Of a stretch of DNA of 64,000 nt, positions 1 through 64,000 are shown one piece after another. Source of the stretch: Flavobacteriaceae bacterium UJ101 (GTDB lineage Bacteria > Bacteroidota > Bacteroidia > Flavobacteriales > UJ101); the NCBI GenBank assembly GCA_001880285.1, contig CP016269.1:1994501-2058500 (forward strand), given 5' to 3'. The notes under the pieces were generated by a model that saw only the letters and a list, made by a program, of their open reading frames with translations, ran no database searches and was not told where the DNA came from. The translations under genes were made by a program, and so were the position numbers. How positions within the stretch are numbered: position 1 is the first letter of the stretch; every line of letters begins with the position of its first letter.

Positions 1-1536
<1,536 letters not shown>

Positions 1537-1568
1537 AGTGAATTATCCATTCTTTACATCCAAAAATA

Positions 1569-2183
1569 CTATTTTAAATTGATCTTTCTTCTTTCTTTAA
1601 TTGATTCTTTTTGTCTAGCAGAAGCTTGTGCTAAAGGATATCCTATATTGTTATCGGTATAATCGTATATAGGCCCAGTGTAATTAATTTGAATCTGATC
1701 TCCATTTAAAGATCTAAAATTACCTACAATCGTATATTCTCTATTTCCATTATAAAAAACTTCTAATTCTGCTCGGTCAAAATCTCCAATATAATAATCT
1801 GCAAAAAATTCTCCATTAATAATATCTACATTTTCTGCATAATCTACATATTCAATTTCATTATTGAATTTAGTAAAATTATAATAACCTTCTGGTGTTA
1901 AATAATCTTGATTTGCATGCAATCGTGTTAAAATAAACTGATCTGTATGTGTATTCAAGATGTTTAAAAATCGATCTTGTGTAACGGTTAGGTCAAAAAC
2001 ATCTCGATTAAATTCATCTCTACCTAAATATTCAATTTCTGCTGCATTTACAGGTAATTCATATCCGTTTACCAATAAATAATTATTGTACACAGGTGGA
2101 ACTGGTGGATAATATACCTCATCATCAACACATGATACTAAAGTTAAAATTCCTAAAAGTACTATGGTATATATTTTTTTCAT
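1569..2183 (-). CDS. hypothetical lipoprotein
   Basis: I do not recognise the family. The protein has 204 residues and an SPII signal peptide, with hydrophobic segment IVLLGILTL and lipobox LVSC (Cys18), followed by acidic residues and a Pro/Tyr-rich linker (DDEVYYPPVPPVYNNY). The remainder is predicted mostly beta with many Asn, Asp and Tyr residues, as in small periplasmic or surface lipoproteins of Flavobacteriaceae. The C-terminus is strongly basic. It is the first gene of a likely operon with folC, 32 bases downstream, a pairing that probably reflects position rather than function. Confidence 0.7.
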   Translation of the reverse strand: MKKIYTIVLLGILTLVSCVDDEVYYPPVPPVYNNYLLVNGYELPVNAAEIEYLGRDEFNRDVFDLTVTQDRFLNILNTHTDQFILTRLHANQDYLTPEGYYNFTKFNNEIEYVDYAENVDIINGEFFADYYIGDFDRAELEVFYNGNREYTIVGNFRSLNGDQIQINYTGPIYDYTDNNIGYPLAQASARQKESIKERRKINLK

Positions 2184-2488
2184 AACTGATTTTTTTATGG
2201 TTTCAGTTATATAAATCCAAAGATTATACCAGAATAATAAAGGTATGGAAAAAAGAAGGGTATTTATATCATGAAAATAGTGATGAGTATAAATTTTATA
2301 TTGGTTTATTATTACTTGTTTGCTGTTTATGCTTTTTTTTAAAAAATACCGGTTTTCAGGGATGGTGTTGAATTCTTATAAAGTGTAATTTTGTAAATAG
2401 AAAGGAGAGAACCTAACTATAGAAATAAGTTTAGTAATTTTTGGAAATAAATAACTTTAATAACATATTAATTAAAAACAATTTAAAT
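2184..2488. promoter_or_regulatory. divergent intergenic region with a promoter for the fibre-like gene
   Basis: This 305-base stretch has no convincing gene. On the plus strand TAATTTTG at 2386-2393 matches TAnnTTTG, and a TTG lies 15 bases upstream at 2368-2370, which is a little short of the usual spacing. This would place the transcript start about 90 bases before the ATG at 2489, leaving a long 5' leader in which I see no clear fold. No perfect -7 element was found for the minus-strand lipoprotein. Confidence 0.45.
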
Positions 2489-3586
2489 ATGAAACGAATG
2501 GTACTTACAGCCTTTACGGCTATCACTTTTGTAGGGCTTGGATTTGGACAAGACCAGACTATTCCAGGTAGTTTAACATTAAATAAAGGTGGAGATAGTA
2601 GGATGACTATTAATCCAAGTTTAGATTTAAGTAATTTAAATCCAGGAGCTACATCTGGAGGAGCATCAATAACTAGTCGAAGATATGGGCATTTGGTTAT
2701 GGATCTTTATGGGAATGATAATTTAGATGCTTTTGCAGTAAGAACTGATACAAATTTTGATGGAACATTAGATAAAATTCCTTTTTTGATCAATAGTATT
2801 GGTCATGTATTTATAGGAAATGTTAAAAGTAATAATTTTATTTTGTTAAGAGATCTTGGTAATAACAATGAAATAAGAAGTTATGGAAAAGATCTTAGTA
2901 TAGAAACAAGAACAGCTAATGAAAATGTATTTATCAGAACTGATAATGGAGTAAAGACCATTTCAACTTTTCAAGGGAATGGTAATGTAGGAATTGGTAT
3001 CGAAAACCCAAAAAGAAGGTTTCATATAGATCAATTATCGGGGACAGATAGTGGATTACAAATATCACAAAGAGGAAATTCTCAAGAGATATTTTTACAT
3101 TTAGCAGATAATAGTGCAGGAGAATATGGATATTTACATTTAGGAGGAAATACTAAAATTAGAGGTAATCAACAGTTTTCAACTTTTGATGGTAATGTGT
3201 TTTTTGAAAAAAATGTAGGAATCGGTACCACTTCCCCAGATGAAAAACTAACTGTAAAAGGTAAAATCCATGCAGAAGAGGTTCGAGTGGATTTAAGTGT
3301 ACCAGCTGATTATGTTTTTGAGAAATACTATACAGGTGAATCTCAATTAAAAGCTGATTATGTAATGCCTACTTTAGAAGAAGTTGAAGCCTTTACCAAG
3401 GCAAATAATCACTTGCCTAGTATTCCGTCAGCACAAGAGATTAAAGAAGAAGGATTGCATTTAAAAGAAATGACCAATCTCTTATTACAAAAAATAGAAG
3501 AATTGACGTTGTATACCATTGAACAACAAAAGCAATTACAAGCACAACAACAAGAAATTCAAGAACTGAAGAAAAAGGTGAAGTGA
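2489..3586 (+). CDS. secreted fibre-like protein with VGIG repeats and C-terminal coiled coil
   Basis: I placed the start at the ATG at 2489, because it begins a clear signal peptide (MKRMVLTAFTAITFVGLGFG, cleavage near Gln21); an upstream in-frame TTG at 2441 would bury it. The 365-residue mature-type protein contains repeats of the form NVGIG-x3-P-x4-L-V (NVGIGIENPKRRFHID and NVGIGTTSPDEKLTVKGK), typical of flavobacterial tail-fibre-like secreted proteins. Then come a segment LPSIPSAQEIKEEGLHL and a C-terminal Gln/Glu/Lys coiled coil (QQKQLQAQQQEIQELKKK). The coiled coil suggests a trimer. No type IX sorting domain is evident. The function is unknown; surface display or adhesion is a guess. 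Confidence 0.75.
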   Translation: MKRMVLTAFTAITFVGLGFGQDQTIPGSLTLNKGGDSRMTINPSLDLSNLNPGATSGGASITSRRYGHLVMDLYGNDNLDAFAVRTDTNFDGTLDKIPFLINSIGHVFIGNVKSNNFILLRDLGNNNEIRSYGKDLSIETRTANENVFIRTDNGVKTISTFQGNGNVGIGIENPKRRFHIDQLSGTDSGLQISQRGNSQEIFLHLADNSAGEYGYLHLGGNTKIRGNQQFSTFDGNVFFEKNVGIGTTSPDEKLTVKGKIHAEEVRVDLSVPADYVFEKYYTGESQLKADYVMPTLEEVEAFTKANNHLPSIPSAQEIKEEGLHLKEMTNLLLQKIEELTLYTIEQQKQLQAQQQEIQELKKKVK

Positions 3587-3592
3587 TTTTAG

Positions 3593-3630
3593 TTGTTGGT
3601 TGTTGGTTGTTGGTTGTTGGTTGTTGGTTG
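3593..3630. repeat. heptanucleotide tandem repeat (TTGTTGG x 5.4)
   Basis: Five uninterrupted copies of TTGTTGG are followed by TTG, starting seven bases after the stop codon of the fibre-like gene. No mismatch is seen between copies. Being outside the coding sequence, length change would not shift that frame. Confidence 0.9.
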
Positions 3631-3637
3631 CGCGCTA

Positions 3638-3693
3638 TGTCATTCTGAACTTGTTTCAGAATCTAGGATAGATGTACGAGTTCTAGGATGACA
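3638..3693. repeat. REP-like intergenic palindrome, copy 1
   Basis: The element starts TGTCATTCTGAA and contains a perfect 8-base stem (ATTCTGAA 3642-3649, TTCAGAAT 3655-3662) around loop CTTGT. It ends with ATGACA (3688-3693), the inverse of the opening TGTCAT. A related copy with compensating stem changes lies at 26676-26759 between hisA and hisF. Confidence 0.75.
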
Positions 3694-3732
3694 GCGGGAA
3701 TGAGATATTAGAATAGTGTTTGAATTTAAAAT

Positions 3733-3860
3733 GTTTCCCCACTTGAGAAACCTTCCTCGAAGTTAGGGGAAACTTTCTCCGGCTGAGAAAATCTCCTGCA
3801 AATCTGAGGAGACTTTCTCTGTTAGAGAAAATATGCCTAAGTAGTGTGGTAGACATTCTC
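3733..3860. repeat. three hairpin units with 40-base period
   Basis: GAGAAA starts at 3745, 3785 and 3825, exactly 40 bases apart, and each is closed by (T)TTCTC at 3774-3779, 3814-3819 and 3856-3860. Unit 2 also has a perfect inner stem TCTCCT/AGGAGA. Unit 1 can alternatively pair GTTTCCCC (3733-3740) with GGGGAAAC (3766-3773). The units differ in sequence more than in pairing, which suggests that the structure is what is kept. The surrounding 3587-3966 stretch holds no gene. Confidence 0.7.
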
Positions 3861-3966
3861 AGTTTTCGCAATAAGTAAAGGCTCCTCAAAAAAATAAGGA
3901 AAAAAGATTAATTATAACAACTATGCGAGGTTTCTGATTACGGACTTCTTTATTCTGTTGTATATT

Positions 3967-4794
3967 TTACGTTAAATTCATACGCTTTAAAACATCTGTT
4001 GTGGTTTGGAGTAACTTTTCAATTAAGATTTCGTTATAAGCATCAGAATGGGCTGGGCCAAAAGAGCCTTGAATGTCTCCTTTATCATTATCAAAATATT
4101 TTCCAGTAATACCTTTATATTCTTCCGATAACGCTAAGTTATATAAAATGTTAGATCCTTTGTCTGCTGAAGACCAGTGGGTTCCATAAGCTTCATTTGC
4201 CATACGTGTATTGAGTAATGACCCAGGGTTTACAGTAATAACAGTTAGATGAGGTTGTTGTTTTGCCAAATTAAAACTCCACATAGTTAAAGCTAATTTA
4301 CTTTGAGCATAAGCCTCATTTACAGAAGCTAATGGTGTTGTTCCTGATAATGCCTCAGAAGAAACTGGAGCTTGTGCTGCTGAACTTAAATTAATTACAC
4401 GAGGTTCTGTTGATTTGTTTAGTAAAGGTAATAAATGTGTGGTTAAGATGTAAGGAGCAAAATAGTTTACGGCAAATCGAATGTCTAATTTATCTTTTGT
4501 AAGAGGAGAAGGACTCTTAAAAATTCCAGCATTATTAATTAAAATATCAATTTTTGAGATTTCTTTAAGAATTTGTTCTGCCATTTGTTTGACAGCATTT
4601 AAATCAGAAAAATCTGCAACAAAACCTTTAATGTTAGCATTATTTGAAGCATTTTTTACTTCTTCAATGACGGTAGCTAATTTAGTTTGATTTCTACCAT
4701 GAAGGTAAATTTCATGTCCTTCTTTAGCCAATTGTATTGCTGCTAATTTTCCTATTCCGTCTGTACTTCCTGTTATAATAATCGTTTTTTTCAT
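3967..4794 (-). CDS. short-chain dehydrogenase/reductase (SDR) family oxidoreductase
   Basis: This is a classical Rossmann-fold SDR of 275 residues that uses NAD(P)H. The nucleotide-binding motif TGSTDGIG is at residues 8-15 and NNAG at 87-90. The catalytic Ser is near 138 (INLSS) and the Tyr-x3-Lys pair is Y162/K166 (YAQSK). HGRN after the second strand suggests a preference for NADP(H). The overall form resembles retinol-dehydrogenase/WW-oxidoreductase-like SDRs; the substrate is unknown. Its ATG overlaps the stop of the luciferase-like gene by four bases (ATGA), so the two are translationally coupled, in an operon that starts with the DUF1330 gene. Confidence 0.88.
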   Translation of the reverse strand: MKKTIIITGSTDGIGKLAAIQLAKEGHEIYLHGRNQTKLATVIEEVKNASNNANIKGFVADFSDLNAVKQMAEQILKEISKIDILINNAGIFKSPSPLTKDKLDIRFAVNYFAPYILTTHLLPLLNKSTEPRVINLSSAAQAPVSSEALSGTTPLASVNEAYAQSKLALTMWSFNLAKQQPHLTVITVNPGSLLNTRMANEAYGTHWSSADKGSNILYNLALSEEYKGITGKYFDNDKGDIQGSFGPAHSDAYNEILIEKLLQTTTDVLKRMNLT

Positions 4795-5819
4795 GATACA
4801 ATGTGTTCTTTTTTGTTGATGTGAAAATGAGGGATCACTTTATGAGCCAGCGTTTCTAAGGTGCTATCCATATCCATAGAATTAAAACGTAAGTTCAATG
4901 CAACATGATTTACTCCTATTTCTTGTAAATGATTTAAATATTCTGTCAAATAATGTGTCCCAATTCTAAAACCCAAATGTATAGGTTGAGGCTTAAAATC
5001 GTCTTCTTTTTGTAGATCAATATACAAAGGTTGCATAAAAGGTTTGTTATAGGCTTGTGTATTTTTAATTAATTCACGCCATTGATTGATCGTATAGTGT
5101 TGTTGAGGTAAACTTTTGGGATATGACATCCATCCATCTGTATTTTCAACATTCCACTCTAATGATTGTTGGCTATAGCCCGTCATTAATAAAGGGATTT
5201 TATGATTAACTGCTTTAGGTAGTACATCAATTTGACCTTTTAGATGACCGTAATGAGTACTTTCTAAAGTAGGGAAGCTCTCTTGAGTCTTACGTATGTA
5301 ATGAAAAGCTTCACGGAAAAGTTCTCCTCGTTTTTCATACTCAATACCCATGGCAGGATATTCATCATGTCGATCACCCGATGCCACTCCTAAAATTAAT
5401 CTTCCATTTGATAATTGATCAATGCTAGCTGCTGCTTTTGCAACATGTACTGGATGATGTAGAGGTAACGCTATACTGGATATTCCTAATGCGATATGGG
5501 TTGTTTGACCTGCTAAATAACCGAGGTATGTAAAAGGATCAAATAGCTGACCTGCATCACCAAAACTAGGAACATTAAAAGGAATATCACGTATCCAAAG
5601 AGATTTGAAATCCAATTCTTCAATTTGCTGTACTTTTTTTACATGGTTTGTCATGGTAGGAACAGCATGTTGAGCATAATTTTCAATAGGGATAACTACT
5701 CCAATACTCAATTGATCATATTGAAATACATGATTATAACCTTTATTTATTGATTCAAATTCTTTTTTCATTCTCAAGAAGAATGCATTTTCCTCCTCAT
5801 ATGAACGAGGAAAATACAT
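4791..5819 (-). CDS. luciferase-like (LLM class) flavin-dependent oxidoreductase
   Basis: This 342-residue protein belongs to the bacterial-luciferase-like TIM-barrel monooxygenases, which use FMNH2 or F420. Supporting segments are LDFKSLWIRDIPF, GQLFDPFTYLGYLAGQT, IALGISSIALPLHHPVHVAKAAASIDQLSNGR and LILGVASGDRHDEYPAMG, the canonical strand-helix series of the family. It most resembles the subgroup annotated as TIGR03571-type LLM oxidoreductases. The substrate is unknown. It sits 14 bases after the DUF1330 gene and overlaps the SDR gene, so the two oxidoreductases probably act in one pathway. Confidence 0.87.
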   Translation of the reverse strand: MYFPRSYEEENAFFLRMKKEFESINKGYNHVFQYDQLSIGVVIPIENYAQHAVPTMTNHVKKVQQIEELDFKSLWIRDIPFNVPSFGDAGQLFDPFTYLGYLAGQTTHIALGISSIALPLHHPVHVAKAAASIDQLSNGRLILGVASGDRHDEYPAMGIEYEKRGELFREAFHYIRKTQESFPTLESTHYGHLKGQIDVLPKAVNHKIPLLMTGYSQQSLEWNVENTDGWMSYPKSLPQQHYTINQWRELIKNTQAYNKPFMQPLYIDLQKEDDFKPQPIHLGFRIGTHYLTEYLNHLQEIGVNHVALNLRFNSMDMDSTLETLAHKVIPHFHINKKEHIVS

Positions 5820-5833
5820 TATATTTTTAATTT

Positions 5834-6139
5834 TTAAGCAAATTGATCTTTACCTTCAATAAGATAATGATTACTAACAGAGCCTGCAGTACGGGCTTTA
5901 AGATGTGGAGTGTATTCTGGATCATTCATAAAATCTAAAGCAGCTTGTTTAGAAGGCCACTCTAATATAATACGAAGACCTACTGGATCACTTTCTTTTC
6001 CTTCAACACGTTCATGATTAGGTGTTCTTGCAATATATTTACCACCATGTTTTGTGACCAATTTGTTAGCCGTTGGTAGATAATCTGGTATCCATTTTTC
6101 TGTAGTTGGTGTAACATCTAATACTGAATAATATTTCAT
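5834..6139 (-). CDS. DUF1330 domain-containing protein
   Basis: This is a small 101-residue cytoplasmic protein of the dimeric alpha/beta-barrel (ferredoxin-like) DUF1330 family. The segments YLPTANKLVTKHGGKYIART, VGLRIILEWPSKQAALDFMNDPEY and HLKARTAGSVSNHYLIEG match the family pattern in order. DUF1330 proteins often sit in oxidoreductase or catabolic operons, but their biochemical role is not established. It is the first gene of the DUF1330-LLM-SDR operon. A -7 element lies 32-39 bases upstream of the ATG and a candidate AraC site lies further up. Confidence 0.88.
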   Translation of the reverse strand: MKYYSVLDVTPTTEKWIPDYLPTANKLVTKHGGKYIARTPNHERVEGKESDPVGLRIILEWPSKQAALDFMNDPEYTPHLKARTAGSVSNHYLIEGKDQFA

Positions 6140-6170
6140 AATTTTGGTTTATTTAATTTATTATTTCAGA

Positions 6171-6230
6171 CAAAGATAGAGGTAATCCATAGATCCTTTT
6201 AAGTAAAAAAATATGTTTTTAAGGTAAAAA
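6171..6230 (-). promoter_or_regulatory. promoter and candidate AraC-type operator of the DUF1330 operon
   Basis: On the minus strand TATCTTTG (complement of 6171-6178) matches TAnnTTTG; no TTTG lies at the expected -33 position, as is common for activator-dependent promoters. The plus-strand segment GTTTTTAAGGTAAAAA (6215-6230), about 37 bases further upstream, resembles GTTTTTAGGTATAAAAA at 9134-9150 in the promoter of the neighbouring AraC-containing operon. Operator function is inference. Confidence 0.45.
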
Positions 6231-6237
6231 AAAAGGT

Positions 6238-7098
6238 TTATAATGTCTTTAGTTTATAATCTTTTATAGAGACACCATTATAAGTATAAAAGGTTTTGTT
6301 TAAATGACTTGCGTCTGTAAAACCTAATTCTAAAGCAATTTCAGAAAGTTGCATATCCGTATATTTTAAACGAGCCTCCACTAGTTTTAGTTTGTAATTT
6401 AGAATATACTTTTTAACGCTTATACCCATTTGTTTTTTAAAATATTGCCCAAAATAATTTTCAGCTATATTAAATTCGGTTGCTAATTTTTTATTTAAAA
6501 GAAGTTCAGGCTCGTAAATATGAGTGTGTATATAATCGATAATATCCTGAATTTTTGAACTCTGTGTTGTTTTAGGAGGTGAATCGACTAGAGAGTTTCG
6601 TATATTTCGTGTAATAATATGTAATAATATTGATAACGAGTGATTTATGATAATGAGATTATTTGCTTTTTTATTTTCATACTCCGTTTGAACAATATTA
6701 ATTAACGAAATGAAACTTTCTTTGTCAGACTCTGTTTGAAACTTTAATTTTTTAAGTTCCTGATTATCATTATTTAAAATGTTTGAAACTTGTTTTAACC
6801 AATTGTGAGTATTGAGGGTAACTTTTGCATGGTGACGATTAAAAAAATTTTTTAAAAATTTAATTGTTGTCAGTGTAGTTGAACTATTTACTTCAATGGT
6901 ATAGATATCATTTGGTACCATAACAAAAAGACTATTGGGTTCATATGAAAGACTTTTATTATTAATTTTTATAGTACCAGTACCTTTTTTAAAATGTATA
7001 ATTTCAAAAAAACGAATATTCGTGTATTCACAAAACTCAAAAAAAGCTGAGTTTTTGTAATGTTGAATCACAATATCGTTAATAATAGTTCTTGGCAT
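6238..7098 (-). CDS. AraC family transcriptional regulator (1)
   Basis: This 286-residue protein has an N-terminal cupin-like sensing half (FFEIIHFKKGTGTIKINNKSLSYEPNS) and a C-terminal double helix-turn-helix of AraC/XylS type, roughly residues 190-286 (LATEFNIAENYFGQYFKKQMG ... LSEIALELGFTDASHLNKTFYTYNG). It starts 10 bases after the DUF4437 gene and so ends the three-gene MRJP-DUF4437-AraC operon. It is clearly paralogous to the regulator at 9327-10208, which shares the LGFTDxSHLxKTF core. It probably controls its own operon, the DUF1330 operon, or both; the effector is unknown. Confidence 0.9.
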   Translation of the reverse strand: MPRTIINDIVIQHYKNSAFFEFCEYTNIRFFEIIHFKKGTGTIKINNKSLSYEPNSLFVMVPNDIYTIEVNSSTTLTTIKFLKNFFNRHHAKVTLNTHNWLKQVSNILNNDNQELKKLKFQTESDKESFISLINIVQTEYENKKANNLIIINHSLSILLHIITRNIRNSLVDSPPKTTQSSKIQDIIDYIHTHIYEPELLLNKKLATEFNIAENYFGQYFKKQMGISVKKYILNYKLKLVEARLKYTDMQLSEIALELGFTDASHLNKTFYTYNGVSIKDYKLKTL

Positions 7099-7108
7099 GA
7101 ATAATTAA

Positions 7109-7990
7109 TTACCTGATATTAAATTTACCTTTTGTTCGTATGTAAACCATACAATCTTGTTCCGTTGCAGAAATGGTATGTTTAAAATTCCCCTCAGAAC
7201 TAAAATAACTACCAGCTTCTAATATTTGAGTATCATTTTTTGAGGTATGATAATCTAATTTACCTTGAAGTATTACTGCACGTAAAGTAGAATCTTGAAT
7301 ATCTAATGTCCCTTTAAATCCTTTTGGTAATTTAATTAATGTTCCGTTTAATTGACCTTCTTCAGGACTTCCCCAAAGGTAGGCAATTTTGATACCTTTT
7401 ATTGAGGATTGATTTTCAGGTAGATTTACCCAAACCATATTAGAAGCATCAATATTTATAGGTTTTTCACCATTATCAAAAGCTTCTTTAACAGGTTTCA
7501 CGAGGTAAGGACCACTTTCTATTTCGATATAAGCCATATTATGATCCCCTTTTGCAGCTGTTATATGAGATTCACCAGGAGGTTGTGTCCAATATGAACC
7601 TGAGGGCATCCATAGTGTACTAGCATTTGGGTCATCATTATGAATTAGCCCTGTAATGACCAATCCTTTATACGATACGTTGTGTATATGAGGTGGAGAT
7701 GAGAAACCATCTAGAAATTTTACAAGAAACCCAGTGGCTTCTGTGCCTTTACGATTTCCCCATAGCGTTCCTGCTTGTGGACTTTTATCACCTCGTGCAG
7801 GATTAAGGGCATCCCATTGAACTTCAGAAATAGGAATAATTTTAGAGGTTGATGTTGTAGATGATTTAACTTGTTTAGTAGCCTGAACTTTTACTTTTTC
7901 TATGGTTTTTTCCTGTGTTTTATTATTACATGATAATAACAGAAAAAGAGGTGCCAGTATGAAACTAGCTTTTTGAATTGATTTTTTCAT
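7109..7990 (-). CDS. DUF4437 cupin lipoprotein
   Basis: This 293-residue SPII lipoprotein has lipobox LLSC (Cys21) followed by an Asn/Lys/Thr-rich spacer. The DUF4437 fold consists of two tandem cupin (RmlC-like) domains. The first holds [48 protein letters not shown]; the second holds [24 protein letters not shown] and [11 protein letters not shown]. The PHIH pair and the later His suggest a metal site in domain 1. It is exported to the periplasm or outer membrane. The start codon overlaps the stop of the MRJP-like gene by one base, indicating coupling. DUF4437 proteins are proposed to act in catabolic or antibiotic-resistance-associated settings, but their activity is not established. Confidence 0.88.
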
Positions 7991-9072
7991 TATTCAATTA
8001 ATTTTGTTTTAAATACTAAATAAGGACCCGTGCTTTCTTCTTTTCCATTATTTAAAGCAGCTGTTCTGTTTAATTGATCAACCGTTCCGTATAATTCATT
8101 ATTAACAATGTATAAACCATCTGGCCATGATTGTCCTTCAGGTAGTGTGGCTATGGTTCTGAATCCATCTTTTTTATTGGTAACACCAATTGTTTGATCT
8201 TCAACATTAGTTACATATACATTTTGATTTTGATCAACAGCAATTCCATCACAGAATGATTTTGGAGCATATTCTTCAATTGTTTTTAAGAGATTTTCAT
8301 CACTGTCAAAACTATTGGTAGGTACTCTATAAACCTTTTTGCCATGTAAAGCTCCATAATATACCCAATTAAATTCAGGGTCAATTGCAATTGGATTTAA
8401 AGCAAATCCCCCTTCCATATCTGGCATCATAGAAGGATGACTTTGTGCCATTCTTTTAGCATCACCCGTTTTAGTATTTATTACAATAAAAGCAGGTTCC
8501 GGGGTACTTTTTAAATCCCCTTGTGTCATATCCGCAATAATTACACGGTTATGTTTTTCATCAATAATAAAATCTTGTAAAAAACTAGCAGGTTTTATAA
8601 CATTTTCAGGAATTTTAATGGTTTTAACCAATTTCTCGTCTTGAGTATTCCATACAACAAATTGTTTTGACCCCATATCTAATAACCATAAATTGCCTTT
8701 GCTGTCAGCTCTAATTCCTATAATTGCTTTTATAATAGAGTTATCTCCAGTAGCATAATCATGGTTAGGATATGCTATATTTTCACCTTGTTTATTAAGT
8801 TCAAAAACTTTTGTTTCAGGTGATACAAGAGGATTCATACTAATAAATAATCTTCCATCCTTGGTGAGAGCTAAATTACCTGGTCTAATATCTTGGCTAG
8901 AAAAAATGGTTTCTACTGTTTTAATAGTATCTTTTTTATCTGAATTAACTTTTTCTTCTTTTACGATAGTTTCTACTTGCTCGTAGTTGTTTTTTGAAGT
9001 TGAATTTTTACAAGCAGTAGTTAAAAAAATAGTAGTCAACACTAAAGTAACGCTAATTAATTTTTTTTTCAT
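7990..9072 (-). CDS. Yellow/MRJP-like (dopachrome tautomerase-related) beta-propeller lipoprotein
   Basis: I chose the ATG at 9072, which gives a compact SPII signal ([21 protein letters not shown], Cys21); an in-frame ATG at 9096 is also possible and adds eight polar residues. The body matches the major-royal-jelly/Yellow family of six-bladed propellers: [56 protein letters not shown] and [21 protein letters not shown]. Insect Yellow proteins convert dopachrome or bind amines; bacterial members are mostly annotated as L-dopachrome tautomerase-related without proof. It is the first gene of the operon with DUF4437 and AraC regulator 1, and is exported. Confidence 0.85.
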
Positions 9073-9109
9073 GTTTGTTTTTTTAGATTCATTCATTTTT
9101 GATCCGATG

Positions 9110-9150
9110 CAAAGTTAAATTAAAATAGAGTAGGTTTTTAGGTATAAAAA
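9110..9150 (-). promoter_or_regulatory. promoter and candidate operator of the MRJP-DUF4437-AraC operon
   Basis: On the minus strand TAACTTTG (complement of 9110-9117) is a perfect TAnnTTTG element. In place of a -33 TTTG there is GTTTTTAGGTATAAAAA (plus-strand 9134-9150), similar to the candidate site at 6215-6230. A site overlapping the -33 position would suit an AraC-type activator. Confidence 0.45.
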
Positions 9151-9301
9151 ATGGGGATTCATGTAAATTTTGAGGTTTTTATATAAAAATAATTAATCTT
9201 TTTTAACGTTAAGAATATGCTTTGGTAGTGATTATATAGAACAAATTGTATTTTTTAAGGTTTTTTAAAGGGAAAACAATAAAATAATAGGCCTTTTTAA
9301 G

Positions 9302-9309
9302 TATTTTTG
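9302..9309 (+). promoter_or_regulatory. -7 element of the second AraC gene
   Basis: TATTTTTG matches TAnnTTTG and lies 17 bases before the ATG at 9327. No TTTG is found 19 bases upstream; instead TTTTTTAAGGTTTTTTAAAG, another AAGG-containing T/A tract, lies around 9251-9270. Confidence 0.5.
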
Positions 9310-9326
9310 CTAAAAAAGAAAGAGAA

Positions 9327-10208
9327 ATGCAAGTTTTAGAAGTATATAAACCTTTTGAAATACAAGAATTAGAACTAACAGAATGGAAACAACGTCCCGT
9401 TAAAAATAATTTTTTTGAATTGGTTTTTATAAAAGAAGGGGAAGGAATGCAGTGTATTAATTATAATGAATACTTGTATAAAGAGGGTAGTATATTTTTA
9501 CTTCCACCTCTAAAATGCCATTCTTTTGATATTAAGAAACTGACAAAATTTGTTTTTTTAAAATTTTCTGATTCATTTTTTAAAAATGTGAACCGTGTTT
9601 CAATTGATCGAAATGAATGGTTCAAAGAAGCTTCTTATATATTGTCTAATTACAACCAATTACCAGGAGATATTATTAAAGAAGATTTGGATAGAACACA
9701 TTTAAATAGTTTGCTTTCTATGATATTGCAGGAATCAAAAAATCATGAGACTGAATCGATTGTGTTAATTAAAAGTTTGATGACTAGTGTTTTAGAAATT
9801 CTTATTCGAAATATTAAAAAAAGTAATTTTTATGAAGTAGCTCAAAACAATACAGATGATAGAATTACGAAAATGTTGATTTATATAAATGAAAATCTTC
9901 ATGAACCCAATTGTTTAAAAGTAGAACGATTGGCTGAGACTTTTTCTATGTCATCTAATTATGTGAGTGAATATTTTAGAAAACAGGTAAAAATACCGTT
10001 AAAAGAATATATTATTAAAGCAAAACTTAAACAAGTTGAAATTCGTCTTTTAAATTCAGATTATACTTTAACTGAAATTGCAGATGATTTAGGTTTTACT
10101 GATGTAAGCCATCTTTCTAAAACATTTAAACGATATGTGGGTGTATCAATACGGGATTTTAAAAATGAAGGAGAATATGTCCTTTTAAAAAGAGCTTCTT
10201 GTGGATAA
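9327..10208 (+). CDS. AraC family transcriptional regulator (2)
   Basis: This 293-residue protein is divergent from the MRJP operon. The N-terminal half is cupin-like (NFFELVFIKEGEGMQCINYNEYLYKEGSIFLLPPLKCHSF). The C-terminal AraC domain, about residues 190-285, contains VERLAETFSMSSNYVSEYFRKQVK and LTEIADDLGFTDVSHLSKTFKRYVGVSIRDFK. It is a paralogue of the regulator at 6238-7098, with similarity across the full length, so the pair probably arose by local duplication and then diverged in the sensing half. Its own promoter lies beside that of the MRJP operon, a layout that fits joint control of the block. Confidence 0.92.
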   Translation: MQVLEVYKPFEIQELELTEWKQRPVKNNFFELVFIKEGEGMQCINYNEYLYKEGSIFLLPPLKCHSFDIKKLTKFVFLKFSDSFFKNVNRVSIDRNEWFKEASYILSNYNQLPGDIIKEDLDRTHLNSLLSMILQESKNHETESIVLIKSLMTSVLEILIRNIKKSNFYEVAQNNTDDRITKMLIYINENLHEPNCLKVERLAETFSMSSNYVSEYFRKQVKIPLKEYIIKAKLKQVEIRLLNSDYTLTEIADDLGFTDVSHLSKTFKRYVGVSIRDFKNEGEYVLLKRASCG

Positions 10209-10215
10209 TGAATAA

Positions 10216-11721
10216 CTAAGAACGATTCATTTCTAAAAGAGGTTCTAAAAATTCACGTGTGTTAGCTAAACGAGGTACTTTATTTTGTCCTCCTAATTTT
10301 CCTCTTTTTTTCATCCAATCAAAGAATAGATTTTCACGTCCTTTATGAATAATAGGAAAATTCAACGTCATATTATTATAACGTTTGGCTTCGTAATCTG
10401 AGTTAAGATCTTGTAAATGTTGATCTAAAAGAAAGGTGAATTTTTCAAAATTGTTTGGTTCTTGTTCGAATTCAATAATCCATTCATGAGCACCTGACTG
10501 CTTTCCTTTCATATAAACTGGACCTGCTGTATAATCTTTAATTTTTGCCTGTGTAGCATTACTTGCAAAATGGAGAGCCTCTTCTGCATTCTCAATAATA
10601 AGTTCTTCGCCAAAGGCATTGATATAATGCTTAGTTCTACCTGAAACAATAATACGATAAGGTGCTATAGAAGTGAATTTGACAGTATCGCCAATTACAT
10701 AACGCCATAAACCTCCATTAGTTGTAATAACTAAGGCATAATTTTTTCCGATTTCTACTTCTTGTAATGGGATAATGGTAGGATTGTCAGAATGAAAGGT
10801 TTCCATAGGGATAAATTCATAGAAAATTCCATAATCTAACATGAGTAACATTTCTTTCTTCTCATGGGTATCTTGCAAACCAAAAAAACCTTCCGAAGCA
10901 TTGTATACTTCACAATAATTAATGGTTTTACCTAATATTTGTTGATAACTTTCAACATAAGGTTTGAAACTGATCCCTCCGTGAAAAAATACTTCTAAAT
11001 TGGGGAAAACTTCTGCAATGGTTGTTTTATTAGTCTCTAGTAAAATTCGATTTAATAAAACCATCATCCAAGAGGGTACACCGCCCATACTGCGAACATC
11101 TTCTTTAATAACACGATTAACAATTGCTTTTAATTTTGGTTCCCAATCACTCATTAAAGATACTTCCTGATTAGGGACACTCTTCATATCAGCCCAAAAA
11201 GGTGTATTTTGAATAATAATAGCCGATAAATCTCCAAAACTAGAGGTTCCAGCTTCGTGTAATTCCTGACTTCCACCTAAACGCATAGCCTTCCCCTGAA
11301 AAACTTGTGTGTCAGGGTTGTTTCTTACATAGAGTGAAAGCATATCTTTCCCCGCTTTAAAATGACAATCTTCTAAAGATTCGTTACTAATAGGAATAAA
11401 TTTGCTTTTAGCATTGGTTGTTCCTGAAGATTTTGCAAACCATTTAATTTTGGTAGGCCAAATGACATTGGTTTCACCCAAACGCGTTCGTTCTATAAGT
11501 GGTTCAAAATCTTCATATGTGACTAAAGGTACATCTCGAGAAAAATCTTGATAGGAACGCATAGAAGCAAAATCATATTGTTTCCCTAATTCCGTGTTTT
11601 TCCCCATAGAAATCAAATAATCAAAAACCCGTTGTTGTGTTTCAATAGGTTTTTCAATAAATGATTCAATATTCTGAATACGTGTTTTTAAGTACCAAGT
11701 TATGAGTGAGCCTACAATCAT
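10216..11721 (-). CDS. GH3 auxin-responsive promoter family protein (acyl-adenylase)
   Basis: This 501-residue protein of the GH3 family belongs to the ANL adenylate-forming superfamily. The ATP-binding P-loop-like motif SSGTTNAKSK is at residues 98-107. Further family segments are EVYNASEGFFGLQD and YALVITTNGGLWRYVIGDTVKFTS (the YRVGD-like motif), followed by INAFGEELIIENAE. Plant GH3 enzymes conjugate amino acids to jasmonate or auxin; the substrate of the bacterial members, common in Bacteroidota, is unknown. It is a single gene, convergent with AraC regulator 2 with only seven bases between the stop codons. Confidence 0.92.
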   Translation of the reverse strand: MIVGSLITWYLKTRIQNIESFIEKPIETQQRVFDYLISMGKNTELGKQYDFASMRSYQDFSRDVPLVTYEDFEPLIERTRLGETNVIWPTKIKWFAKSSGTTNAKSKFIPISNESLEDCHFKAGKDMLSLYVRNNPDTQVFQGKAMRLGGSQELHEAGTSSFGDLSAIIIQNTPFWADMKSVPNQEVSLMSDWEPKLKAIVNRVIKEDVRSMGGVPSWMMVLLNRILLETNKTTIAEVFPNLEVFFHGGISFKPYVESYQQILGKTINYCEVYNASEGFFGLQDTHEKKEMLLMLDYGIFYEFIPMETFHSDNPTIIPLQEVEIGKNYALVITTNGGLWRYVIGDTVKFTSIAPYRIIVSGRTKHYINAFGEELIIENAEEALHFASNATQAKIKDYTAGPVYMKGKQSGAHEWIIEFEQEPNNFEKFTFLLDQHLQDLNSDYEAKRYNNMTLNFPIIHKGRENLFFDWMKKRGKLGGQNKVPRLANTREFLEPLLEMNRS

Positions 11722-11823
11722 GCATTAATTAATGTGAAAACAAAAATACTAAATTTTTCAAATTTAAAATAAAAGAAAGCCGTTTGTTTTTTTGTAATTT
11801 AGCCTAGATTCAAAAAATAATCT

Positions 11824-12615
11824 ATGACAGTAGAAGGAGTACTTAAAAAAATGATTACAGAGAATAGAAGTCCAATTCATTATTTTCTTGATTTAAAAAC
11901 CCATACGATTCATATGAATCAATTTATTGGGAAGACTTTACGTTTTAAGCATATAGGATTTGAATGTTTAAATTGTCATGAAGATAAACCGATCTTTCGT
12001 CAAGGATTTTGTAAAAAATGCTTTTTTGAAATACCAACTGCCGGAGATTGGATTATGAAACCAGAATTGAGTCAGGCGCATCTTGGAATTGAAGATCGAG
12101 ATTTAGAATATGAAAAAAAGATGCAATTACAACCTCATGTGGTGTATTTAGCTAGTTCAAGTAATATAAAAGTAGGAGTAACACGTGAATCACAAGTTCC
12201 AACGCGTTGGATTGATCAAGGAGCTGAACATGCGGTTCCTCTAGTGATTACTCCGAATCGTTATTTAGCAGGAATTACAGAAGTCGCATTAAAAAATTAT
12301 GTAGCTGATAAAACCAATTGGAGAAAAATGCTAACCTCTAAAGCACCTGAAATTGATTTATTTGCTAAAAAAGAAGAATTGAAACAATACCTCCCAAGTG
12401 AAGTTCAAGAATTCTATGTAGATGATTTTAAAGAATATAATTTTGACTTTCCGCTTAATCATTATTCAGAAAAAGTAACGTCAATTAATCTAGCTAAACT
12501 ACCTGAGTTTGAGAAAGTATTAAAAGGAATTAAAGGACAATATTTGTTATTTGAAGATCAGACTGTATTTAACGTACGTTCCAATGAAGGGTATGTTATA
12601 GAGCTAACAGTATAA
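11824..12615 (+). CDS. DUF2797 domain-containing protein
   Basis: This 263-residue protein matches the DUF2797 family, whose function is unknown. Near the N-terminus is a probable zinc knuckle with two CxxC pairs (C48/C51 in FECLNCHED and C63/C66 in GFCKKC). The following segment HVVYLASSSNIKVGVTRESQVPTRWIDQGA resembles a GIY-YIG-like fold, as seen in this family. It is cytoplasmic and appears complete. Its stop codon abuts the stop of the convergent transporter gene with no base between. No operon partner is seen on its own strand. Confidence 0.88.
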   Translation: MTVEGVLKKMITENRSPIHYFLDLKTHTIHMNQFIGKTLRFKHIGFECLNCHEDKPIFRQGFCKKCFFEIPTAGDWIMKPELSQAHLGIEDRDLEYEKKMQLQPHVVYLASSSNIKVGVTRESQVPTRWIDQGAEHAVPLVITPNRYLAGITEVALKNYVADKTNWRKMLTSKAPEIDLFAKKEELKQYLPSEVQEFYVDDFKEYNFDFPLNHYSEKVTSINLAKLPEFEKVLKGIKGQYLLFEDQTVFNVRSNEGYVIELTV

Positions 12616-13506
12616 TTACTTACTTCGATTAATCATTAAAACACCGATAATTATAATTCCAAAGCAACCTATATGGAATAAGGTTATCTGCTCCCCATCA
12701 AGAATACCCCAAAGGAGTGCTACGATAGGCATTAAATAGGTCACTGAAGATACAAAAACAGCAGATGAATGTTGCATTAATTTATTGAATAATAACATTG
12801 CAATGGCAGTTCCAGCTATAGCAAGAATGGAAATATATCCTAAAGATGTGACTTGTTTTGGAGAAAAATCAAAGGTTGAAAAGAAACCTGTATAGATTAA
12901 AACTATTAATCCTAAGATTGCTATTGAAGAAAACAATCCTGTTGTTAAAGTTATAGGATTTATATGCGATAATTTATGTTTGATCACCAAAGCATTGATG
13001 GCATACATAAAGGTTGCTAATACAATTAATAAAGCATGAGGAATACTTACTTCTTTTCCTAAGAAAGATGCTTGATCATTAAAAAGAGTAGGTAAGAAGA
13101 TTAATAATATTGTACCAATTAAACCTAAAAAAACACCTAGAAATTGTCGTTTTGAACTTTTGTTTTTAAAAAAGATAACACCTAGAATTAATGTAAATAA
13201 AGGGACTAACGCATTGAGTACCCCCGCAATTCCACTGTCAACTTCTTCTTCTGCTAAAGGAAATAAAAAAAGAGGAAAGAAACTTCCTAGTAAACCTGCT
13301 AAAAAGACCCATTTATAAGAATGAGTTGGAATTTTAGGTAATTGTTTTCCTCCAATTATTAATAAGGAAATGGCAGCCATTACAATTCGCAAAGCACCAA
13401 CTTGATAAGGAGAAAAGGCAACTAATCCCTTTTTTATTAAAAAGAAAGAACTTCCCCAAGTTAATGTTAAAACAATAAGAATAATCCATTTTAGATATTC
13501 TTTCAT
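12616..13506 (-). CDS. EamA/DMT superfamily transporter
   Basis: This 296-residue inner-membrane protein has about ten predicted transmembrane helices in two EamA repeats. The opening WIILIVLTLTWGSSFFLIKKGLVAFSPYQVGALRIV is the hallmark of the first repeat, and the second begins near IPHALLIVLATFMYAINALVIKH. The family exports amino acids, metabolites or drugs; the substrate cannot be inferred here. The gene stands alone, divergent from the LEA-like lipoprotein gene with 67 bases between the starts and convergent with DUF2797. Confidence 0.92.
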   Translation of the reverse strand: MKEYLKWIILIVLTLTWGSSFFLIKKGLVAFSPYQVGALRIVMAAISLLIIGGKQLPKIPTHSYKWVFLAGLLGSFFPLFLFPLAEEEVDSGIAGVLNALVPLFTLILGVIFFKNKSSKRQFLGVFLGLIGTILLIFLPTLFNDQASFLGKEVSIPHALLIVLATFMYAINALVIKHKLSHINPITLTTGLFSSIAILGLIVLIYTGFFSTFDFSPKQVTSLGYISILAIAGTAIAMLLFNKLMQHSSAVFVSSVTYLMPIVALLWGILDGEQITLFHIGCFGIIIIGVLMINRSK

Positions 13507-13536
13507 AAAAAAAGTTTTTTAATTCATGTAAATGTA

Positions 13537-13544
13537 TAAATTTG
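13537..13544 (+). promoter_or_regulatory. -7 element of the LEA-like lipoprotein gene
   Basis: TAAATTTG matches TAnnTTTG 29 bases before the ATG at 13574. The -33 box is poor. Confidence 0.5.
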
Positions 13545-13573
13545 CGATTAGTTATTAGCAAAAATTTAGAAAA

Positions 13574-14227
13574 ATGAAATTAAGTGTAAAATTATTAGGA
13601 TTATTAGTTGTATCTGCGGTAGCATTTACATCTTGTAAGAAAACTGCTGAAGGAGCTGCTGCAGATGCTGCAAATGCTGTTGAAACAGTAGGTGATGCTG
13701 CAACAGATGCTGTTGATGCTACAAAAGATGCATTAAAAGAAACAGTAAACGCTGCACAAACTAAAGTAGATGAATTAACTACAAAGTTAGCAAGTGCTAC
13801 GGAAGAGCAAAAAGCGGCTATTCAAGCTGAATTAGATGCTGCAAAATCTGAATTAGAAAAAGCAAAAAACTCAGTTGTAGAAGCAGGAAATGACGCTGTT
13901 GACGGTGTTACAGATGCTGCAAACGGAGCTGTTGATGCAGGGAAAGACGCTGTAAATAGTACAGTTGACGGTGTTACAGATGCTGCAAACGGAGCTGTTG
14001 ATGCTGGAAAAGATGCTGTAAATAGTACAGTTGATGGTGTTAAGGACGCTGCAAACGGAGCTGTTGATGCTGGAAAAGATGCTGTAAACAATACAGTTGA
14101 TGCAGGAAATAAAGCTGTTGAAGATGCAAAAGCTGCTGGACAAGAGAAAGTAGATGCTGCTAAAAAAGATGCAGGAAATAAAATTGACGCTGCTGCAGAC
14201 GATGCTAAAAAGAAATTAGGATTATAA
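13574..14227 (+). CDS. Ala/Asp-rich LEA-like repeat lipoprotein
   Basis: This 217-residue SPII lipoprotein has lipobox FTSC (Cys21). The mature part is almost only Ala, Asp, Val, Lys, Asn and Gly in amphipathic 11-residue periods (DGVTDAANGAV, DAGKDAVNSTV), like group 3 LEA proteins and apolipoprotein-type helices. Three nearly identical 22-residue units lie at residues 110-175. LEA-type proteins protect membranes or proteins during drying, freezing or osmotic stress, and that role is inferred here. A strong terminator follows at 14251-14280, so it forms a single-gene transcript. The mechanosensitive channel gene next door fits an osmotic theme, but this may be coincidence. Confidence 0.8.
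   Translation: MKLSVKLLGLLVVSAVAFTSCKKTAEGAAADAANAVETVGDAATDAVDATKDALKETVNAAQTKVDELTTKLASATEEQKAAIQAELDAAKSELEKAKNSVVEAGNDAVDGVTDAANGAVDAGKDAVNSTVDGVTDAANGAVDAGKDAVNSTVDGVKDAANGAVDAGKDAVNNTVDAGNKAVEDAKAAGQEKVDAAKKDAGNKIDAAADDAKKKLGL
13901..14098 (+). repeat. three 66-base tandem repeats inside the LEA-like gene
   Basis: Units at 13901-13966, 13967-14032 and 14033-14098 start GACGGTGTTA, GACGGTGTTA and GATGGTGTTA. They differ at few positions, mostly silent, and keep the reading frame. The high DNA identity indicates recent unequal duplication. Confidence 0.92.
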
Positions 14228-14250
14228 TTCTTTATATAATAAATGTCATA

Positions 14251-14280
14251 AATCCCGATAAGTTTTTATCGGGATTTTTT
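14251..14280 (+). terminator. rho-independent terminator after the LEA-like gene
   Basis: A perfect 11-base stem AATCCCGATAA/TTATCGGGATT with loop GTTT is followed by a T-run. Confidence 0.93.
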
Positions 14281-14344
14281 TATGTGTGTAGTTAAAATTT
14301 TCCTATTTTTTAATTATAACGTCCAAAGATTTATTAGAAAAGCT

Positions 14345-14352
14345 TATTTTTG
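14345..14352 (+). promoter_or_regulatory. -7 element of the mscS-type gene
   Basis: TATTTTTG matches TAnnTTTG 19 bases before the ATG at 14372; it is the only promoter-like element between the preceding terminator and the gene. Confidence 0.5.
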
Positions 14353-14371
14353 CCTCCCAAAAAATTAAAAG

Positions 14372-15187
14372 ATGCTAGAAAAATTATCACCAGAAACACT
14401 TATGAGCCTTGTTTCAGAGTATGGAATGAAGGTTTTAGGAGGGATTGTAATACTTATTGTAGGATTTTGGTTCGCAGCTAAAATAGCTAAACTAATTGAG
14501 AAAAGATTGAAAAAACGTGGGGTAGATGACTCTTTAAGAGAATTTTTAGTACCCTTAGTTGCCATTTTATTAAAAATCTTAGTAATTTTTGCAGCAGCAG
14601 AAACGGTAGGATTTAAAACAACTTCTTTTATTGCTGTTTTAGGAGGTGCCGCATTAGCCATTGGAATGGCGTTACAAGGAAGTCTTTCCAATTTCGCAGG
14701 AGGTATTCTTATTTTATTTTTTAAACCATTTAAAGTAGGTGATTTAATTGAATCACAAACATATACTGGTTTTGTAGAAAAAATAGAAGTGTTTAATACG
14801 ATCTTAAGAACAGGAGATAATAAACGTATTATATTGCCAAATGGACCTGTTTATAATAATCCTATAGTAAATTTTACAGAAAACGGATTTTTACGTGTTG
14901 AAGTGCTTGTAGGAATAGGTTATGGAGAAAACATCGGAAAAGCACGAGATATTATTATTGATACGGTGAAAAATGTTCCCTCAGTAAAAACAGATATGGA
15001 TATTACAGTTCATGTTTCCTCATTAGGAGCTAGTTCTGTAGATTTGTTTGTTCGTTGCTTTACAGATTCTGAATATTATTGGGATGTGTTTTTTAATGTA
15101 TCTGAAGCTGTTAAATTAGCTTTAGATAAGGAAAATATTAAAATACCATTTCCTCAAAGAGAAGTTGTGGTTACCAATGCAAATTAA
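14372..15187 (+). CDS. mscS: small-conductance mechanosensitive channel, MscS family
   Basis: This 271-residue inner-membrane channel opens under membrane tension to release solutes on osmotic downshock. It has the minimal MscS layout: three N-terminal transmembrane helices, with the pore-lining third helix rich in Gly and Ala (VLGGAALAIGMALQGSLSNFAGGILILFF), then the beta domain (FKVGDLIESQTYTGFVEKIEVFNTILRT, RIILPNGPVYNNPIVNFT) and the alpha/beta C-terminal domain. Length and order match the E. coli MscS class, about 286 residues. It is a single gene flanked by terminators. Confidence 0.93.
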   Translation: MLEKLSPETLMSLVSEYGMKVLGGIVILIVGFWFAAKIAKLIEKRLKKRGVDDSLREFLVPLVAILLKILVIFAAAETVGFKTTSFIAVLGGAALAIGMALQGSLSNFAGGILILFFKPFKVGDLIESQTYTGFVEKIEVFNTILRTGDNKRIILPNGPVYNNPIVNFTENGFLRVEVLVGIGYGENIGKARDIIIDTVKNVPSVKTDMDITVHVSSLGASSVDLFVRCFTDSEYYWDVFFNVSEAVKLALDKENIKIPFPQREVVVTNAN

Positions 15188-15213
15188 GAAATCATTTTAT
15201 TTTCATAAATTTG

Positions 15214-15238
15214 AGTGCTCTATTTTGAGCACTTTTTT
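15214..15238 (+). terminator. rho-independent terminator after mscS
   Basis: The stem AGTGCTC/GAGCACT with six-base loop TATTTT is followed by a T-run ending 12 bases before the next gene. Confidence 0.88.
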
Positions 15239-15249
15239 ATTTTAAAAAT

Positions 15250-15900
15250 ATGCTACAAGAAAAATTTGGAATTAAATATTTAGAACGAAAACCACAGGTT
15301 GAAATTGAGAAAGCACCATTATTGGTCTTAATTCATGGTTATGGAAGTAATGAAGCTGATTTATTCAGTTTTGCAGAAGAACTTCCTTCAAAATATCATA
15401 TAGTGAGTTTACAAGGCCTTCGTAATGTTCCTTTTGGAGGATTTAGTTGGTACGATATTGACTTTATCAATATGGAAAAACACTCTAATTTTGAACAAGC
15501 TTTAGAGTCACGTAATCAAATTAAATTTTTTATAGAACAATTTATAGAAGAACAAAACCTTTCAAAAGAAGGGGTGACACTATGTGGCTTTAGTCAAGGC
15601 TGTATTTTAAGTTATTCATTAGCATTGTATAATCCTAGTTTGATTCAAAATGTGGTAGCATTGAGTGGTTATCCAGAGCCTCATATATTACCTAAAGAAA
15701 ATAATGAAGAAGTTTCCTCTTTAAAGTTTTTTATCTCTCATGGAAACGAAGACGCTGTGATTCCTGTTGAATGGGCGAGAAATATAGAACCCATCATGCA
15801 ACAATTAAAGATAAATTACGTTTATAAAGAATACCCTGCCGGTCATGGAATTAATCCACAAAACTATCAAGATATGATGAAGTGGATCTATGAATTATAA
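15250..15900 (+). CDS. alpha/beta hydrolase, carboxylesterase/phospholipase type
   Basis: This 216-residue cytoplasmic serine hydrolase belongs to the Abhydrolase_2 (YpfH/EstB-like) group. The oxyanion segment is LIHGYGSNEADL, the nucleophile elbow GFSQG holds Ser115, the acid is probably Asp168 in SHGNEDAVIP, and the base is probably His199 in PAGHGI. The size is typical of small carboxylesterases. No signal peptide is seen. The natural substrate is unknown. It starts just after the mscS terminator and may be followed on the same transcript by the metallopeptidase gene 30 bases downstream. Confidence 0.9.
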   Translation: MLQEKFGIKYLERKPQVEIEKAPLLVLIHGYGSNEADLFSFAEELPSKYHIVSLQGLRNVPFGGFSWYDIDFINMEKHSNFEQALESRNQIKFFIEQFIEEQNLSKEGVTLCGFSQGCILSYSLALYNPSLIQNVVALSGYPEPHILPKENNEEVSSLKFFISHGNEDAVIPVEWARNIEPIMQQLKINYVYKEYPAGHGINPQNYQDMMKWIYEL

Positions 15901-15930
15901 AAAGGTATAGTATTTGATTGTAAAAGAGAT

Positions 15931-17157
15931 ATGGGAAAAATTAAAGTATTTGGAATAATAATGATAGCTGTATTACTATCAAATTGTTCAAGTGATGATG
16001 GAGGAGTAAATACAGCACCTGAAGTACAAAACTTAAATTTAGTTTATGATAGTTCAGCAACTCAAGGAGGGGAAATAGTGTTAGTTTCGGGAAGTGTGTT
16101 AACGGCTGAATATACCTATTCGGATGTAGAAAGTGATACAGAAGGTAATACCACATTTAATTGGTATCGTTCAGATGATACTAATGGAGCAAATAAAGAA
16201 TTGGTTAGCAATGCTACAGAAGCTACCTATACCATTACTAGTGCAGATGCCGATAAATATCTTTCCGTTGAGGTAACACCTGTGCAGTCAGACGGAGTTT
16301 CAGGAAAAGCAGTGTCTTCAGGTTATTCTCCTTTAGCAGTAAATTTTGTAGCAACTTGGGATGGAGAATCTGTGACAACTTATGAAATAGTAAATGGAGA
16401 ATTTATAAAAACGTATGACCATCCTGTTGATGCAGAATATTTATCACTTCAACAAGATACTGCAAAACATCAAGAAATAATTGCTCAGTTTAAGAAAATA
16501 GTTCCAGAAGCGTTTTTTGATCGTATTAATAATTTCACTTTGTATTTAGGAGAATTAGGTGAGCAGAATACACTAGGACGTGTTTTTTATTCAATAAATC
16601 AGCGTAATGTTTTTGATTTTGAAATAGCTATTGATAATGCCTATGCCGTTCCATTTAATAACGAACTAGGATTGAATTATACAATAGCACATGAATTTGG
16701 ACATGTATTAACACTTGATGATACTCAAGCATCAACTACTATTTTTGATGAAAATAATTGTGATAACTTTTTCTTTGGTACTTGTTTCTATTCAGACTCC
16801 TATTTAAATGTATTTTATCAAAATTATTGGGTGCCTATTTTAACAGATTATAATAATAGTATTAATTATAGAAGATATTACGCTGCTAATCCAACACAAT
16901 TTGTATCAGAATATGCGGCGAGCCAACCAACAGAAGATATTGCAGAAACTTTTATGATGTATGTATTAAATTCAGTGAATTTTACAGGAACTACAGTTGC
17001 TGATCAAAAAGTAAACAGTATGAATAATTATACAGATTTTCAGACGGTTAGAACATTTGCCACAACAAATATTCCGAATAGTAGCCTTAGATCGGTTTCA
17101 TTTGATGGGTCAAAAAGAGGTGAATTTAGTTGTGGAACTAGACTACATAAACATTAA
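15931..17157 (+). CDS. zinc-metallopeptidase lipoprotein (HExxH)
   Basis: This 408-residue SPII lipoprotein has lipobox LSNC (Cys19) followed by an acidic SSDDGG spacer that favours outer-membrane or surface sorting in this phylum. Residues 30-135 form a beta-rich module (FNWYRSDDTNGANKELV, ISVEVTP-like) resembling an Ig-type domain. The C-terminal half holds the gluzincin-type motif HEFGH at 254-258. A third ligand could be in the later segment QPTEDIAETF, by analogy with other metallopeptidases. It resembles putative zinc-binding metallopeptidases of Bacteroidota; the substrate is unknown. The next lipoprotein gene begins three bases after its stop, indicating cotranscription. Confidence 0.8.
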   Translation: MGKIKVFGIIMIAVLLSNCSSDDGGVNTAPEVQNLNLVYDSSATQGGEIVLVSGSVLTAEYTYSDVESDTEGNTTFNWYRSDDTNGANKELVSNATEATYTITSADADKYLSVEVTPVQSDGVSGKAVSSGYSPLAVNFVATWDGESVTTYEIVNGEFIKTYDHPVDAEYLSLQQDTAKHQEIIAQFKKIVPEAFFDRINNFTLYLGELGEQNTLGRVFYSINQRNVFDFEIAIDNAYAVPFNNELGLNYTIAHEFGHVLTLDDTQASTTIFDENNCDNFFFGTCFYSDSYLNVFYQNYWVPILTDYNNSINYRRYYAANPTQFVSEYAASQPTEDIAETFMMYVLNSVNFTGTTVADQKVNSMNNYTDFQTVRTFATTNIPNSSLRSVSFDGSKRGEFSCGTRLHKH

Positions 17158-17160
17158 GAT

Positions 17161-17580
17161 ATGATAAAGTGGATTTGTTCAATTGGGATTTTTTTAGGGA
17201 TTTTATCATGTTCTGTAAGTCCTAAAAAAGATGCTAAACATTTAATTGATATTGAAAAAACACCTTGTAGGGGGGAATGTCCAACATATACATTAAGTAT
17301 TGATGAAAATAAGGTGGTACATTATAACGGTATCAATAATGTGCCAATTATTGGTGAAAAAGAAGTAACATTAACGGATCAACAATTTAAAAATTTAAAA
17401 GACAAATTAAATGGTTTTTCTTTTGAAAACTATAGTTCTTCATATGGTGGAACATATACGGATATTTCTTATACAATTATTACTACACCGAATAAAACCA
17501 TTAAATTAGTTAAGAAAAAAGGGCCACCTGAGCTATATGAATTAGTAGAATATATTGAAACACAATATCTACCTAAATAA
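17161..17580 (+). CDS. DUF6438 lipoprotein
   Basis: This 139-residue lipoprotein has lipobox ILSC (Cys17) and a single small domain of the DUF6438 type, recognised by IEKTPCRGECPTYTLSIDENKVVHYNG near the N-terminus and YGGTYTDISYTIITTPNKTIKL later. The paired cysteines in CRGEC are characteristic. The function is unknown. It starts three bases after the metallopeptidase stop and is followed by a terminator at 17590-17617, so the pair forms the end of a transcript. Confidence 0.85.
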   Translation: MIKWICSIGIFLGILSCSVSPKKDAKHLIDIEKTPCRGECPTYTLSIDENKVVHYNGINNVPIIGEKEVTLTDQQFKNLKDKLNGFSFENYSSSYGGTYTDISYTIITTPNKTIKLVKKKGPPELYELVEYIETQYLPK

Positions 17581-17589
17581 TAAAAATAG

Positions 17590-17617
17590 AAAGCAGTTTA
17601 AAAGGCTGCTTTTTTTA
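17590..17617 (+). terminator. rho-independent terminator after the DUF6438 gene
   Basis: The stem AAAGCAG/CTGCTTT with a nine-base loop is followed by T residues. Confidence 0.8.
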
Positions 17618-17637
17618 TACAAGAAAGTTAAAATGAT

Positions 17638-17645
17638 TACCTTTG
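17638..17645 (+). promoter_or_regulatory. -7 element of the small membrane-protein gene
   Basis: TACCTTTG matches TAnnTTTG 18 bases before the ATG at 17664, just downstream of the preceding terminator. Confidence 0.5.
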
Positions 17646-17663
17646 TACAAATTTTTTAAAAAG

Positions 17664-18239
17664 ATGAATAAGTATATAAAGATTGTATTAGCAGTTTTAA
17701 TTTTGGCAGGAGGAATATATTGTTTAGTTGAAAAAGAAATAGGTTGGGGAATCTTTTTGATATTTTTAGCCATTATACCTGTTTTTTTATTTTTCAAAAA
17801 TGAATTTTTATTGCTAACATTCTATCATTTACAAAAACAAAATATGGATTCTGCTGAAAAATGGTTAGGTTATATAAAGAATCCATCATCTCAGTTAGTT
17901 AAGGGGCAAGAAGCTTATTTTTATTATATGAGAGGTCTTTTGATGGCTCAGAAACAAGAAAGAGGAACATTGAAAGAATCAGAAACTTTATTAAAGAAAG
18001 CTCTAAATTTAGGTTTAAAACAAAATCATGATATAGCGGCAGCAAAATTGAATTTAGCAATGGCTGCAATGGCAAAAGGAAGAAAAAGAGAAGCAGAAAC
18101 GTTGTTGCAGGAAGCTAAAAGATACGATACATCTAATATGTTAACAGATCAAATAAAGTTAATGCGAGAGCAAATGAAACGTGTTAATGTAGGACGCAAT
18201 ATGCAAAACCCTATGATGCGAAATAGAGGAAGAATGTAG
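17664..18239 (+). CDS. membrane-anchored TPR-like protein
   Basis: I placed the start at the ATG at 17664 rather than the in-frame TTG at 17643, because the ATG follows a -7 element at normal distance. The 191-residue product has two N-terminal transmembrane helices (IKIVLAVLILAGGIYCL and IGWGIFLIFLAIIPVFLFF) and then a helical region with tetratricopeptide-like pairs (ESETLLKKALNLGLKQNHDIAAAKLNLAMAAMAKGRKREAETLLQEAKRYD). The C-terminus is basic and Met-rich. I do not recognise a named family. A scaffold role at the inner membrane is inferred only from the TPR-like repeats. Confidence 0.75.
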   Translation: MNKYIKIVLAVLILAGGIYCLVEKEIGWGIFLIFLAIIPVFLFFKNEFLLLTFYHLQKQNMDSAEKWLGYIKNPSSQLVKGQEAYFYYMRGLLMAQKQERGTLKESETLLKKALNLGLKQNHDIAAAKLNLAMAAMAKGRKREAETLLQEAKRYDTSNMLTDQIKLMREQMKRVNVGRNMQNPMMRNRGRM

Positions 18240-18282
18240 TTGAGAAATAAGAATAAAGAGAAAAGAAATTTAATACATTATT

Positions 18283-18314
18283 AAAAAGCAGATTCTTTTG
18301 AATCTGCTTTTTTT
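18283..18314 (+). terminator. rho-independent terminator between convergent genes
   Basis: AAAAAGCAGATTC pairs with GAATCTGCTTTTT around loop TTTT. A-run and T-run flanks would let it serve both the plus-strand membrane-protein gene and cysK on the minus strand. Confidence 0.9.
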
Positions 18315-18324
18315 GTTTACTGTT

Positions 18325-19230
18325 TTAATATAATCCTTCAATGGATAAATAACGTTCTCCAGTATCGTAATTGAAGGTTAAAACAATTTCATCAGCTTTA
18401 ATTTCGTCTAGTTTTTTTGAAACAGCAGCTAAAGATGCTCCTGTCGATATTCCAACAAAAATCCCTTCTGTTTTAGCAATTTTTTGAGCCATTTCAAAAG
18501 CTTCATCTTTATTAATTTGAATAGCTCCATCTAAAGTAGCTGTATTTAAGTTTTTAGGAATAAATCCAGCTCCTATACCTTGAATTGGATGAGGTCCTGG
18601 AGCTCCACCAGCAATTACAGGAGAAGTTTCAGGCTCTACAGCAAATGTTTTGAGATTAGAATAATGCTTTTTTAAAACTTCTGATACCCCAGTGATATGC
18701 CCACCTGTTCCAACACCTGTAATCAAATAATTAATTTGATCAAAATCAGCTAAGATTTCTTTTGCAGTAGTTTGACGGTGAATCTCAGGGTTTGCAGGAT
18801 TATCAAATTGTTGTAAAACAATAGATCCTTTAATTTCTTTTACTAATTCATGTGCTCGTTCAATAGCGCCTTTCATTCCTTTTTCTTTAGGAGTTAAAAC
18901 AAATTCAGCTCCGTATGCTTCCATAATCTTTCTTCTTTCAATGGACATAGATTCAGGCATTGTTAAGATGACACGATACCCTTTAGCTGCTCCTACTAAT
19001 GAAATCCCAATTCCAGTATTTCCTGAAGTTGGTTCAATAATAGTTCCACCTGGTTGTAAAGAACCATCTTTTTCAGCTGCTTCAATCATTGCTAAAGCAA
19101 TACGGTCTTTTATACTAGCTCCAGGGTTTTGACGCTCTAATTTCATCCATACTTCATGATTAGGAAATAATCGACTTAAGCGAACATGAGGGGTATTCCC
19201 AATAATTTCAGTTATTGTATTTACTTTCAT
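18325..19230 (-). CDS. cysK: cysteine synthase (O-acetylserine sulfhydrylase)
   Basis: This PLP enzyme replaces the acetyl group of O-acetylserine with sulfide to give cysteine. Of 301 residues, Lys41 in NPGASIKDR is the PLP Schiff base. The substrate loop PTSGNTGIG and the phosphate-binding segment [11 protein letters not shown] are intact, and a C-terminal [11 protein letters not shown] closes the fold. The length and motifs fit the CysK/CysM superfamily; separation from CysM is not certain. It follows cysE by 11 bases, giving the standard two-step Ser-to-Cys operon. The operon is preceded by a poly-Cys leader peptide (20137-20184), so control by cysteine supply is likely. Confidence 0.92.
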
Positions 19231-19241
19231 TTTTTAATAAT

Positions 19242-20060
19242 TTATATGACAAAGTTAATAGGTTCTATATAATCTTTGATAGTTTTATGTTTTAATTGAC
19301 TTGTATAATAGATAAGAGAAAATGGTTCAACACTTTTTGTAAGCCATACATTCCCTCCAATAGTTGAGTCATGTCCGATGACTGTTTCTCCACCTAGGAT
19401 AGTAGCTCCTGAATAGATAATAACATTATCTTCAACAGTAGGATGTCTTTTTTTACTTTGCATATCTTTGGTTACATGAAGTGCACCTAATGTAACATTC
19501 TGATATATTTTAACATCATTACCAATAATGCAAGTTTCACCAATTACAACACCTGTTCCATGATCTAAAAAGAAACGCTTACCAATAGTAGCTCCTGGAT
19601 GAATATCTATTCCTCCTTTTGTATGTGCATATTCTGCCCAAAGTCGTGGAATAATAGGAATATTCATTTTATATAGAACATTTGCCAAACGATGAACAGC
19701 CAAAGCATAAAACCCAGGGTAGCTTAAGATTACTTCTTCAATAGAATAAGAAGCAGGGTCATTTTTATAAAATGCTTTTGCATCTTCATACAAAGTTTCT
19801 TGTATTAGAGGTAATTGTTCAAAAAAAGAATCTACTTTTTCTGATGGATTTTCAAGTGTTTCGATATTTTGAAAATTAATCAAAAGCGTTTGATAGATTT
19901 CTTTTAAAGTGTCATCACATCGATTCCCCTCTACATTAATACATATAGGAAATAAAATGTTATAAAGATTGTCGATACTTTTCTCTAATGCTATCTTATT
20001 AATAGGGAGAATATGTTTTGTATGAAATTGTTGAATAATTTCAGTGATTTTAGAATTCAT
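19242..20060 (-). CDS. cysE: serine O-acetyltransferase
   Basis: This enzyme transfers acetyl from acetyl-CoA to L-serine, the first and controlled step of cysteine synthesis. It has 272 residues: an N-terminal helical domain (about 1-125) and a C-terminal left-handed beta-helix with hexapeptide repeats (IHPGATIGKRFFLDHGTGVVIGETCIIGNDVKIYQNVTLGAL). The catalytic His/Asp region is ALAVHRLANVLY and GIDIHPGA. It resembles the longer EpsC-type subgroup of Bacteroidota. The first gene of the operon with cysK, it lies 76 bases downstream of the stop of a tiny ORF ending in four Cys codons. Confidence 0.94.
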   Translation of the reverse strand: MNSKITEIIQQFHTKHILPINKIALEKSIDNLYNILFPICINVEGNRCDDTLKEIYQTLLINFQNIETLENPSEKVDSFFEQLPLIQETLYEDAKAFYKNDPASYSIEEVILSYPGFYALAVHRLANVLYKMNIPIIPRLWAEYAHTKGGIDIHPGATIGKRFFLDHGTGVVIGETCIIGNDVKIYQNVTLGALHVTKDMQSKKRHPTVEDNVIIYSGATILGGETVIGHDSTIGGNVWLTKSVEPFSLIYYTSQLKHKTIKDYIEPINFVI

Positions 20061-20100
20061 GTTATAAAGATTAAATGATTGATTATAATAGTTATAAGAG

Positions 20101-20119
20101 TATTGAAAACTCTTAAAAT
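20101..20119 (-). promoter_or_regulatory. hairpin in the cysE 5' leader
   Basis: On the minus strand TAAGAGT and ACTCTTA pair around loop TTTCAAT, between the poly-Cys ORF and cysE. It lacks a strong T-run. The 3' arm overlaps AATACT, which could instead pair with AGTATT just after the Cys codons (about 20127-20132), giving two mutually exclusive folds as in attenuators. Function is inference. Confidence 0.4.
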
Positions 20120-20136
20120 AAAAAAGAATACTGTCT

Positions 20137-20184
20137 CTAACAACAGCAACAACTAAAATAATATGTGTAGTTTATTCGAATCAT
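20137..20184 (-). CDS. poly-cysteine leader peptide of cysE-cysK
   Basis: A 15-codon ORF reads MIRINYTYYFSCCCC then TAG. The four terminal codons TGT TGC TGT TGT are consecutive cysteine codons, an extreme rarity by chance in a genome this AT-rich, and the ORF sits on the strand of, and 76 bases ahead of, cysteine-synthesis genes. A perfect -7 element lies just upstream (20192-20199). By analogy with His and Trp leaders, and with known poly-Cys uORFs of mycobacteria, ribosome stalling at the Cys run when Cys-tRNA is scarce would change folding of the 76-base spacer and raise cysE-cysK expression. Too short for standard gene finders. Confidence 0.78.
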   Translation of the reverse strand: MIRINYTYYFSCCCC

Positions 20185-20191
20185 TTGATCT

Positions 20192-20199
20192 CAAATATA
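20192..20199 (-). promoter_or_regulatory. -7 element of the cys leader transcript
   Basis: On the minus strand TATATTTG is a perfect TAnnTTTG. Only seven bases separate it from the leader ATG, so the mRNA probably begins one to three bases before the start codon. No TTTG at -33 was found. Confidence 0.6.
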
Positions 20200-20390
20200 A
20201 AAAAAATAATTAGTATTCTACACGTTTTTCGATGAATTTTTTGAAGTTGAAATTATTATTCATATTGCTAATTTGTGGTTTTAATGAAAACTATTTAAAA
20301 CTGATAAGGATTATTTATGAAAAGAATAAAAATAAAGAAATAATAATAATTTGTTTAAAGAATATATATACTTATATAAGTAAAAGTTCG

Positions 20391-20398
20391 TATACTTG
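20391..20398 (+). promoter_or_regulatory. possible -7 element of the his leader transcript
   Basis: TATACTTG differs from TAnnTTTG at one position and lies 17 bases before the His-leader ATG. It is a weak call. Confidence 0.3.
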
Positions 20399-20415
20399 TA
20401 CCATTAGAAAGAATT

Positions 20416-20478
20416 ATGAATATAAATCGTTTACATCATCATCCGCATTATAAAAACTTCACTGAGGTCAGCGAATGA
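20416..20478 (+). CDS. hisL: histidine operon leader peptide
   Basis: A 20-codon ORF, ATG to TGA, encodes a peptide beginning MNINRLHHHPHYKNF, with four His codons among five consecutive positions. It is followed after 23 bases by a strong terminator hairpin and then hisG. This is the arrangement of a classical transcription attenuator: when charged His-tRNA is scarce the ribosome stalls at the His codons, the terminator does not form, and the operon is transcribed. The name hisL follows the enterobacterial leader; the sequence itself is not homologous beyond the His run. Confidence 0.88.
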   Translation: MNINRLHHHPHYKNFTEVSE

Positions 20479-20501
20479 TATTGTATTGATTAAAAGAATA
20501 T

Positions 20502-20535
20502 AAAAATCCTGCCGAAGTGTTTTGGCAGGATTTTT
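20502..20535 (+). terminator. his attenuator terminator
   Basis: A perfect 12-base stem AAAAATCCTGCC/GGCAGGATTTTT with a ten-base loop GAAGTGTTTT is followed by more T. It lies between the His leader peptide and hisG. The loop base pairs in principle with ACTTC (20456-20460) inside the leader ORF and perfectly over eight bases with AAACACTT (20558-20565) before hisG, either of which could be part of an alternative fold. Confidence 0.9.
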
Positions 20536-20584
20536 ATTTTTAAATAAAATTTTGAGCAAACACTTAGGCATTTAAAAAATTAAA

Positions 20585-21442
20585 ATGCAAAAGTTAAGAT
20601 TAGCCGTTCAGAAATCAGGTCGATTATTAGATGGATCGATTCGATTATTAAAAGATTGTGGTATTTCAATTGATAATGAAAAAAATCAATTAAAAGCCAA
20701 TGCAAAAAATTTCCCATTAGAAATTTTTTATCTCCGTAATTCAGATATCCCACAATATTTAGAAGATGGAGTAGTTGATATTGCTATTATTGGTGAAAAT
20801 ACGTTAGTTGAAAAACAAAAAAAGACTATCGTAGTTCAAAAATTAGGGTTTTCACGATGTCGTTTGTCTTTGGCTGTTCCTAAAGATGTAGAGTATGAAG
20901 GAGTATCCTATTTTGAAGGAAAAAATATTGCCACTTCTTATGTAAATACACTTTCACAGTTTTTAAAAGAAGAAAATGTACAAGCTGCAATACACCAAAT
21001 TTCAGGTTCGGTAGAAATAGCACCAAACATTGGTTTGACTGAAGGAATTTGTGATTTAGTGAGTTCAGGAAGTACATTGTTTAAAAATAATTTAAAGGAA
21101 GTACAGGTGTTAATGAAATCGGAAGCATGCTTAACAAAAAGTGCTCAATTAACGGAAGATCGTACTTTATTGTTAGATAAATTAATATTTAGAATTCAAG
21201 CGGTTTTAAAAGGACGTCAATCACGTTATATTTTGATGAATGTTCCTAATGAAAAAATTGATCTGATTACAGCTAAATTACCGGTTTTGGAGAGCCCAAC
21301 AGTTTTGCCTTTAGCTAAACAAGGTTGGAGTTCTGTTCATTCAGTTATTAAAAAGAATCAATTTTGGGAAGTTATTGATGAATTAAAAGAAGCTGGAGCT
21401 AAAGATATTTTAATTGTACCGATTGAAAAAATGATCACCTGA
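20585..21442 (+). CDS. hisG: ATP phosphoribosyltransferase (long form)
   Basis: HisG joins ATP and PRPP in the first step of histidine synthesis. The 285-residue length and the C-terminal ACT-like regulatory domain (about 210-285, YILMNVPNEKIDLITAKLPVLESPTVLPL) mark the long, self-sufficient form that is feedback-inhibited by histidine and needs no HisZ. The catalytic part contains LRLAVQKSGRL, DIAIIGENTLVEK and the PRPP-binding segment EGICDLVSSGSTLFKNNLKEV. It is the first structural gene of the operon, 49 bases after the attenuator terminator. Its start codon is unambiguous. Confidence 0.96.
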   Translation: MQKLRLAVQKSGRLLDGSIRLLKDCGISIDNEKNQLKANAKNFPLEIFYLRNSDIPQYLEDGVVDIAIIGENTLVEKQKKTIVVQKLGFSRCRLSLAVPKDVEYEGVSYFEGKNIATSYVNTLSQFLKEENVQAAIHQISGSVEIAPNIGLTEGICDLVSSGSTLFKNNLKEVQVLMKSEACLTKSAQLTEDRTLLLDKLIFRIQAVLKGRQSRYILMNVPNEKIDLITAKLPVLESPTVLPLAKQGWSSVHSVIKKNQFWEVIDELKEAGAKDILIVPIEKMIT

Positions 21443-21536
21443 TAAGTGAGAAGGGAAAAGTGAATAATGAAAAGTATAAAGTAGTAAGTATGAATTATAA
21501 AGGTAACTTTAGTTTATCTATCAATATACTAGAAAA

Positions 21537-22826
21537 ATGAACAAAACATATAATCCAAGTAAAGAAGATTGGAAAGAATTAATAAAGCGTCCAGTTCAAA
21601 AATCAGAAGATTTAAATTCTTTGGTGAGAACTATTTTTGATGATATTAAAGAGAAAGGAGATCAAGCTATAAAAGAATATACGCAAAGATTTGATCAGAT
21701 TTCTTTAGAAGAGATACAAGTTTCAAAGGGAGAAATTGAAAAAGATTCCCAAAAAGTTTCAGAAGAATTAAAAAGAGCTATTGAAGTAGCGTATACTAAT
21801 ATTTTTAAATTTCATAAAAGTCAAGAACTACAGGTAAAGAAAATAGAAATAACTGAAGGGGTTATATGTTGGCAAGAGAGTCGTCCAATTGAATCGGTTG
21901 GGATTTATATCCCAGGAGGGACAGCTCCTTTATTTTCTACTGTTTTAATGTTGGGAATTCCTGCAAAAATTGCAGGATGTCAAAACATTATTTTATGTAC
22001 ACCTCCAGATGAAAATGGAGCAATTGATCCCGCCATTTTATATACGGCACAATTAATAGGAATAGAGACTGTTTTTAAAGTTGGAGGAATTCAAGCCATA
22101 GGAGCTATGACCTTTGGAACAGAGACTCTTCCTAAAGTATATAAAATTTTAGGTCCAGGGAATCAATATGTAACAGCAGCTAAACAAGTAGCCACTCATT
22201 ATGGGGTTGCAATTGATATGCCTGCGGGGCCATCTGAATTATTAGTAATTGCTGATGAAACTTGTATTCCTGCTTATGTAGCTGCCGATTTATTGTCACA
22301 AGCAGAGCATGGTATAGATTCACAAGTGATTGCAGTGATTAACAATGAGGAAACGTTATTGAAAATAGAGAAAGAAGTAAATAAACAATTAGAGGAGTTA
22401 CCACGCAAAGAAATAGCCAAAGAAGCTATTGCAAAATCAAAGTTGATTATGATAGAAGATGAAAAAGATACTTTGAGTTTTGTAAATGAATATGCGCCAG
22501 AACATTTAATTGTAGTAACAAAGAATGATGATTTTTATATTCAAAATATCCAAAATGCAGGCTCTGTTTTTATAGGGAATTATACGCCAGAAAGTGCAGG
22601 TGATTACGCCTCTGGAACTAACCATACCTTACCTACAAATGGTTTTGCAAAAAATTATAGTGGAGTAAACTTGGATACTTTTGTAAAGAAAATAACCTTT
22701 CAAGAAATAACCAAAAAGGGAATTCAAAAAATAGGTCAATCGATAGAAGTAATGGCAGAAAATGAAGGTTTGCAAGCACATAAAAATGCAGTGACACTTC
22801 GTTTAAATAAAGTTGAAAGTGAATAG
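21537..22826 (+). CDS. hisD: histidinol dehydrogenase
   Basis: HisD oxidises L-histidinol to histidine in two NAD-dependent steps. The 429-residue length is usual. The motifs PVESVGIYIPGGTAPLFSTVLM-like, VDMPAGPSELLVIADE and LSQAEHGIDSQVIAV are family signatures; the Zn-binding and catalytic Glu/His pair is in EYAPEHL and GTNHTLPTNG. It lies 94 bases after hisG. The spacer between them is A/G-rich and resembles other spacers in this operon (GAAAAGTATAAAGTA). Confidence 0.96.
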   Translation: MNKTYNPSKEDWKELIKRPVQKSEDLNSLVRTIFDDIKEKGDQAIKEYTQRFDQISLEEIQVSKGEIEKDSQKVSEELKRAIEVAYTNIFKFHKSQELQVKKIEITEGVICWQESRPIESVGIYIPGGTAPLFSTVLMLGIPAKIAGCQNIILCTPPDENGAIDPAILYTAQLIGIETVFKVGGIQAIGAMTFGTETLPKVYKILGPGNQYVTAAKQVATHYGVAIDMPAGPSELLVIADETCIPAYVAADLLSQAEHGIDSQVIAVINNEETLLKIEKEVNKQLEELPRKEIAKEAIAKSKLIMIEDEKDTLSFVNEYAPEHLIVVTKNDDFYIQNIQNAGSVFIGNYTPESAGDYASGTNHTLPTNGFAKNYSGVNLDTFVKKITFQEITKKGIQKIGQSIEVMAENEGLQAHKNAVTLRLNKVESE

Positions 22827-22896
22827 GGAAAAGTATAAAGTAATAGGAATGCAACATTTAGTATGATTATTACAAAATCTAAAATACCAAAGCAAA

Positions 22897-23952
22897 GTGA
22901 ATTTTAATATAGAAAATATAACAAGAGAATCAGTTAAACGATTGAAACCTTATTCCTCAGCTCGAGATGAATTTAAAGATTTTAATCAAAATATGATTTT
23001 TTTAGATGCTAACGAGAATCCTTTCAATAATGGAGTGAATCGTTATCCAGACCCTCATCAAATAGAATTGAAGAAAGAAATTGAAAATCTAAAAAAGATT
23101 TCAATGGAAAATATATTGTTAGGTAATGGAAGTGATGAAATATTAGATTTGATTTTTAGAGCTTTTTGTGAATCTAAGAAAGATAATATTATAATTACAC
23201 CACCAACTTATGGAATGTATAAAGTATTAGCTGAAATTAATGATGTAGATTGTAGAGAAGCTATTTTGAATCAAGATTTTTCTCTAAATGAACAACATAT
23301 TATAGATAAGACTGATGTGCAAACTAAAGTGTTATTTTTATGTTCACCTAATAATCCAACCGCTAATAGTTTTGATAAAAGGATTATAGAAATAATCATT
23401 AAAAATTTTAAAGGTTTGGTTGTGATTGATGAAGCATATGGGGATTTTTCTAACCAAGAATCTTGGAGCAGTCGTTTGGAAGAATTCCCTAATTTAATTG
23501 TTTGTCAAACACTTTCAAAAGCATATGGAATGGCTGGAATTCGTTTAGGAATGTGTTTTGCTTCTAAAGAAATTATTACAGTTTTAAAAAAAATAAAACC
23601 TCCTTATAATGTAAATCAATTAACACAGCAGAAAGCACTAGAATTATTAAAAGATCAAAAAGGGTATCAAAAACAATTGCGATTGATTATACAAGAACGT
23701 GAACGACTAAAAAATGAATTAGGAAAAATCACTTTTGTAAATAAAATTCACTCATCTGATACTAATTTTATTTTAATAGAAGTAGACGATGCAACGCAAC
23801 GTTATAATCAGTTAATTGAAAAAGGAATAGTGATACGAAATAGAACCACTCAAGTCCATTGTCAAAATTGTTTGAGAATAACGGTAGGAATGCCAGAAGA
23901 AAATAATCAATTATTGGAAGCGTTAATTGAGTTAAAAGTTAAAAGAGAATAA
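22897..23952 (+). CDS. hisC: histidinol-phosphate aminotransferase
   Basis: HisC is a PLP enzyme of class II aminotransferases that converts imidazole-acetol phosphate and glutamate to histidinol phosphate. Of 351 residues, LDANENPFNNG, LLGNGSDEILDLIFRAF, CSPNNPTANSF and TLSKAYGMAGIRLGM (PLP Lys) are present. The start is a GTG at 22897, because the conserved N-terminal segment INFNIEN-like ITRESVKRLKPYSSARDEF begins within ten residues and no ATG precedes it in frame. The 70-base spacer after hisD ends with AAATACCAAAGCAAA, a motif repeated ahead of other genes here. Confidence 0.95.
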   Translation: MNFNIENITRESVKRLKPYSSARDEFKDFNQNMIFLDANENPFNNGVNRYPDPHQIELKKEIENLKKISMENILLGNGSDEILDLIFRAFCESKKDNIIITPPTYGMYKVLAEINDVDCREAILNQDFSLNEQHIIDKTDVQTKVLFLCSPNNPTANSFDKRIIEIIIKNFKGLVVIDEAYGDFSNQESWSSRLEEFPNLIVCQTLSKAYGMAGIRLGMCFASKEIITVLKKIKPPYNVNQLTQQKALELLKDQKGYQKQLRLIIQERERLKNELGKITFVNKIHSSDTNFILIEVDDATQRYNQLIEKGIVIRNRTTQVHCQNCLRITVGMPEENNQLLEALIELKVKRE

Positions 23953-24060
23953 TGAAAAGTATGAAGGATCCAGAATTCAGTAATCAGAATGCAGAGTTAT
24001 GGATATACAAGAATCTAAAATACTAATTACTAATATTCAACATACCAAAATAGTATAGAA

Positions 24061-25194
24061 ATGAAAAAAGTACTCTTCATCGATCGAGATGGAACTCTAA
24101 TAAAAGAAACAGTAGATGAACAAATAGATTCATTTGAAAAACTAACATTTTACCCAAAGGCATTATCTTTTATGAGGAAAATAGCCCAGGAGTTAGATTA
24201 TGAATTAGTTATGATAACGAATCAAGATGGTTTGGGAACAGAAACTTTTCCAGAAGTAACTTTTTGGCCCGTTCATGATTTTATTATTCAAACTTTTGAA
24301 AACGAAGGTGTACGTTTTGATAAAGTGGTAATCGATAAAACATATGCTAAAGATAATGCTCCAACACGAAAGCCTAATACCGGTTTAGTAACCGAATATT
24401 TTTCAGAAGAATATGACTTAAAAAATTCTTTTGTAATAGGAGATCGTTTAACAGATATTGAGTTAGCAAAGAATTTAGGAGCAAAAGGAATCTATATTAA
24501 TGATGAAACACATCTTGGAGATCATGAAATTACAGTAAAAAGAAGTGATCTGGATGCCTATATAGTATTAGAAACCAATGATTGGGGAAAAATATACCAA
24601 TTCATAAAATTGAAAGATCGTACTGCTTCAATAGAGCGAAAGACCAATGAAACAGATATCAAAATCGAGCTTAATTTAGATGGCATTGGACAATCGAATA
24701 TAAACACAGGAATTGCTTTCTTTGATCATATGTTAGATCAGTTAGCACGTCATGGGCAAATGGATTTAAATATCGAAGTTAAAGGAGATTTAGAAGTAGA
24801 TGAACATCATACAATTGAAGATACAGCGATTGCCTTAGGAGAAGTTTTCTCAAAAGCATTATCAAATAAATTAGGAATAGAACGTTACGGATTTTGTTTG
24901 CCTATGGATGATAGTTTAGCTCAAGTAGCTATTGATTTTGGTGGTCGAAATTGGCTAGTTTGGGAGGCTGATTTTAATCGAGAAATGATTGGGAAAATGC
25001 CAACTGAAATGTTTGAACATTTTTTTAAATCATTTTCTGATGGTGCCAAAGCCAATCTCAATATTAAAGCAGAAGGGAAAAACGAGCACCATAAAATTGA
25101 AGCAATATTTAAAGCTTTTGCTAAAGCAATCAAAATGGCCGTTAAACAAGATCCAGAAAAAATGATTTTACCTTCGACGAAAGGGATGCTCTAA
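24061..25194 (+). CDS. hisB: bifunctional histidinol-phosphatase/imidazoleglycerol-phosphate dehydratase
   Basis: HisB carries two activities. The N-terminal HAD phosphatase (about residues 1-165) has DRDGT at 8-12 and later [13 protein letters not shown]. The C-terminal IGP dehydratase (about 190-377) has [13 protein letters not shown] and [15 protein letters not shown], the His/Glu manganese ligands, and a second [12 protein letters not shown]. The fusion is standard in Bacteroidota and enterobacteria. It lies 108 bases after hisC behind one of the recurring degenerate spacers. Confidence 0.96.
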
Positions 25195-25256
25195 ATATAG
25201 AAGATGAAAAATTATAAATGAATAGTGAAAGAATTCAATAATTAGAATTCAGAATT

Positions 25257-25886
25257 ATGGATATGCAAAAAATTAAAATACCAATACATCAACAATCCAA
25301 AATTGTGATTATAGATTATGGAGCAGGAAATTTACAATCTGTTTTATTTGCTATGGAACGAATGGGAGTAGAGGCTATAGTTTCTAATAATAAAAAAACA
25401 ATTAAGGAAGCTGATAAAGTGATTTTTCCAGGAGTAGGACATGCTAAGGCAGCTATGATGCAATTAGAAAAATATGATTTAATTGACGTGATTTCTAGTT
25501 TAGAACAACCTGTTTTAGGAATTTGTTTGGGAATGCAGTTGTTATGTGATTTTTCCGAAGAAGGAAACACAAAAGGACTGGGTGTTATTCCGTTAACAGT
25601 TAAAGAATTTAAACAAAGCCCCAAGATTCCTCATATGGGTTGGAATACAATGAATGAATTGAAGGGGAATTTATTTGATCATATAAAAAATGATGATTAT
25701 GTATATTATGTTCATAGTTACTACGTACCATTGAGTCAATATACCTTGGCTAAAACCTCTTATGGAGAATCTTTTTCTGGAGCAATTCAAAAAGATAATT
25801 TTTATGCTTGTCAATTTCATCCAGAAAAAAGTGGAAGCGTAGGAGAGCAAATTTTAAAGAATTTTTTAAAAATTAAAAGTGAATAA
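25257..25886 (+). CDS. hisH: imidazole glycerol phosphate synthase, glutaminase subunit
   Basis: HisH is the class I glutamine amidotransferase that feeds ammonia to HisF. The core starts IVIIDYGAGNLQSV; the nucleophile Cys is in PVLGICLGMQLLCDFSEEG, and the His/Glu pair is in CQFHPEKSG. The start is uncertain. The ATG at 25257 adds 15 residues before KIVIIDYG, and that segment (ATGGATATGCAAAAAATTAA) is nearly the same sequence as the non-coding spacer upstream of hisB near 24000, so translation may instead begin later, for example at GTG 25305. The function is not in doubt. Confidence 0.93.
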   Translation: MDMQKIKIPIHQQSKIVIIDYGAGNLQSVLFAMERMGVEAIVSNNKKTIKEADKVIFPGVGHAKAAMMQLEKYDLIDVISSLEQPVLGICLGMQLLCDFSEEGNTKGLGVIPLTVKEFKQSPKIPHMGWNTMNELKGNLFDHIKNDDYVYYVHSYYVPLSQYTLAKTSYGESFSGAIQKDNFYACQFHPEKSGSVGEQILKNFLKIKSE

Positions 25887-25922
25887 AGATAAAAATTACA
25901 CAATTTAATATACCAAAAAGAT

Positions 25923-26657
25923 ATGCGAATTATACCTGCCATTGATATTATAGAAGGAAAATGTGTTCGGTTATCCAAAGGAGATTATAACACAAAAAAG
26001 ATATACAATGAAAATCCATTAGAAATTGCAAAACAATTTGAAGATCATGGAATTGAATATTTACATTTGGTGGATTTAGATGGAGCCAAATCGAATCATA
26101 TTGTGAACTATAAAGTATTAGATATAATAGCCTCAAAGACAAAATTGAAAATTGATTTTGGAGGAGGTTTAAAGTCGGATGAAGATTTACATATTGCTTT
26201 TGAAAGTGGTGCTAATCAAATTACAGGAGGAAGTATTGCGGTTAAAGAACCTAATCGATTTCAAAGTTGGATTCAAAAATATGGTTCGGAAAAAATAATA
26301 CTAGGTGCTGATGCTAAAAATGAAAAAATAGCTGTGAATGGTTGGTTGGAAAGTTCTGAAGAAGAATTAATTCCTTTTGTTCAACAATACCAAGAAAAGG
26401 GCGTTCAGTATGTTATTTGTACAGACATTGCCAAAGATGGAATGTTGGAAGGACCTTCTTTTTCTTTATATGAAAAGTTAGTGCAAGAATGTAAAGGAGT
26501 CCAATTGATTGCAAGTGGAGGGATCTCCAAGTTTGAAGAACTACCAAAATTAGCTGAATTAGGTTGTGAAGGGACGATTATAGGAAAAGCAATTTATGAA
26601 AATAGAATTACATTAAAGCAATTAGAAATGTATGTTTTAAGTCAGCCAAATAAGTGA
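25923..26657 (+). CDS. hisA: phosphoribosylformimino-5-aminoimidazole carboxamide ribotide isomerase
   Basis: HisA is the TIM-barrel isomerase that opens the ribose ring of ProFAR. Of 244 residues, [17 protein letters not shown] holds the N-terminal catalytic Asp8; [23 protein letters not shown] and the second catalytic Asp in [13 protein letters not shown] are present. Its half-barrel pattern parallels HisF, encoded next. It lies 36 bases after hisH, preceded by ATATACCAAAAAGAT, and is followed by a 131-base spacer that contains a REP-like palindrome. Confidence 0.96.
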
Positions 26658-26675
26658 AAAGTATGAAGAATAAAA

Positions 26676-26759
26676 TGTCATTCCAAACTTGATTTGGAAT
26701 CTTATTATTTTTTTTATAAAAATGACTAAACTATATGATGAATCGAGTTTAGGGTGGCA
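26676..26759. repeat. REP-like intergenic palindrome, copy 2 (between hisA and hisF)
   Basis: TGTCATTCCAAA opens a perfect 8-base stem (ATTCCAAA 26680-26687, TTTGGAAT 26693-26700) around loop CTTGA. A second 7-base stem CTAAACT/AGTTTAG lies at 26726-26752. Relative to copy 1 (3638-3693), the first stem differs at three positions in each arm, with pairing kept. Confidence 0.75.
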
Positions 26760-26788
26760 TTTAACCCATAACTCACAACTAAAAAAAT

Positions 26789-27544
26789 ATGTTGACAAAA
26801 CGAATTATTCCTTGTTTGGATATTAAAGAAGGACGAACGGTCAAAGGAGTTAATTTTGTAGGATTACGTGATGCAGGTGATCCTGTAGAGCTAGCAGAAC
26901 TCTATTCAAAATCAAGTGCTGATGAATTGGTTTTTTTAGATATTACGGCAACCGTTGATAAGAGAAAAACTTTACGGGAGCTTGTAACTAAAGTTGCAAA
27001 AAAAATTAATATACCTTTTACAGTTGGAGGAGGAATAACATCTATTGAAGACGCATATGTTTTATTGCAGGCAGGAGCCGATAAGATAGCTATAAATTCG
27101 GCAGCTGTTAAGAGACCTGAATTGATTAATGAATTAGCAGATAAATTTGGGAAACAATGTGTTGTAGTAGCTGTAGATGCTAAAGAAATAAATGGTGATT
27201 GGAAAGTTCATTTAGCAGGTGGTAGAATTCCAACTGAATTAGACTTATTTGATTGGGTTATAGAAGCTGAAAACCGTGGGGCAGGTGAAATTTTATTTAC
27301 ATCAATGAATCATGATGGAACAAAAAATGGCTTTGCGAATAAAGCCCTAGCTGAAATGACCAGGATATTGAAAATTCCCGTAATTGCTTCTGGTGGAGCT
27401 GGATCAAAGCAACATTTTATAGAAGTTTTCAAAGAAGGGAAAGCTGATGCAGCTTTGGCAGCCAGTGTTTTTCATTTTAAAGAAATTGAAATTCCCTTAT
27501 TAAAAGAAGAATTAAAAGGATACAATATAGAAGTAAGAAGTTAG
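26789..27544 (+). CDS. hisF: imidazole glycerol phosphate synthase, cyclase subunit
   Basis: HisF is the TIM-barrel cyclase that with HisH makes imidazole glycerol phosphate and AICAR. Of 251 residues, [19 protein letters not shown] holds catalytic Asp11, [13 protein letters not shown] and [14 protein letters not shown] bind phosphate, and the second catalytic Asp lies in [13 protein letters not shown]. Length and motifs are standard. The start is fixed by the conserved [11 protein letters not shown]. Confidence 0.97.
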
Positions 27545-27570
27545 ATTAGAGTAAAAACGAATAATAAAAA

Positions 27571-28164
27571 ATGAAAATAAATTATAGTAAGAATAATGGT
27601 TTAATTCCTGCAATTATTCAAGATGTGAATACACAAAAAGTACTGATGTTAGGGTATATGAATGAAGACGCCTTTCAAAAGACAATGGAAACTAAAAAAG
27701 TAACTTTTTTCAGTCGTTCTAAAAATCGATTGTGGATGAAAGGTGAAGAAAGTGGAAATACGTTAGAGTTTATTGATGTTAAGGTAGATTGTGATCAAGA
27801 TACATTACTGATTCAAGTGAAGCCTAATGGACCTACCTGTCATACTGGAACAGATACTTGCTGGGGAGAAAAAAACCAACATGATTTAGCGTTTCTTTCA
27901 AAATTAGAAGAAGTGATTGAAGATCGAAAAAATAATCCAGTAGATGAATCATACACCGCTTCCCTATTTAAAAAAGGAATTAATAAAGTAGCTCAAAAAG
28001 TAGGAGAAGAGGCAGTTGAGGTGGTTATTGAAGCAAAAGATGATAATGATACCTTGTTTTTAAATGAATCTGCTGATTTATTATATCATTATTTGATTCT
28101 TTTACAAGCAAAAAATTTCAAATTAAAAGATGTGGTTAATATATTGAAAAATCGTTCAAAATAA
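27571..28164 (+). CDS. hisIE: bifunctional phosphoribosyl-AMP cyclohydrolase/phosphoribosyl-ATP diphosphatase
   Basis: This fused HisI-HisE enzyme catalyses steps 2 and 3 of the pathway. The N-terminal HisI part (about 1-105) shows the metal-binding VDCDQDTLLIQVKPNGPTCHTGTDTCW. The C-terminal HisE part (about 110-197) is helical, with SYTASLFKKGINKVAQKVGEEAVEVVIEAKDDND. It is the last gene of the operon, 26 bases after hisF. No strong terminator is visible between it and the DUF2490 gene, which has its own promoter. Confidence 0.96.
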   Translation: MKINYSKNNGLIPAIIQDVNTQKVLMLGYMNEDAFQKTMETKKVTFFSRSKNRLWMKGEESGNTLEFIDVKVDCDQDTLLIQVKPNGPTCHTGTDTCWGEKNQHDLAFLSKLEEVIEDRKNNPVDESYTASLFKKGINKVAQKVGEEAVEVVIEAKDDNDTLFLNESADLLYHYLILLQAKNFKLKDVVNILKNRSK

Positions 28165-28203
28165 GCCTGAATTTTATCATTTAAATAAGAAAGTTCTATA
28201 CAA

Positions 28204-28211
28204 TAACTTTG
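28204..28211 (+). promoter_or_regulatory. -7 element of the DUF2490 gene
   Basis: TAACTTTG matches TAnnTTTG 16 bases before the ATG at 28228. Confidence 0.5.
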
Positions 28212-28227
28212 TATCAAAATTAATTAG

Positions 28228-28971
28228 ATGAAAAAAATTATTTTGTGGGGTTTAATAGCTTCTTTTTTTATAATGAAGGCGCAGGATACAAATCAACAAA
28301 GTTGGGTTTTTATAAATAGTAATTTTAAATTTTCAGATAAAACGACAGTAGGCATACAAGCTTGGGATAGGCATTGGTATGGTAAAGATTATCAGCGTGA
28401 TATGTTTTTTTTGAATCCTGTTGTAAAATATAAATCAGGAAAAAAAACAATATTACAAACAGGTATTTTTAATATTTTTGATGTGAAAAATAATGCTGAA
28501 GGTGTTCCCGTTTCCAAAACAAAAGATCATTTTGAATTTCGACCATGGCAAGGAGTGTTTTTAGATCATTTTAAGATAGGAAAAACAAAAGTTTCAACAC
28601 TAACAAGGTTAGAAGAACGCTTTATTTTTACAGAAGATTATGATTTTGATTTACGTTTTAGAGAACGTGTTATTTTAAAGCGGCCTTTTGGTCCAAAATT
28701 CTTTGCACAAGGTTTTTCAGAGATTATAGTGAATGTGGATGATGATGCTACAGGTTTATTCTTGAATCCTTATGAATTACGAAATCATATTGGTTTAGGA
28801 ACAAAATTAAACCCTAAAACAACGGTAGAATTAGGTTATGAATTTTATTATAATCGTAAAAACTATGGAGGTGGAATTGATGATGGTTTTGACTTAGGTT
28901 TTTCAACGAATGTGTATACATTAACAGTGAATATGAATAATATAATAAAAAAGAAAAGCACTAAACATTAG
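28228..28971 (+). CDS. DUF2490 outer-membrane beta-barrel protein
   Basis: This 247-residue exported protein has a signal peptide (MKKIILWGLIASFFIMKAQD, cleavage near residue 18-20). The rest is a succession of amphipathic beta strands with aromatic residues (NSNFKFSDKTTVGIQAWDRHWY, LTRLEERFIFTEDYDFDLRFRERVIL, TVELGYEFYYNRKNYG), matching the DUF2490 family predicted to form an outer-membrane barrel. The function is unknown. Its stop codon lies inside the stem of the terminator at 28954-28978. Confidence 0.85.
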   Translation: MKKIILWGLIASFFIMKAQDTNQQSWVFINSNFKFSDKTTVGIQAWDRHWYGKDYQRDMFFLNPVVKYKSGKKTILQTGIFNIFDVKNNAEGVPVSKTKDHFEFRPWQGVFLDHFKIGKTKVSTLTRLEERFIFTEDYDFDLRFRERVILKRPFGPKFFAQGFSEIIVNVDDDATGLFLNPYELRNHIGLGTKLNPKTTVELGYEFYYNRKNYGGGIDDGFDLGFSTNVYTLTVNMNNIIKKKSTKH

Positions 28972-28978
28972 TGCTTTT
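28954..28978. terminator. bidirectional terminator between the DUF2490 gene and tpiA
   Basis: A perfect 11-base stem AAAAGCACTAA/TTAGTGCTTTT has a three-base loop and contains the TAG stop of the plus-strand gene. On the minus strand the hairpin is followed by TCTTTTTT, so it should stop tpiA transcription efficiently; the plus-strand T-run is only four bases. Confidence 0.85.
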
Positions 28979-29007
28979 AATTATTTGTAAGATAGAAATA
29001 GTTTTTC

Positions 29008-29772
29008 TTAATTACATGCTTTAATGATTTCAATAAAATCTTCTGCTTTTAAAGCTGCACCACCAATAAGGCCTCCATCAACATCTGGTTTTGAGAAAAT
29101 CTCTTGTGCATTGGCTGGTTTTACACTTCCACCATATAAAATAGAAACAGAGTCAGCTACTTCTTGTCCGTACTGGTCAGCCAATATTTTACGTAAATGA
29201 GCATGAATTTCTTGTGCTTGATCGGCTGTTGCAGTTTCACCCGTTCCAATTGCCCAAACAGGCTCATAAGCAATAACCACTTTTTTCATTTCTTCAGCAG
29301 ATAGTCCGAATAGAGCTTTTTGAGTTTGTTCTGTTACTACATTAAAATAAGACCCGTCTTTACGTTGTTCCAGTGTTTCACCGTTACAGAAAATCACTTG
29401 AAATCCTGCGTCAACAGCTTTACGTACTTTTTGAGCTAATAATTCATCTGTTTCACCAAAATATTGACGTCGTTCAGAATGTCCTAAGATTACTTTACGG
29501 ACTTTTATCGATTTCAACATATCGGCAGAAATTTCACCTGTATAAGCACCATTGTCTTCTTGATGCATGTTTTGTGCTGCAACTTTAATTCCTGTTCCAG
29601 ATGCTTGTTTTTTAGCAACGGTTAGGTTAGTAAAAGAAGGAGCAATGATGACTTTGCAACCTAAATCTTTTTTGTGTTTTTCTGTATATTTAGCAATTCC
29701 TTTAATTAATTTTTTAGCTTCTTTGGTATTTAGATTCATTTTCCAATTACCAGCAACGATTTTCTTTCTCAT
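29008..29772 (-). CDS. tpiA: triose-phosphate isomerase
   Basis: This glycolytic enzyme interconverts dihydroxyacetone phosphate and glyceraldehyde 3-phosphate. Of 254 residues, the N-terminal GNWKMN holds the Asn/Lys pair, GHSERRQYFGE the electrophilic His, and AYEPVWAIGTGETAT the catalytic Glu and flexible loop. The phosphate-binding LYGGSVKPANA and GGLIGGAALK are intact. It is a single gene, ending at the shared terminator at 28954-28978. Confidence 0.97.
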   Translation of the reverse strand: MRKKIVAGNWKMNLNTKEAKKLIKGIAKYTEKHKKDLGCKVIIAPSFTNLTVAKKQASGTGIKVAAQNMHQEDNGAYTGEISADMLKSIKVRKVILGHSERRQYFGETDELLAQKVRKAVDAGFQVIFCNGETLEQRKDGSYFNVVTEQTQKALFGLSAEEMKKVVIAYEPVWAIGTGETATADQAQEIHAHLRKILADQYGQEVADSVSILYGGSVKPANAQEIFSKPDVDGGLIGGAALKAEDFIEIIKACN

Positions 29773-29859
29773 TGTATTGTTTTTTATTCAAATGATGTGT
29801 TAAAGATACACTTTTGCAAGGAATCTAGAAAGTTTTTACGCTGTAAGTATAAAAGATTT

Positions 29860-31098
29860 TTAAAGATGTTTTTGTAAATAATGCATTACTTTTTCAGTCG
29901 CACCTCTATTTTTTTGGATGAATTGTTGTGCATTATGACTGTAAATACGCAAGCCTTCTGGATCTCCATAAAAAAGGTTTATAATATTTTCAAAGTCTTC
30001 ATAATTGTGAGCAACTTTAGCTCCTTTTGCTGTGATTAGATCTTTAGCTTCTTGGTTTTTTTTAAAACGTGGTCCATAAAAAACAGGTTTCCCATAAGTT
30101 GCAGGTTCTAAAATATTGTGTATACCTGTTGATCCATATGCGCCTCCTACATAAGCAATATCAGCATATGGATAAACGGAAGTGAGAAAACCGACAGCAT
30201 CTATAATTAAAACATCATAATTAGCCAAGTCTTGATTGTTAATTTCAGAGTATAAAATAGATTTCTTTTGAATGTTTTTTTGAAGTTGTTGGATTTTAGT
30301 GGCATGAATTTCATGTGGAACTAAAACAAATTTTAAAGTGTATTTTGTTTCGTTAATATAGCGTACGAAAAAATCTTCCCCTTTAGACCAAGTGCTTCCT
30401 GCTACGATGGTAAAAGTATTGTTCTTGAATTTTTCTAAAAAAGGCAATGGTTTAGCTGTCTGCACTAATTCTGTGACACGGTCAAAACGTGTGTCGCCTG
30501 ATAGTGTTACTTGATGGATATGATGATTTTTTAAAAGATGTAGAGAACGTTCGTCTTGTACAAAAAAATGCTGAATGGTTTTCAAAGCATTGAGCATAAA
30601 AGATCCATAAGGCTTAAAAAAGCTTTGGTCAGATCGAAAAACTGCTGACACAACTAAGGTAGGAATAGATCGTTTATGTAGCATATGAAGTAGGTTAAAC
30701 CAAAATTCATATTTAATCAAGATCACAAGGTTAGGATTTACAATATCCAACCACTTTTTCATGTTGGAAGGTGTGTCGAGTGGTAAATAGAATACATAAT
30801 CAGCCGTTTCATCATTCTTACGTAATTCGTAACCTGAAGGTGAAAAAAAAGTGACGAGAATTTTATAAGTAGGGAAATTTTTTTTGCATTGTTCAATAAT
30901 AGGTTTACCTTGCTCAAATTCACCTAATGAAGCAGCATGGAACCAAATAAGTTGATCGTCAGGGTTGATTTGTTTTTGAGCTTTTGAGAATAGGTCTTGA
31001 CGACCTTTAATAAAAAGTTGTGCTTTTTTATTAAATAGAGAAGCAATTCCTATAAAAAAACGATAAAAATAAATTCCAATGGTGTATAAAAATCTCAT
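29860..31098 (-). CDS. waaA: 3-deoxy-D-manno-octulosonic acid (Kdo) transferase
   Basis: This inner-membrane GT-B glycosyltransferase adds Kdo to lipid A precursors. Of 412 residues, the N-terminal hydrophobic anchor is FLYTIGIYFYRFFIGIASLF; WFHAASLGEFEQGKPII is the family signature with the catalytic Glu. KYEFWFNLL, VAGSTWSKGEDF and the C-terminal AYVGGAYGSTGIHNILEPATYGKPVFYGP complete the pattern. The length is typical. The transglycosylase gene begins upstream on the same strand 21 bases away, so the two envelope genes are probably cotranscribed. Confidence 0.95.
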   Translation of the reverse strand: MRFLYTIGIYFYRFFIGIASLFNKKAQLFIKGRQDLFSKAQKQINPDDQLIWFHAASLGEFEQGKPIIEQCKKNFPTYKILVTFFSPSGYELRKNDETADYVFYLPLDTPSNMKKWLDIVNPNLVILIKYEFWFNLLHMLHKRSIPTLVVSAVFRSDQSFFKPYGSFMLNALKTIQHFFVQDERSLHLLKNHHIHQVTLSGDTRFDRVTELVQTAKPLPFLEKFKNNTFTIVAGSTWSKGEDFFVRYINETKYTLKFVLVPHEIHATKIQQLQKNIQKKSILYSEINNQDLANYDVLIIDAVGFLTSVYPYADIAYVGGAYGSTGIHNILEPATYGKPVFYGPRFKKNQEAKDLITAKGAKVAHNYEDFENIINLFYGDPEGLRIYSHNAQQFIQKNRGATEKVMHYLQKHL

Positions 31099-31119
31099 AA
31101 TACAAAGATGAGGAAAATA

Positions 31120-32025
31120 TTATTTAGGTAAGGCAATTTCATATGATTTTCCGTCCTTAACCTCTAATTGGGTTGAAATGAGCCAAGGATTATAATATTT
31201 CAATTCTCGATAAGTGATATGGTGTTTTTTAGCCCATAATGGTAAGTTTTCAATAGTTTGAGTTATGTTAACTTTTTTTGTTTGGAATGGAGGATATAAA
31301 TCAGAAATTCTTAAATCAAATCCATATTCTTTTGGGTGATGAATGAGGTATTTTAAAGTGGCTATTCGAAATAAATAACGATTGGTTTCAGGGTTTAAAT
31401 TCATAAAGAAATAATCCTTAGAATGTTGTGCTTCAATTGTTTTTTGTAAACCGCCCATTCCCATGTTATACGAAGCCGCAGCCAGAGTCCAGTCTCCAAA
31501 TTTATTGTAAGCTTCTTTTAAATATTGACAAGCAGCATAGGTTGCTTTTTCAACATATAGACGCTCATCAACATCTTTTGAAACTTCCAATCCGTAATGC
31601 TGAGCGGTTCCTGCTAAGAATTGCCAAATTCCTTTTGCACGTGCAGGTGAAGAAATAGTAGGGTTTAAACCACTTTCAGCTAAAGCTAGATACTTGAAAT
31701 CATCTGGAATTCCTTCTTTCTTTAGAATAGGTTCAATAATAGGAAAATAACGATGAGCACGTTTGAGCATCAGAATCATGTTAGAATGCCAATAAGTGTT
31801 TTTAATAAATTCTAAGTCAAACTGTTCTTGAATATCTTGTCGTTTCATAGGAAAAGAGTTTCCACAAAAATTTAAAGAATCAGGAATTTTTGGAGATTGA
31901 AACGATTCTTTAGAATTAGAAACAGTTTCTTTTGATGGTTTTGTATTGTTTTCTTGTGTTATGGGTTTTTGTTGACAACTCAAAACAAAGCAACAAAGGA
32001 CAATCAATGTAAAACTTTTTATCAT
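31120..32025 (-). CDS. lytic transglycosylase lipoprotein (MltD/Slt-like)
   Basis: This 301-residue periplasmic lipoprotein has lipobox VLSC (Cys17), then a Ser/Lys/Pro-rich linker (about 20-60). The SLT domain has catalytic Glu in YLALAESGLNPTISSPARAKGIWQF, then YGLEVSKDVDERLYVEKATYAACQYLKEAY and WTLAAASYNMGMGGLQK. It cleaves the MurNAc-GlcNAc bond of peptidoglycan, forming 1,6-anhydro ends. Unlike E. coli MltD it lacks clear LysM repeats, although the final segment AKKHHITYRELKYYNPWL may be a degenerate one. It is likely cotranscribed with waaA. Confidence 0.9.
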   Translation of the reverse strand: MIKSFTLIVLCCFVLSCQQKPITQENNTKPSKETVSNSKESFQSPKIPDSLNFCGNSFPMKRQDIQEQFDLEFIKNTYWHSNMILMLKRAHRYFPIIEPILKKEGIPDDFKYLALAESGLNPTISSPARAKGIWQFLAGTAQHYGLEVSKDVDERLYVEKATYAACQYLKEAYNKFGDWTLAAASYNMGMGGLQKTIEAQHSKDYFFMNLNPETNRYLFRIATLKYLIHHPKEYGFDLRISDLYPPFQTKKVNITQTIENLPLWAKKHHITYRELKYYNPWLISTQLEVKDGKSYEIALPK

Positions 32026-32041
32026 GGAAAGGGAGGATTTT

Positions 32042-32497
32042 TTAGTAATTTATGTAGATTGATTTAATTACTTCGAAATGAAGTTCTTTTAATTTTTGAT
32101 GTGCTTCTTTTATATTTATATATGCAGTCTTTGTTTTAATATCTAGATTATCATGAGATTTTCTATTCATTTGGGCTCTATCATCTAATATAATCCTTCC
32201 AAGTTTTTCTTTAGTACTTTCTTCTACTGAAACAAAAGAATGAGAAATAGTATTTCTTAAATTTTCTAAAGTAATTCCATTAGTAAATTCTTTAGATAAA
32301 TCAAGTTTAGGTATTTTAGAAGGCATTCCCATATCTAATTGATCAGTGGTTATATATGGTATTAATAAATACATAGCTATTATTTCTCTAATACCAGGTG
32401 TTGAAAGTATATTATTCTCTTCATTCAATAACTTATAAGCTATTTCAGAAAGTAAAATTGAATGCTCTCTAAAATTTGTGTCTCTATCTTTAACCAC
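32042..32497 (-). CDS. all-helical protein with HEPN-like RNxxxH motif
   Basis: I do not recognise this 151-residue protein with certainty. It is predicted to be nearly all helical. The segment LENLRNTISHSFVSVEE...LGRIILDDRAQMNRKSHD resembles the LRN-x3-H core, followed by a short beta element, of HEPN-type nucleases, where Arg and His are catalytic (R-x4-6-H). A start at GTG 32497 is the only plausible one in frame. It lies with a small lipoprotein gene between the transglycosylase and nadE, an accessory-looking position. The HEPN assignment is inference; no MNT nucleotidyltransferase partner is present. Confidence 0.45.
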   Translation of the reverse strand: MVKDRDTNFREHSILLSEIAYKLLNEENNILSTPGIREIIAMYLLIPYITTDQLDMGMPSKIPKLDLSKEFTNGITLENLRNTISHSFVSVEESTKEKLGRIILDDRAQMNRKSHDNLDIKTKTAYINIKEAHQKLKELHFEVIKSIYINY

Positions 32498-32528
32498 TTT
32501 ATTATTAAATTTACGTTTTATATTTTAT

Positions 32529-32807
32529 TTATCTAGGTTTTTTCCCTTTTATAGCTTTTAAAATGATTTCAGTTGATTTATCTGATTCAAGAGTAATATC
32601 TATGTCTGAATAATAGGTAACCCATATTTGATTATTTGTTCCTTTTAATGTTTGTGGTAAAACTTTACTAAATTTATTTCCTACGTCAAATACATTTTTT
32701 CCTGTTAAAGAAGAAGTTTTTATTTCAGATCCATCAAGAGTTTTGAAATTTTCAGATTTACAACTTATAATAGTTGATATTAATAAAACAAAAATTATTT
32801 TTCTCAT
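32529..32807 (-). CDS. small hypothetical lipoprotein
   Basis: This 92-residue SPII lipoprotein has lipobox IISC (Cys16) after a short signal. The mature 77 residues hold a possible alpha/beta domain (TGKNVFDVGNKFSKVLPQTLKGTNNQIWVTYYSDIDITLESDKSTEIILKAIKG). I find no family. It lies 31 bases upstream of the HEPN-like gene on the same strand, so the two may form a small transcriptional unit, although a secreted lipoprotein and a cytoplasmic helical protein are not an obvious functional pair. Confidence 0.6.
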   Translation of the reverse strand: MRKIIFVLLISTIISCKSENFKTLDGSEIKTSSLTGKNVFDVGNKFSKVLPQTLKGTNNQIWVTYYSDIDITLESDKSTEIILKAIKGKKPR

Positions 32808-32840
32808 GTATGTGATTTTATGTTTTGCTTTAATTTCTAC

Positions 32841-33623
32841 TTATTTTAAATTCTCTGGAATTTTGCAAATTGGAATAGGATTTATTTTGTGTTGTGCTGC
32901 ACGATTAAATTTATGATAGATTTCAAAAACTTCACGTTTACGTCCTTCAAAGTCATCTGCGGTGTGATTTTTATACACACCCATAGCCCATTCCAATTCA
33001 TCATAGGTAGCACCAATTTGATCTTCGTCTGAACGATCATCTTCCCAAAGTCCATCAGTGGGTTTGGCTTTTTGTATGGATTCGATAATGTTTAATTCTT
33101 TTGCGATAGCAAATACTTCACTTTTCATTAAATCTGCTATTGGAGAGATGTCCACACCTCCATCACCATATTTTGTATAAAAACCAACTCCAAAATCTTC
33201 TACTTTATTTCCAGTTCCCACAACAATGGAACGGTGTAGTGTAGCATAATAATACAGAGTAGCCATACGTAGACGAGAACGTGTATTAGCTAAAGCTAAA
33301 TGGTGTGTGTGATCTTCTTTTGGAGAGACTTCTTGTACAAAAGCATCAAAAGTTTGAGTTAAATCGATTGATAAACCTTTTACATTAGGAAATTTCTGTT
33401 CTAACCATTTGATATGATCTTGTGCGCGCGTCACTTGGTCTTTCTTTTGATGAATAGGCATTTCTAAGCACAAAAGAGACTTCCCGGTCATGGCAGCCAT
33501 TGTGGAGGTGACGGCAGAGTCAATTCCACCAGAAACACCTATAATAAAGCCATTTAAGTTAGCATTTTCAATGTAATCATGTAGCCATTGGGTAATATAT
33601 TGAGTAACTTCTTTGGTTCTCAT
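32841..33623 (-). CDS. nadE: NAD(+) synthase (ammonia-dependent)
   Basis: NadE amidates nicotinic acid adenine dinucleotide to NAD using ATP and ammonia. Of 260 residues, the ATP-pyrophosphatase P-loop SGGIDSAV is at 31-38; LALANTRSRLRMATLYYYA, VVGTGNKVEDFGVGFYTKYGDGGVDISPI and KPTDGLWEDDRSDEDQIG are family signatures. It lacks a nitrilase-type glutaminase domain, hence the ammonia-dependent form. It is divergent from gldBC; the -7 element at 33658-33665 probably serves it. Confidence 0.95.
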   Translation of the reverse strand: MRTKEVTQYITQWLHDYIENANLNGFIIGVSGGIDSAVTSTMAAMTGKSLLCLEMPIHQKKDQVTRAQDHIKWLEQKFPNVKGLSIDLTQTFDAFVQEVSPKEDHTHHLALANTRSRLRMATLYYYATLHRSIVVGTGNKVEDFGVGFYTKYGDGGVDISPIADLMKSEVFAIAKELNIIESIQKAKPTDGLWEDDRSDEDQIGATYDELEWAMGVYKNHTADDFEGRKREVFEIYHKFNRAAQHKINPIPICKIPENLK

Positions 33624-33641
33624 AATGTTTATGTATTTTTG
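33612..33641 (+). promoter_or_regulatory. promoter of gldBC
   Basis: TTTG (33612-33615), 18 bases, then TATTTTTG (33634-33641) is near the consensus. The -33 box lies inside the 5' end of nadE. The predicted transcript starts about 25 bases before the GTG of gldB. Confidence 0.65.
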
Positions 33642-33657
33642 CCGTTATATTAGAAAT

Positions 33658-33665
33658 CAAAGATA
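33658..33665 (-). promoter_or_regulatory. -7 element of nadE
   Basis: On the minus strand TATCTTTG is a perfect TAnnTTTG, 35 bases before the nadE ATG. No matching -33 box was found. Confidence 0.5.
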
Positions 33666-33671
33666 AGAAAA

Positions 33672-34631
33672 GTGAGTCGAATAGGGTTGTTTTTAAGTTT
33701 GTTAATTGTTTTTTCATGTAAAAAAGAAGCAAAATTTGAGGTGGATACAGATGCTATAGAAGTAAATTACAAATTAAAACGCTTTGAAAATGATTTTTTT
33801 TCAGAACAATCTTTAGATTCTTTAAGAAAACAATATCCACGTTTATTACCTGTACAGGTTTCAGATTCTATTTTTAAAGAAGATCGTAATGATTCTGTTT
33901 TGCAAAAGCTTGTACATGATGTAGAAAAGCAATATTCAGATATTTCTAATTTAGATTTAGAACTGAAAAAATTAATTAAAAGAGTTAAATATTATTATCC
34001 AAATTTTGATGTGAAAGAAGTGATTACTTTAGTAAATAATCCAAATCAAAACAATAAAGCCATTTATACAGATTCTTTAATTTTAATTCCTTTAGAAGGA
34101 TATTTAGGTTCGGATAGTGAGTATTATAATCGATTAGACCGTTATTTGAAAAAGAATAAAAATAAAGAGCAAATATTAAGCGATGTTGCAGAAAGTATAG
34201 CCAATTATATTGTGCCATCGGATCATTTAGATGGACGTTATATTAATTTATTAGCTTATGAAGGGAAGAAGATGTTGTTAAAAGATGCTTTTTTACCAGA
34301 AACATCTGATTCGATTAAAATAGGATATACACAAAAAGAACTAGATTGGGTAAAAGCAAATGAATTTCGAATGTGGAATTATTATTTAGATAAAGAAATG
34401 CTTTTTAAATCCAATACTGAATTCAAGAGGCGTTTTATTGATGAAGCACCTTTTTCTAAGTTCTATACAGATAATGATTTGGAAATTCCAGCACGAGTAG
34501 GTGTTTGGCAAGGGTGGCAAATGATGCGCCATTATTTGGAAAAAAATCCAGATAAGAAATTGCAAGATGTTATAAATGAAACGGATGCTGAAAAATTGTA
34601 TTACGATTCAAAATATAAGCCTAAAAAATAA
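33672..34631 (+). CDS. gldB: gliding motility lipoprotein GldB
   Basis: GldB is one of the Gld proteins required for flavobacterial gliding, a cell-envelope lipoprotein whose biochemical role is unclear. The 319-residue protein has lipobox VFSC (Cys16). The family pattern is visible in IEVNYKLKRFENDFFSEQ, LIPLEGYLGSDSEYYNRLDRYLKK, LDGRYINLLAYEGKKMLLKDAFLP and RVGVWQGWQMMRHYLEKNPD. The start is GTG at 33672, which gives the signal peptide directly. It forms an operon with gldC. The flanking genes nadE and engB resemble the arrangement in other gliding flavobacteria. Confidence 0.92.
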   Translation: MSRIGLFLSLLIVFSCKKEAKFEVDTDAIEVNYKLKRFENDFFSEQSLDSLRKQYPRLLPVQVSDSIFKEDRNDSVLQKLVHDVEKQYSDISNLDLELKKLIKRVKYYYPNFDVKEVITLVNNPNQNNKAIYTDSLILIPLEGYLGSDSEYYNRLDRYLKKNKNKEQILSDVAESIANYIVPSDHLDGRYINLLAYEGKKMLLKDAFLPETSDSIKIGYTQKELDWVKANEFRMWNYYLDKEMLFKSNTEFKRRFIDEAPFSKFYTDNDLEIPARVGVWQGWQMMRHYLEKNPDKKLQDVINETDAEKLYYDSKYKPKK

Positions 34632-34721
34632 TAAGTTAGAAATGAAAGGTGTAAAGAAATCAGAATATAGAATGACATTTATAACTTATAACCTAAAACA
34701 TAAAAAATATACCAAATAGAT

Positions 34722-35054
34722 ATGAGTAAAAAAGAAACAGAAATTAAAATTCAAATAGAATTAGACGAGAATAATGTTCCAGAAACGATTCATTGGGCAG
34801 CACAAGATGGAGGGATTGAAGATGAAGAGGCAAAAGCAATGTTTTTATATGCTTGGAATGAACCATTAAAAGAAACACTGAAATTAGATTTATGGACAAA
34901 AGAAATGCCTGTAGATAGTATGAAAAAATTCTTTCATCAAATTTTAGGAAGCATGGCTCAAACTTATTCTCGTGCGACAGATGATCAGGAAACTGTAAAA
35001 GAATTTGAGGATTTTACAAATCATTTTGCTAAAAAATCAGGAATTATAAAATAA
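34722..35054 (+). CDS. gldC: gliding motility protein GldC
   Basis: GldC is a small protein of 110 residues encoded beside GldB; deletion in Flavobacterium johnsoniae is known to reduce rather than abolish spreading. The characteristic segments are IKIQIELDENNVPETIHWAAQDGG, AMFLYAWNEPLKETLKLDLWTKEMPVDSMKKFFHQILGSM and a helical C-terminus. No signal peptide is seen. It starts 90 bases after gldB, behind the same AAATATACCAAATAGAT spacer motif that precedes hisA, and ends at the terminator 35084-35133. Confidence 0.92.
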   Translation: MSKKETEIKIQIELDENNVPETIHWAAQDGGIEDEEAKAMFLYAWNEPLKETLKLDLWTKEMPVDSMKKFFHQILGSMAQTYSRATDDQETVKEFEDFTNHFAKKSGIIK

Positions 35055-35083
35055 TTAGAGAGATATAAAAGAGGATATAGAAT

Positions 35084-35133
35084 AAGGATTAATGAATGTT
35101 GAAATTCAATTTTAGCATTTGTTAATCCTTTTT
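35084..35133 (+). terminator. terminator after gldC
   Basis: AAGGATTAA (35084-35092) pairs with TTAATCCTT (35122-35130), followed by T residues, with a long intervening loop that can form further pairs (AATG/CATT). Confidence 0.7.
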
Positions 35134-35148
35134 GGTGCTTAAAAGGTA

Positions 35149-35760
35149 TTAATTAAAATGCTCTGAAACTTGTTCATTTATGGTTTCAATATAGTGTAAA
35201 ATTTCTGTTTTGCCTGTTTTTGAAGTGGCAGAAGAAATAAAATATTGAGGAATCTCTTCCCATTGTTGTAAAAGCGTTTTTTTATACTTTGCTATGTTTT
35301 TTTGTAAAGAAGAACTACCTAATTTGTCAATTTTGGTAAAAATAATTGAAAAAGGAATTCCATTTTTACCAAGCCATTCCATAAACTCTAAATCTATTTT
35401 CTGAGGATCATGACGAGAATCGACCAACACAAATAAATTGATAAGATTGGAACGATTTAAAATATATTGAGTGTTAATAGAGTTAAATTGTTGACGGGTT
35501 TTTTTAGATACTTTAGCATAGCCATAACCAGGTAGATCCACTAAATACCATTGGTCATTAATAAGAAAATGGTTGATTAGTTGTGTTTTTCCGGGAGTTC
35601 CTGAAGTCTTTGCCAGTCCTTTTTGGTTAGTTAACATGTTAATTAAAGAAGATTTTCCAACATTCGATCTTCCTATAAAAGCATATTCGGGTTTAGTAGG
35701 TTCAGGTGATTTTTTATAATCGGTATTACTGATAACGAATTCAGCTTTTTTAATTTCCAT
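35149..35760 (-). CDS. engB: ribosome biogenesis GTPase YsxC/EngB
   Basis: This 203-residue TRAFAC-class GTPase takes part in late assembly of the 50S ribosomal subunit. The G1 motif GRSNVGKSS is at about 30-38, G3 is [12 protein letters not shown] and G4 is [15 protein letters not shown] serves as the G5-like element. The length is typical. In many bacteria it is essential. It is preceded on the same strand by an alpha/beta hydrolase gene with 76 bases between them. Confidence 0.94.
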
Positions 35761-35836
35761 GAGAACAGGTTTAAAAAATAAAATTTACTAAAAATAGAAA
35801 TCTTTAGTAAACTTTATATATTACATTATTGAACTA

Positions 35837-36604
35837 TTATTTTGTGACTATTTTGCCAAGCCATTCTTGTAAATGTTGATTAAATAAATCAGGGTGTTCC
35901 ATCATAGGAGCATGCCCACATTGGTCAATCCAAACTAATTCACTATTAGGTAATTTTTGGTGAAATTCTTCAGCTACTTCTGGTGGAGTAACGGGATCTT
36001 GTTTCCCCCAAAGGATTAACGAAGGTTGATTCATATCTTTTAAATCATTTGCCATGTTGTGACGCATTGCTGCACGAGCTATATATATAATTTTCAATGC
36101 TTTAGCTCTATCATTTAACGTAGCATATACACCATCGACAACTTCTTTAGTTGCGATAGCAGGATCATAAAAAATACTTTGACATCCATTTTTTACATAT
36201 TCATAATCACTAATCTTAGGGAAAGATTCTCCAAAAGATTTTTCGTACAATCCTGAACTACCAGTTAAAACAAATGAATGAACTTTTTCAGGGTATTTTA
36301 ATGCTGTGATTAAAGTGATATGTCCTCCTAATGAATTTCCAATTAATGTAGCTTTCTCTATGCCTAAATCATTAAGGAAATTATTAACAAACTTTGCAAA
36401 AACACTTAGTTTATTTGTTAAAATGGTGGAAGTGTATAAAGGAAGTTCAGGGATGATGATTCTATAACCATTTTTACTAAAATAATTTAAAACATCATCA
36501 AAATTACTAAGCCCTCCCATTAATCCGTGTAATAATACAATTGGATGTCCTTCGCCTTCTTCTATATAGGTGTATTTTTTCTTTCTTTTTATTTTAAATA
36601 GCAT
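35837..36604 (-). CDS. alpha/beta hydrolase
   Basis: This 255-residue cytoplasmic hydrolase has oxyanion segment VLLHGLMGGLSNFDDVL, nucleophile elbow GNSLGG (Ser91), acid Asp in ILWGKQDPVTPP, and base His in DQCGHAPMMEHPDLF. It resembles the MhpC/proline-iminopeptidase-like group. The substrate is unknown. Its position between engB and the mraZ promoter recurs in Flavobacteriaceae, but a role in the envelope is not shown. The -7 element at 36624-36631 drives it away from mraZ. Confidence 0.88.
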   Translation of the reverse strand: MLFKIKRKKKYTYIEEGEGHPIVLLHGLMGGLSNFDDVLNYFSKNGYRIIIPELPLYTSTILTNKLSVFAKFVNNFLNDLGIEKATLIGNSLGGHITLITALKYPEKVHSFVLTGSSGLYEKSFGESFPKISDYEYVKNGCQSIFYDPAIATKEVVDGVYATLNDRAKALKIIYIARAAMRHNMANDLKDMNQPSLILWGKQDPVTPPEVAEEFHQKLPNSELVWIDQCGHAPMMEHPDLFNQHLQEWLGKIVTK

Positions 36605-36623
36605 ACGGATGCATTCGTTTGTA

Positions 36624-36631
36624 CAAAAATA
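36624..36631 (-). promoter_or_regulatory. -7 element of the hydrolase-engB unit
   Basis: On the minus strand TATTTTTG matches TAnnTTTG, 20 bases upstream of the hydrolase ATG. Confidence 0.5.
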
Positions 36632-36707
36632 TACATTTTTTTAGACTATGCATGAATAAATTATAAGAATGTGTTTTAAGTACAAAATGGGAAAAGTTAT
36701 CAACAAT

Positions 36708-36750
36708 GTGGGTAAAAGTGGAAAAAAGTGGAATAAAATTTGTATTTTTG
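36708..36750 (+). promoter_or_regulatory. MraZ boxes and promoter of the division/cell-wall cluster
   Basis: Three direct repeats GTGGG (36708), GTGGA (36718) and GTGGA (36728) occur at exact 10-base spacing with A-rich five-base spacers. This fits the known MraZ operator of TGGGN-type repeats separated by five bases. A -7 element TATTTTTG follows at 36743-36750, so the boxes cover the -33 position and binding should repress. A further TGGGA lies at 36688-36692. Assignment of the boxes to MraZ is by analogy. Confidence 0.75.
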
Positions 36751-36773
36751 AATAAAAATTACGGTTTTATAAC

Positions 36774-37232
36774 ATGTTTAGTTTGATAGGAGTATACGAA
36801 TGTAAAGTAGATGCAAAAGGGCGTCTGGCTATACCTTCAGCATTAAAAAAACAAATGCTGGGCGTGTTGTCAGATGGTTTTGTATTGAAGCGTTCGGTAT
36901 TTCAACCTTGTTTAGAATTGTATCCTAAAAGTGAGTGGGATGATGTAATGGGTAAGGTGAACAAGCTAAATCGATTTGTAAAGAAAAATAATGATTTTAT
37001 TCGAAAATTTACAGCAGGTGTTAAGCCTATTGAAATCGATGCTAATGGTCGTTTATTAGTGCCGAAAGATTTGATAGGGTTTGCTGGAATTAAAAAAGAA
37101 GTAGTTGTTTCTTCTGCTGTAAATATAATTGAGATTTGGGATAAAGAAAAATACGAACAAGCTTTGGTGGAGTCAGAAGATTCATTTGCAGATTTAGCTG
37201 AAGAAGTAATGGGAGGTTTAGAAGATGAGTAA
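36774..37232 (+). CDS. mraZ: transcriptional regulator MraZ
   Basis: MraZ is a ring-forming, SpoVT/AbrB-type DNA-binding protein that represses the dcw cluster. Of 152 residues, two tandem MraZ domains are visible: FSLIGVYECKVDAKGRLAIPSALKKQM near the N-terminus and FTAGVKPIEIDANGRLLVPKDLIGFAGI in the second half, each with the DxxGRxxxP motif. It is the first gene of the cluster and overlaps rsmH by eight bases. Upstream lie 10-base-spaced GTGGR boxes expected to be its own operator. Confidence 0.96.
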   Translation: MFSLIGVYECKVDAKGRLAIPSALKKQMLGVLSDGFVLKRSVFQPCLELYPKSEWDDVMGKVNKLNRFVKKNNDFIRKFTAGVKPIEIDANGRLLVPKDLIGFAGIKKEVVVSSAVNIIEIWDKEKYEQALVESEDSFADLAEEVMGGLEDE

Positions 37233-38130
37233 GTATCATGTTTCGGTTTTGTTAAAAGAGAGTGTTGATTTTCTGGTTCATAAGGAGCAAGGAACTTATG
37301 TTGATGTAACCTTCGGAGGAGGAGGTCACTCTAGAGAGATCCTAACACGTCTTAATGAAAAAGGAAAGCTTTTTTCTTTTGATCAAGATCAAGATGCTTT
37401 GGATAATCGTATTGAAGATGATCGTTTTACCTTAATTAATCAAAATTTTCGTTTTCTTAAAAATTCACTTCGAATGTATGGGGTAAATGAAGTAGAAGGT
37501 GTTTTGGCAGATTTAGGTGTTTCTTCTCATCAGTTTGATACAGCTGAACGTGGTTTTTCAACTCGTTTTGATGGAGAATTGGATATGCGTATGAATCAAA
37601 TGGCAACAAAAAATGCAAAAACCATTTTAAATGATTATTCAGAAAAAGAATTAGCTGAGGTTTTCTATTACTATGGTGAATTAAAAGACTCATATCGAAT
37701 TGCAAAAAAAATAATGGATTATAGGGTACATTCTAAAATAAATACAACAAATGATTTAAAGGAGATTGTGCTGGACGAAATTCCAAAGTTTAAACAAAAT
37801 AAATACTTAGCTCAAGTTTTTCAAGCACTTCGAATTGAAGTGAACGATGAAATGGATGCTTTAAAAGAGATGTTAGTTCAAGCAGCTGATGTTTTAAGTC
37901 CAGGAGGAAAGTTGGTTGTAATATCATATCATTCTTTAGAAGATCGTTTGGTAAAACGATTTATTAAAAAAGGATTGTTTAAAGGTCAGCCAGAAGTAGA
38001 TATGTATGGAAGAGCAGATATTCCTTTAAAGCAAGTGAATAGAAAAGTAATCCTTCCAACAGAAGAAGAGATAGTACAAAATAATCGTGCCCGAAGTGCA
38101 AAATTAAGAGTAGCAGAAAAAAATGGCTAA
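37225..38130 (+). CDS. rsmH: 16S rRNA (cytosine-1402-N4)-methyltransferase
   Basis: RsmH (MraW) methylates N4 of C1402 in the P-site region of 16S rRNA using SAM. Of 301 residues, the SAM motif DVTFGGGGHSREIL is near the N-terminus, GVLADLGVSSHQFDTAERGFSTRFDGELDMRM is the family signature, and VISYHSLEDRLVKRF and RARSAKLRVAE occur at the C-terminus. It overlaps mraZ by eight bases and the ftsL-like gene by eight bases, indicating tight coupling. Confidence 0.97.
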   Translation: MSKYHVSVLLKESVDFLVHKEQGTYVDVTFGGGGHSREILTRLNEKGKLFSFDQDQDALDNRIEDDRFTLINQNFRFLKNSLRMYGVNEVEGVLADLGVSSHQFDTAERGFSTRFDGELDMRMNQMATKNAKTILNDYSEKELAEVFYYYGELKDSYRIAKKIMDYRVHSKINTTNDLKEIVLDEIPKFKQNKYLAQVFQALRIEVNDEMDALKEMLVQAADVLSPGGKLVVISYHSLEDRLVKRFIKKGLFKGQPEVDMYGRADIPLKQVNRKVILPTEEEIVQNNRARSAKLRVAEKNG

Positions 38131-38449
38131 AAAGAAAATATCCATTACCGATATCTTAAAAGGGAAGTTCTTAGTAGAAGAAGGGGCTTCTAAAAATTGG
38201 TATTTTGTTCTTTTTCTAGCCAGTATAGCGATTATTATGATTTATAGTATTCATTTAATTGAAAAGAAAGTTGTTTCGGGAGTACAATTAAATAAAGAAA
38301 TAACAGAGCTGAAATCAGAATACACCGATTTGCATAAACAATTGATGCGTTTAAAAACAGAATCGGAAGTGATTAAAATGGCTCAAAAAGATAGTTTGAA
38401 AGTTTCACAAGTTCAACCATATAAATTGGTGTTGAAAAAAAATGATTAA
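38123..38449 (+). CDS. ftsL: FtsL-like cell division protein
   Basis: This 108-residue bitopic membrane protein sits between rsmH and ftsI, the invariable place of ftsL. A short basic cytoplasmic tail precedes one transmembrane helix (WYFVLFLASIAIIMIYSIHLI, about 28-48). A periplasmic coiled coil follows (LNKEITELKSEYTDLHKQLMRLKTESEVIKMAQ), ending in LKVSQVQPYKLVLKKND. FtsL forms a complex with FtsQ and FtsB that activates septal synthesis. Sequence conservation is low across phyla, so the call rests on architecture and position. It overlaps both neighbours by eight bases. Confidence 0.88.
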   Translation: MAKKKISITDILKGKFLVEEGASKNWYFVLFLASIAIIMIYSIHLIEKKVVSGVQLNKEITELKSEYTDLHKQLMRLKTESEVIKMAQKDSLKVSQVQPYKLVLKKND

Positions 38450-40412
38450 GAGTAGAAAAACCATATTAAACCGTGCTTACTTAATAGGAGCTTTATTGTT
38501 AGTTCTTTTTATAGGTGTTGGTGTGAAATTACTTTCTATTCAAATTAATGAAAAAGATAACTATAAAGATAATATTGCTGAATATACGATTCCAGCCAAA
38601 AGAGGAAATTTATATGCTTCAGATGGTACATTATTAGCGACAACAGTTACAAAATATAATGTAGCAATTGATTTTAAAACATTTTATAATCGTACAAATT
38701 CTGATACGATTGATTTTTATAAAAATGCTTTGGCTGATTCGTTAGCAAAAGTTTTTAAGAAGAAGAGTAAACAAGAATATTTACGTCTTTTTGCTAAACA
38801 AAAAACAAAAAAATCACAATATATACCCTTGTTTAAAGATTTGAACTATGGTGAAATTAAACGTTTACGAAATTTTCCAATGTTCAAAGGCCGAAAAAGT
38901 ACAAAAAGTGGTTTAATTGTTTCTGAAAGAAATGAACGAGTAGTAATTAATAATAAATGGAGTCGAACCATTGGGCGTGTGGAAAATGGACGTAAAATAG
39001 GTCTGGAAGGTGCCTATACCGAGTTTTTGCAAGGAAAAAATGGAAAAGAATTAAGAATTAATGTTAGAGGAAAGTCCCGTCCATTAAATGATGAAAGTAG
39101 AGTGGAGCCACAAGATGGATACGATGTAATTACAACCATAGATCCAGCAATTCAAGATGTGGCATATAATGGTTTACTAAAAGAATTAGAACATTATAGT
39201 GCAGATCATGGATCCGTTGTTGTGATGGAAGTAGAGACGGGAGAGGTGAAAGCTTTAGTGAATTTGTCTAGAGATAAAAAAGGAAACTATCGTGATATTC
39301 GAAATTATGCTATTGCTGAAAGAACAGAAACAGGTTCTACATTTAAATTGATGTCTTTAATGGCTTGTTTAGATGATGGTGTAGCAGATACGGCAACGGT
39401 AAAGCCAACAGGAACAATGTCAATTCATAATGCAAAAGTGCGAGATTCTAATGGTGGTAGAGGTTATGGAGAAGTTTCTATGATGAAAATTTTTGAAAAA
39501 TCATCTAATGTTGGTACAGTGCGATTTGTATACGATAATTATAAAGAACATCCTGAGGATTTCGTAAATCGATTGTACAAATGGAAATTACACCAAAAAT
39601 TAGGTTTAGATATACAAGGAGAAAGAGAACCGTTAATTCCTCATCCTGACAATAAAGAATCGTGGAGCGGTCTTTCTTTGCCGTGGATGGCTTATGGTTA
39701 TGGAGTAGAATTAACGCCGATCCAAATTTTAACTTTTTATAATGCTGTGGCAAACAATGGAAAAATGGTAAAACCTTTGTTTTTAAAAGAAACACGATCT
39801 GGAGGAAAAATAGTAGAAAGTTACGAGCCAGAGATCATTAATCCTTCTATAGCATCAGAAGCAACAATTAAAAAAGCGCAAGCTATGTTACGTGGTGTAG
39901 TGGAGCATGGAACAGGAAGAGCGTTGAATACAGCGGGATATTCTATTGCAGGAAAAACAGGGACTTGTCAAACGGGTTATGGATCGGGTAATGTACAATA
40001 CATCGCTTCTTTTTGTGGTTATTTTCCAGCTGATAATCCTCGTTATTCTGCTATTGTAACTGTTACAGAGCCAGATAAAAGTAAAGGATATTATGGAGGG
40101 TTAATCGCAGGGCCTGTTTTTAAAGGAATTGCGCGTAGAGTATATGTGAATACACCTGAAAGAAATTTAGATGGAGCACCTCAATTAGTAGATGTTGAAA
40201 AGGAAATTTTAAAAGAAAAAGATTTTGATTTTACAAAGAAGATTAGCTCTATGCCTAATCTTGTAAATGAAAAAGGTGGAGACGCTATCGCTTTATTAGA
40301 AAATGCAGGTTTAAAAGTAGATTATAAAGGTGTTGGAAGTGTTGTGAAACAATCTTTAAAACCAGGTGTTAGAATTAAAAAAGGACAACATGTAACCTTA
40401 ATTTTAAATTAA
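38442..40412 (+). CDS. ftsI: penicillin-binding protein 3/FtsI, septal transpeptidase
   Basis: FtsI is a class B PBP that cross-links septal peptidoglycan. Of 656 residues, one N-terminal transmembrane anchor (about 12-32) precedes a dimerisation domain (PAKRGNLYASDGTLLA). The transpeptidase motifs are intact: STFK at 299-302 (active Ser299), SSN at 354-356 and KTG at 505-507. A single PASTA domain (about 603-656, MPNLVNEKGGDAIALLENAGLKV) ends the protein, a feature shared by many Bacteroidota FtsI. It overlaps ftsL by eight bases and its TAA overlaps the ATG of murE by one base. Confidence 0.96.
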   Translation: MIKSRKTILNRAYLIGALLLVLFIGVGVKLLSIQINEKDNYKDNIAEYTIPAKRGNLYASDGTLLATTVTKYNVAIDFKTFYNRTNSDTIDFYKNALADSLAKVFKKKSKQEYLRLFAKQKTKKSQYIPLFKDLNYGEIKRLRNFPMFKGRKSTKSGLIVSERNERVVINNKWSRTIGRVENGRKIGLEGAYTEFLQGKNGKELRINVRGKSRPLNDESRVEPQDGYDVITTIDPAIQDVAYNGLLKELEHYSADHGSVVVMEVETGEVKALVNLSRDKKGNYRDIRNYAIAERTETGSTFKLMSLMACLDDGVADTATVKPTGTMSIHNAKVRDSNGGRGYGEVSMMKIFEKSSNVGTVRFVYDNYKEHPEDFVNRLYKWKLHQKLGLDIQGEREPLIPHPDNKESWSGLSLPWMAYGYGVELTPIQILTFYNAVANNGKMVKPLFLKETRSGGKIVESYEPEIINPSIASEATIKKAQAMLRGVVEHGTGRALNTAGYSIAGKTGTCQTGYGSGNVQYIASFCGYFPADNPRYSAIVTVTEPDKSKGYYGGLIAGPVFKGIARRVYVNTPERNLDGAPQLVDVEKEILKEKDFDFTKKISSMPNLVNEKGGDAIALLENAGLKVDYKGVGSVVKQSLKPGVRIKKGQHVTLILN

Positions 40413-41875
40413 TGAAAAAATTAAAGGACATATTATATAAAGTTTCTGTAGAACAGATCATTGGTTCAACAGATGTTTTTATCAATAATTTAGAAAGTGA
40501 TTCTCGTAAAGTAGAATTGGATACTTTTTTTATTGCTTTAAAAGGTGTTTTTGTAGACGGACATCAATTTATTGATAAAGCCATTCAGCAAGGTGCAAAA
40601 GCCGTTTTGTGTGAAATAGCTCCTGAAAAGATTGTGAATGGAGTAACCTATGTTATAGTAAAAGATAGCGCAGATGCCTTAGGTGTCATTGCGGGAAATT
40701 TTTATGGAAATCCATCTCAGAAAATACAATTAGTTGGAATTACAGGTACGAATGGGAAAACGACAACAGCTACTTTGTTGTATCATTTATTTCAAAACTT
40801 AGGGTATCAAACTGCTTTATTGTCAACTATATCAGTGCGTTTTGGAAAAGAAGAAATTCCGGCAACACATACGACTCCTGATGTGATTACGATTAATAAA
40901 TATTTAGCTCAAGCAGTTGAAATTGGTTGTGATTACGCCTTTATGGAGGTGAGTTCACATGGTATTCATCAAAAACGAATTGCTGGTTTGGAATTTGTTG
41001 GAGGTGTTTTTACCAATTTGACACACGATCATTTAGATTATCATAAAACATTTAAAGAATACTTGAATGCTAAAAAATTATTTTTTGATGATTTACCTGA
41101 GTCAGCTTTTGCTTTAACTAATATTGATGACAAAAACGGTTATGTAATGCTACAGAATTCATCTGCAAAGAAGTTTTCGTATGCTTTAAAAACAGATGCT
41201 GATTTTAAAGGGAAACTATTAGAAAATCGTTTTGATGGAATGTTAATGACAATTAATGAACAAGAAGTTTGGGCACGATTAGTAGGAAAGTTTAATGCAT
41301 ATAATCTTTTAGTAGCCTTTGGAGTAGCAAAATTATTAGAACAAGATGAATTGGAAATCTTAACTGCTATTTCAAAACTAGAAAGTGTTCGAGGACGTTT
41401 TCAATACAATTTATCAGAAAAAGATATCGTAACAATTGTGGACTATGCACATACGCCCGATGCTTTGAAAAATGTTTTGAATACAATAAATGATATCCGA
41501 ACTGGAAATGAGCAAGTTATTACAGTGGTAGGCTGTGGAGGTGATCGAGATAAAACAAAACGCCCTATTATGGCTTCTGTAGCATGTGAATTGTCAAATC
41601 AGGTGATTTTCACATCAGATAACCCACGTACAGAAGATCCTGAAATTATTATAGAAGAAATGGAAGCAGGTGTTCAGCCTCAGTTTTTTAATAAAACGAT
41701 GTCTATTTCCAATAGGAAAGAAGCCATTAAGGCTGCTATTAAAATAGCAAAACCGGAAGATATTATTTTGATTGCCGGGAAAGGACATGAAACTTATCAA
41801 GAAATTAATGGAGTGAGAACAGAGTTTGATGATTTTCAGATTTCAAAAAATTTACTAAAACAATTAAATAAATAA
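40412..41875 (+). CDS. murE: UDP-MurNAc-tripeptide synthetase MurE (meso-diaminopimelate type)
   Basis: MurE adds the third residue to UDP-MurNAc-L-Ala-D-Glu with ATP. Of 487 residues, the N-terminal UDP-binding domain precedes P-loop GTNGKTTT at 112-119, then HTTPDVITINKYLAQ and NLTHDHLDYHKTF in the central domain. The motif DNPR in TSDNPRTEDPEIIIEEM indicates meso-diaminopimelate as substrate rather than lysine, as expected for a Gram-negative. A C-terminal GKGHETYQEINGVRTEFDD is present. It abuts ftsI directly. Confidence 0.97.
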   Translation: MKKLKDILYKVSVEQIIGSTDVFINNLESDSRKVELDTFFIALKGVFVDGHQFIDKAIQQGAKAVLCEIAPEKIVNGVTYVIVKDSADALGVIAGNFYGNPSQKIQLVGITGTNGKTTTATLLYHLFQNLGYQTALLSTISVRFGKEEIPATHTTPDVITINKYLAQAVEIGCDYAFMEVSSHGIHQKRIAGLEFVGGVFTNLTHDHLDYHKTFKEYLNAKKLFFDDLPESAFALTNIDDKNGYVMLQNSSAKKFSYALKTDADFKGKLLENRFDGMLMTINEQEVWARLVGKFNAYNLLVAFGVAKLLEQDELEILTAISKLESVRGRFQYNLSEKDIVTIVDYAHTPDALKNVLNTINDIRTGNEQVITVVGCGGDRDKTKRPIMASVACELSNQVIFTSDNPRTEDPEIIIEEMEAGVQPQFFNKTMSISNRKEAIKAAIKIAKPEDIILIAGKGHETYQEINGVRTEFDDFQISKNLLKQLNK

Positions 41876-41884
41876 AAACAAAGA

Positions 41885-43123
41885 ATGTTATATCACTTAT
41901 TTGAATATTTAGAACAAGAATTCCAAATGCCAGGAGCAGGATTGTTTCAATTTATAACATTCCGTGCGGCGATGGCCTTTATGCTCTCATTGTTTATAGG
42001 ATTGATTTTTGGAAAAAAAATAATCAATTTTTTACGCCAAAAACAAATGGGAGAATTGGTTCGGGATTTAGGATTAGATGGTCAAAAAGAAAAAGAAGGG
42101 ACGCCAACAATGGGAGGCGTTATCATTATTTTGGCTACATTAATTCCTGTGTTTCTATTTGCTCGATTAACTAATGTTTATACTGTTTTGTTAATTGTTT
42201 CTACACTTTGGATGGGAGGAATAGGTTTTTTAGATGACTACATAAAAGTTTTTAAGAAAGATAAAGAAGGATTAGCTGGTAAATTTAAAGTGTTAGGTCA
42301 AATTGGACTAGGGATAATAGTAGGTACAACGTTGTATTTTAATCAAAATGTAATTGTTAAAGAAAATTTGCCTTTTGAACAGAGAAAAATTGAAATTACA
42401 AAAGATGGTCAAATAGATAGACATTATTTTACAGAAGAGGTGAAATCGACCAAAACGAATATGCCTTTCTTGAAGAACAATGAATTTGATTATGCTGATT
42501 TTTTAACTTGGATTGATGAAGATTTAAAAGACTATGCTTGGTTAATTTTTATCCCAGTAGTCATTTTTATTATAACAGCTGTTTCAAATGGTGCAAATCT
42601 AACGGATGGAATAGATGGTTTGGCTGCGGGTTCATCTTCCATAATTGTAGCTACGCTAGCTTTGTTTGCATGGCTATCAAGTAACGTGATTTTTGCTGAT
42701 TATTTAAATATCATGTACATACCTAATTTAGGAGAGTTAACTATTTTTTGTGCTGCTCTTTTAGGTGGTTTAATCGGGTTTCTATGGTATAATACCTTTC
42801 CTGCACAAGTTTTTATGGGAGATACAGGTAGTTTAACTATAGGAGGGATTATAGCAGTATTGGCAATTGCTGAACGTAAAGAATTATTGATTCCAATTTT
42901 ATGTGGAATATTTTTTATAGAAACCTTGTCTGTAATGATGCAAGTTTCCTATTTCAAGTATACAAAGAAAAAATATGGAGAGGGTAGACGAATATTTAAA
43001 ATGTCACCTATTCATCACCATTTTCAAAAAGAAGGTTATCATGAAAGCAAAATTGTAACACGATTTTTAATTATAGGAATCATTTTAGCTTCCGTAACCA
43101 TTATTACATTAAAACTAAGATAA
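41885..43123 (+). CDS. mraY: phospho-N-acetylmuramoyl-pentapeptide-transferase
   Basis: MraY transfers phospho-MurNAc-pentapeptide to undecaprenyl phosphate to make lipid I. This polytopic inner-membrane enzyme has 412 residues. Family motifs are [18 protein letters not shown], the catalytic Asp pair in [35 protein letters not shown] and [12 protein letters not shown], with the His-rich loop [24 protein letters not shown]. It is about 50 residues longer than E. coli MraY, owing to a charged insertion around residues 155-215 ([20 protein letters not shown]...), which is common in Bacteroidota. Confidence 0.97.
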
Positions 43124-44457
43124 TGCAAAAGATTGTTGTTTTAGGAGGAGGGGAAAGTGGTGTTGGAGCTGCTATTTTAGCACAAAAAGAAGGTTTTGAA
43201 GTCTTTCTTTCTGATAGAGGTGAGATTCAAGAAAAATATAAAAATACATTATTAGATAGAGGAATTGATTTTGAAGAAAAGAAGCATTCCTTAGAGAAGA
43301 TCTTTGAAGCGGATGAAGTGATTAAAAGTCCAGGTATTCCTGATTCAGTTAAAATGATTCAAGAATTAAAGTCAAAAGAGATACCTGTGATTTCTGAAAT
43401 TGAATTTGCTGGTCGTTATACAAGTGCAAAAATTATAGCTATAACAGGAAGTAATGGTAAAACAACGACAACATCGCTGTTGTATTATATTCTAAAGCAA
43501 GATGGTTTTAATGTAGGTTTAGGAGGTAATATAGGGAAGAGTTTTGCATGGCAGGTAGCTGAAAATGAATTTGATTTCTATGTATTGGAATTATCAAGTT
43601 TTCAGTTAGACGGAATTGTAAGTTTTAGGCCTGATATCGCGATACTTTTAAATATCACACCCGATCATTTAGATCGATATGAATATAAAATGGAAAACTA
43701 TGTAGATTCAAAGTTTCGAATTACAATGAATCAAACAGAAGAAGATCTTTTTATTTATTCAAAAGATGATCAAGAAATAGAAAAAAGAATAGAAAATAAA
43801 GAAATAAAGTCCCAAAAAAGACCTTTCTCTTTAGATGAAAAAGTAGATAAAGGAGCTTTTGTAACGGAAAAAGAAATAATAATTAACACTATTGACGATA
43901 TAATAACAATGAAAATTGACGATTTAGCATTACAAGGGAAGCACAATGTTGCCAATTCAATGGCTGCAGGAATTGCTGCAAAATTACTTAAGGTGAGAAA
44001 AGAATCTTTAAAAAATAGCTTATCTAATTTTGAAGCAGTAGAACATCGTTTGGAAAAGGTGTTAACCATTCATGGAATTAATTTTATTAATGATTCTAAA
44101 GCAACCAATGTTAATGCAACGTATTATGCTTTAGATAGTATGGAATCACCTACCGTTTGGATTGTAGGAGGAACTGATAAAGGAAATGATTATACAGAGA
44201 TTATTGATTTAGTAAAATCAAAAGTAAAAGCAATTGTGTGTTTAGGAGTGGATAATACAAAGTTGTTGGAAACTTTTGAAGGAGTAACTTCGCATATATT
44301 AGAGACTAATTGTATGCGTGATGCAGTACAGTTTGCTTATGCTTTAGGAGAAAAAGGAGATACGGTATTATTGTCTCCTGCATGTGCAAGTTTTGATTTG
44401 TTTCAAAGTTATGAAGATCGAGGGAGTCAATTTAAAGAACAAGTACGAAAATTATAA
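43123..44457 (+). CDS. murD: UDP-MurNAc-L-alanine:D-glutamate ligase
   Basis: MurD adds D-glutamate to UDP-MurNAc-L-Ala. Of 444 residues, the N-terminal Rossmann-like domain starts IVVLGGGESGVGAA; the P-loop GSNGKTTT is at 109-116; NITPDHLDRYEYKMENY, EHRLEKV and FINDSKATNVNATYYALDSM follow, and the C-terminal part ends LLSPACASFDLFQSYEDRGSQFKE, a strong MurD signature. Its ATG shares one base with the stop codon of mraY. A 65-base gap precedes ftsW. Confidence 0.97.
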   Translation: MQKIVVLGGGESGVGAAILAQKEGFEVFLSDRGEIQEKYKNTLLDRGIDFEEKKHSLEKIFEADEVIKSPGIPDSVKMIQELKSKEIPVISEIEFAGRYTSAKIIAITGSNGKTTTTSLLYYILKQDGFNVGLGGNIGKSFAWQVAENEFDFYVLELSSFQLDGIVSFRPDIAILLNITPDHLDRYEYKMENYVDSKFRITMNQTEEDLFIYSKDDQEIEKRIENKEIKSQKRPFSLDEKVDKGAFVTEKEIIINTIDDIITMKIDDLALQGKHNVANSMAAGIAAKLLKVRKESLKNSLSNFEAVEHRLEKVLTIHGINFINDSKATNVNATYYALDSMESPTVWIVGGTDKGNDYTEIIDLVKSKVKAIVCLGVDNTKLLETFEGVTSHILETNCMRDAVQFAYALGEKGDTVLLSPACASFDLFQSYEDRGSQFKEQVRKL

Positions 44458-44522
44458 AACGATATATAAAAATTTTAACCCAAAATATACGGCTACTAAA
44501 TTTTCAATAGACCATTAAAAGA

Positions 44523-45683
44523 ATGAAAACATTTTTGAATAACATAAAAGGAGATCGATACCTATGGGCATTTATATTGCTTTTAGCTATTTTTTCTTTC
44601 TTACCTGTTTATTCTGCGGGAGAAATCAGCCCGTTGAAACACTTAGTTTTTTTAATCATTGGTTTTATCATTATTTATTTCACACACTATGTAGAGTATA
44701 AATATTTTGGAGGTATTGCAGTTTTAGCTCTTCCTGTAGTGATTATATTGCTATTATTAACTTTAATGCAAGGAACTACTATGGGGGGAGCAAATGCTTC
44801 TAGATGGTTAAGAATACCAGGATTGGGAATAGGGTTTCAAACATCAACCTTGGCATCCATTATTCTCATGATGTATGTAGCACGATATTTAGTTAAAATT
44901 AAAGATAAAAAGATCACATTTAAAGAGACATTACTACCTCTAATTACGCCAATTTTGATTATCGTAGGGCTAATTTTTCCTGCGAATGGTTCTACCGCTT
45001 TATTAGTTTTTGGAATGGTGAGCATATTGCTTTTTATAGGAGGTTATCCAATAAAATATTTAGCGATAGTGATTGGATCAATGATTGCATTGGCGGCATT
45101 GTTTATAACATTAGCTTATACATTTCCTGATGCATTTCCAAATAGAGTTGAAACTTGGAAAAACCGTATTGAACGATTTGTAGATCATGACAAAGATATA
45201 GCAGAAGATTATCAGGTGTATATAGCAAAATCAGCCATTGTGAATGGAGGTTTAATTGGTTTGCCAAAACCAGGGCAAAGTCATTTTAAATACAAGTTAC
45301 CACAAGCCTCTTCTGATTTTATTTACGCATTAATTGTAGAAGAATATAGTGCTGCAGGAGGAATTTTATTGATTTTCTTGTATATATTGATTCTATGGCG
45401 AATATTAGTAAATACAACCAAAATTCATACATTTTTTGGTACACTGCTTATTTTAGCTGTTGGATTACCTATTTTATTTCAAGCATTTTCCAATATGGCC
45501 GTAGCAGTAAATTTAATTCCCGTAACAGGTCAAACTTTACCTATGGTAAGTGCAGGAGGAACCTCTATTTGGGTGACCTGTTTTGCCTTTGGAGTTATAT
45601 TAAGTGTTAGCCGTGCTATAAAATCGAAAGAAGAATTACAAAACGAAAGAATAATACGAAATGAGTTTGACCAAATCGCATAA
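44523..45683 (+). CDS. ftsW: SEDS peptidoglycan glycosyltransferase FtsW
   Basis: FtsW polymerises lipid II at the septum together with FtsI. This polytopic membrane protein of 386 residues has about ten transmembrane helices. The signatures are WLRIPGLGIGFQTSTLASI, the periplasmic segment NRIERFVDHDKDIAEDYQVYIAKSAIVNGGLIGLPKPGQSHFKYKLPQASSDFIYALIVEE with the catalytic Asp region, and IPVTGQTLPMVSAGGTS. The gene overlaps the start of murG by 23 bases. Confidence 0.96.
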   Translation: MKTFLNNIKGDRYLWAFILLLAIFSFLPVYSAGEISPLKHLVFLIIGFIIIYFTHYVEYKYFGGIAVLALPVVIILLLLTLMQGTTMGGANASRWLRIPGLGIGFQTSTLASIILMMYVARYLVKIKDKKITFKETLLPLITPILIIVGLIFPANGSTALLVFGMVSILLFIGGYPIKYLAIVIGSMIALAALFITLAYTFPDAFPNRVETWKNRIERFVDHDKDIAEDYQVYIAKSAIVNGGLIGLPKPGQSHFKYKLPQASSDFIYALIVEEYSAAGGILLIFLYILILWRILVNTTKIHTFFGTLLILAVGLPILFQAFSNMAVAVNLIPVTGQTLPMVSAGGTSIWVTCFAFGVILSVSRAIKSKEELQNERIIRNEFDQIA

Positions 45684-46779
45684 GTTTATTATAAGTGGAG
45701 GAGGGACTGGAGGACATATTTATCCAGCAATAGCTATTGCTGATGAAATAAAGCGTCGCGAACCTAATGCAGAGTTTCTTTTTGTTGGAGCTGAAGATAA
45801 AATGGAAATGCAAAAAGTTCCCGCAGCAGGTTATGAAATTAAAGGTTTATGGATTTCAGGTTTAAGTCGTAAACTGTCATTGGATTTATTAAAGTTTCCT
45901 TTTAAAGTGATGAGCTCGTTATGGAACTCAAAGAAAATTATTCAAGAATTTAAACCGGATATGGCAATAGGAACTGGAGGTTTTGCTTCAGGTCCGGTTT
46001 TATATATGGCGTCACAAAAAAATGTCCCAACACTTATACAAGAACAAAATTCTTACCCAGGAATCACAAATAAAAAGTTAGCGAAGAATGCATCGGCTAT
46101 TTGTGTTGCATACACAGGTTTAGATAACATTTTTAAAAATGATAATGTGAAAATTACAGGGAATCCTGTTCGTGTTGAAGTATTTCAAAATTTACCTACA
46201 AAAGAAGAAGCACTAGCATTTTTCGGTTTAGAAAAAGGAAAGAAAACCATTCTTTCAGTAGGAGGAAGTTTAGGTTCTCGAAATAAAAATAACGCTTGGA
46301 AAGCTCAAATTGAAAAAGTGAAAGAATCCAATGTTCAATTGATTTGGCAAACTGGTAGTGTTGATTTTAAAAATTTGAGTAACAATACTAGCTTGCAAGC
46401 AGATAATATTAAAATTTTAGAATTTATATACGAAATGAAAATGGCTTATGCAGCTGCAGATTTAATTGTTTCACGTGCAGGAGCTATTGCTATTTCAGAA
46501 TTGTGTTTAGTTGGTAAACCAGTTGTATTGTTGCCTTTGCCATGGGCTGCAGAAGATCATCAAACAAAAAATGCAGAAGCCTTGGTAAAAGAAGAAGCTG
46601 CTTTGATGATTAAAGATGTAGTAGCCAATGAAGAACTAGTACCGGCTGTTTTGAAATTGGTACAAGACGATACGCTTTTGAAGCAAATGGGAGAAAATAT
46701 TAAGAAATTAGGAAAACCTAATGCTACAAAAGATATTGTAGATGAAGTATTTAGGATTTTAGAAGAAAAGAAAGCATGA
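45661..46779 (+). CDS. murG: UDP-GlcNAc:undecaprenyl-PP-MurNAc-pentapeptide GlcNAc transferase
   Basis: MurG converts lipid I to lipid II on the inner face of the membrane. Of 372 residues, the GT-B glycosyltransferase has the first G-loop ISGGGTGGHIYPAIAIADE, then ERxP-like NVPTLIQEQNSYPGITNKKLAK, FEF-like ILEFIYEMKMAYAAADLIVSRAGAIAISEL with the donor-binding Glu, and LPWAAEDHQTKNAEAL. The ATG at 45661 is used because the G-loop starts only 11 residues later; it overlaps ftsW by 23 bases. Confidence 0.97.
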   Translation: MSLTKSHKFIISGGGTGGHIYPAIAIADEIKRREPNAEFLFVGAEDKMEMQKVPAAGYEIKGLWISGLSRKLSLDLLKFPFKVMSSLWNSKKIIQEFKPDMAIGTGGFASGPVLYMASQKNVPTLIQEQNSYPGITNKKLAKNASAICVAYTGLDNIFKNDNVKITGNPVRVEVFQNLPTKEEALAFFGLEKGKKTILSVGGSLGSRNKNNAWKAQIEKVKESNVQLIWQTGSVDFKNLSNNTSLQADNIKILEFIYEMKMAYAAADLIVSRAGAIAISELCLVGKPVVLLPLPWAAEDHQTKNAEALVKEEAALMIKDVVANEELVPAVLKLVQDDTLLKQMGENIKKLGKPNATKDIVDEVFRILEEKKA

Positions 46780-46807
46780 TGCTTACAGCCTACTAAAGCA
46801 AATAGAA

Positions 46808-48154
46808 ATGGATTTAAAAAAGATACATAACGTTTATTTTATAGGAATTGGAGGGATTGGAATGAGTGCTTTGGCACGCTATTTCAAGTCAATTGGAAAA
46901 GAAATATTTGGGTACGATAGAACTTCAACTGTTTTAACACAAGAATTAGAATCAGAAGGAATTCATATTACGTATAAAGATTTAATTGAAACCATTCCTG
47001 AAGAAATTGTTATAGAGAATTCATTAGTAGTTTACACGCCTGCTATTCCTGAAAACCATATTCAGAAAAACGAATTAATCAAACAAGGTTTTTCATTATA
47101 TAAACGATCTGAAGTTTTAGGACTTATAACAGAAAATACAACATGTTTGGCCGTGGCCGGGACACATGGAAAAACTTCTACAACCAGTTTGTTAGGACAT
47201 ATTTTACATGAAAATCAAGTTAAGAGTACGGCTTTTTTAGGTGGGATTTGTGAAAATTATAACTCTAATTTAATTTTAGGAGGAAATGAATATTCTGTTG
47301 TAGAAGCAGATGAATTTGATCGTTCTTTTTTAAAGTTATCTCCTAATGTGATGGCAATTACCTCTATGGATGCCGATCATTTGGATATTTATGGAGAACA
47401 TGCAGCGTTAGAGAAATCTTTTCAAGATTTTGTAAATAAGTTACCCGAAGATGGAGTATTAATTACAAAAAAAGGGTTACCTATTCAAGGAATTACCTAT
47501 GCAATTGAAGAAGAGGCTGATTTTATAGCAAAAAATATTCGGATCGAAAGAGGAGCCTTTGTTTTTGATGTGTGGAATAAAGAGAATTTATATACTGATT
47601 TTAAATTGTATTTACCAGGACGTCATAACATTGAAAATGCATTAGCAGCTATTGCGGTTGCATTAGAAACGGGATTGGATTTTAATCAGATTAAAAAGGG
47701 AATTCAATCGTTTCAAGGTATTAAACGTCGTTTTTCAATTCATCATAATAAAGAAGTAGTGTATATTGATGATTACGCACATCATCCTACTGAATTGAAT
47801 GCTGCTTTTAATGCTGTAAGAGAAATGTTCCCTTATAAAAAATTATTGACTGTGTTTCAACCGCATTTGTTTAGTAGAACACAGGATTTTGTAGAAGATT
47901 TTGCAAAAAGTCTTGAGCAAGTAGATGAATTAATCTTAATGGATATCTATCCTGCAAGAGAACTGCCTATTGAAGGGGTGACATCAGAATGGTTATTGTC
48001 TAAGATAGAAATAGAGAAAAAAGAAATCGGTACATTGAAGAATACATTAAAAAAAATAAAAGAAAAAGAATTTGATGTGTTATTGACAGTAGGTGCTGGA
48101 AATATAGATACGTTAGTGGAACCTATAAAAAAATGGTTAAAAAATGAAAGGTAG
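46808..48154 (+). CDS. murC: UDP-N-acetylmuramate:L-alanine ligase
   Basis: MurC adds the first residue of the stem peptide. Of 448 residues, the dinucleotide-like N-domain reads YFIGIGGIGMSALARYF; P-loop GTHGKTST is at 118-125; VVEADEFDRSFLKL, MDADHLDIYGEHAAL, GIKRRFSIHH and DDYAHHPTELNAAF are the ordered family signatures, and VFQPHLFSRTQDF lies in the C-domain. The gene overlaps ftsQ by 11 bases. Confidence 0.97.
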   Translation: MDLKKIHNVYFIGIGGIGMSALARYFKSIGKEIFGYDRTSTVLTQELESEGIHITYKDLIETIPEEIVIENSLVVYTPAIPENHIQKNELIKQGFSLYKRSEVLGLITENTTCLAVAGTHGKTSTTSLLGHILHENQVKSTAFLGGICENYNSNLILGGNEYSVVEADEFDRSFLKLSPNVMAITSMDADHLDIYGEHAALEKSFQDFVNKLPEDGVLITKKGLPIQGITYAIEEEADFIAKNIRIERGAFVFDVWNKENLYTDFKLYLPGRHNIENALAAIAVALETGLDFNQIKKGIQSFQGIKRRFSIHHNKEVVYIDDYAHHPTELNAAFNAVREMFPYKKLLTVFQPHLFSRTQDFVEDFAKSLEQVDELILMDIYPARELPIEGVTSEWLLSKIEIEKKEIGTLKNTLKKIKEKEFDVLLTVGAGNIDTLVEPIKKWLKNER

Positions 48155-48866
48155 ATTACCTTACATATTTGCAATAATAGCTTTGGTAGGCTTTGTAATT
48201 CTGTCAGCTTTTCTGATTCAGAAAAACCAAGAGCGTTCTATTGTGAAAATTTATTCTAAAAATATAAGTAAGGATGGAAGTGATTTCATTAATGATAGCA
48301 TTGTGAATTTAATGATTGCAAAGAACATGAATTTAGATTCTGCTAGAATAAAAGATGTGAAAATTGATAGTGTTGAAAGATGGTTGTCTAAAAATCCATT
48401 TGTAAAAAAAGCCGATGTATACAAAACACCAAAAGGAGAGTTAATCACAGAGGTTATACAAAAAAGACCTGTGGTTCGAGTGAAAAATAGAACCGAAGAA
48501 TACTATCTTACAGATGAATATGAGAGAATTCCTTTGTCAGATGTATATGCTGTGAATGCATTGATTGTAGAAGGGAAAATTGATTCAATTGAGTATGAAT
48601 CATTAGTGAATCTAGTTGAGTTTATTAATGGGGATAACTTGTTGAAAAAAAATATCACAGGACTTAAAAAGGTGACGAAAAATTCATTTATTTTAAAAGT
48701 TAATAAAGGTAAGTTTGATATTGGGTTTGGGGGTTTAACAGATTTTGATCAGAAATTTACAAAACTCAAACTTTTTTATGATCAATATTTAACTAAAATA
48801 GGGTTTGATCAATATAAAAGAATCAACCTTCAGTATAAAAACCAAATAGTTGCAGAAAAAAAATAA
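48144..48866 (+). CDS. ftsQ: cell division protein FtsQ
   Basis: This 240-residue bitopic membrane protein lies between murC and ftsA, the standard place of ftsQ. One transmembrane helix (LPYIFAIIALVGFVILSAFLI, about 4-24) is followed by a POTRA-like segment (NIDSARIKDVKIDSVERWLSKNPFVKKADVYKTPKGELITEVIQKRPVVRVKN) and the FtsQ domain, in which YYLTDEYERIPLSD is the recognisable stretch. FtsQ recruits FtsL and FtsB. It is three bases from ftsA. Confidence 0.93.
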   Translation: MKGRLPYIFAIIALVGFVILSAFLIQKNQERSIVKIYSKNISKDGSDFINDSIVNLMIAKNMNLDSARIKDVKIDSVERWLSKNPFVKKADVYKTPKGELITEVIQKRPVVRVKNRTEEYYLTDEYERIPLSDVYAVNALIVEGKIDSIEYESLVNLVEFINGDNLLKKNITGLKKVTKNSFILKVNKGKFDIGFGGLTDFDQKFTKLKLFYDQYLTKIGFDQYKRINLQYKNQIVAEKK

Positions 48867-48869
48867 TCT

Positions 48870-50267
48870 ATGGATTATCAAAATATTTCAGTTGGATTAG
48901 ATATAGGAACTACCAAGATTGTTGCAATCGTAGGGAGAAAAAATGAACACGATAAAGTTGAAATTTTAGGTGTAGGGAAAGCAAAAAGTTTAGGGGTACA
49001 TCGTGGTGTTGTAAGTAATATTACACAAACCATTAATTCAATTCAAGAAGCAGTTCAAGAAGCAGAACGTTCTTCTGGAATTGAAATTAAAGATGTTGTT
49101 GTAGGAATTGCTGGACAGCATATAAGGAGTTTACAGCATAGTGATTACATTACTCGTGAAAATAATGAAGATGTTATTAACGAAGATGATATCGATCAAT
49201 TGATTAATCAGGTACATAAATTGGTTATGTTACCTGGGGAAGAAATTATACACGTTTTACCACAAGAATATAAAGTGGATGGGCAAGCTGAGATTCGTGA
49301 ACCTATTGGAATGTATGGGCGTCGTTTAGAAGCTAATTTTCACGTAGTAGTAGGGCACGTTTCGTCTATCAAAAATATTGCACGTTGTGTGAAGAGTGCA
49401 GGGTTAAACTTAGCAGGAATCACACTAGAACCTTTAGCTTCTGCAGAAGCCGTGTTGGGTTATGAGGAAAAAGAAGCTGGTGTTGCTTTAGTTGATATAG
49501 GAGGTGGAACAACCGATATTGCTATTTTTAAAGATAATATTATTCGTCATACAGCTGTAATACCTTTTGGAGGAAATATTATTACAGAAGATATTAAGTC
49601 AGGATGTTCTATAATCGAACGTCAAGCAGAATTATTAAAGGTAAAATTTGGTTCTGCATGGCCTGGAGAAAATTCAGAAGCTGAAATTGTTTCAATCCCA
49701 GGACTTAGAGGTCGTGAGCCTAAAGAAATTTCCATGAAAACGCTTTCTGAGATTATTAATGCACGTGTTCGTGAAATTATGGAACAAGCATATTTAGAAA
49801 TCAAAAATTATGGACACGAAGAACAAAAGAAAAAACTGATTGCAGGAATTGTAATGACTGGAGGAGGATCTAAACTCAAACATATTCGCCAATTAACAGA
49901 ATTTATTACGGGTATGGATGTTCGAGTTGGATTACCTAATGAACATTTAGCAGGAGGACAACATGAAGGATTGTCTAGCCCTGAATTTGCAACTGCAACA
50001 GGTTTATTAATAAAAGGATTAGAAGGGAAATTTAATGCTAGTGAAACGCCTAATGAAGCAGATGTTATTGTAGACGAAGTAAAATCTAAAGTAGAAGAAT
50101 CTATAAGTGATTTTGATCGCCCAATTGCAGAAGCTCAAGCAGCAAAAGAGGTGGAAAAAGAAGCTCAAGCAGCAAAAGAGGTAGAAAAAGAAGAAGAATC
50201 ACGTGGCGTTACATTTTTTGAAAAGTGGGCAGATAAATTTCGTCAAATGTTTAATGAGGCGGAATAA
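48870..50267 (+). CDS. ftsA: cell division protein FtsA
   Basis: FtsA is an actin-like protein that tethers FtsZ to the membrane. Of 465 residues, the ATP-binding motifs are ISVGLDIGTTKIVAIVGR at the N-terminus, ALVDIGGGTTDIAIF and GIVMTGGGSKLKHI. The SHS2 (1C) subdomain lies around 85-160. A charged C-terminal linker contains a perfect tandem duplication of EAQAAKEVEK at residues 421-440, and the protein ends with an amphipathic membrane-targeting helix (TFFEKWADKFRQMFNEAE). Confidence 0.97.
   Translation: MDYQNISVGLDIGTTKIVAIVGRKNEHDKVEILGVGKAKSLGVHRGVVSNITQTINSIQEAVQEAERSSGIEIKDVVVGIAGQHIRSLQHSDYITRENNEDVINEDDIDQLINQVHKLVMLPGEEIIHVLPQEYKVDGQAEIREPIGMYGRRLEANFHVVVGHVSSIKNIARCVKSAGLNLAGITLEPLASAEAVLGYEEKEAGVALVDIGGGTTDIAIFKDNIIRHTAVIPFGGNIITEDIKSGCSIIERQAELLKVKFGSAWPGENSEAEIVSIPGLRGREPKEISMKTLSEIINARVREIMEQAYLEIKNYGHEEQKKKLIAGIVMTGGGSKLKHIRQLTEFITGMDVRVGLPNEHLAGGQHEGLSSPEFATATGLLIKGLEGKFNASETPNEADVIVDEVKSKVEESISDFDRPIAEAQAAKEVEKEAQAAKEVEKEEESRGVTFFEKWADKFRQMFNEAE
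50130..50189 (+). repeat. 30-base tandem repeat in the ftsA linker
   Basis: Units 50130-50159 and 50160-50189 differ at one base (GTG/GTA, silent). They encode EAQAAKEVEK twice and keep the frame. Confidence 0.93.
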
Positions 50268-50317
50268 GAAATATAAATGAAAAAACTAATTTGAAATAAT
50301 ACAGAAACAATTACACT

Positions 50318-52120
50318 ATGAGTAACAATCAAGGAATCGTTTTTGATTTACCAAAACATAAGTCAGCATCAATCAAAGTGATTGGTGTTGGAGGAGGGGG
50401 AAGCAACGCTGTTAATTACATGTTTGAAGAAGGAATTGCAGGAGTTGATTTCGTAATTTGTAATACAGATGCACAAGCATTAAATAATAGTCCAATACCC
50501 AATAAAATTCAATTAGGAGCTTCCATAACTGAAGGTTTAGGAGCTGGAGCAAATCCTGAAGTAGGAAAACAGGCTGCTTTAGAAAGTGCCGAAGAAGTGA
50601 AAGCTATTCTAGATAGCAATACTAAAATGGTATTCATTACGGCTGGAATGGGAGGAGGAACTGGAACTGGAGCCGCTCCTATTATTGCAGGAATGGCTAA
50701 AGAAGCAGGGATACTAACAGTTGGAATTGTTACGGTACCATTCTATTTTGAAGGAAATAGAAGAATGGAGCAAGCGGAAGTGGGTGTTGAGGAATTACGT
50801 GATAATGTGGACTCTCTTATTGTGATTAATAATGATAAATTAAGAGAGTTATACGGGAACCTTGGTTTTAAAACAGGATTTGCAAAAGCAGATGAAGTTT
50901 TAGCAATTGCTTCAAAAGGAATTGCGGAAGTTATTACCAATCACTACAAACAAAATATAGACTTACGTGATGCTAAAACCGTGCTAGCTGATAGTGGAAC
51001 GGCTATTATGGGTTCTGCTATTGCTTCGGGTAATGATAAAGCAAGAGAGGCAATTACAGCAGCTTTAGATTCTCCGTTACTTAATAATAATAAAATTACA
51101 GGTGCTAAAAATGTATTGTTACTTATTGTTTCAGGGCATGAAGAGATTACCATTGATGAAATAGGTACTATTAACGATTATATTCAAACAGAAGCAGGTT
51201 ATAATGCCAATATTATAATGGGTATTGGTGAAGATGAGGATTTAGGTGATGCTATTCGTGTTACGGTTGTAGCAACTGGATTTCCAGCTGGAGAACAAAA
51301 ATTCTCTCGAGAAGAAAAGAAAACAGTGCATACATTATTGGAAGATCAACCTATTACAAAAGTATTGTCTCCAGAAACAACACCTGTTACAAAAGAAGTG
51401 GGTGATACTGCAAATCCAATTTTAAAAACACCAGAGGCAACTAATGTAGTAGAGCAAAAAACACAATTCAATCAGCAGGAAAGTCAGAAAAATCTTTTTG
51501 GAGAAGAAGCTAAATCTCATAACCAACCTGAGAACCGTGTTGTTCATACCTTATTTGAGGAAGAAGAAGAGGAAGTTATTGTAGCTACTAGTCTTGAAAT
51601 AGAAGAAGAAATTGAGGAATTTGTTGTAGTTGAGAAAAAACAAGAAATAAAAGAAGAATTTTCATTTGACTTTGATTTAGGTTCAGATGAAATAGAGGAA
51701 GTAATAGAAGATTCAATTGAAAATGATGAATTTATTATTGATGAAGAAAATTTAGAAGAATTAGCTGAATACGGATTTGAAGTAAAAACAGTTGAAGTCA
51801 ATATAAACGAAGTTGAAAAACCAGTAGTTCAAAATGAAGAATCTCCTTTTGATAATCCTATTGAATCAGTTTCAAAAGAAAGTAGTTCAAAAACAATTGA
51901 AGATAGGAGGAATAAATTAAAATCATTTAGTTATAAGTTCAAACAAAGTATCAAAGATATTGAAGATTCAGAACGAGTTCCAGCTTATAAAAGACAAGGA
52001 ATTGAGTTGTCTGAAGAAAATACAACACATAATCGTTCACGTTTATCGTTGAATGAAGATTCACAAAATGAATTGCAAATTCGTGAAAATAATTCATTCT
52101 TACATGATAACGTAGACTAA
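50318..52120 (+). CDS. ftsZ: cell division protein FtsZ with long acidic linker
   Basis: FtsZ is the tubulin-like GTPase that builds the division ring. The GTPase core (about 1-330) has GVGGGGSNAVNYM, the tubulin signature GGGTGTGAAP at 112-121, and the T7 loop region FADVDTVL-equivalent DLRDAKTVLADSGTAIMG. A linker of about 210 residues, very rich in Glu, Val and Ile (EEEEEEVIVATSLEIEEEIEEF), precedes the C-terminal FtsA/ZipA-binding peptide RVPAYKRQGI at 553-562. A further 38 residues, polar and disordered, extend beyond it. Total length 600 residues, against 383 in E. coli; long forms are usual in this family. Confidence 0.97.
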   Translation: MSNNQGIVFDLPKHKSASIKVIGVGGGGSNAVNYMFEEGIAGVDFVICNTDAQALNNSPIPNKIQLGASITEGLGAGANPEVGKQAALESAEEVKAILDSNTKMVFITAGMGGGTGTGAAPIIAGMAKEAGILTVGIVTVPFYFEGNRRMEQAEVGVEELRDNVDSLIVINNDKLRELYGNLGFKTGFAKADEVLAIASKGIAEVITNHYKQNIDLRDAKTVLADSGTAIMGSAIASGNDKAREAITAALDSPLLNNNKITGAKNVLLLIVSGHEEITIDEIGTINDYIQTEAGYNANIIMGIGEDEDLGDAIRVTVVATGFPAGEQKFSREEKKTVHTLLEDQPITKVLSPETTPVTKEVGDTANPILKTPEATNVVEQKTQFNQQESQKNLFGEEAKSHNQPENRVVHTLFEEEEEEVIVATSLEIEEEIEEFVVVEKKQEIKEEFSFDFDLGSDEIEEVIEDSIENDEFIIDEENLEELAEYGFEVKTVEVNINEVEKPVVQNEESPFDNPIESVSKESSSKTIEDRRNKLKSFSYKFKQSIKDIEDSERVPAYKRQGIELSEENTTHNRSRLSLNEDSQNELQIRENNSFLHDNVD

Positions 52121-52175
52121 CTGATAAGTAGAGTTTGAATGTGTTAAGAATAATCATCAATTATAATTTTTAAAG

Positions 52176-52625
52176 ATGAGTTTAGAAAAAGATATAATGG
52201 AGCAGTTAAAAACTGCTATGAAAGCTAAAGATCAAGTAGCTTTAGCTTCCTTAAGAGCAATAAAGACAGCTATTTTAAAAGCCAAAACTGAGGCTGGGGC
52301 TGGAGGAGAGCTCTCAGAAGAAGATGAGTTAAAATTACTTCAAAGAGAGGTGAAGCAGCGTAAAGAAGCTGCAGAACAATTTATAGCTCAAGGAGCGCAA
52401 AATATGGCAGATGAAGAGTTGGCTCAAGCAAAGATAATTGAGCAGTTTTTACCAGAACAAATGTCAGAAGAAGAAGTGACAGTTGCTTTGAAAGAAATTA
52501 TAACTCAAGTAGGTGCCGAGTCTCCAAAAGATATGGGGAAAGTGATGGGGGTTGCTACTAAAAAATTAGCTGGGAAAGCAGATGGAAAAATGATCTCTCA
52601 AATTACAAAGTCATTATTGAATTAA
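52176..52625 (+). CDS. GatB/YqeY domain-containing protein
   Basis: This 149-residue helical protein belongs to the YqeY family, which shares the tail domain of the amidotransferase subunit GatB. MSLEKDIMEQLKTAMKAKDQVALASLRAIKTAILKAKTEAG and the C-terminal GKVMGVATKKLAGKADGKMISQITKSLL are characteristic. A link to tRNA or amidation is presumed from homology, not shown. It follows ftsZ by 55 bases and ends before the terminator at 52657-52694, so it is the last gene of the division cluster, as in other flavobacteria. Confidence 0.92.
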   Translation: MSLEKDIMEQLKTAMKAKDQVALASLRAIKTAILKAKTEAGAGGELSEEDELKLLQREVKQRKEAAEQFIAQGAQNMADEELAQAKIIEQFLPEQMSEEEVTVALKEIITQVGAESPKDMGKVMGVATKKLAGKADGKMISQITKSLLN

Positions 52626-52656
52626 TACACCATTTATAAATTTGTTTATTACACAC

Positions 52657-52694
52657 AAAAATCTCTATACATAAAAATTGTATAGAGATTTTTT
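52657..52694 (+). terminator. terminator of the division/cell-wall cluster
   Basis: AAAAATCTCTATACA pairs with TGTATAGAGATTTTT around a seven-base loop, followed by T residues. Confidence 0.93.
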
Positions 52695-52714
52695 AATCTA
52701 TGAGAAATTTAAAT

Positions 52715-52748
52715 GAAAAAAGATCTCATTCATTAGAATAGATCTTTT
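52715..52748 (-). terminator. duplicated terminator (copy 1)
   Basis: On the minus strand AAAAGATC pairs perfectly with GATCTTTT, with inner ATTC/GAAT, then a T-run. It is the duplicate of the tRNA operon terminator at 52873-52907, in which one pair is a G-U. Confidence 0.7.
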
Positions 52749-52755
52749 AATATTA

Positions 52756-52816
52756 AGAGCTGATAGAGGGATTCGAACCCACGACCTTCCCGAAAGCTTT
52801 CGGGATGCTCTAGGTC
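52756..52816 (-). pseudogene. truncated and rearranged tRNA-Thr copy
   Basis: Positions 52715-52787 repeat 52874-52946 with three mismatches at an offset of 159 bases, covering the terminator, the 3' acceptor strand and T-arm of tRNA-Thr. Beyond that point the anticodon arm is replaced by an 18-base perfect palindrome TCCCGAAAGCTTTCGGGA (52788-52805), followed by a D-arm-like GATGCTCTAGGTCAC, and no 5' acceptor strand follows. A cloverleaf cannot form, so it is not a working tRNA. Confidence 0.85.
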
Positions 52817-52872
52817 ACATTTATAAAGGTTATATTATAGTCGAAGTGTAATTTTTTAGAAAGTTTATTAAT

Positions 52873-52907
52873 AAAAAAAAGACCTCATTCATTAGAATAG
52901 ATCTTTT
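52873..52907 (-). terminator. terminator of the tRNA-Arg-Gly-Thr operon
   Basis: On the minus strand AAAAGATC and GGTCTTTT pair (one G-U) with inner ATTC/GAAT, followed by eight T residues, directly downstream of tRNA-Thr. Confidence 0.85.
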
Positions 52908-52916
52908 AATATTAAG

Positions 52917-52990
52917 AGCCGATAGAGGGACTCGAACCCACGACCTGCTGATTACAAATCAGCTGCTCTAGCCAGCTGAGCTATATCGGC
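52917..52990 (-). tRNA. tRNA-Thr (anticodon TGT)
   Basis: The acceptor pairs GCCGATA with TATCGGC. The anticodon arm CTGAT-TTGTAAT-like loop (CTGATTTGTAATCAG) gives TGT, and the T-arm carries GGTTCGAGTCC. CCA is not encoded. It is the last gene of the three-tRNA operon. Confidence 0.93.
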
Positions 52991-53037
52991 TTTTTATTTT
53001 AACTAAAAAATGTTCACAGAAAGTAAACATTTTTTTG

Positions 53038-53110
53038 AGCGGGAAACGGGACTCGAACCCGCAACATTCAGCTTGGAAGGCTGATGCTCTACCAATTGAG
53101 CTATTCCCGC
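53038..53110 (-). tRNA. tRNA-Gly (anticodon TCC)
   Basis: The acceptor pairs GCGGGAA with TTCCCGC. The anticodon arm CAGCC-TTCCAAG-CTG gives TCC, and the T-arm is GGGTTCGAGTCCC. CCA is not encoded. Confidence 0.94.
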
Positions 53111-53125
53111 CTATAAACAATTTAG

Positions 53126-53199
53126 TGACCACGGGAGGAGTCGAACCCCCAACCTCTTGAGCCGTAATCAAGTACTCTATCCAATTGAGCTACGTGGCC
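53126..53199 (-). tRNA. tRNA-Arg (anticodon ACG)
   Basis: The acceptor pairs GGCCACG with CGTGGTC (one G-U). The anticodon arm CTTGA-TTACGGC-TCAAG gives ACG, expected to be edited to ICG by TadA. The T-arm is GGGTTCGACTCC, discriminator A, no encoded CCA. It is the first gene of the operon. Confidence 0.94.
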
Positions 53200-53218
53200 A
53201 TCGCGTTGTTTGCGGTTG

Positions 53219-53249
53219 CAAATATAATATAGAAAATCATTTTAGCAAA
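53219..53249 (-). promoter_or_regulatory. promoter of the tRNA-Arg-Gly-Thr operon
   Basis: On the minus strand TTTG (53246-53249), exactly 19 bases, then TATATTTG (53219-53226). The bases after it (CAACCGCAA) are the same as at the tRNA-Val promoter (287-317). Confidence 0.88.
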
Positions 53250-53424
53250 ACTTTTTTTCAAAATTGTGAAATTAAAATGGGGCAAGACTAAATTAAAAGA
53301 AAGTTCATGAAATTTTTACACTTTATAAAGTATATACTATAATTTAATAAAATGATGTTGATTTTTAACTTAGCAAGCCCCCATAGTAATAATATGTATT
53401 AAAATTAAAAAGAATAGAAATGAT

Positions 53425-53814
53425 CTATCTATTGTTTTTATATTGATTTAACATGTTAAGCTGTACATCAGCAATCATAAAAGCACGTTCAATAGCTGTT
53501 GATGAAATAGGACCTTCAAATAACTCATTATTGGTTTCTTTCCATAGTTTTAACCATGTTTCAAAATGATTTTGATCAATTGTATGATTAAAGTGTGTAG
53601 CAGTTTTAACATGAGCTAAAGCAGGATTTCCATTGAATTTTGAAACTCGAAAAAGAATACTTTCCCAAAAATCAGTTAATTTAATTAAATGAGCATCCCA
53701 ATCTTGAATCATTGTATTGAAAAAATATCCTATTTCCTCATTTTTTCTAACTTTAGCATAAAATGTATGAACTAATAGTTCAATGTCATTTCTACTCTGA
53801 ATATCTTGCTTCAT
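53425..53814 (-). CDS. group III truncated haemoglobin
   Basis: This 129-residue cytoplasmic globin has the compact 2-on-2 fold. The pattern LLVHTFYAKVRKNEEIGYFFN, DWDAHLIKLTDFWESILFRVSKFNGNPALAHVKTATHFN and HFETWLKLWKETNNELFEGP is typical of group III truncated globins. The haem-ligand His is probably within THFNH (His74 or His77), and Trp87 is a conserved group III residue. Such globins are linked to nitric oxide or oxygen handling. It overlaps the upstream membrane-protein gene by 23 bases, and so is controlled by the promoter with the Fnr-type site. Confidence 0.9.
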   Translation of the reverse strand: MKQDIQSRNDIELLVHTFYAKVRKNEEIGYFFNTMIQDWDAHLIKLTDFWESILFRVSKFNGNPALAHVKTATHFNHTIDQNHFETWLKLWKETNNELFEGPISSTAIERAFMIADVQLNMLNQYKNNR

Positions 53815-54241
53815 TTTTAAAATTTTTTATTTGTAAATAAGTAAATATAGCTAAACTAATTACTTTTATAAGTTCCATTATAATATAGGTTATATGATAA
53901 AAGTGGCTTTTTAATGGAATTTGATTGATGCGTTCGTCCATTTGATTTAATAAGGGAGGCATAATCCAAAATGTTTGTAATAGTACAATGAATATAGGTA
54001 TAAGTCCTATCCATAATGAACGGTAATTTTTTGTATAAATGAAATAACAAAAAGTTAGGGACGCAAAAACAAGTTCCAATCGATTAAGGGATAAGAAAAT
54101 CTTTTTCCCAATACGTAAAGCTTGTTCGTAAATAACTCCTTCAGCTGTAAACTTTAAGGGAGCTTCAAAAAAGCTAATAGCAAGTACAAAACTCAACCAA
54201 ATGAGTGTAAGAATAAAAAAATAATTAAAACCTTTTGTCAT
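53792..54241 (-). CDS. four-helix membrane protein of the globin operon
   Basis: I do not recognise a named family. The 149-residue protein has four predicted transmembrane helices (YFFILTLIWLSFVLAISFF, LELVFASLTFCYFIY, LWIGLIPIFIVLLQTFWIM, YHITYIIMELIKVISLAIFTYL), with an extra-membrane loop FEAPLKFTAEGVIYEQALRIGKKIFLSLNR after helix 1. Its stop overlaps the globin gene by 23 bases, so the products are coupled. The -7 element at 54246-54253 ends only four bases before the ATG, implying a very short or absent 5' leader. The context suggests a role in respiration or nitrosative stress, but this is inference. Confidence 0.75.
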   Translation of the reverse strand: MTKGFNYFFILTLIWLSFVLAISFFEAPLKFTAEGVIYEQALRIGKKIFLSLNRLELVFASLTFCYFIYTKNYRSLWIGLIPIFIVLLQTFWIMPPLLNQMDERINQIPLKSHFYHITYIIMELIKVISLAIFTYLQIKNFKNEARYSE

Positions 54242-54245
54242 TTAG

Positions 54246-54253
54246 CAAAGATA
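54246..54253 (-). promoter_or_regulatory. -7 element of the globin operon
   Basis: On the minus strand TATCTTTG is a perfect TAnnTTTG; there is no -33 TTTG, and an Fnr-type palindrome occupies the activator position instead (54275-54292). Confidence 0.6.
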
Positions 54254-54274
54254 ATTGGAGAATATATGATAAAT

Positions 54275-54292
54275 TTATGATCAAAATCATAA
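54275..54292. promoter_or_regulatory. Crp/Fnr-type operator between the globin operon and its regulator
   Basis: TTATGAT-CAAA-ATCATAA is a perfect 18-base inverted repeat with the Fnr core TGAT-N4-ATCA. Its centre lies about 41.5 bases upstream of the transcript start predicted from the -7 element at 54246-54253, the classical class II activator position. On the other side it lies just before the Crp/Fnr gene at 54305 and could mediate autoregulation. Confidence 0.75.
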
Positions 54293-54304
54293 TATTGGTT
54301 GTAG

Positions 54305-54883
54305 ATGTTAAGTGAAATAATTTTAGAAGATTTAGGGTGTATTTTAAAGAGAAAAAAAGATGAGATCATTTTTGATGAAGGAGATACAGCGCGTTATTAT
54401 TTTCAAATTGAAAGTGGAGAGGTTGAAATGTTTAATTTATCAAGTGAAGGTAAAAAATATACACAAGGAATTTTTGGAGAAGGAAAAAGCTTTGGAGAAC
54501 CTCCTTTATTTACAGAATCGCTTTACCCTGCTTCATCAGTTGCGAAATCTGATGTGCGTTTGTGGATAGTTGAAAAAAGGGATTTTTTAAATTATTTAAA
54601 TGAAAACCCTGATATTCAGATGATGTTTATTAAAATGTTAGCTAAACGTTTAGAGTATAAAGCTTTAATGGTAAAAGAAGTTTCGTTGCATACAGCAGAA
54701 CATCGAATTAGAACTTTATTAAAACATTTTAAACTAAGTCTTCCAGATAAAACAGTTCCATTTACAAGAAAAGAGATGGCAGAAATGTGCGGTTTGACGG
54801 TTGAAACAGTAATCCGAGAAGTGAAAAAACTAGAAAAAGAAGGCTTTTTGGAATTAAAAAATAGAAAAATTGTTTTAAAATAG
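54305..54883 (+). CDS. Crp/Fnr family transcriptional regulator
   Basis: This 192-residue regulator has a cyclic-nucleotide-binding-like beta-barrel (DEIIFDEGDTARYYFQIESGEVEMFNLSSEGKKYTQGIFGEGKSFGEPPLF), a dimerisation helix (LNENPDIQMMFIKMLAKRLEYKALMVKEVSL) and a C-terminal winged helix (VPFTRKEMAEMCGLTVETVIREVKKLEKEGFLEL). No N-terminal Cys cluster for an Fe-S centre is present, so it is not a true oxygen-sensing FNR; a haem or small-ligand sensor of the DNR/NO-responsive kind would fit its globin neighbour. It is divergent from the globin operon with an Fnr-type palindrome between. Confidence 0.92.
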   Translation: MLSEIILEDLGCILKRKKDEIIFDEGDTARYYFQIESGEVEMFNLSSEGKKYTQGIFGEGKSFGEPPLFTESLYPASSVAKSDVRLWIVEKRDFLNYLNENPDIQMMFIKMLAKRLEYKALMVKEVSLHTAEHRIRTLLKHFKLSLPDKTVPFTRKEMAEMCGLTVETVIREVKKLEKEGFLELKNRKIVLK

Positions 54884-54896
54884 AAAAAATCGGGGA

Positions 54897-56549
54897 CTAA
54901 AATCGAGTAGAGATATTAAGAGTTAAAGCAGAAGCTTCTGAAACAATTCGACAAACTCCACCTACGCATAGTAGTCCACCTCTTTGCCTTCCATATTGAA
55001 CCCCTACTCGGGTAGATCCTTTTGTGAAATTTGACCCAAAATTATAATAATGGATTTGCTTAAGATCATCATCATTACCATAATTATAAATATCATGAGC
55101 ATAGATCGAAAAATTAGGGTTGAAATTCAGTTCAACAGTTCCTCCCATCCAATTTTTAGTGTCAGAATCAGACCATAAATGTTGTAAATCCATTCGAATA
55201 GATTTTTTTCGATTAATTTTATAGGTTGTCTCTGCTACGGCTATATTTGTTTTTACTTCACCAATAGTTTCTTCAATGTATTTTTTGTTGTAAAATTGAT
55301 TTAGATAAGAAAAAATAGAAGACCATTTTTTAGACCATTTCTTTTTTATTTCTAATCCAATATCTTGATAATATTTTTCTCCAAAATCTAAAAAATCAGT
55401 ATCGTATGATCGATCTAAAATATCAAATTCACCGTTTAATCCAGCCCAATAAGAACCATTTAGAGCAATGTCAATACCATATTTTCCACCAATAGCAGAT
55501 CCTTTTTTTATTTTGTAAAATAAATCGATTTGCCCACCTATTTCACCTGCTTTTTGAAGTGGATCAAAAGAAAGATTAGATTGTGCTTGATAGATGTAAA
55601 TATTTTGTAAAGCATAATCGTATTGTTTAGTAAGAGCAGGTAAATAATTTATAACTCCTGTATTGTAAATGTTTCCTCCTAATCCTGTCTCAGAGTATAC
55701 ATTCATATTTTCTAATCTTCTTAAAGTAATATCGGTTCCTAACCCTTTTTTTGAATAGCCGAAATTTAGTAATAAAGCATTTCCTGTATTTTGACTTTCT
55801 TGGTTGATGATTCCATATTCTACTAATGCATCTTTAGATTTATAAACATATTCAGCCCCAGAGTAGAAATTTCCTTTAGAAAAATTAATTCTACCGGAGA
55901 ATAAGTTTACCATTTTAGGTAATAAATCATATTCTTTTTCTAAATTTTCATACTTCCCAACGTAACTAAACCCTAAGGAAAGATCTGTGTCATTCCAAGA
56001 TGATAATGTTGATAAATTGGTTTCCACATCAACACCATATAAGGTGCTTTCTGATAAATCAAACCCCATTCCAATACGTTGTTTCCCACTTAAAAAAGTA
56101 GTATTAATTCCTTCAACTGGACTATACTTTAATCTTCCTCCTAAAAGAGCATTGTTAATTCCTATTTGTCTATCTTCCCAAAAACGAAGTGTTAATCCAC
56201 TTCCAAATTGTTCGTAAAAATGTCCTGCGGTAATTTCTAAATTTCTTTTATTATTTTGATATTTAGCTTGAACAATACCTAAGTCAATTCCATTTAAATC
56301 TGGAGAATAATTAAGTAATGATTTGCTCTCATAGATTTCTAATTGAGTCGTGAAATCGAAATTACCTATTGAATAGTCTGCTTTTAGATAACTATTTGTT
56401 CGAAGTCTATCTTCAGCATCTTCTTCAGAAAGTATGATTTTATCATCATCAATATACCATTGAGAATTTGATTCTAGTCCAAGTGTCAATTGAGAAAAGA
56501 TATAGTTTTTTATAAATAACAGAAATATAAGAGTAAAGGTATTTTTCAT
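54897..56549 (-). CDS. DUF6029 outer-membrane protein
   Basis: This 550-residue exported protein (signal peptide about 1-19, ending FSQ) is built of alternating amphipathic strands, e.g. YLKADYSIGNFDFTTQLEIYES, NLEITAGHFYEQFGSGLTLRFWEDRQIGINNALLGGRLKYSP, ending in aromatic residue F (ALTLNISTRF), which suggests an outer-membrane beta-barrel. The overall pattern fits DUF6029 of Bacteroidota. The function is unknown. It follows the TlpA-like gene by nine bases and is the second gene of that operon. Its 3' end lies 13 bases from the convergent Crp/Fnr gene. Confidence 0.85.
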   Translation of the reverse strand: MKNTFTLIFLLFIKNYIFSQLTLGLESNSQWYIDDDKIILSEEDAEDRLRTNSYLKADYSIGNFDFTTQLEIYESKSLLNYSPDLNGIDLGIVQAKYQNNKRNLEITAGHFYEQFGSGLTLRFWEDRQIGINNALLGGRLKYSPVEGINTTFLSGKQRIGMGFDLSESTLYGVDVETNLSTLSSWNDTDLSLGFSYVGKYENLEKEYDLLPKMVNLFSGRINFSKGNFYSGAEYVYKSKDALVEYGIINQESQNTGNALLLNFGYSKKGLGTDITLRRLENMNVYSETGLGGNIYNTGVINYLPALTKQYDYALQNIYIYQAQSNLSFDPLQKAGEIGGQIDLFYKIKKGSAIGGKYGIDIALNGSYWAGLNGEFDILDRSYDTDFLDFGEKYYQDIGLEIKKKWSKKWSSIFSYLNQFYNKKYIEETIGEVKTNIAVAETTYKINRKKSIRMDLQHLWSDSDTKNWMGGTVELNFNPNFSIYAHDIYNYGNDDDLKQIHYYNFGSNFTKGSTRVGVQYGRQRGGLLCVGGVCRIVSEASALTLNISTRF

Positions 56550-56558
56550 GGTAATTGT

Positions 56559-57044
56559 TTATCGAGTGTGTTTTATTAAGGTATCATATAGTTCTTCTTC
56601 TGTGCCTGGAGTATATCCAGAGTGATTGTAGATGATCTCATTTTTATAAATTATAAAAGTATGAGGGACGGTTATGACATTAAAAGCTCTTTTCAATTCT
56701 TGATTTTGATCTAATAAAACTTCATATTCCCATGATTTTCCATTGACCATTGGTTTTACTCTTTTTAAGGTTCTGGAATCATCAACAGATATAGCAATAA
56801 GTTCTACATTAGTTTCGTCTTGCCAATCTTCGTAAACATCATTAATTGTACTCAATTCTTTTATACATGGCATACACCATGTGGCCCAAAAGCTTAAAAT
56901 GATAGGGTTTTTATTGCTGTCAAGTGAATTAATTGCAACTTTTTCTCCATTTAAGTTTTGTAAGGATATAGAAGGAAGTTTGTTTTGTGAAAAAAGAAAA
57001 CAAGATATAAGTGTTAATAAAATTACAACAATTTTTTTCTCCAT
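56559..57044 (-). CDS. TlpA-family thiol-disulfide oxidoreductase
   Basis: I set the start at the ATG at 57044, which begins a signal peptide (MEKKIVVILLTLISCFLFSQ); the open frame extends further but its upstream part is not protein-like. The thioredoxin fold has active site WCMPC with Cys57 and Cys60, preceded by PIILSFWAT, and cis-Pro in VITVPHTFIIYKNE. LISC could act as a lipobox, so anchoring is possible. TlpA/ResA-like proteins reduce disulfides in the periplasm, for example in cytochrome c maturation. It is the first gene of an operon with the DUF6029 protein and is divergent from the Omp28-like gene, which carries its own WCGWC motif. Confidence 0.9.
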   Translation of the reverse strand: MEKKIVVILLTLISCFLFSQNKLPSISLQNLNGEKVAINSLDSNKNPIILSFWATWCMPCIKELSTINDVYEDWQDETNVELIAISVDDSRTLKRVKPMVNGKSWEYEVLLDQNQELKRAFNVITVPHTFIIYKNEIIYNHSGYTPGTEEELYDTLIKHTR

Positions 57045-57178
57045 AAATAAAATTTTTATACGGTTTAAAGGTTGAAAAACAATAAAGAGATTAGTCTCTA
57101 TATGAATTAAAATATTATGCAATATTAACAAAAGAGTTAATATTTGACAAACAAAAGTTAAAATAAGTTAAAAAAATG

Positions 57179-57186
57179 TATATTTG
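57179..57186 (+). promoter_or_regulatory. -7 element of the Omp28-like gene
   Basis: TATATTTG is a perfect TAnnTTTG, 17 bases before the ATG at 57204. Confidence 0.55.
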
Positions 57187-57203
57187 CCAAAACTTTTAAT
57201 ACA

Positions 57204-60038
57204 ATGTTCATGAAAAAGAATTTGCTTTTGTATCTGTTTACTATGATGGCTCTTTTATTAGGGTTGTTTTCTTGTAGTGGTAATGATGAAAACTCTTCAA
57301 CCGAAGAAGGAGTTAAAACCATTACATTGAGTTTAAATAAAGAAATTATTGATTTAGATGAAAGAGAGACTCTTACATTTAAAGTTATGACTAATTTAGA
57401 TGAAGACGTAACGTCAAAAAGTACTTTGTATGCAAATGATGAAATAATTTCTACTAAAGGGAATTTTTCTCCCAAAAAAGTTGGGTTTTATGAAATAAAA
57501 GCAAAATATGGAGATTTTACGAGTAACATAATTAATGTGGAAGTAAAAGGAACTGTTTTAGAAAAAATCTTTATAAGTTCAAATGTAACTACATTGGATC
57601 TTAATGAAGAAGAAGCTTTTACATTTAGTGTGAAAACAGATTTGGATGTAGAAGCAACGTCTCTGAGCGCTTTTTACATAAATGGAGAAAAAATAGAAGG
57701 AAATACATTTAAGCCAGTAAAAGAAGGAGAATATGAGGCTTATGCGATTTATAAAAATCGCACTAGTGAAAAGATTACATTGTTTGTGAAAAAAACAATC
57801 ATTGAGAATTCTATTACAATAGTTTCCAATTTAGAGAATATAAGTGTTGATTCAGAGGAGGGGTTGATTTTTAATGTGAAAACAGATTTGGATTTTGATG
57901 TAACTTCATCTAGTATAGTCTATGTAAATGGACAAGCAATAGAAGGGAATACATATAGTCCAACGGAAGAAGGTGAGTATAGTATTTATGCTACTTACGG
58001 AGATTATACAAGTGAAACAATTACAGTAACTGCTGAAAGAAAGATTATTGAAAATACTATTGTGATCTCTGCAGAAAACTCAAGTATTGATATTAATTCA
58101 GAGAAAGGTTTTGTGTTTACTGTAAAAACAGATTTGGGAGTTAATATTACTTCGGAAAGTGTTATTTTAGTTAATGGAATAGAAATAACAGGGAATACAT
58201 ATAAACCTACAGTTGAAGGAGATTATGCCGTTTATGCAAGGTATAAAAATTATACAAGTGAAGTAATTACAGTAAAGGCAAAGAAAGATATTGTTGATAG
58301 TAAAATTTTAGTTTCAGCATCTCCTAGCAATGTCGATATCAATTCAGAAGAAGTCTTTACATTTAGTGTAAAAACAGATTTGGATGTAGATATAACATCA
58401 TTAAGTACTATTTATGTTAACGGTTCAGAAATAACAGAAAATACTTATAAGCCAAGTGTAGAAGGGGATTATGAAGTGTATGCAAAGTATGAAGAATATA
58501 CAAGTGAGGTTATTACTGTTACTGCTGAAAAGAAAATAGTTGAGAATTCAATTGCGATTTCAGCATCTCCTACTAATGTCGACATCAATTCAGAAGAAGC
58601 TTTTACATTTAGTGTAAAAACAGATTTGGATGTAGATATAACATCATTAAGTACTATTTATGTTAACGGTTCAGAAATAACAGGAAACACTTATAAGCCA
58701 ACTGTTAAAGGAAGTTATGAAGTGTATGCAAAATATGAAGGATACAGAAGTGAAAGTATTACGGTAATTGCAGAAGAAAAAATTATAGAGAATTCAATTA
58801 CGATTTCAGCATCTCCTAGCAATGTCGATATCAATTCAGAAGAAGTCTTTACATTCAGTGTAAAAACAGATTTGGATGTAGATATAACTTCATTAAGTAC
58901 CATTTATGTGAATGGTTCAGAAATTGGAGAAAATACTTATAAGCCAACTGTAGAGGGAAATTATGAAGTATATGCAAAATATGAAGATTACACTAGTTCA
59001 ACCATTACGGTTGCAGCTCAAGATAGTTCAATAAAAAATATAATGCTATCAGCAGTAAACACATCAGTTAAGATAGGAACAGATCATGAATTTGAGTTTA
59101 CTATACAATCAGATAAAAATGAAGATATAACATCATTAAGTACTATTTATATAAATGGTTCAGAAATTACAGGAAACACTTATAAACCAACTGAAGAAGG
59201 AAGTTATGAGGTGTATGCAAAATATGAAAACTTCACTAGTAATACTATAACAGTGTCTGCTCAATTAGCAACCTTTATAAAAAACGCATTGATTGAAGAT
59301 TTTACAGGTACATGGTGTGGATGGTGTCCTAGAATTTCTTATGCTATTGAGCAAGTAAAATCAAGATCCAATAAAGTAATTTCTGTAGCAATTCATCGAT
59401 ACCAAAGTTCTAATCCTTCTAGTAGAGGTTATGATCCGTTTACATATAATACTCGTGATTATCCGAATGCTCCTAGTTCATATCCAACTGGTAGGTTGGA
59501 TCGAGGGAGAACATGGAGCTCTCCTCAACCAAGTTATTTAAACCAGGTCTTAGAATTAACAGGAGATCGAAATAATTTAGGATTAGCTATTTTGGATACT
59601 TCTTTATCAGGGAATCAAATATCTTTTAAAGTAAAAGTAGGAATAGGGAAAGCAAAAGATCCTTATAATAACAATTTTAAAGATTATAGGAAATTTGGTT
59701 TAGTAGTATATCTTATGGAAGATGATTTGATTTATGATCAAGTTAATTATACCGGATATTATGGAGGAGGAAGTGTGATTTCTAATTTTGAACATGATGA
59801 TGTATTGAGAAGTTCATTGACTCATATGCAAGGGGATGATATATCAGCAAATCAAAGGACGGAAGGAAGTGTTTATACTCGATCTTTTAATGTTCAAGTT
59901 CCGTCAAATATAAAAGATCGATCTAAATTAAAGGTTGTGGCATTTATTGTTGGGAGTTCGACAGGTTATGCGAACTCAGTTCTCAATGCTCAATCTGTTA
60001 AGATTGGAGAAAATCGAGATTTCCAAATAAGTAATTAA
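57204..60038 (+). CDS. Omp28-like lipoprotein with eight Ig-like repeats
   Basis: This 944-residue SPII lipoprotein has lipobox LFSC (Cys24, or Cys22 from the alternative ATG at 57210) followed by SGNDENSS. Residues about 35-690 form eight tandem modules of 81-82 residues, each of the form ISxxxxxxDINSEExFTFSVKTDLDVDITS...VNGxEIxGNTYKP...EGxYEVYAKYxxYTSxxITV, resembling bacterial Ig-like folds. The C-terminal 250 residues are an Omp28-like domain with EDFTGTWCGWCPR, a thioredoxin-like CxxC. No type IX sorting domain is visible. A stalk presenting a redox or binding domain at the surface is inferred. A terminator follows at 60062-60096. Confidence 0.88.
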   Translation: MFMKKNLLLYLFTMMALLLGLFSCSGNDENSSTEEGVKTITLSLNKEIIDLDERETLTFKVMTNLDEDVTSKSTLYANDEIISTKGNFSPKKVGFYEIKAKYGDFTSNIINVEVKGTVLEKIFISSNVTTLDLNEEEAFTFSVKTDLDVEATSLSAFYINGEKIEGNTFKPVKEGEYEAYAIYKNRTSEKITLFVKKTIIENSITIVSNLENISVDSEEGLIFNVKTDLDFDVTSSSIVYVNGQAIEGNTYSPTEEGEYSIYATYGDYTSETITVTAERKIIENTIVISAENSSIDINSEKGFVFTVKTDLGVNITSESVILVNGIEITGNTYKPTVEGDYAVYARYKNYTSEVITVKAKKDIVDSKILVSASPSNVDINSEEVFTFSVKTDLDVDITSLSTIYVNGSEITENTYKPSVEGDYEVYAKYEEYTSEVITVTAEKKIVENSIAISASPTNVDINSEEAFTFSVKTDLDVDITSLSTIYVNGSEITGNTYKPTVKGSYEVYAKYEGYRSESITVIAEEKIIENSITISASPSNVDINSEEVFTFSVKTDLDVDITSLSTIYVNGSEIGENTYKPTVEGNYEVYAKYEDYTSSTITVAAQDSSIKNIMLSAVNTSVKIGTDHEFEFTIQSDKNEDITSLSTIYINGSEITGNTYKPTEEGSYEVYAKYENFTSNTITVSAQLATFIKNALIEDFTGTWCGWCPRISYAIEQVKSRSNKVISVAIHRYQSSNPSSRGYDPFTYNTRDYPNAPSSYPTGRLDRGRTWSSPQPSYLNQVLELTGDRNNLGLAILDTSLSGNQISFKVKVGIGKAKDPYNNNFKDYRKFGLVVYLMEDDLIYDQVNYTGYYGGGSVISNFEHDDVLRSSLTHMQGDDISANQRTEGSVYTRSFNVQVPSNIKDRSKLKVVAFIVGSSTGYANSVLNAQSVKIGENRDFQISN
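58290..59036 (+). repeat. near-identical tandem repeats within the Omp28-like gene
   Basis: Modules 5, 6 and 7 repeat with a period of 246 bases (for example TCAGCATCTCC at 58314 and 58560) and share long identical DNA segments, while modules 1-4 and 8 are more diverged. The start and end given here are approximate. This indicates recent unequal crossing-over within the gene. Confidence 0.85.
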
Positions 60039-60061
60039 GGATGGAGAAATAAAAAAATATG

Positions 60062-60096
60062 AAAAAACACCCTGCCAATTTGGTAGGGTGTTTTTT
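60062..60096. terminator. bidirectional terminator after the Omp28-like gene
   Basis: AAAAAACACCCT pairs with AGGGTGTTTTTT around GCCAATTTGGT, which extends the stem with CCA/TGG. Runs of A and T on either side allow function on both strands, serving pspC too. Confidence 0.93.
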
Positions 60097-60109
60097 ATAA
60101 ATTAATATA

Positions 60110-60304
60110 TTATATAATTTTCTTTTCAGGAATTACAATCCAAAGAATAATGTAAGCAAATATTCCAGGGAAAGCCACACTAAATATTGAAATTAGTATA
60201 TAAGCTAATCGTACTAAAGAGGGATCTAATTCAAAATAATCAGCTATACCGGCACAAACTCCACCGATCATGCCATCTGGGTTTCTAGTTAATCTTTTTG
60301 TCAT
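60110..60304 (-). CDS. PspC domain-containing protein
   Basis: This 64-residue inner-membrane protein is nearly all PspC domain: KRLTRNPDGMIGGVCAGIADYFELDPSLVRLAYILISIFSVAFPGIFAYIILWIVIPE, with the amphipathic DNA-free head and one long hydrophobic segment. In enterobacteria PspC works with PspA and PspB in the membrane-stress response. Single-domain forms without PspA are widespread in Bacteroidota, where the role is undefined. It lies 18 bases after the YbjQ-type gene and may share its transcript. Confidence 0.92.
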   Translation of the reverse strand: MTKRLTRNPDGMIGGVCAGIADYFELDPSLVRLAYILISIFSVAFPGIFAYIILWIVIPEKKII

Positions 60305-60322
60305 TTTTTATATTGTTTGTTG

Positions 60323-60643
60323 TTATTCAATTGTTACAGCAGTACCTGTTGCACTTACCATCATCATACTTCCTTCTGCACCAATGGTTTCATAATCAAA
60401 GTCAATACCAATAACAGCATTTGCACCTAGTTTACGTGCTTTTTCTTCAAGTTCTCGAGTTGCAATTTCTTTGGCTTGAATTAAAACTTTTTCATAAGAA
60501 GAGCTGCGTCCTCCAAAAAAATCAGTCATAGAGGCAAACCAATCTTTAATGGCATTGGCTCCAATTATAGTCTCACCTGAAACGATTCCTTTATAATCGG
60601 TTATATTTTTCCCTTGTAGGGTATTGGTAGTTGATAAAATCAT
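60323..60643 (-). CDS. YbjQ family (UPF0145) protein
   Basis: This 106-residue protein belongs to the YbjQ/UPF0145 family of pentameric dodecin-like proteins annotated as putative heavy-metal-binding. The segments STTNTLQGKNITDYKGIVSGETIIGANAIKDWFASMTDFFGGRSSSYEKVLIQAKEIATRELEEKA and GANAVIGIDFDYETIGAEGSMMMVSATGTAV follow the family order. Metal binding is only a family label. The spacing to clpS is 51 bases. Confidence 0.92.
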   Translation of the reverse strand: MILSTTNTLQGKNITDYKGIVSGETIIGANAIKDWFASMTDFFGGRSSSYEKVLIQAKEIATRELEEKARKLGANAVIGIDFDYETIGAEGSMMMVSATGTAVTIE

Positions 60644-60694
60644 ATTTTAATATTTAATTTCTTGATGGTGTTAAAATTGACCATCATTATTCAT

Positions 60695-60970
60695 TTACAC
60701 TAATTCTGCACTTAGACCTCTTTTTAGGAGTTCTGAGCAGCGAGGTTTTAGATCATCCAAATCACCTGTTTTAACATCACATTTACCTTTATAATGAACA
60801 AGCATAGTACATTGTTCTGCTTGAATGATATCATGCTCACAAACTTCTATTAAAGATTCAATTACAAAATCAAACGTATTGAAGTCATCATTATGCAAGA
60901 TAATCCTATGTTGGTGTGCTTCTTGCTCAAGTAATTGTACTTCTTCTTGTTCTTTAGTAATAGTACTCAT
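60695..60970 (-). CDS. clpS: ATP-dependent Clp protease adaptor ClpS
   Basis: ClpS delivers N-end-rule substrates to the ClpAP protease. Of 91 residues, the core HRIILHNDDFNTFDFVIESLIEVCEHDIIQAEQCTMLVHYKGKCDVKTGDLDDLKPRCSELLKRGLSAEL has the NDD-x-N-T segment and the helices that form the hydrophobic N-degron pocket. The length is typical. It is three bases downstream of prmA, a coupling seen in many Bacteroidota. Confidence 0.95.
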   Translation of the reverse strand: MSTITKEQEEVQLLEQEAHQHRIILHNDDFNTFDFVIESLIEVCEHDIIQAEQCTMLVHYKGKCDVKTGDLDDLKPRCSELLKRGLSAELV

Positions 60971-60973
60971 AAG

Positions 60974-61807
60974 TTATTTTTTAAAGTGGGCTGCGACCCA
61001 GTTATTTTTCTCTATATGGGATACAAAATTTACGCCATTTTTTTCGAAACCTTGACGAATGATAGGTAAATCTTCTAGATAAAAACCACTCAAAAATAAA
61101 TCACCATTTGGATTTAAAACCTTTATATAATGAGTAGCATCTTGTAGTAAAATGTTACGGTTTATATTGGCAAAAATTATGTCGAAAGTTTCAGATCCTA
61201 GTAATTTAGCGGTTCCTAGAGCTAAAGAAATTTCCAAAGAATTACGTTTTGTATTTTCAATAGCGTTTTCTATGGCCCATTCATCGATATCAATACCTTT
61301 GACAAAATCAGCTCCTTTCATTTTGGCAAGCATAGCTAAAATAGCAGTTCCACATCCCATATCTAAAACCTGTTTTTTTGTCATATCATGATGAAGTATT
61401 TGTTGAATCATCATATAGGTAGTTTCATGGTGGCCTGTCCCGAATGACATTTTAGGATCGATTACAATTTCATATGGGTAAGTTGGTTTTGAATCATGAA
61501 AAGTAGCCCTGACATAGCATTGACCTTCTACATCAATTGGATCAAAATTTTTTTCCCATTCTTCATTCCAATTAGTAGGTTCAATTACTTTACGTGTGTA
61601 AGAAATTGCAAATTCTTTATTTTGAATAATCTGTAAATTTTTTACAGCATCTTCATTCTCTTTTTCAGCTAAAACATAAGCTTGTAAACCCGTATCAGTT
61701 TCAGAAAAACTATCAAATTCTATTAATGCTAATTCTGCAATAAGGATTTCTGTAGTGGGTTGTAAAGGAGTAACTGTAAAAGTGTATTCAATATAATTAT
61801 AATCCAT
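60974..61807 (-). CDS. prmA: ribosomal protein L11 methyltransferase
   Basis: PrmA trimethylates L11 using SAM. Of 277 residues, an N-terminal substrate-recognition domain precedes the Rossmann-type methyltransferase with the post-region IDPKMSFGTGHHETTYMMIQ, the SAM motif VLDMGCGTAILAMLAKMKGA, and IIFANINRNILLQD. The C-terminus contains LFLSGFYLEDLP. The start ATG at 61807 is well placed. It is the first gene of a unit with clpS. Confidence 0.95.
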   Translation of the reverse strand: MDYNYIEYTFTVTPLQPTTEILIAELALIEFDSFSETDTGLQAYVLAEKENEDAVKNLQIIQNKEFAISYTRKVIEPTNWNEEWEKNFDPIDVEGQCYVRATFHDSKPTYPYEIVIDPKMSFGTGHHETTYMMIQQILHHDMTKKQVLDMGCGTAILAMLAKMKGADFVKGIDIDEWAIENAIENTKRNSLEISLALGTAKLLGSETFDIIFANINRNILLQDATHYIKVLNPNGDLFLSGFYLEDLPIIRQGFEKNGVNFVSHIEKNNWVAAHFKK

Positions 61808-61873
61808 ATTACAAAGATAAGGATTAAGAGGTAATTATGAGAGAGAATATATAATTAGAATTTAGAAATTATA

Positions 61874-63139
61874 TTATGCTAATAATAGTTGAATGGAATG
61901 ATAAATATGATCTAATTGTTCGTCTGAAATAATATAAGGGGGGAGTAAATAAATAGTATTTCCTAATGGGCGTAAAAAAACACCTTGTTCCATGAAAAAA
62001 TCATATAACTCGTTTCTTTTTTTACCATAACGTTTCATTTCGATGTCCAATTCAAAAGCAAAAATAATACCTAATGTTCTTGCATTTTTTACTTTAGGAT
62101 GTTGCTTGATTTCTTGTAAAAAAGATTGATGTTTTTGAGTAATCCGTTGAATATTATCTCGTATTTCCTTAGAGGTTAATAAATCAATAGCTGCTTTGGC
62201 TACAGAGCAGCCTAACGGACTGGCAGAATAAGTATGGGCATGCATGAGCCCTTTGGTCATCTCATTATCTAAAAAAGATTGATAAATTTTTTCAGTACAG
62301 GTAGTAAGTGCCATTGGTGTAACTCCTGCTGTTAATGATTTTGCTAAACAAATAATATCAGGGTTTGTTTTTAAGTGATCTGAAGCAAAGTTTTTCCCAG
62401 TTTTACCAAAACCTGTCATGACTTCATCTGCAATACACAGTGTATTATATTTTTGTGCTATTTGAATAAGTTCATCTAAAAATTTAGGAGAAAACATTTT
62501 CATACAATTAGCTCCTTGAACTAACGGTTCATAAATAAAACAAGCAATATCTTGTTGAGAAACTAAATCAGAAAATTGTTTTTTTACTTGATGGAAATTG
62601 TCATCATTAGGAACAGGAATGTGAATTACGTCAATAAAAAAATCATTAAATGCTTTGTGATAGACAGGAGAATTAGAAACTGACATAGCACCAAAAGTAT
62701 CGCCATGAAAAGCATCTTCAAAAGCAATGATTTTTGTTCTAGGAATATTTTGATTATGAAAATATTGTAAAGCCATTTTTATAGCTAAATCAACCGATGT
62801 GGAGCCATTTTCAGAAAAAAATATTTTTTGTTGATTTTTAGGTAAAATTTTAATCAAAGTTTCTGAAAGCTCAATTGCAGGCTTATGAGTTAAACCTACA
62901 AATGGAATATGACTAAATTGTTGTAAACTTTCATATGCCTTCTGAATAATTGCTTCATTGCAATGACCATACATACAAGTATACCAAGAAGAAAATCCGT
63001 CAATATATTTTTGATTGTTTTCGTCATAAAGATAAACTCCTTTTGCTTTTTTTATAACGAGATGATTATCAATTGTTTGATGTTGTGTTATTGGGTGCCA
63101 AAGGTGTTTGAGGTCACGTTGTTGTAAGTCAGAAATCAT
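61874..63139 (-). CDS. bioA: adenosylmethionine-8-amino-7-oxononanoate aminotransferase
   Basis: BioA makes 7,8-diaminopelargonic acid in biotin synthesis, using SAM as amino donor and PLP. Of 421 residues, LKHLWHPITQHQT near the start and YIDGFSSWYTCMYGHCN are typical; IFFSENGSTSVDLAIKMALQYF, FEDAFHGDTFGAMSVS, CIADEVMTGFGKTG and the PLP Lys in IICLAKSLTAGVTPMAL are intact. No other bio gene lies nearby, so the pathway is split or the rest lies elsewhere. The length and motifs favour BioA over other class III aminotransferases. Confidence 0.93.
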   Translation of the reverse strand: MISDLQQRDLKHLWHPITQHQTIDNHLVIKKAKGVYLYDENNQKYIDGFSSWYTCMYGHCNEAIIQKAYESLQQFSHIPFVGLTHKPAIELSETLIKILPKNQQKIFFSENGSTSVDLAIKMALQYFHNQNIPRTKIIAFEDAFHGDTFGAMSVSNSPVYHKAFNDFFIDVIHIPVPNDDNFHQVKKQFSDLVSQQDIACFIYEPLVQGANCMKMFSPKFLDELIQIAQKYNTLCIADEVMTGFGKTGKNFASDHLKTNPDIICLAKSLTAGVTPMALTTCTEKIYQSFLDNEMTKGLMHAHTYSASPLGCSVAKAAIDLLTSKEIRDNIQRITQKHQSFLQEIKQHPKVKNARTLGIIFAFELDIEMKRYGKKRNELYDFFMEQGVFLRPLGNTIYLLPPYIISDEQLDHIYHSIQLLLA

Positions 63140-63198
63140 AGTATTGTATTATTTGGTAAAATTAATCTTTTTAAAAAAATACTCAAATAATTAGAAGC

Positions 63199-63696
63199 TT
63201 ATTCTTCTTCAATTTTTTCAATTTTACCATCATAAGAAATAATACTTTTATTTTCAGGGCGGACAGTTAAGTCAGCATATCCAGATTTTCCTATGGAAAG
63301 AATAATGTCATAGTTTCGTTTGTTTTCATCTTCTGCTTCAAATGAAATTTGGTATCTTTTTTTTATTTCTTTTTTTTCAAGATGATTCATTGTGTTTGCT
63401 AAATCAATACCTCCATCTGAAGAGAAATCAGCTGTAAAAGCCCTTCCGAAATAAGGTAAGTAAGCAAAAACAGAGTCATTTTTAATAGTTAAATCGTAAC
63501 TTGATAGATTGTTAATGGTTCTTCCATTATATGTAGAGGCAGAATAAACATTAAAAGTAAAATTTCCATCTTCTATCAATTTCTTTATAGAAGCTTCTTT
63601 TTCAAGTTCTTTTTGCTTCCTCAACTCTTTTTTTGATTGACCAAAACTAAACTGTACACTCAAAATTGTAACGATAATAAAACCCCAAATTTTCAT
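63199..63696 (-). CDS. DUF4251 domain-containing protein
   Basis: I set the start at the ATG at 63696, which begins a signal peptide (MKIWGFIIVTILSVQFSFGQ); a longer in-frame start at 63735 would add 13 residues before it. The 165-residue protein has a basic, charged linker (SKKELRKQKELEKEASIKKLIEDG) and then the DUF4251 beta-rich domain (FNVYSASTYNGRTINNLSSYDLTIKNDSVFAYLPYFGRAF). It is periplasmic or surface-exposed. The family is confined largely to Bacteroidota and its function is unknown. It lies 60 bases upstream of bioA on the same strand. Confidence 0.87.
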   Translation of the reverse strand: MKIWGFIIVTILSVQFSFGQSKKELRKQKELEKEASIKKLIEDGNFTFNVYSASTYNGRTINNLSSYDLTIKNDSVFAYLPYFGRAFTADFSSDGGIDLANTMNHLEKKEIKKRYQISFEAEDENKRNYDIILSIGKSGYADLTVRPENKSIISYDGKIEKIEEE

Positions 63697-63908
63697 GCTA
63701 TATATTTTTATGGATTGTAGTAAATAAGGCAGCAATTAGCTTGCCAAAGAATAAAATTTTGATGATAAAATCCAATATTGAAGAGATTATTTGAAAAAAG
63801 AATTAAGAAAATAAAAGGAAGTAAATAACTTAATCACTATATGCTTTAAAATCCAACATAATTTACTATATTCGCAAGTCCTATTTTAGGTTAAAAATAG
63901 TATAAAAA

Positions 63909-64000
63909 ATGAGCAAAAAATTTAACGAATATAAGCAGCTAAGTTTAACAACTATAGCAAGCGAGATTTTAGAATACTGGAAAGAACATAATACTTTTGA
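63909..64000 (+). CDS. ileS: isoleucyl-tRNA synthetase (N-terminal fragment)
   Basis: The gene starts at ATG 63909 and leaves the window after about 30 codons. The visible N-terminus MSKKFNEYKQLSLTTIASEI followed by LEYWKEHNTFE matches the opening helix of the large class I IleS enzymes, which charge tRNA-Ile and edit valine. The HIGH and KMSKS motifs lie beyond the edge, so integrity cannot be judged. The region just upstream contains TATATTCG, one base from the -7 consensus, about 25 bases before the start. Confidence 0.85.
   Translation, partial: MSKKFNEYKQLSLTTIASEILEYWKEHNTF

Follow-up and report, generated by a model that had tools for sequence, protein, structure and literature searches.

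The locus lies in a window of 64,000 nucleotides from Flavobacteriaceae bacterium UJ101 (contig CP016269.1, positions 1,994,501 to 2,058,500), which has a G+C content of 31% and belongs to a Flavobacteriales genome of 3.07 Mb. A gap of 63 bp divides two divergent units and contains the palindrome TTATGAT-CAAA-ATCATAA (54275-54292, not assigned to either strand). On the plus strand, the gap is followed by the gene of a Crp/Fnr-family regulator of 192 aa (54305-54883). On the minus strand, an operon starts with the gene of a DUF4149 membrane protein of 149 aa (53792-54241) and continues with that of a group III truncated haemoglobin of 129 aa (53425-53814), the two genes overlapping by 23 bp. 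No terminator-like matches were found in 53200-55000, and a scan for E. coli-type sigma-70 promoters was uninformative in this AT-rich stretch. Elsewhere in the window, a 79-bp direct repeat (52709-52787 and 52868-52946, 92% identical) contains the 3' part of a tRNA-Thr gene (52916-52990) and the stretch downstream of that gene; the outer copy is a truncated tRNA remnant, left possibly by a duplication or an old integration. At 57204-60038, a protein of 944 aa is predicted, composed of about eight repeated units of about 75 residues each that look Ig-like by eye.

The assignment of the globin to group III, as given in the original prediction, could be upheld. Its only PDB match is 2IG3, the Ctb of C. 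jejuni (E 1.2e-15), and the His and Trp positions of the haem pocket align. The membrane component, which had been left without a family, can now be assigned to DUF4149, albeit marginally (PF13664, 24.9 bits against a cut-off of 24.6). The family alignment displays an invariant SFxE, KF, H116 and E123. A profile search yielded no solved DUF4149 homologue. AlphaFold2, run on the single sequence, gave a poor model (pLDDT 64.6, pTM 0.30), and no Foldseek matches were obtained. DUF4149 homologues also adjoin group III globins in three further loci (L067-L069). In another four, of family f5 (L070-L073), they occur in clusters with an Rrf2 regulator, a cytochrome c, the iron-sulphur repair protein RIC (TIGR03652) and a qNOR-like gene, to which the cluster of L072 adds NirK (TIGR02376). 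Through these four clusters, DUF4149 would be tied to NO independently. Elsewhere, the place of DUF4149 in the regulator-globin loci is taken by a membrane protein of 95-99 aa; homology between the two was considered and none was detected (hhalign probability 0.2%). The membrane partner thus recurs while its identity varies, and a common requirement may lie behind this, for instance a supply of electrons or a place at the membrane. In three loci of other genomes (L197, L198 and L200), regulator orthologues adjoin a multi-pass membrane protein of 370-410 aa, which is also present in nos clusters and gave no Pfam match in the two cases scanned.

The palindrome is centred at 54283.5, and its exact sequence occurs only once in the whole 3.07 Mb genome. 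In simulated 63-bp gaps of the same composition, any perfect 7-4-7 palindrome arises in about 0.9%. Taken alone, this rarity is suggestive only. The comparative evidence described below is strong, and a chance origin could be ruled out from the conservation and the spacing of the site. Of the other palindromes in the genome that have one mismatch, several fall within coding sequence, and none is accompanied by a perfect -7 box at the expected distance. The original prediction of a perfect Fnr-type palindrome stands in part: the palindrome is perfect and contains TGAT-N4-ATCA, but it is not a consensus FNR box. The half-site reads TTATGAT with the core ATGAT, in place of the classic TTGAT of FNR, and the operator that is conserved across loci is TTATGAY-N4-RTCATAA instead of TTGAT-N4-ATCAA. 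A classic FNR box was rejected because of this half-site and because the regulator does not contain the FNR cysteines.

On the minus strand of the gap, TATCTTTG (54253-54246) is a perfect Bacteroidota -7 box (TAnnTTTG) for the DUF4149-globin operon, the first T of which lies 30.5 bp from the centre of the palindrome. The -7 box of F. psychrophilum promoters occupies -12 to -5 (PMC9723704). By this rule, the start site (+1) would fall at 54241 on the minus strand and the palindrome would be centred at -42.5, within one base of the earlier proposal (54242 and -41.5). This +1 would coincide with the A of the DUF4149 ATG, and the mRNA would be leaderless, as are 5.5% of the mRNAs of F. psychrophilum (PMC9723704). 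The spacing is strictly kept: in 21 of the 22 loci examined, from three families, the operator is accompanied by a -7 box at a distance of 29.5-30.5 bp. In 16 loci the distance is 30.5 bp and the box is perfect, while five further loci have 29.5 bp (one perfect box, four with one mismatch); L081 is the sole deviant. As many of the 22 loci come from one genus, they are not independent, and the agreement is to be read between the window (family f1), family f8 and several genera of family f3. In the background, a -7 box is found at a fixed place in 0.08% of cases when exact and in 1.2% with one mismatch. As positioned from the -7 box, the centre of the operator would lie at -41.5 to -42.5 in 21 of the 22 loci. 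The comparative spacing thereby bears out the proposed class II geometry, in which an activator site near -41.5 replaces the upstream promoter element.

The regulator is a member of the Crp/Fnr superfamily, with matches to the Pfam domains cNMP_binding (PF00027, 68.3 bits) and HTH_Crp_2 (PF13545, 41.3 bits). It had been described as lacking the Cys cluster of FNR, and indeed its only cysteines are Cys12 and Cys162, neither of which forms an N-terminal cluster or is conserved in the regulator clade. Moreover, no invariant His, Cys or Met was observed among nine aligned orthologues. The recognition helix contains the conserved motif TVETVIR, where that of FNR reads TVETISR. The Glu and Arg that persist in the helix would match the GA that persists in the half-site, and the Ile that replaces Ser212 of FNR would match the change from TTGAT to ATGAT. 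The clade has a support of 99/99, with the window's regulator on its own branch within it. Scanning the genome contigs with the regulator returned distant relatives only. The genome contains four Crp/Fnr-type matches. A separate FNR-like protein with N-terminal Cys is encoded beside a heavy-metal ATPase-like gene; it falls outside the clade, and the palindrome was not found in the 4-kb stretch around its gene.

The sampled relatives all belong to other families of Flavobacteriales than the source genome. In families f3 and f8, regulator orthologues with 36-45% identity adjoin group III globins, and the position of the palindrome is the same as in the window (f1). Between regulator and globin, the palindrome is exact in L042, L031 and many genomes of genus g3, and it has one or two mismatches in most of the remaining regulator-globin loci; no good site was found in L078/L124 and L081. 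The operator precedes the globin operon mostly next to the orthologous regulator. The site accompanies nearly all globins that are linked either to the regulator or to the gene of the small membrane protein. For the 17 unlinked globins, a site with at most two mismatches was found only once, at a distance of 691 bp. The same holds at the level of genomes. No perfect combination of operator and -7 box is present in ten genomes where the best regulator match is at most 67 bits, and it is present in two genomes with regulator orthologues of 109-121 bits (G153 and G193). In two others (G302 and G380), a site with one mismatch precedes a small membrane-globin pair and the orthologue (135-145 bits) is encoded elsewhere in the genome. 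The presence of the site therefore tracks that of the regulator orthologue, in genomes as well as in loci, as the pairing of the two in the original prediction implied.

To delineate the predicted regulon, the genome was scanned for TTATGAY-N4-RTCATAA-N21-TANNTTTG, the composite of operator and -7 box, allowing three mismatches at most and using a reversed control. Without mismatches, only the DUF4149-globin promoter of the window was retrieved. With one mismatch, the only match was the promoter of a cupin-HTHP-qNOR-globin operon (G000:C1:240458-243900; loci L127, L141 and L150). Weaker matches were no more frequent than in the control. The qNOR identity is unambiguous from its sequence: the NorB-type protein matches solved NO reductases across 500 residues and contains a NorB cytochrome c-like domain (PF22085). 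The 98-aa protein next to it belongs to the hexameric tyrosine-coordinated haem proteins (HTHP), and a second group III globin follows the qNOR, so that haem proteins flank the NO reductase. The matrix score of the qNOR operator is 14.8 bits, compared to at least 20.7 in the training sites. Given this weaker operator, the qNOR promoter was included on the combined basis of its spacing and of the genes that it precedes.

Among relatives, a perfect composite was found before the NO-inducible flavohaemoglobin Hmp (three genomes) and before cytochrome c-NosZ (two genomes, both of family f5). Close paralogues of the regulator are part of nos clusters that also include NosD, a globin and ABC-type genes. 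At one such locus, -7 boxes are located 30.5 bp away on both sides of the palindrome. The genome-wide palindrome search that had been proposed, for nor, nir and hcp genes, is thus answered by the qNOR operon, with Hmp and NosZ added in relatives, while no Hcp (Prismane) gene was found in the genome. The description of the module as self-contained turned out to be slightly too narrow, since a second operon is predicted to be co-regulated. At one further locus (L213), the regulator is followed by the operator and by ccoN/ccoO-like genes, whose scores are far under the cut-offs for ccoN and ccoO; these possibly encode an unusual haem-copper NO reductase. Separately, TTATGATAACTATCATAA is conserved in three genomes of genus g3 (loci L110, L117 and L120; position 1501), where it precedes a ketoacyl-synthase-like gene by about 50 bp; the one locus checked has no perfect -7 box at the usual spacing.

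From the above, the module most likely serves as a compact switch for defence against nitric oxide, of a kind not characterised before. Quite probably, the 192-aa regulator acts as an activator of class II type that has no Fe-S cluster, responds to haem or NO, and drives the DUF4149-globin and qNOR operons for the removal of NO. The operator, its spacing, its co-occurrence with the regulator and the content of the regulon come from sequence comparison; in the mechanism proposed on this basis, the dimer would bind directly to TTATGAY-N4-RTCATAA, centred at about -42, and recruit the RNA polymerase to a promoter with a -7 box (TAnnTTTG) and no -33 element. NO or related nitrogen oxides would switch on both the DUF4149-globin and the cupin-HTHP-qNOR-globin operon, upon which the globin and qNOR would remove NO. 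DUF4149 would act as membrane partner, possibly by supplying electrons or by handling haem or NO at the membrane.

The same regulator and operator might instead respond to low oxygen or to the redox state, with a globin that handles oxygen. Genes for Nos and cbb3-like oxidases are often under anaerobic control, and one relative displays the order regulator, site and ccoNO-like genes. In addition, the title of a reference in PMC5577044 ties Ctb to oxygen metabolism. Against this speak the missing FNR cysteines, the separate FNR-like protein with N-terminal Cys that has no palindrome in its 4-kb stretch, and the presence of qNOR and Hmp in the regulon; such a signal is considered unlikely. Of the two stresses that had been put forward, nitrosative and oxygen stress, the targets shared across genomes (group III globin, qNOR, Hmp and NosZ) favour NO and nitrogen oxides over oxygen alone.

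Two other readings concern the protein-DNA contact itself. A regulator that represses until it is released by NO, with the palindrome as an operator that blocks the promoter, has a very low probability: in the window the site precedes the ATG of the regulator by 21 bp, which would suit autorepression, but in the target promoters it is almost always centred near -42, where it stands before the -7 box and takes the place of a -33 element, as expected of an activator. The 21-bp distance could nonetheless allow the regulator to control, and repress, its own gene. Slimmer still is the chance that the palindrome is bound not by the adjacent regulator but by the Cys-containing FNR-like protein or another Crp/Fnr paralogue. 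Such binding would be in line with the FNR-type core TGAT-N4-ATCA and with the four Crp/Fnr-type matches in the genome. However, the site follows the orthologue of the adjacent regulator and not the distant paralogues, which are present in all genomes tested; it adjoins the regulator in most loci, and two fitting promoters are too few for a global FNR regulon.

Beyond this genome, an NO defence switch of the preferred kind may represent a new Flavobacteriales subfamily of NO-responsive Crp/Fnr regulators. Such a subfamily would have its own operator and a fixed class II geometry on Bacteroidota promoters, and its targets in the various families would be group III globins, qNOR, flavohaemoglobin and NosZ. 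The co-expressed membrane protein, DUF4149 in the window and the smaller, unrelated one in other loci, would be a partner of the globin in removing NO at the membrane. This wider proposal is tentative and has slightly less than an even chance. No comparable NO-defence regulator of flavobacteria was described in the literature searched, in which few subscription journals were covered. An operator, a promoter geometry and a regulon for flavobacterial NO defence are hereby made testable, and a domain of unknown function (DUF4149) as well as an unnamed small membrane protein are tied to it. A route is also provided to the question of where truncated globins obtain their electrons. In some relatives, the control of NO detoxification would moreover be linked to the reduction of N2O by NosZ.

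One of the closest functional parallels may be NssR of C. jejuni, which controls cgb and ctb. This is a Crp/Fnr-family regulator with a small regulon that turns on a group III truncated globin in response to nitrosative stress (PMC4601167, PMC1274295); its NO-sensing chemistry is unknown (PMC4601167). The likeness would lie in the activation of such a globin in response to NO, for which the globin and the promoter geometry are present in the window. In contrast, the operator of NssR is TTAACnnnnGTTAA, read by the specificity residues A180/Q181 (PMC1274295), whereas the system in the window has TTATGAY-N4-RTCATAA, Val166/Glu167 at the corresponding positions, and a link to a membrane protein and to qNOR/NosZ. 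The haem-based, NO-responsive DNR of Pseudomonas controls nir, nor and nos genes through the box CTTGATnnnnATCAAG (PMC1274295). Of the NO regulators with a solved structure, DNR is the nearest to the window's regulator (3dkw, 44.8 bits), which would likewise be a Crp/Fnr activator of NO and N2O reductases, in view of the predicted sites before qNOR in this genome and before NosZ in two relatives. Yet the sequence similarity is low, and compared to CTTGATnnnnATCAAG the first T is replaced by A, with TT/AA as flanks. HcpR and HcpR2 of Bacteroides and Porphyromonas, which are involved in nitrosative stress and haem-based in P. gingivalis (PMC12750200), appear similar as Bacteroidota Crp/Fnr regulators; HcpR2, however, has the motif GTAACnnnnGTTAC and hcp as target (PMC1274295), while this genome has no Hcp. 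With FNR of E. coli, the TGAT-N4-ATCA core and the class II placement are shared, but not the Cys cluster, the recognition helix (TVETVIR here) or the TTGAT of the operator. As judged from these comparisons, the system is one that would work like NssR and DNR, is a member of neither as defined, and has an operator of its own.
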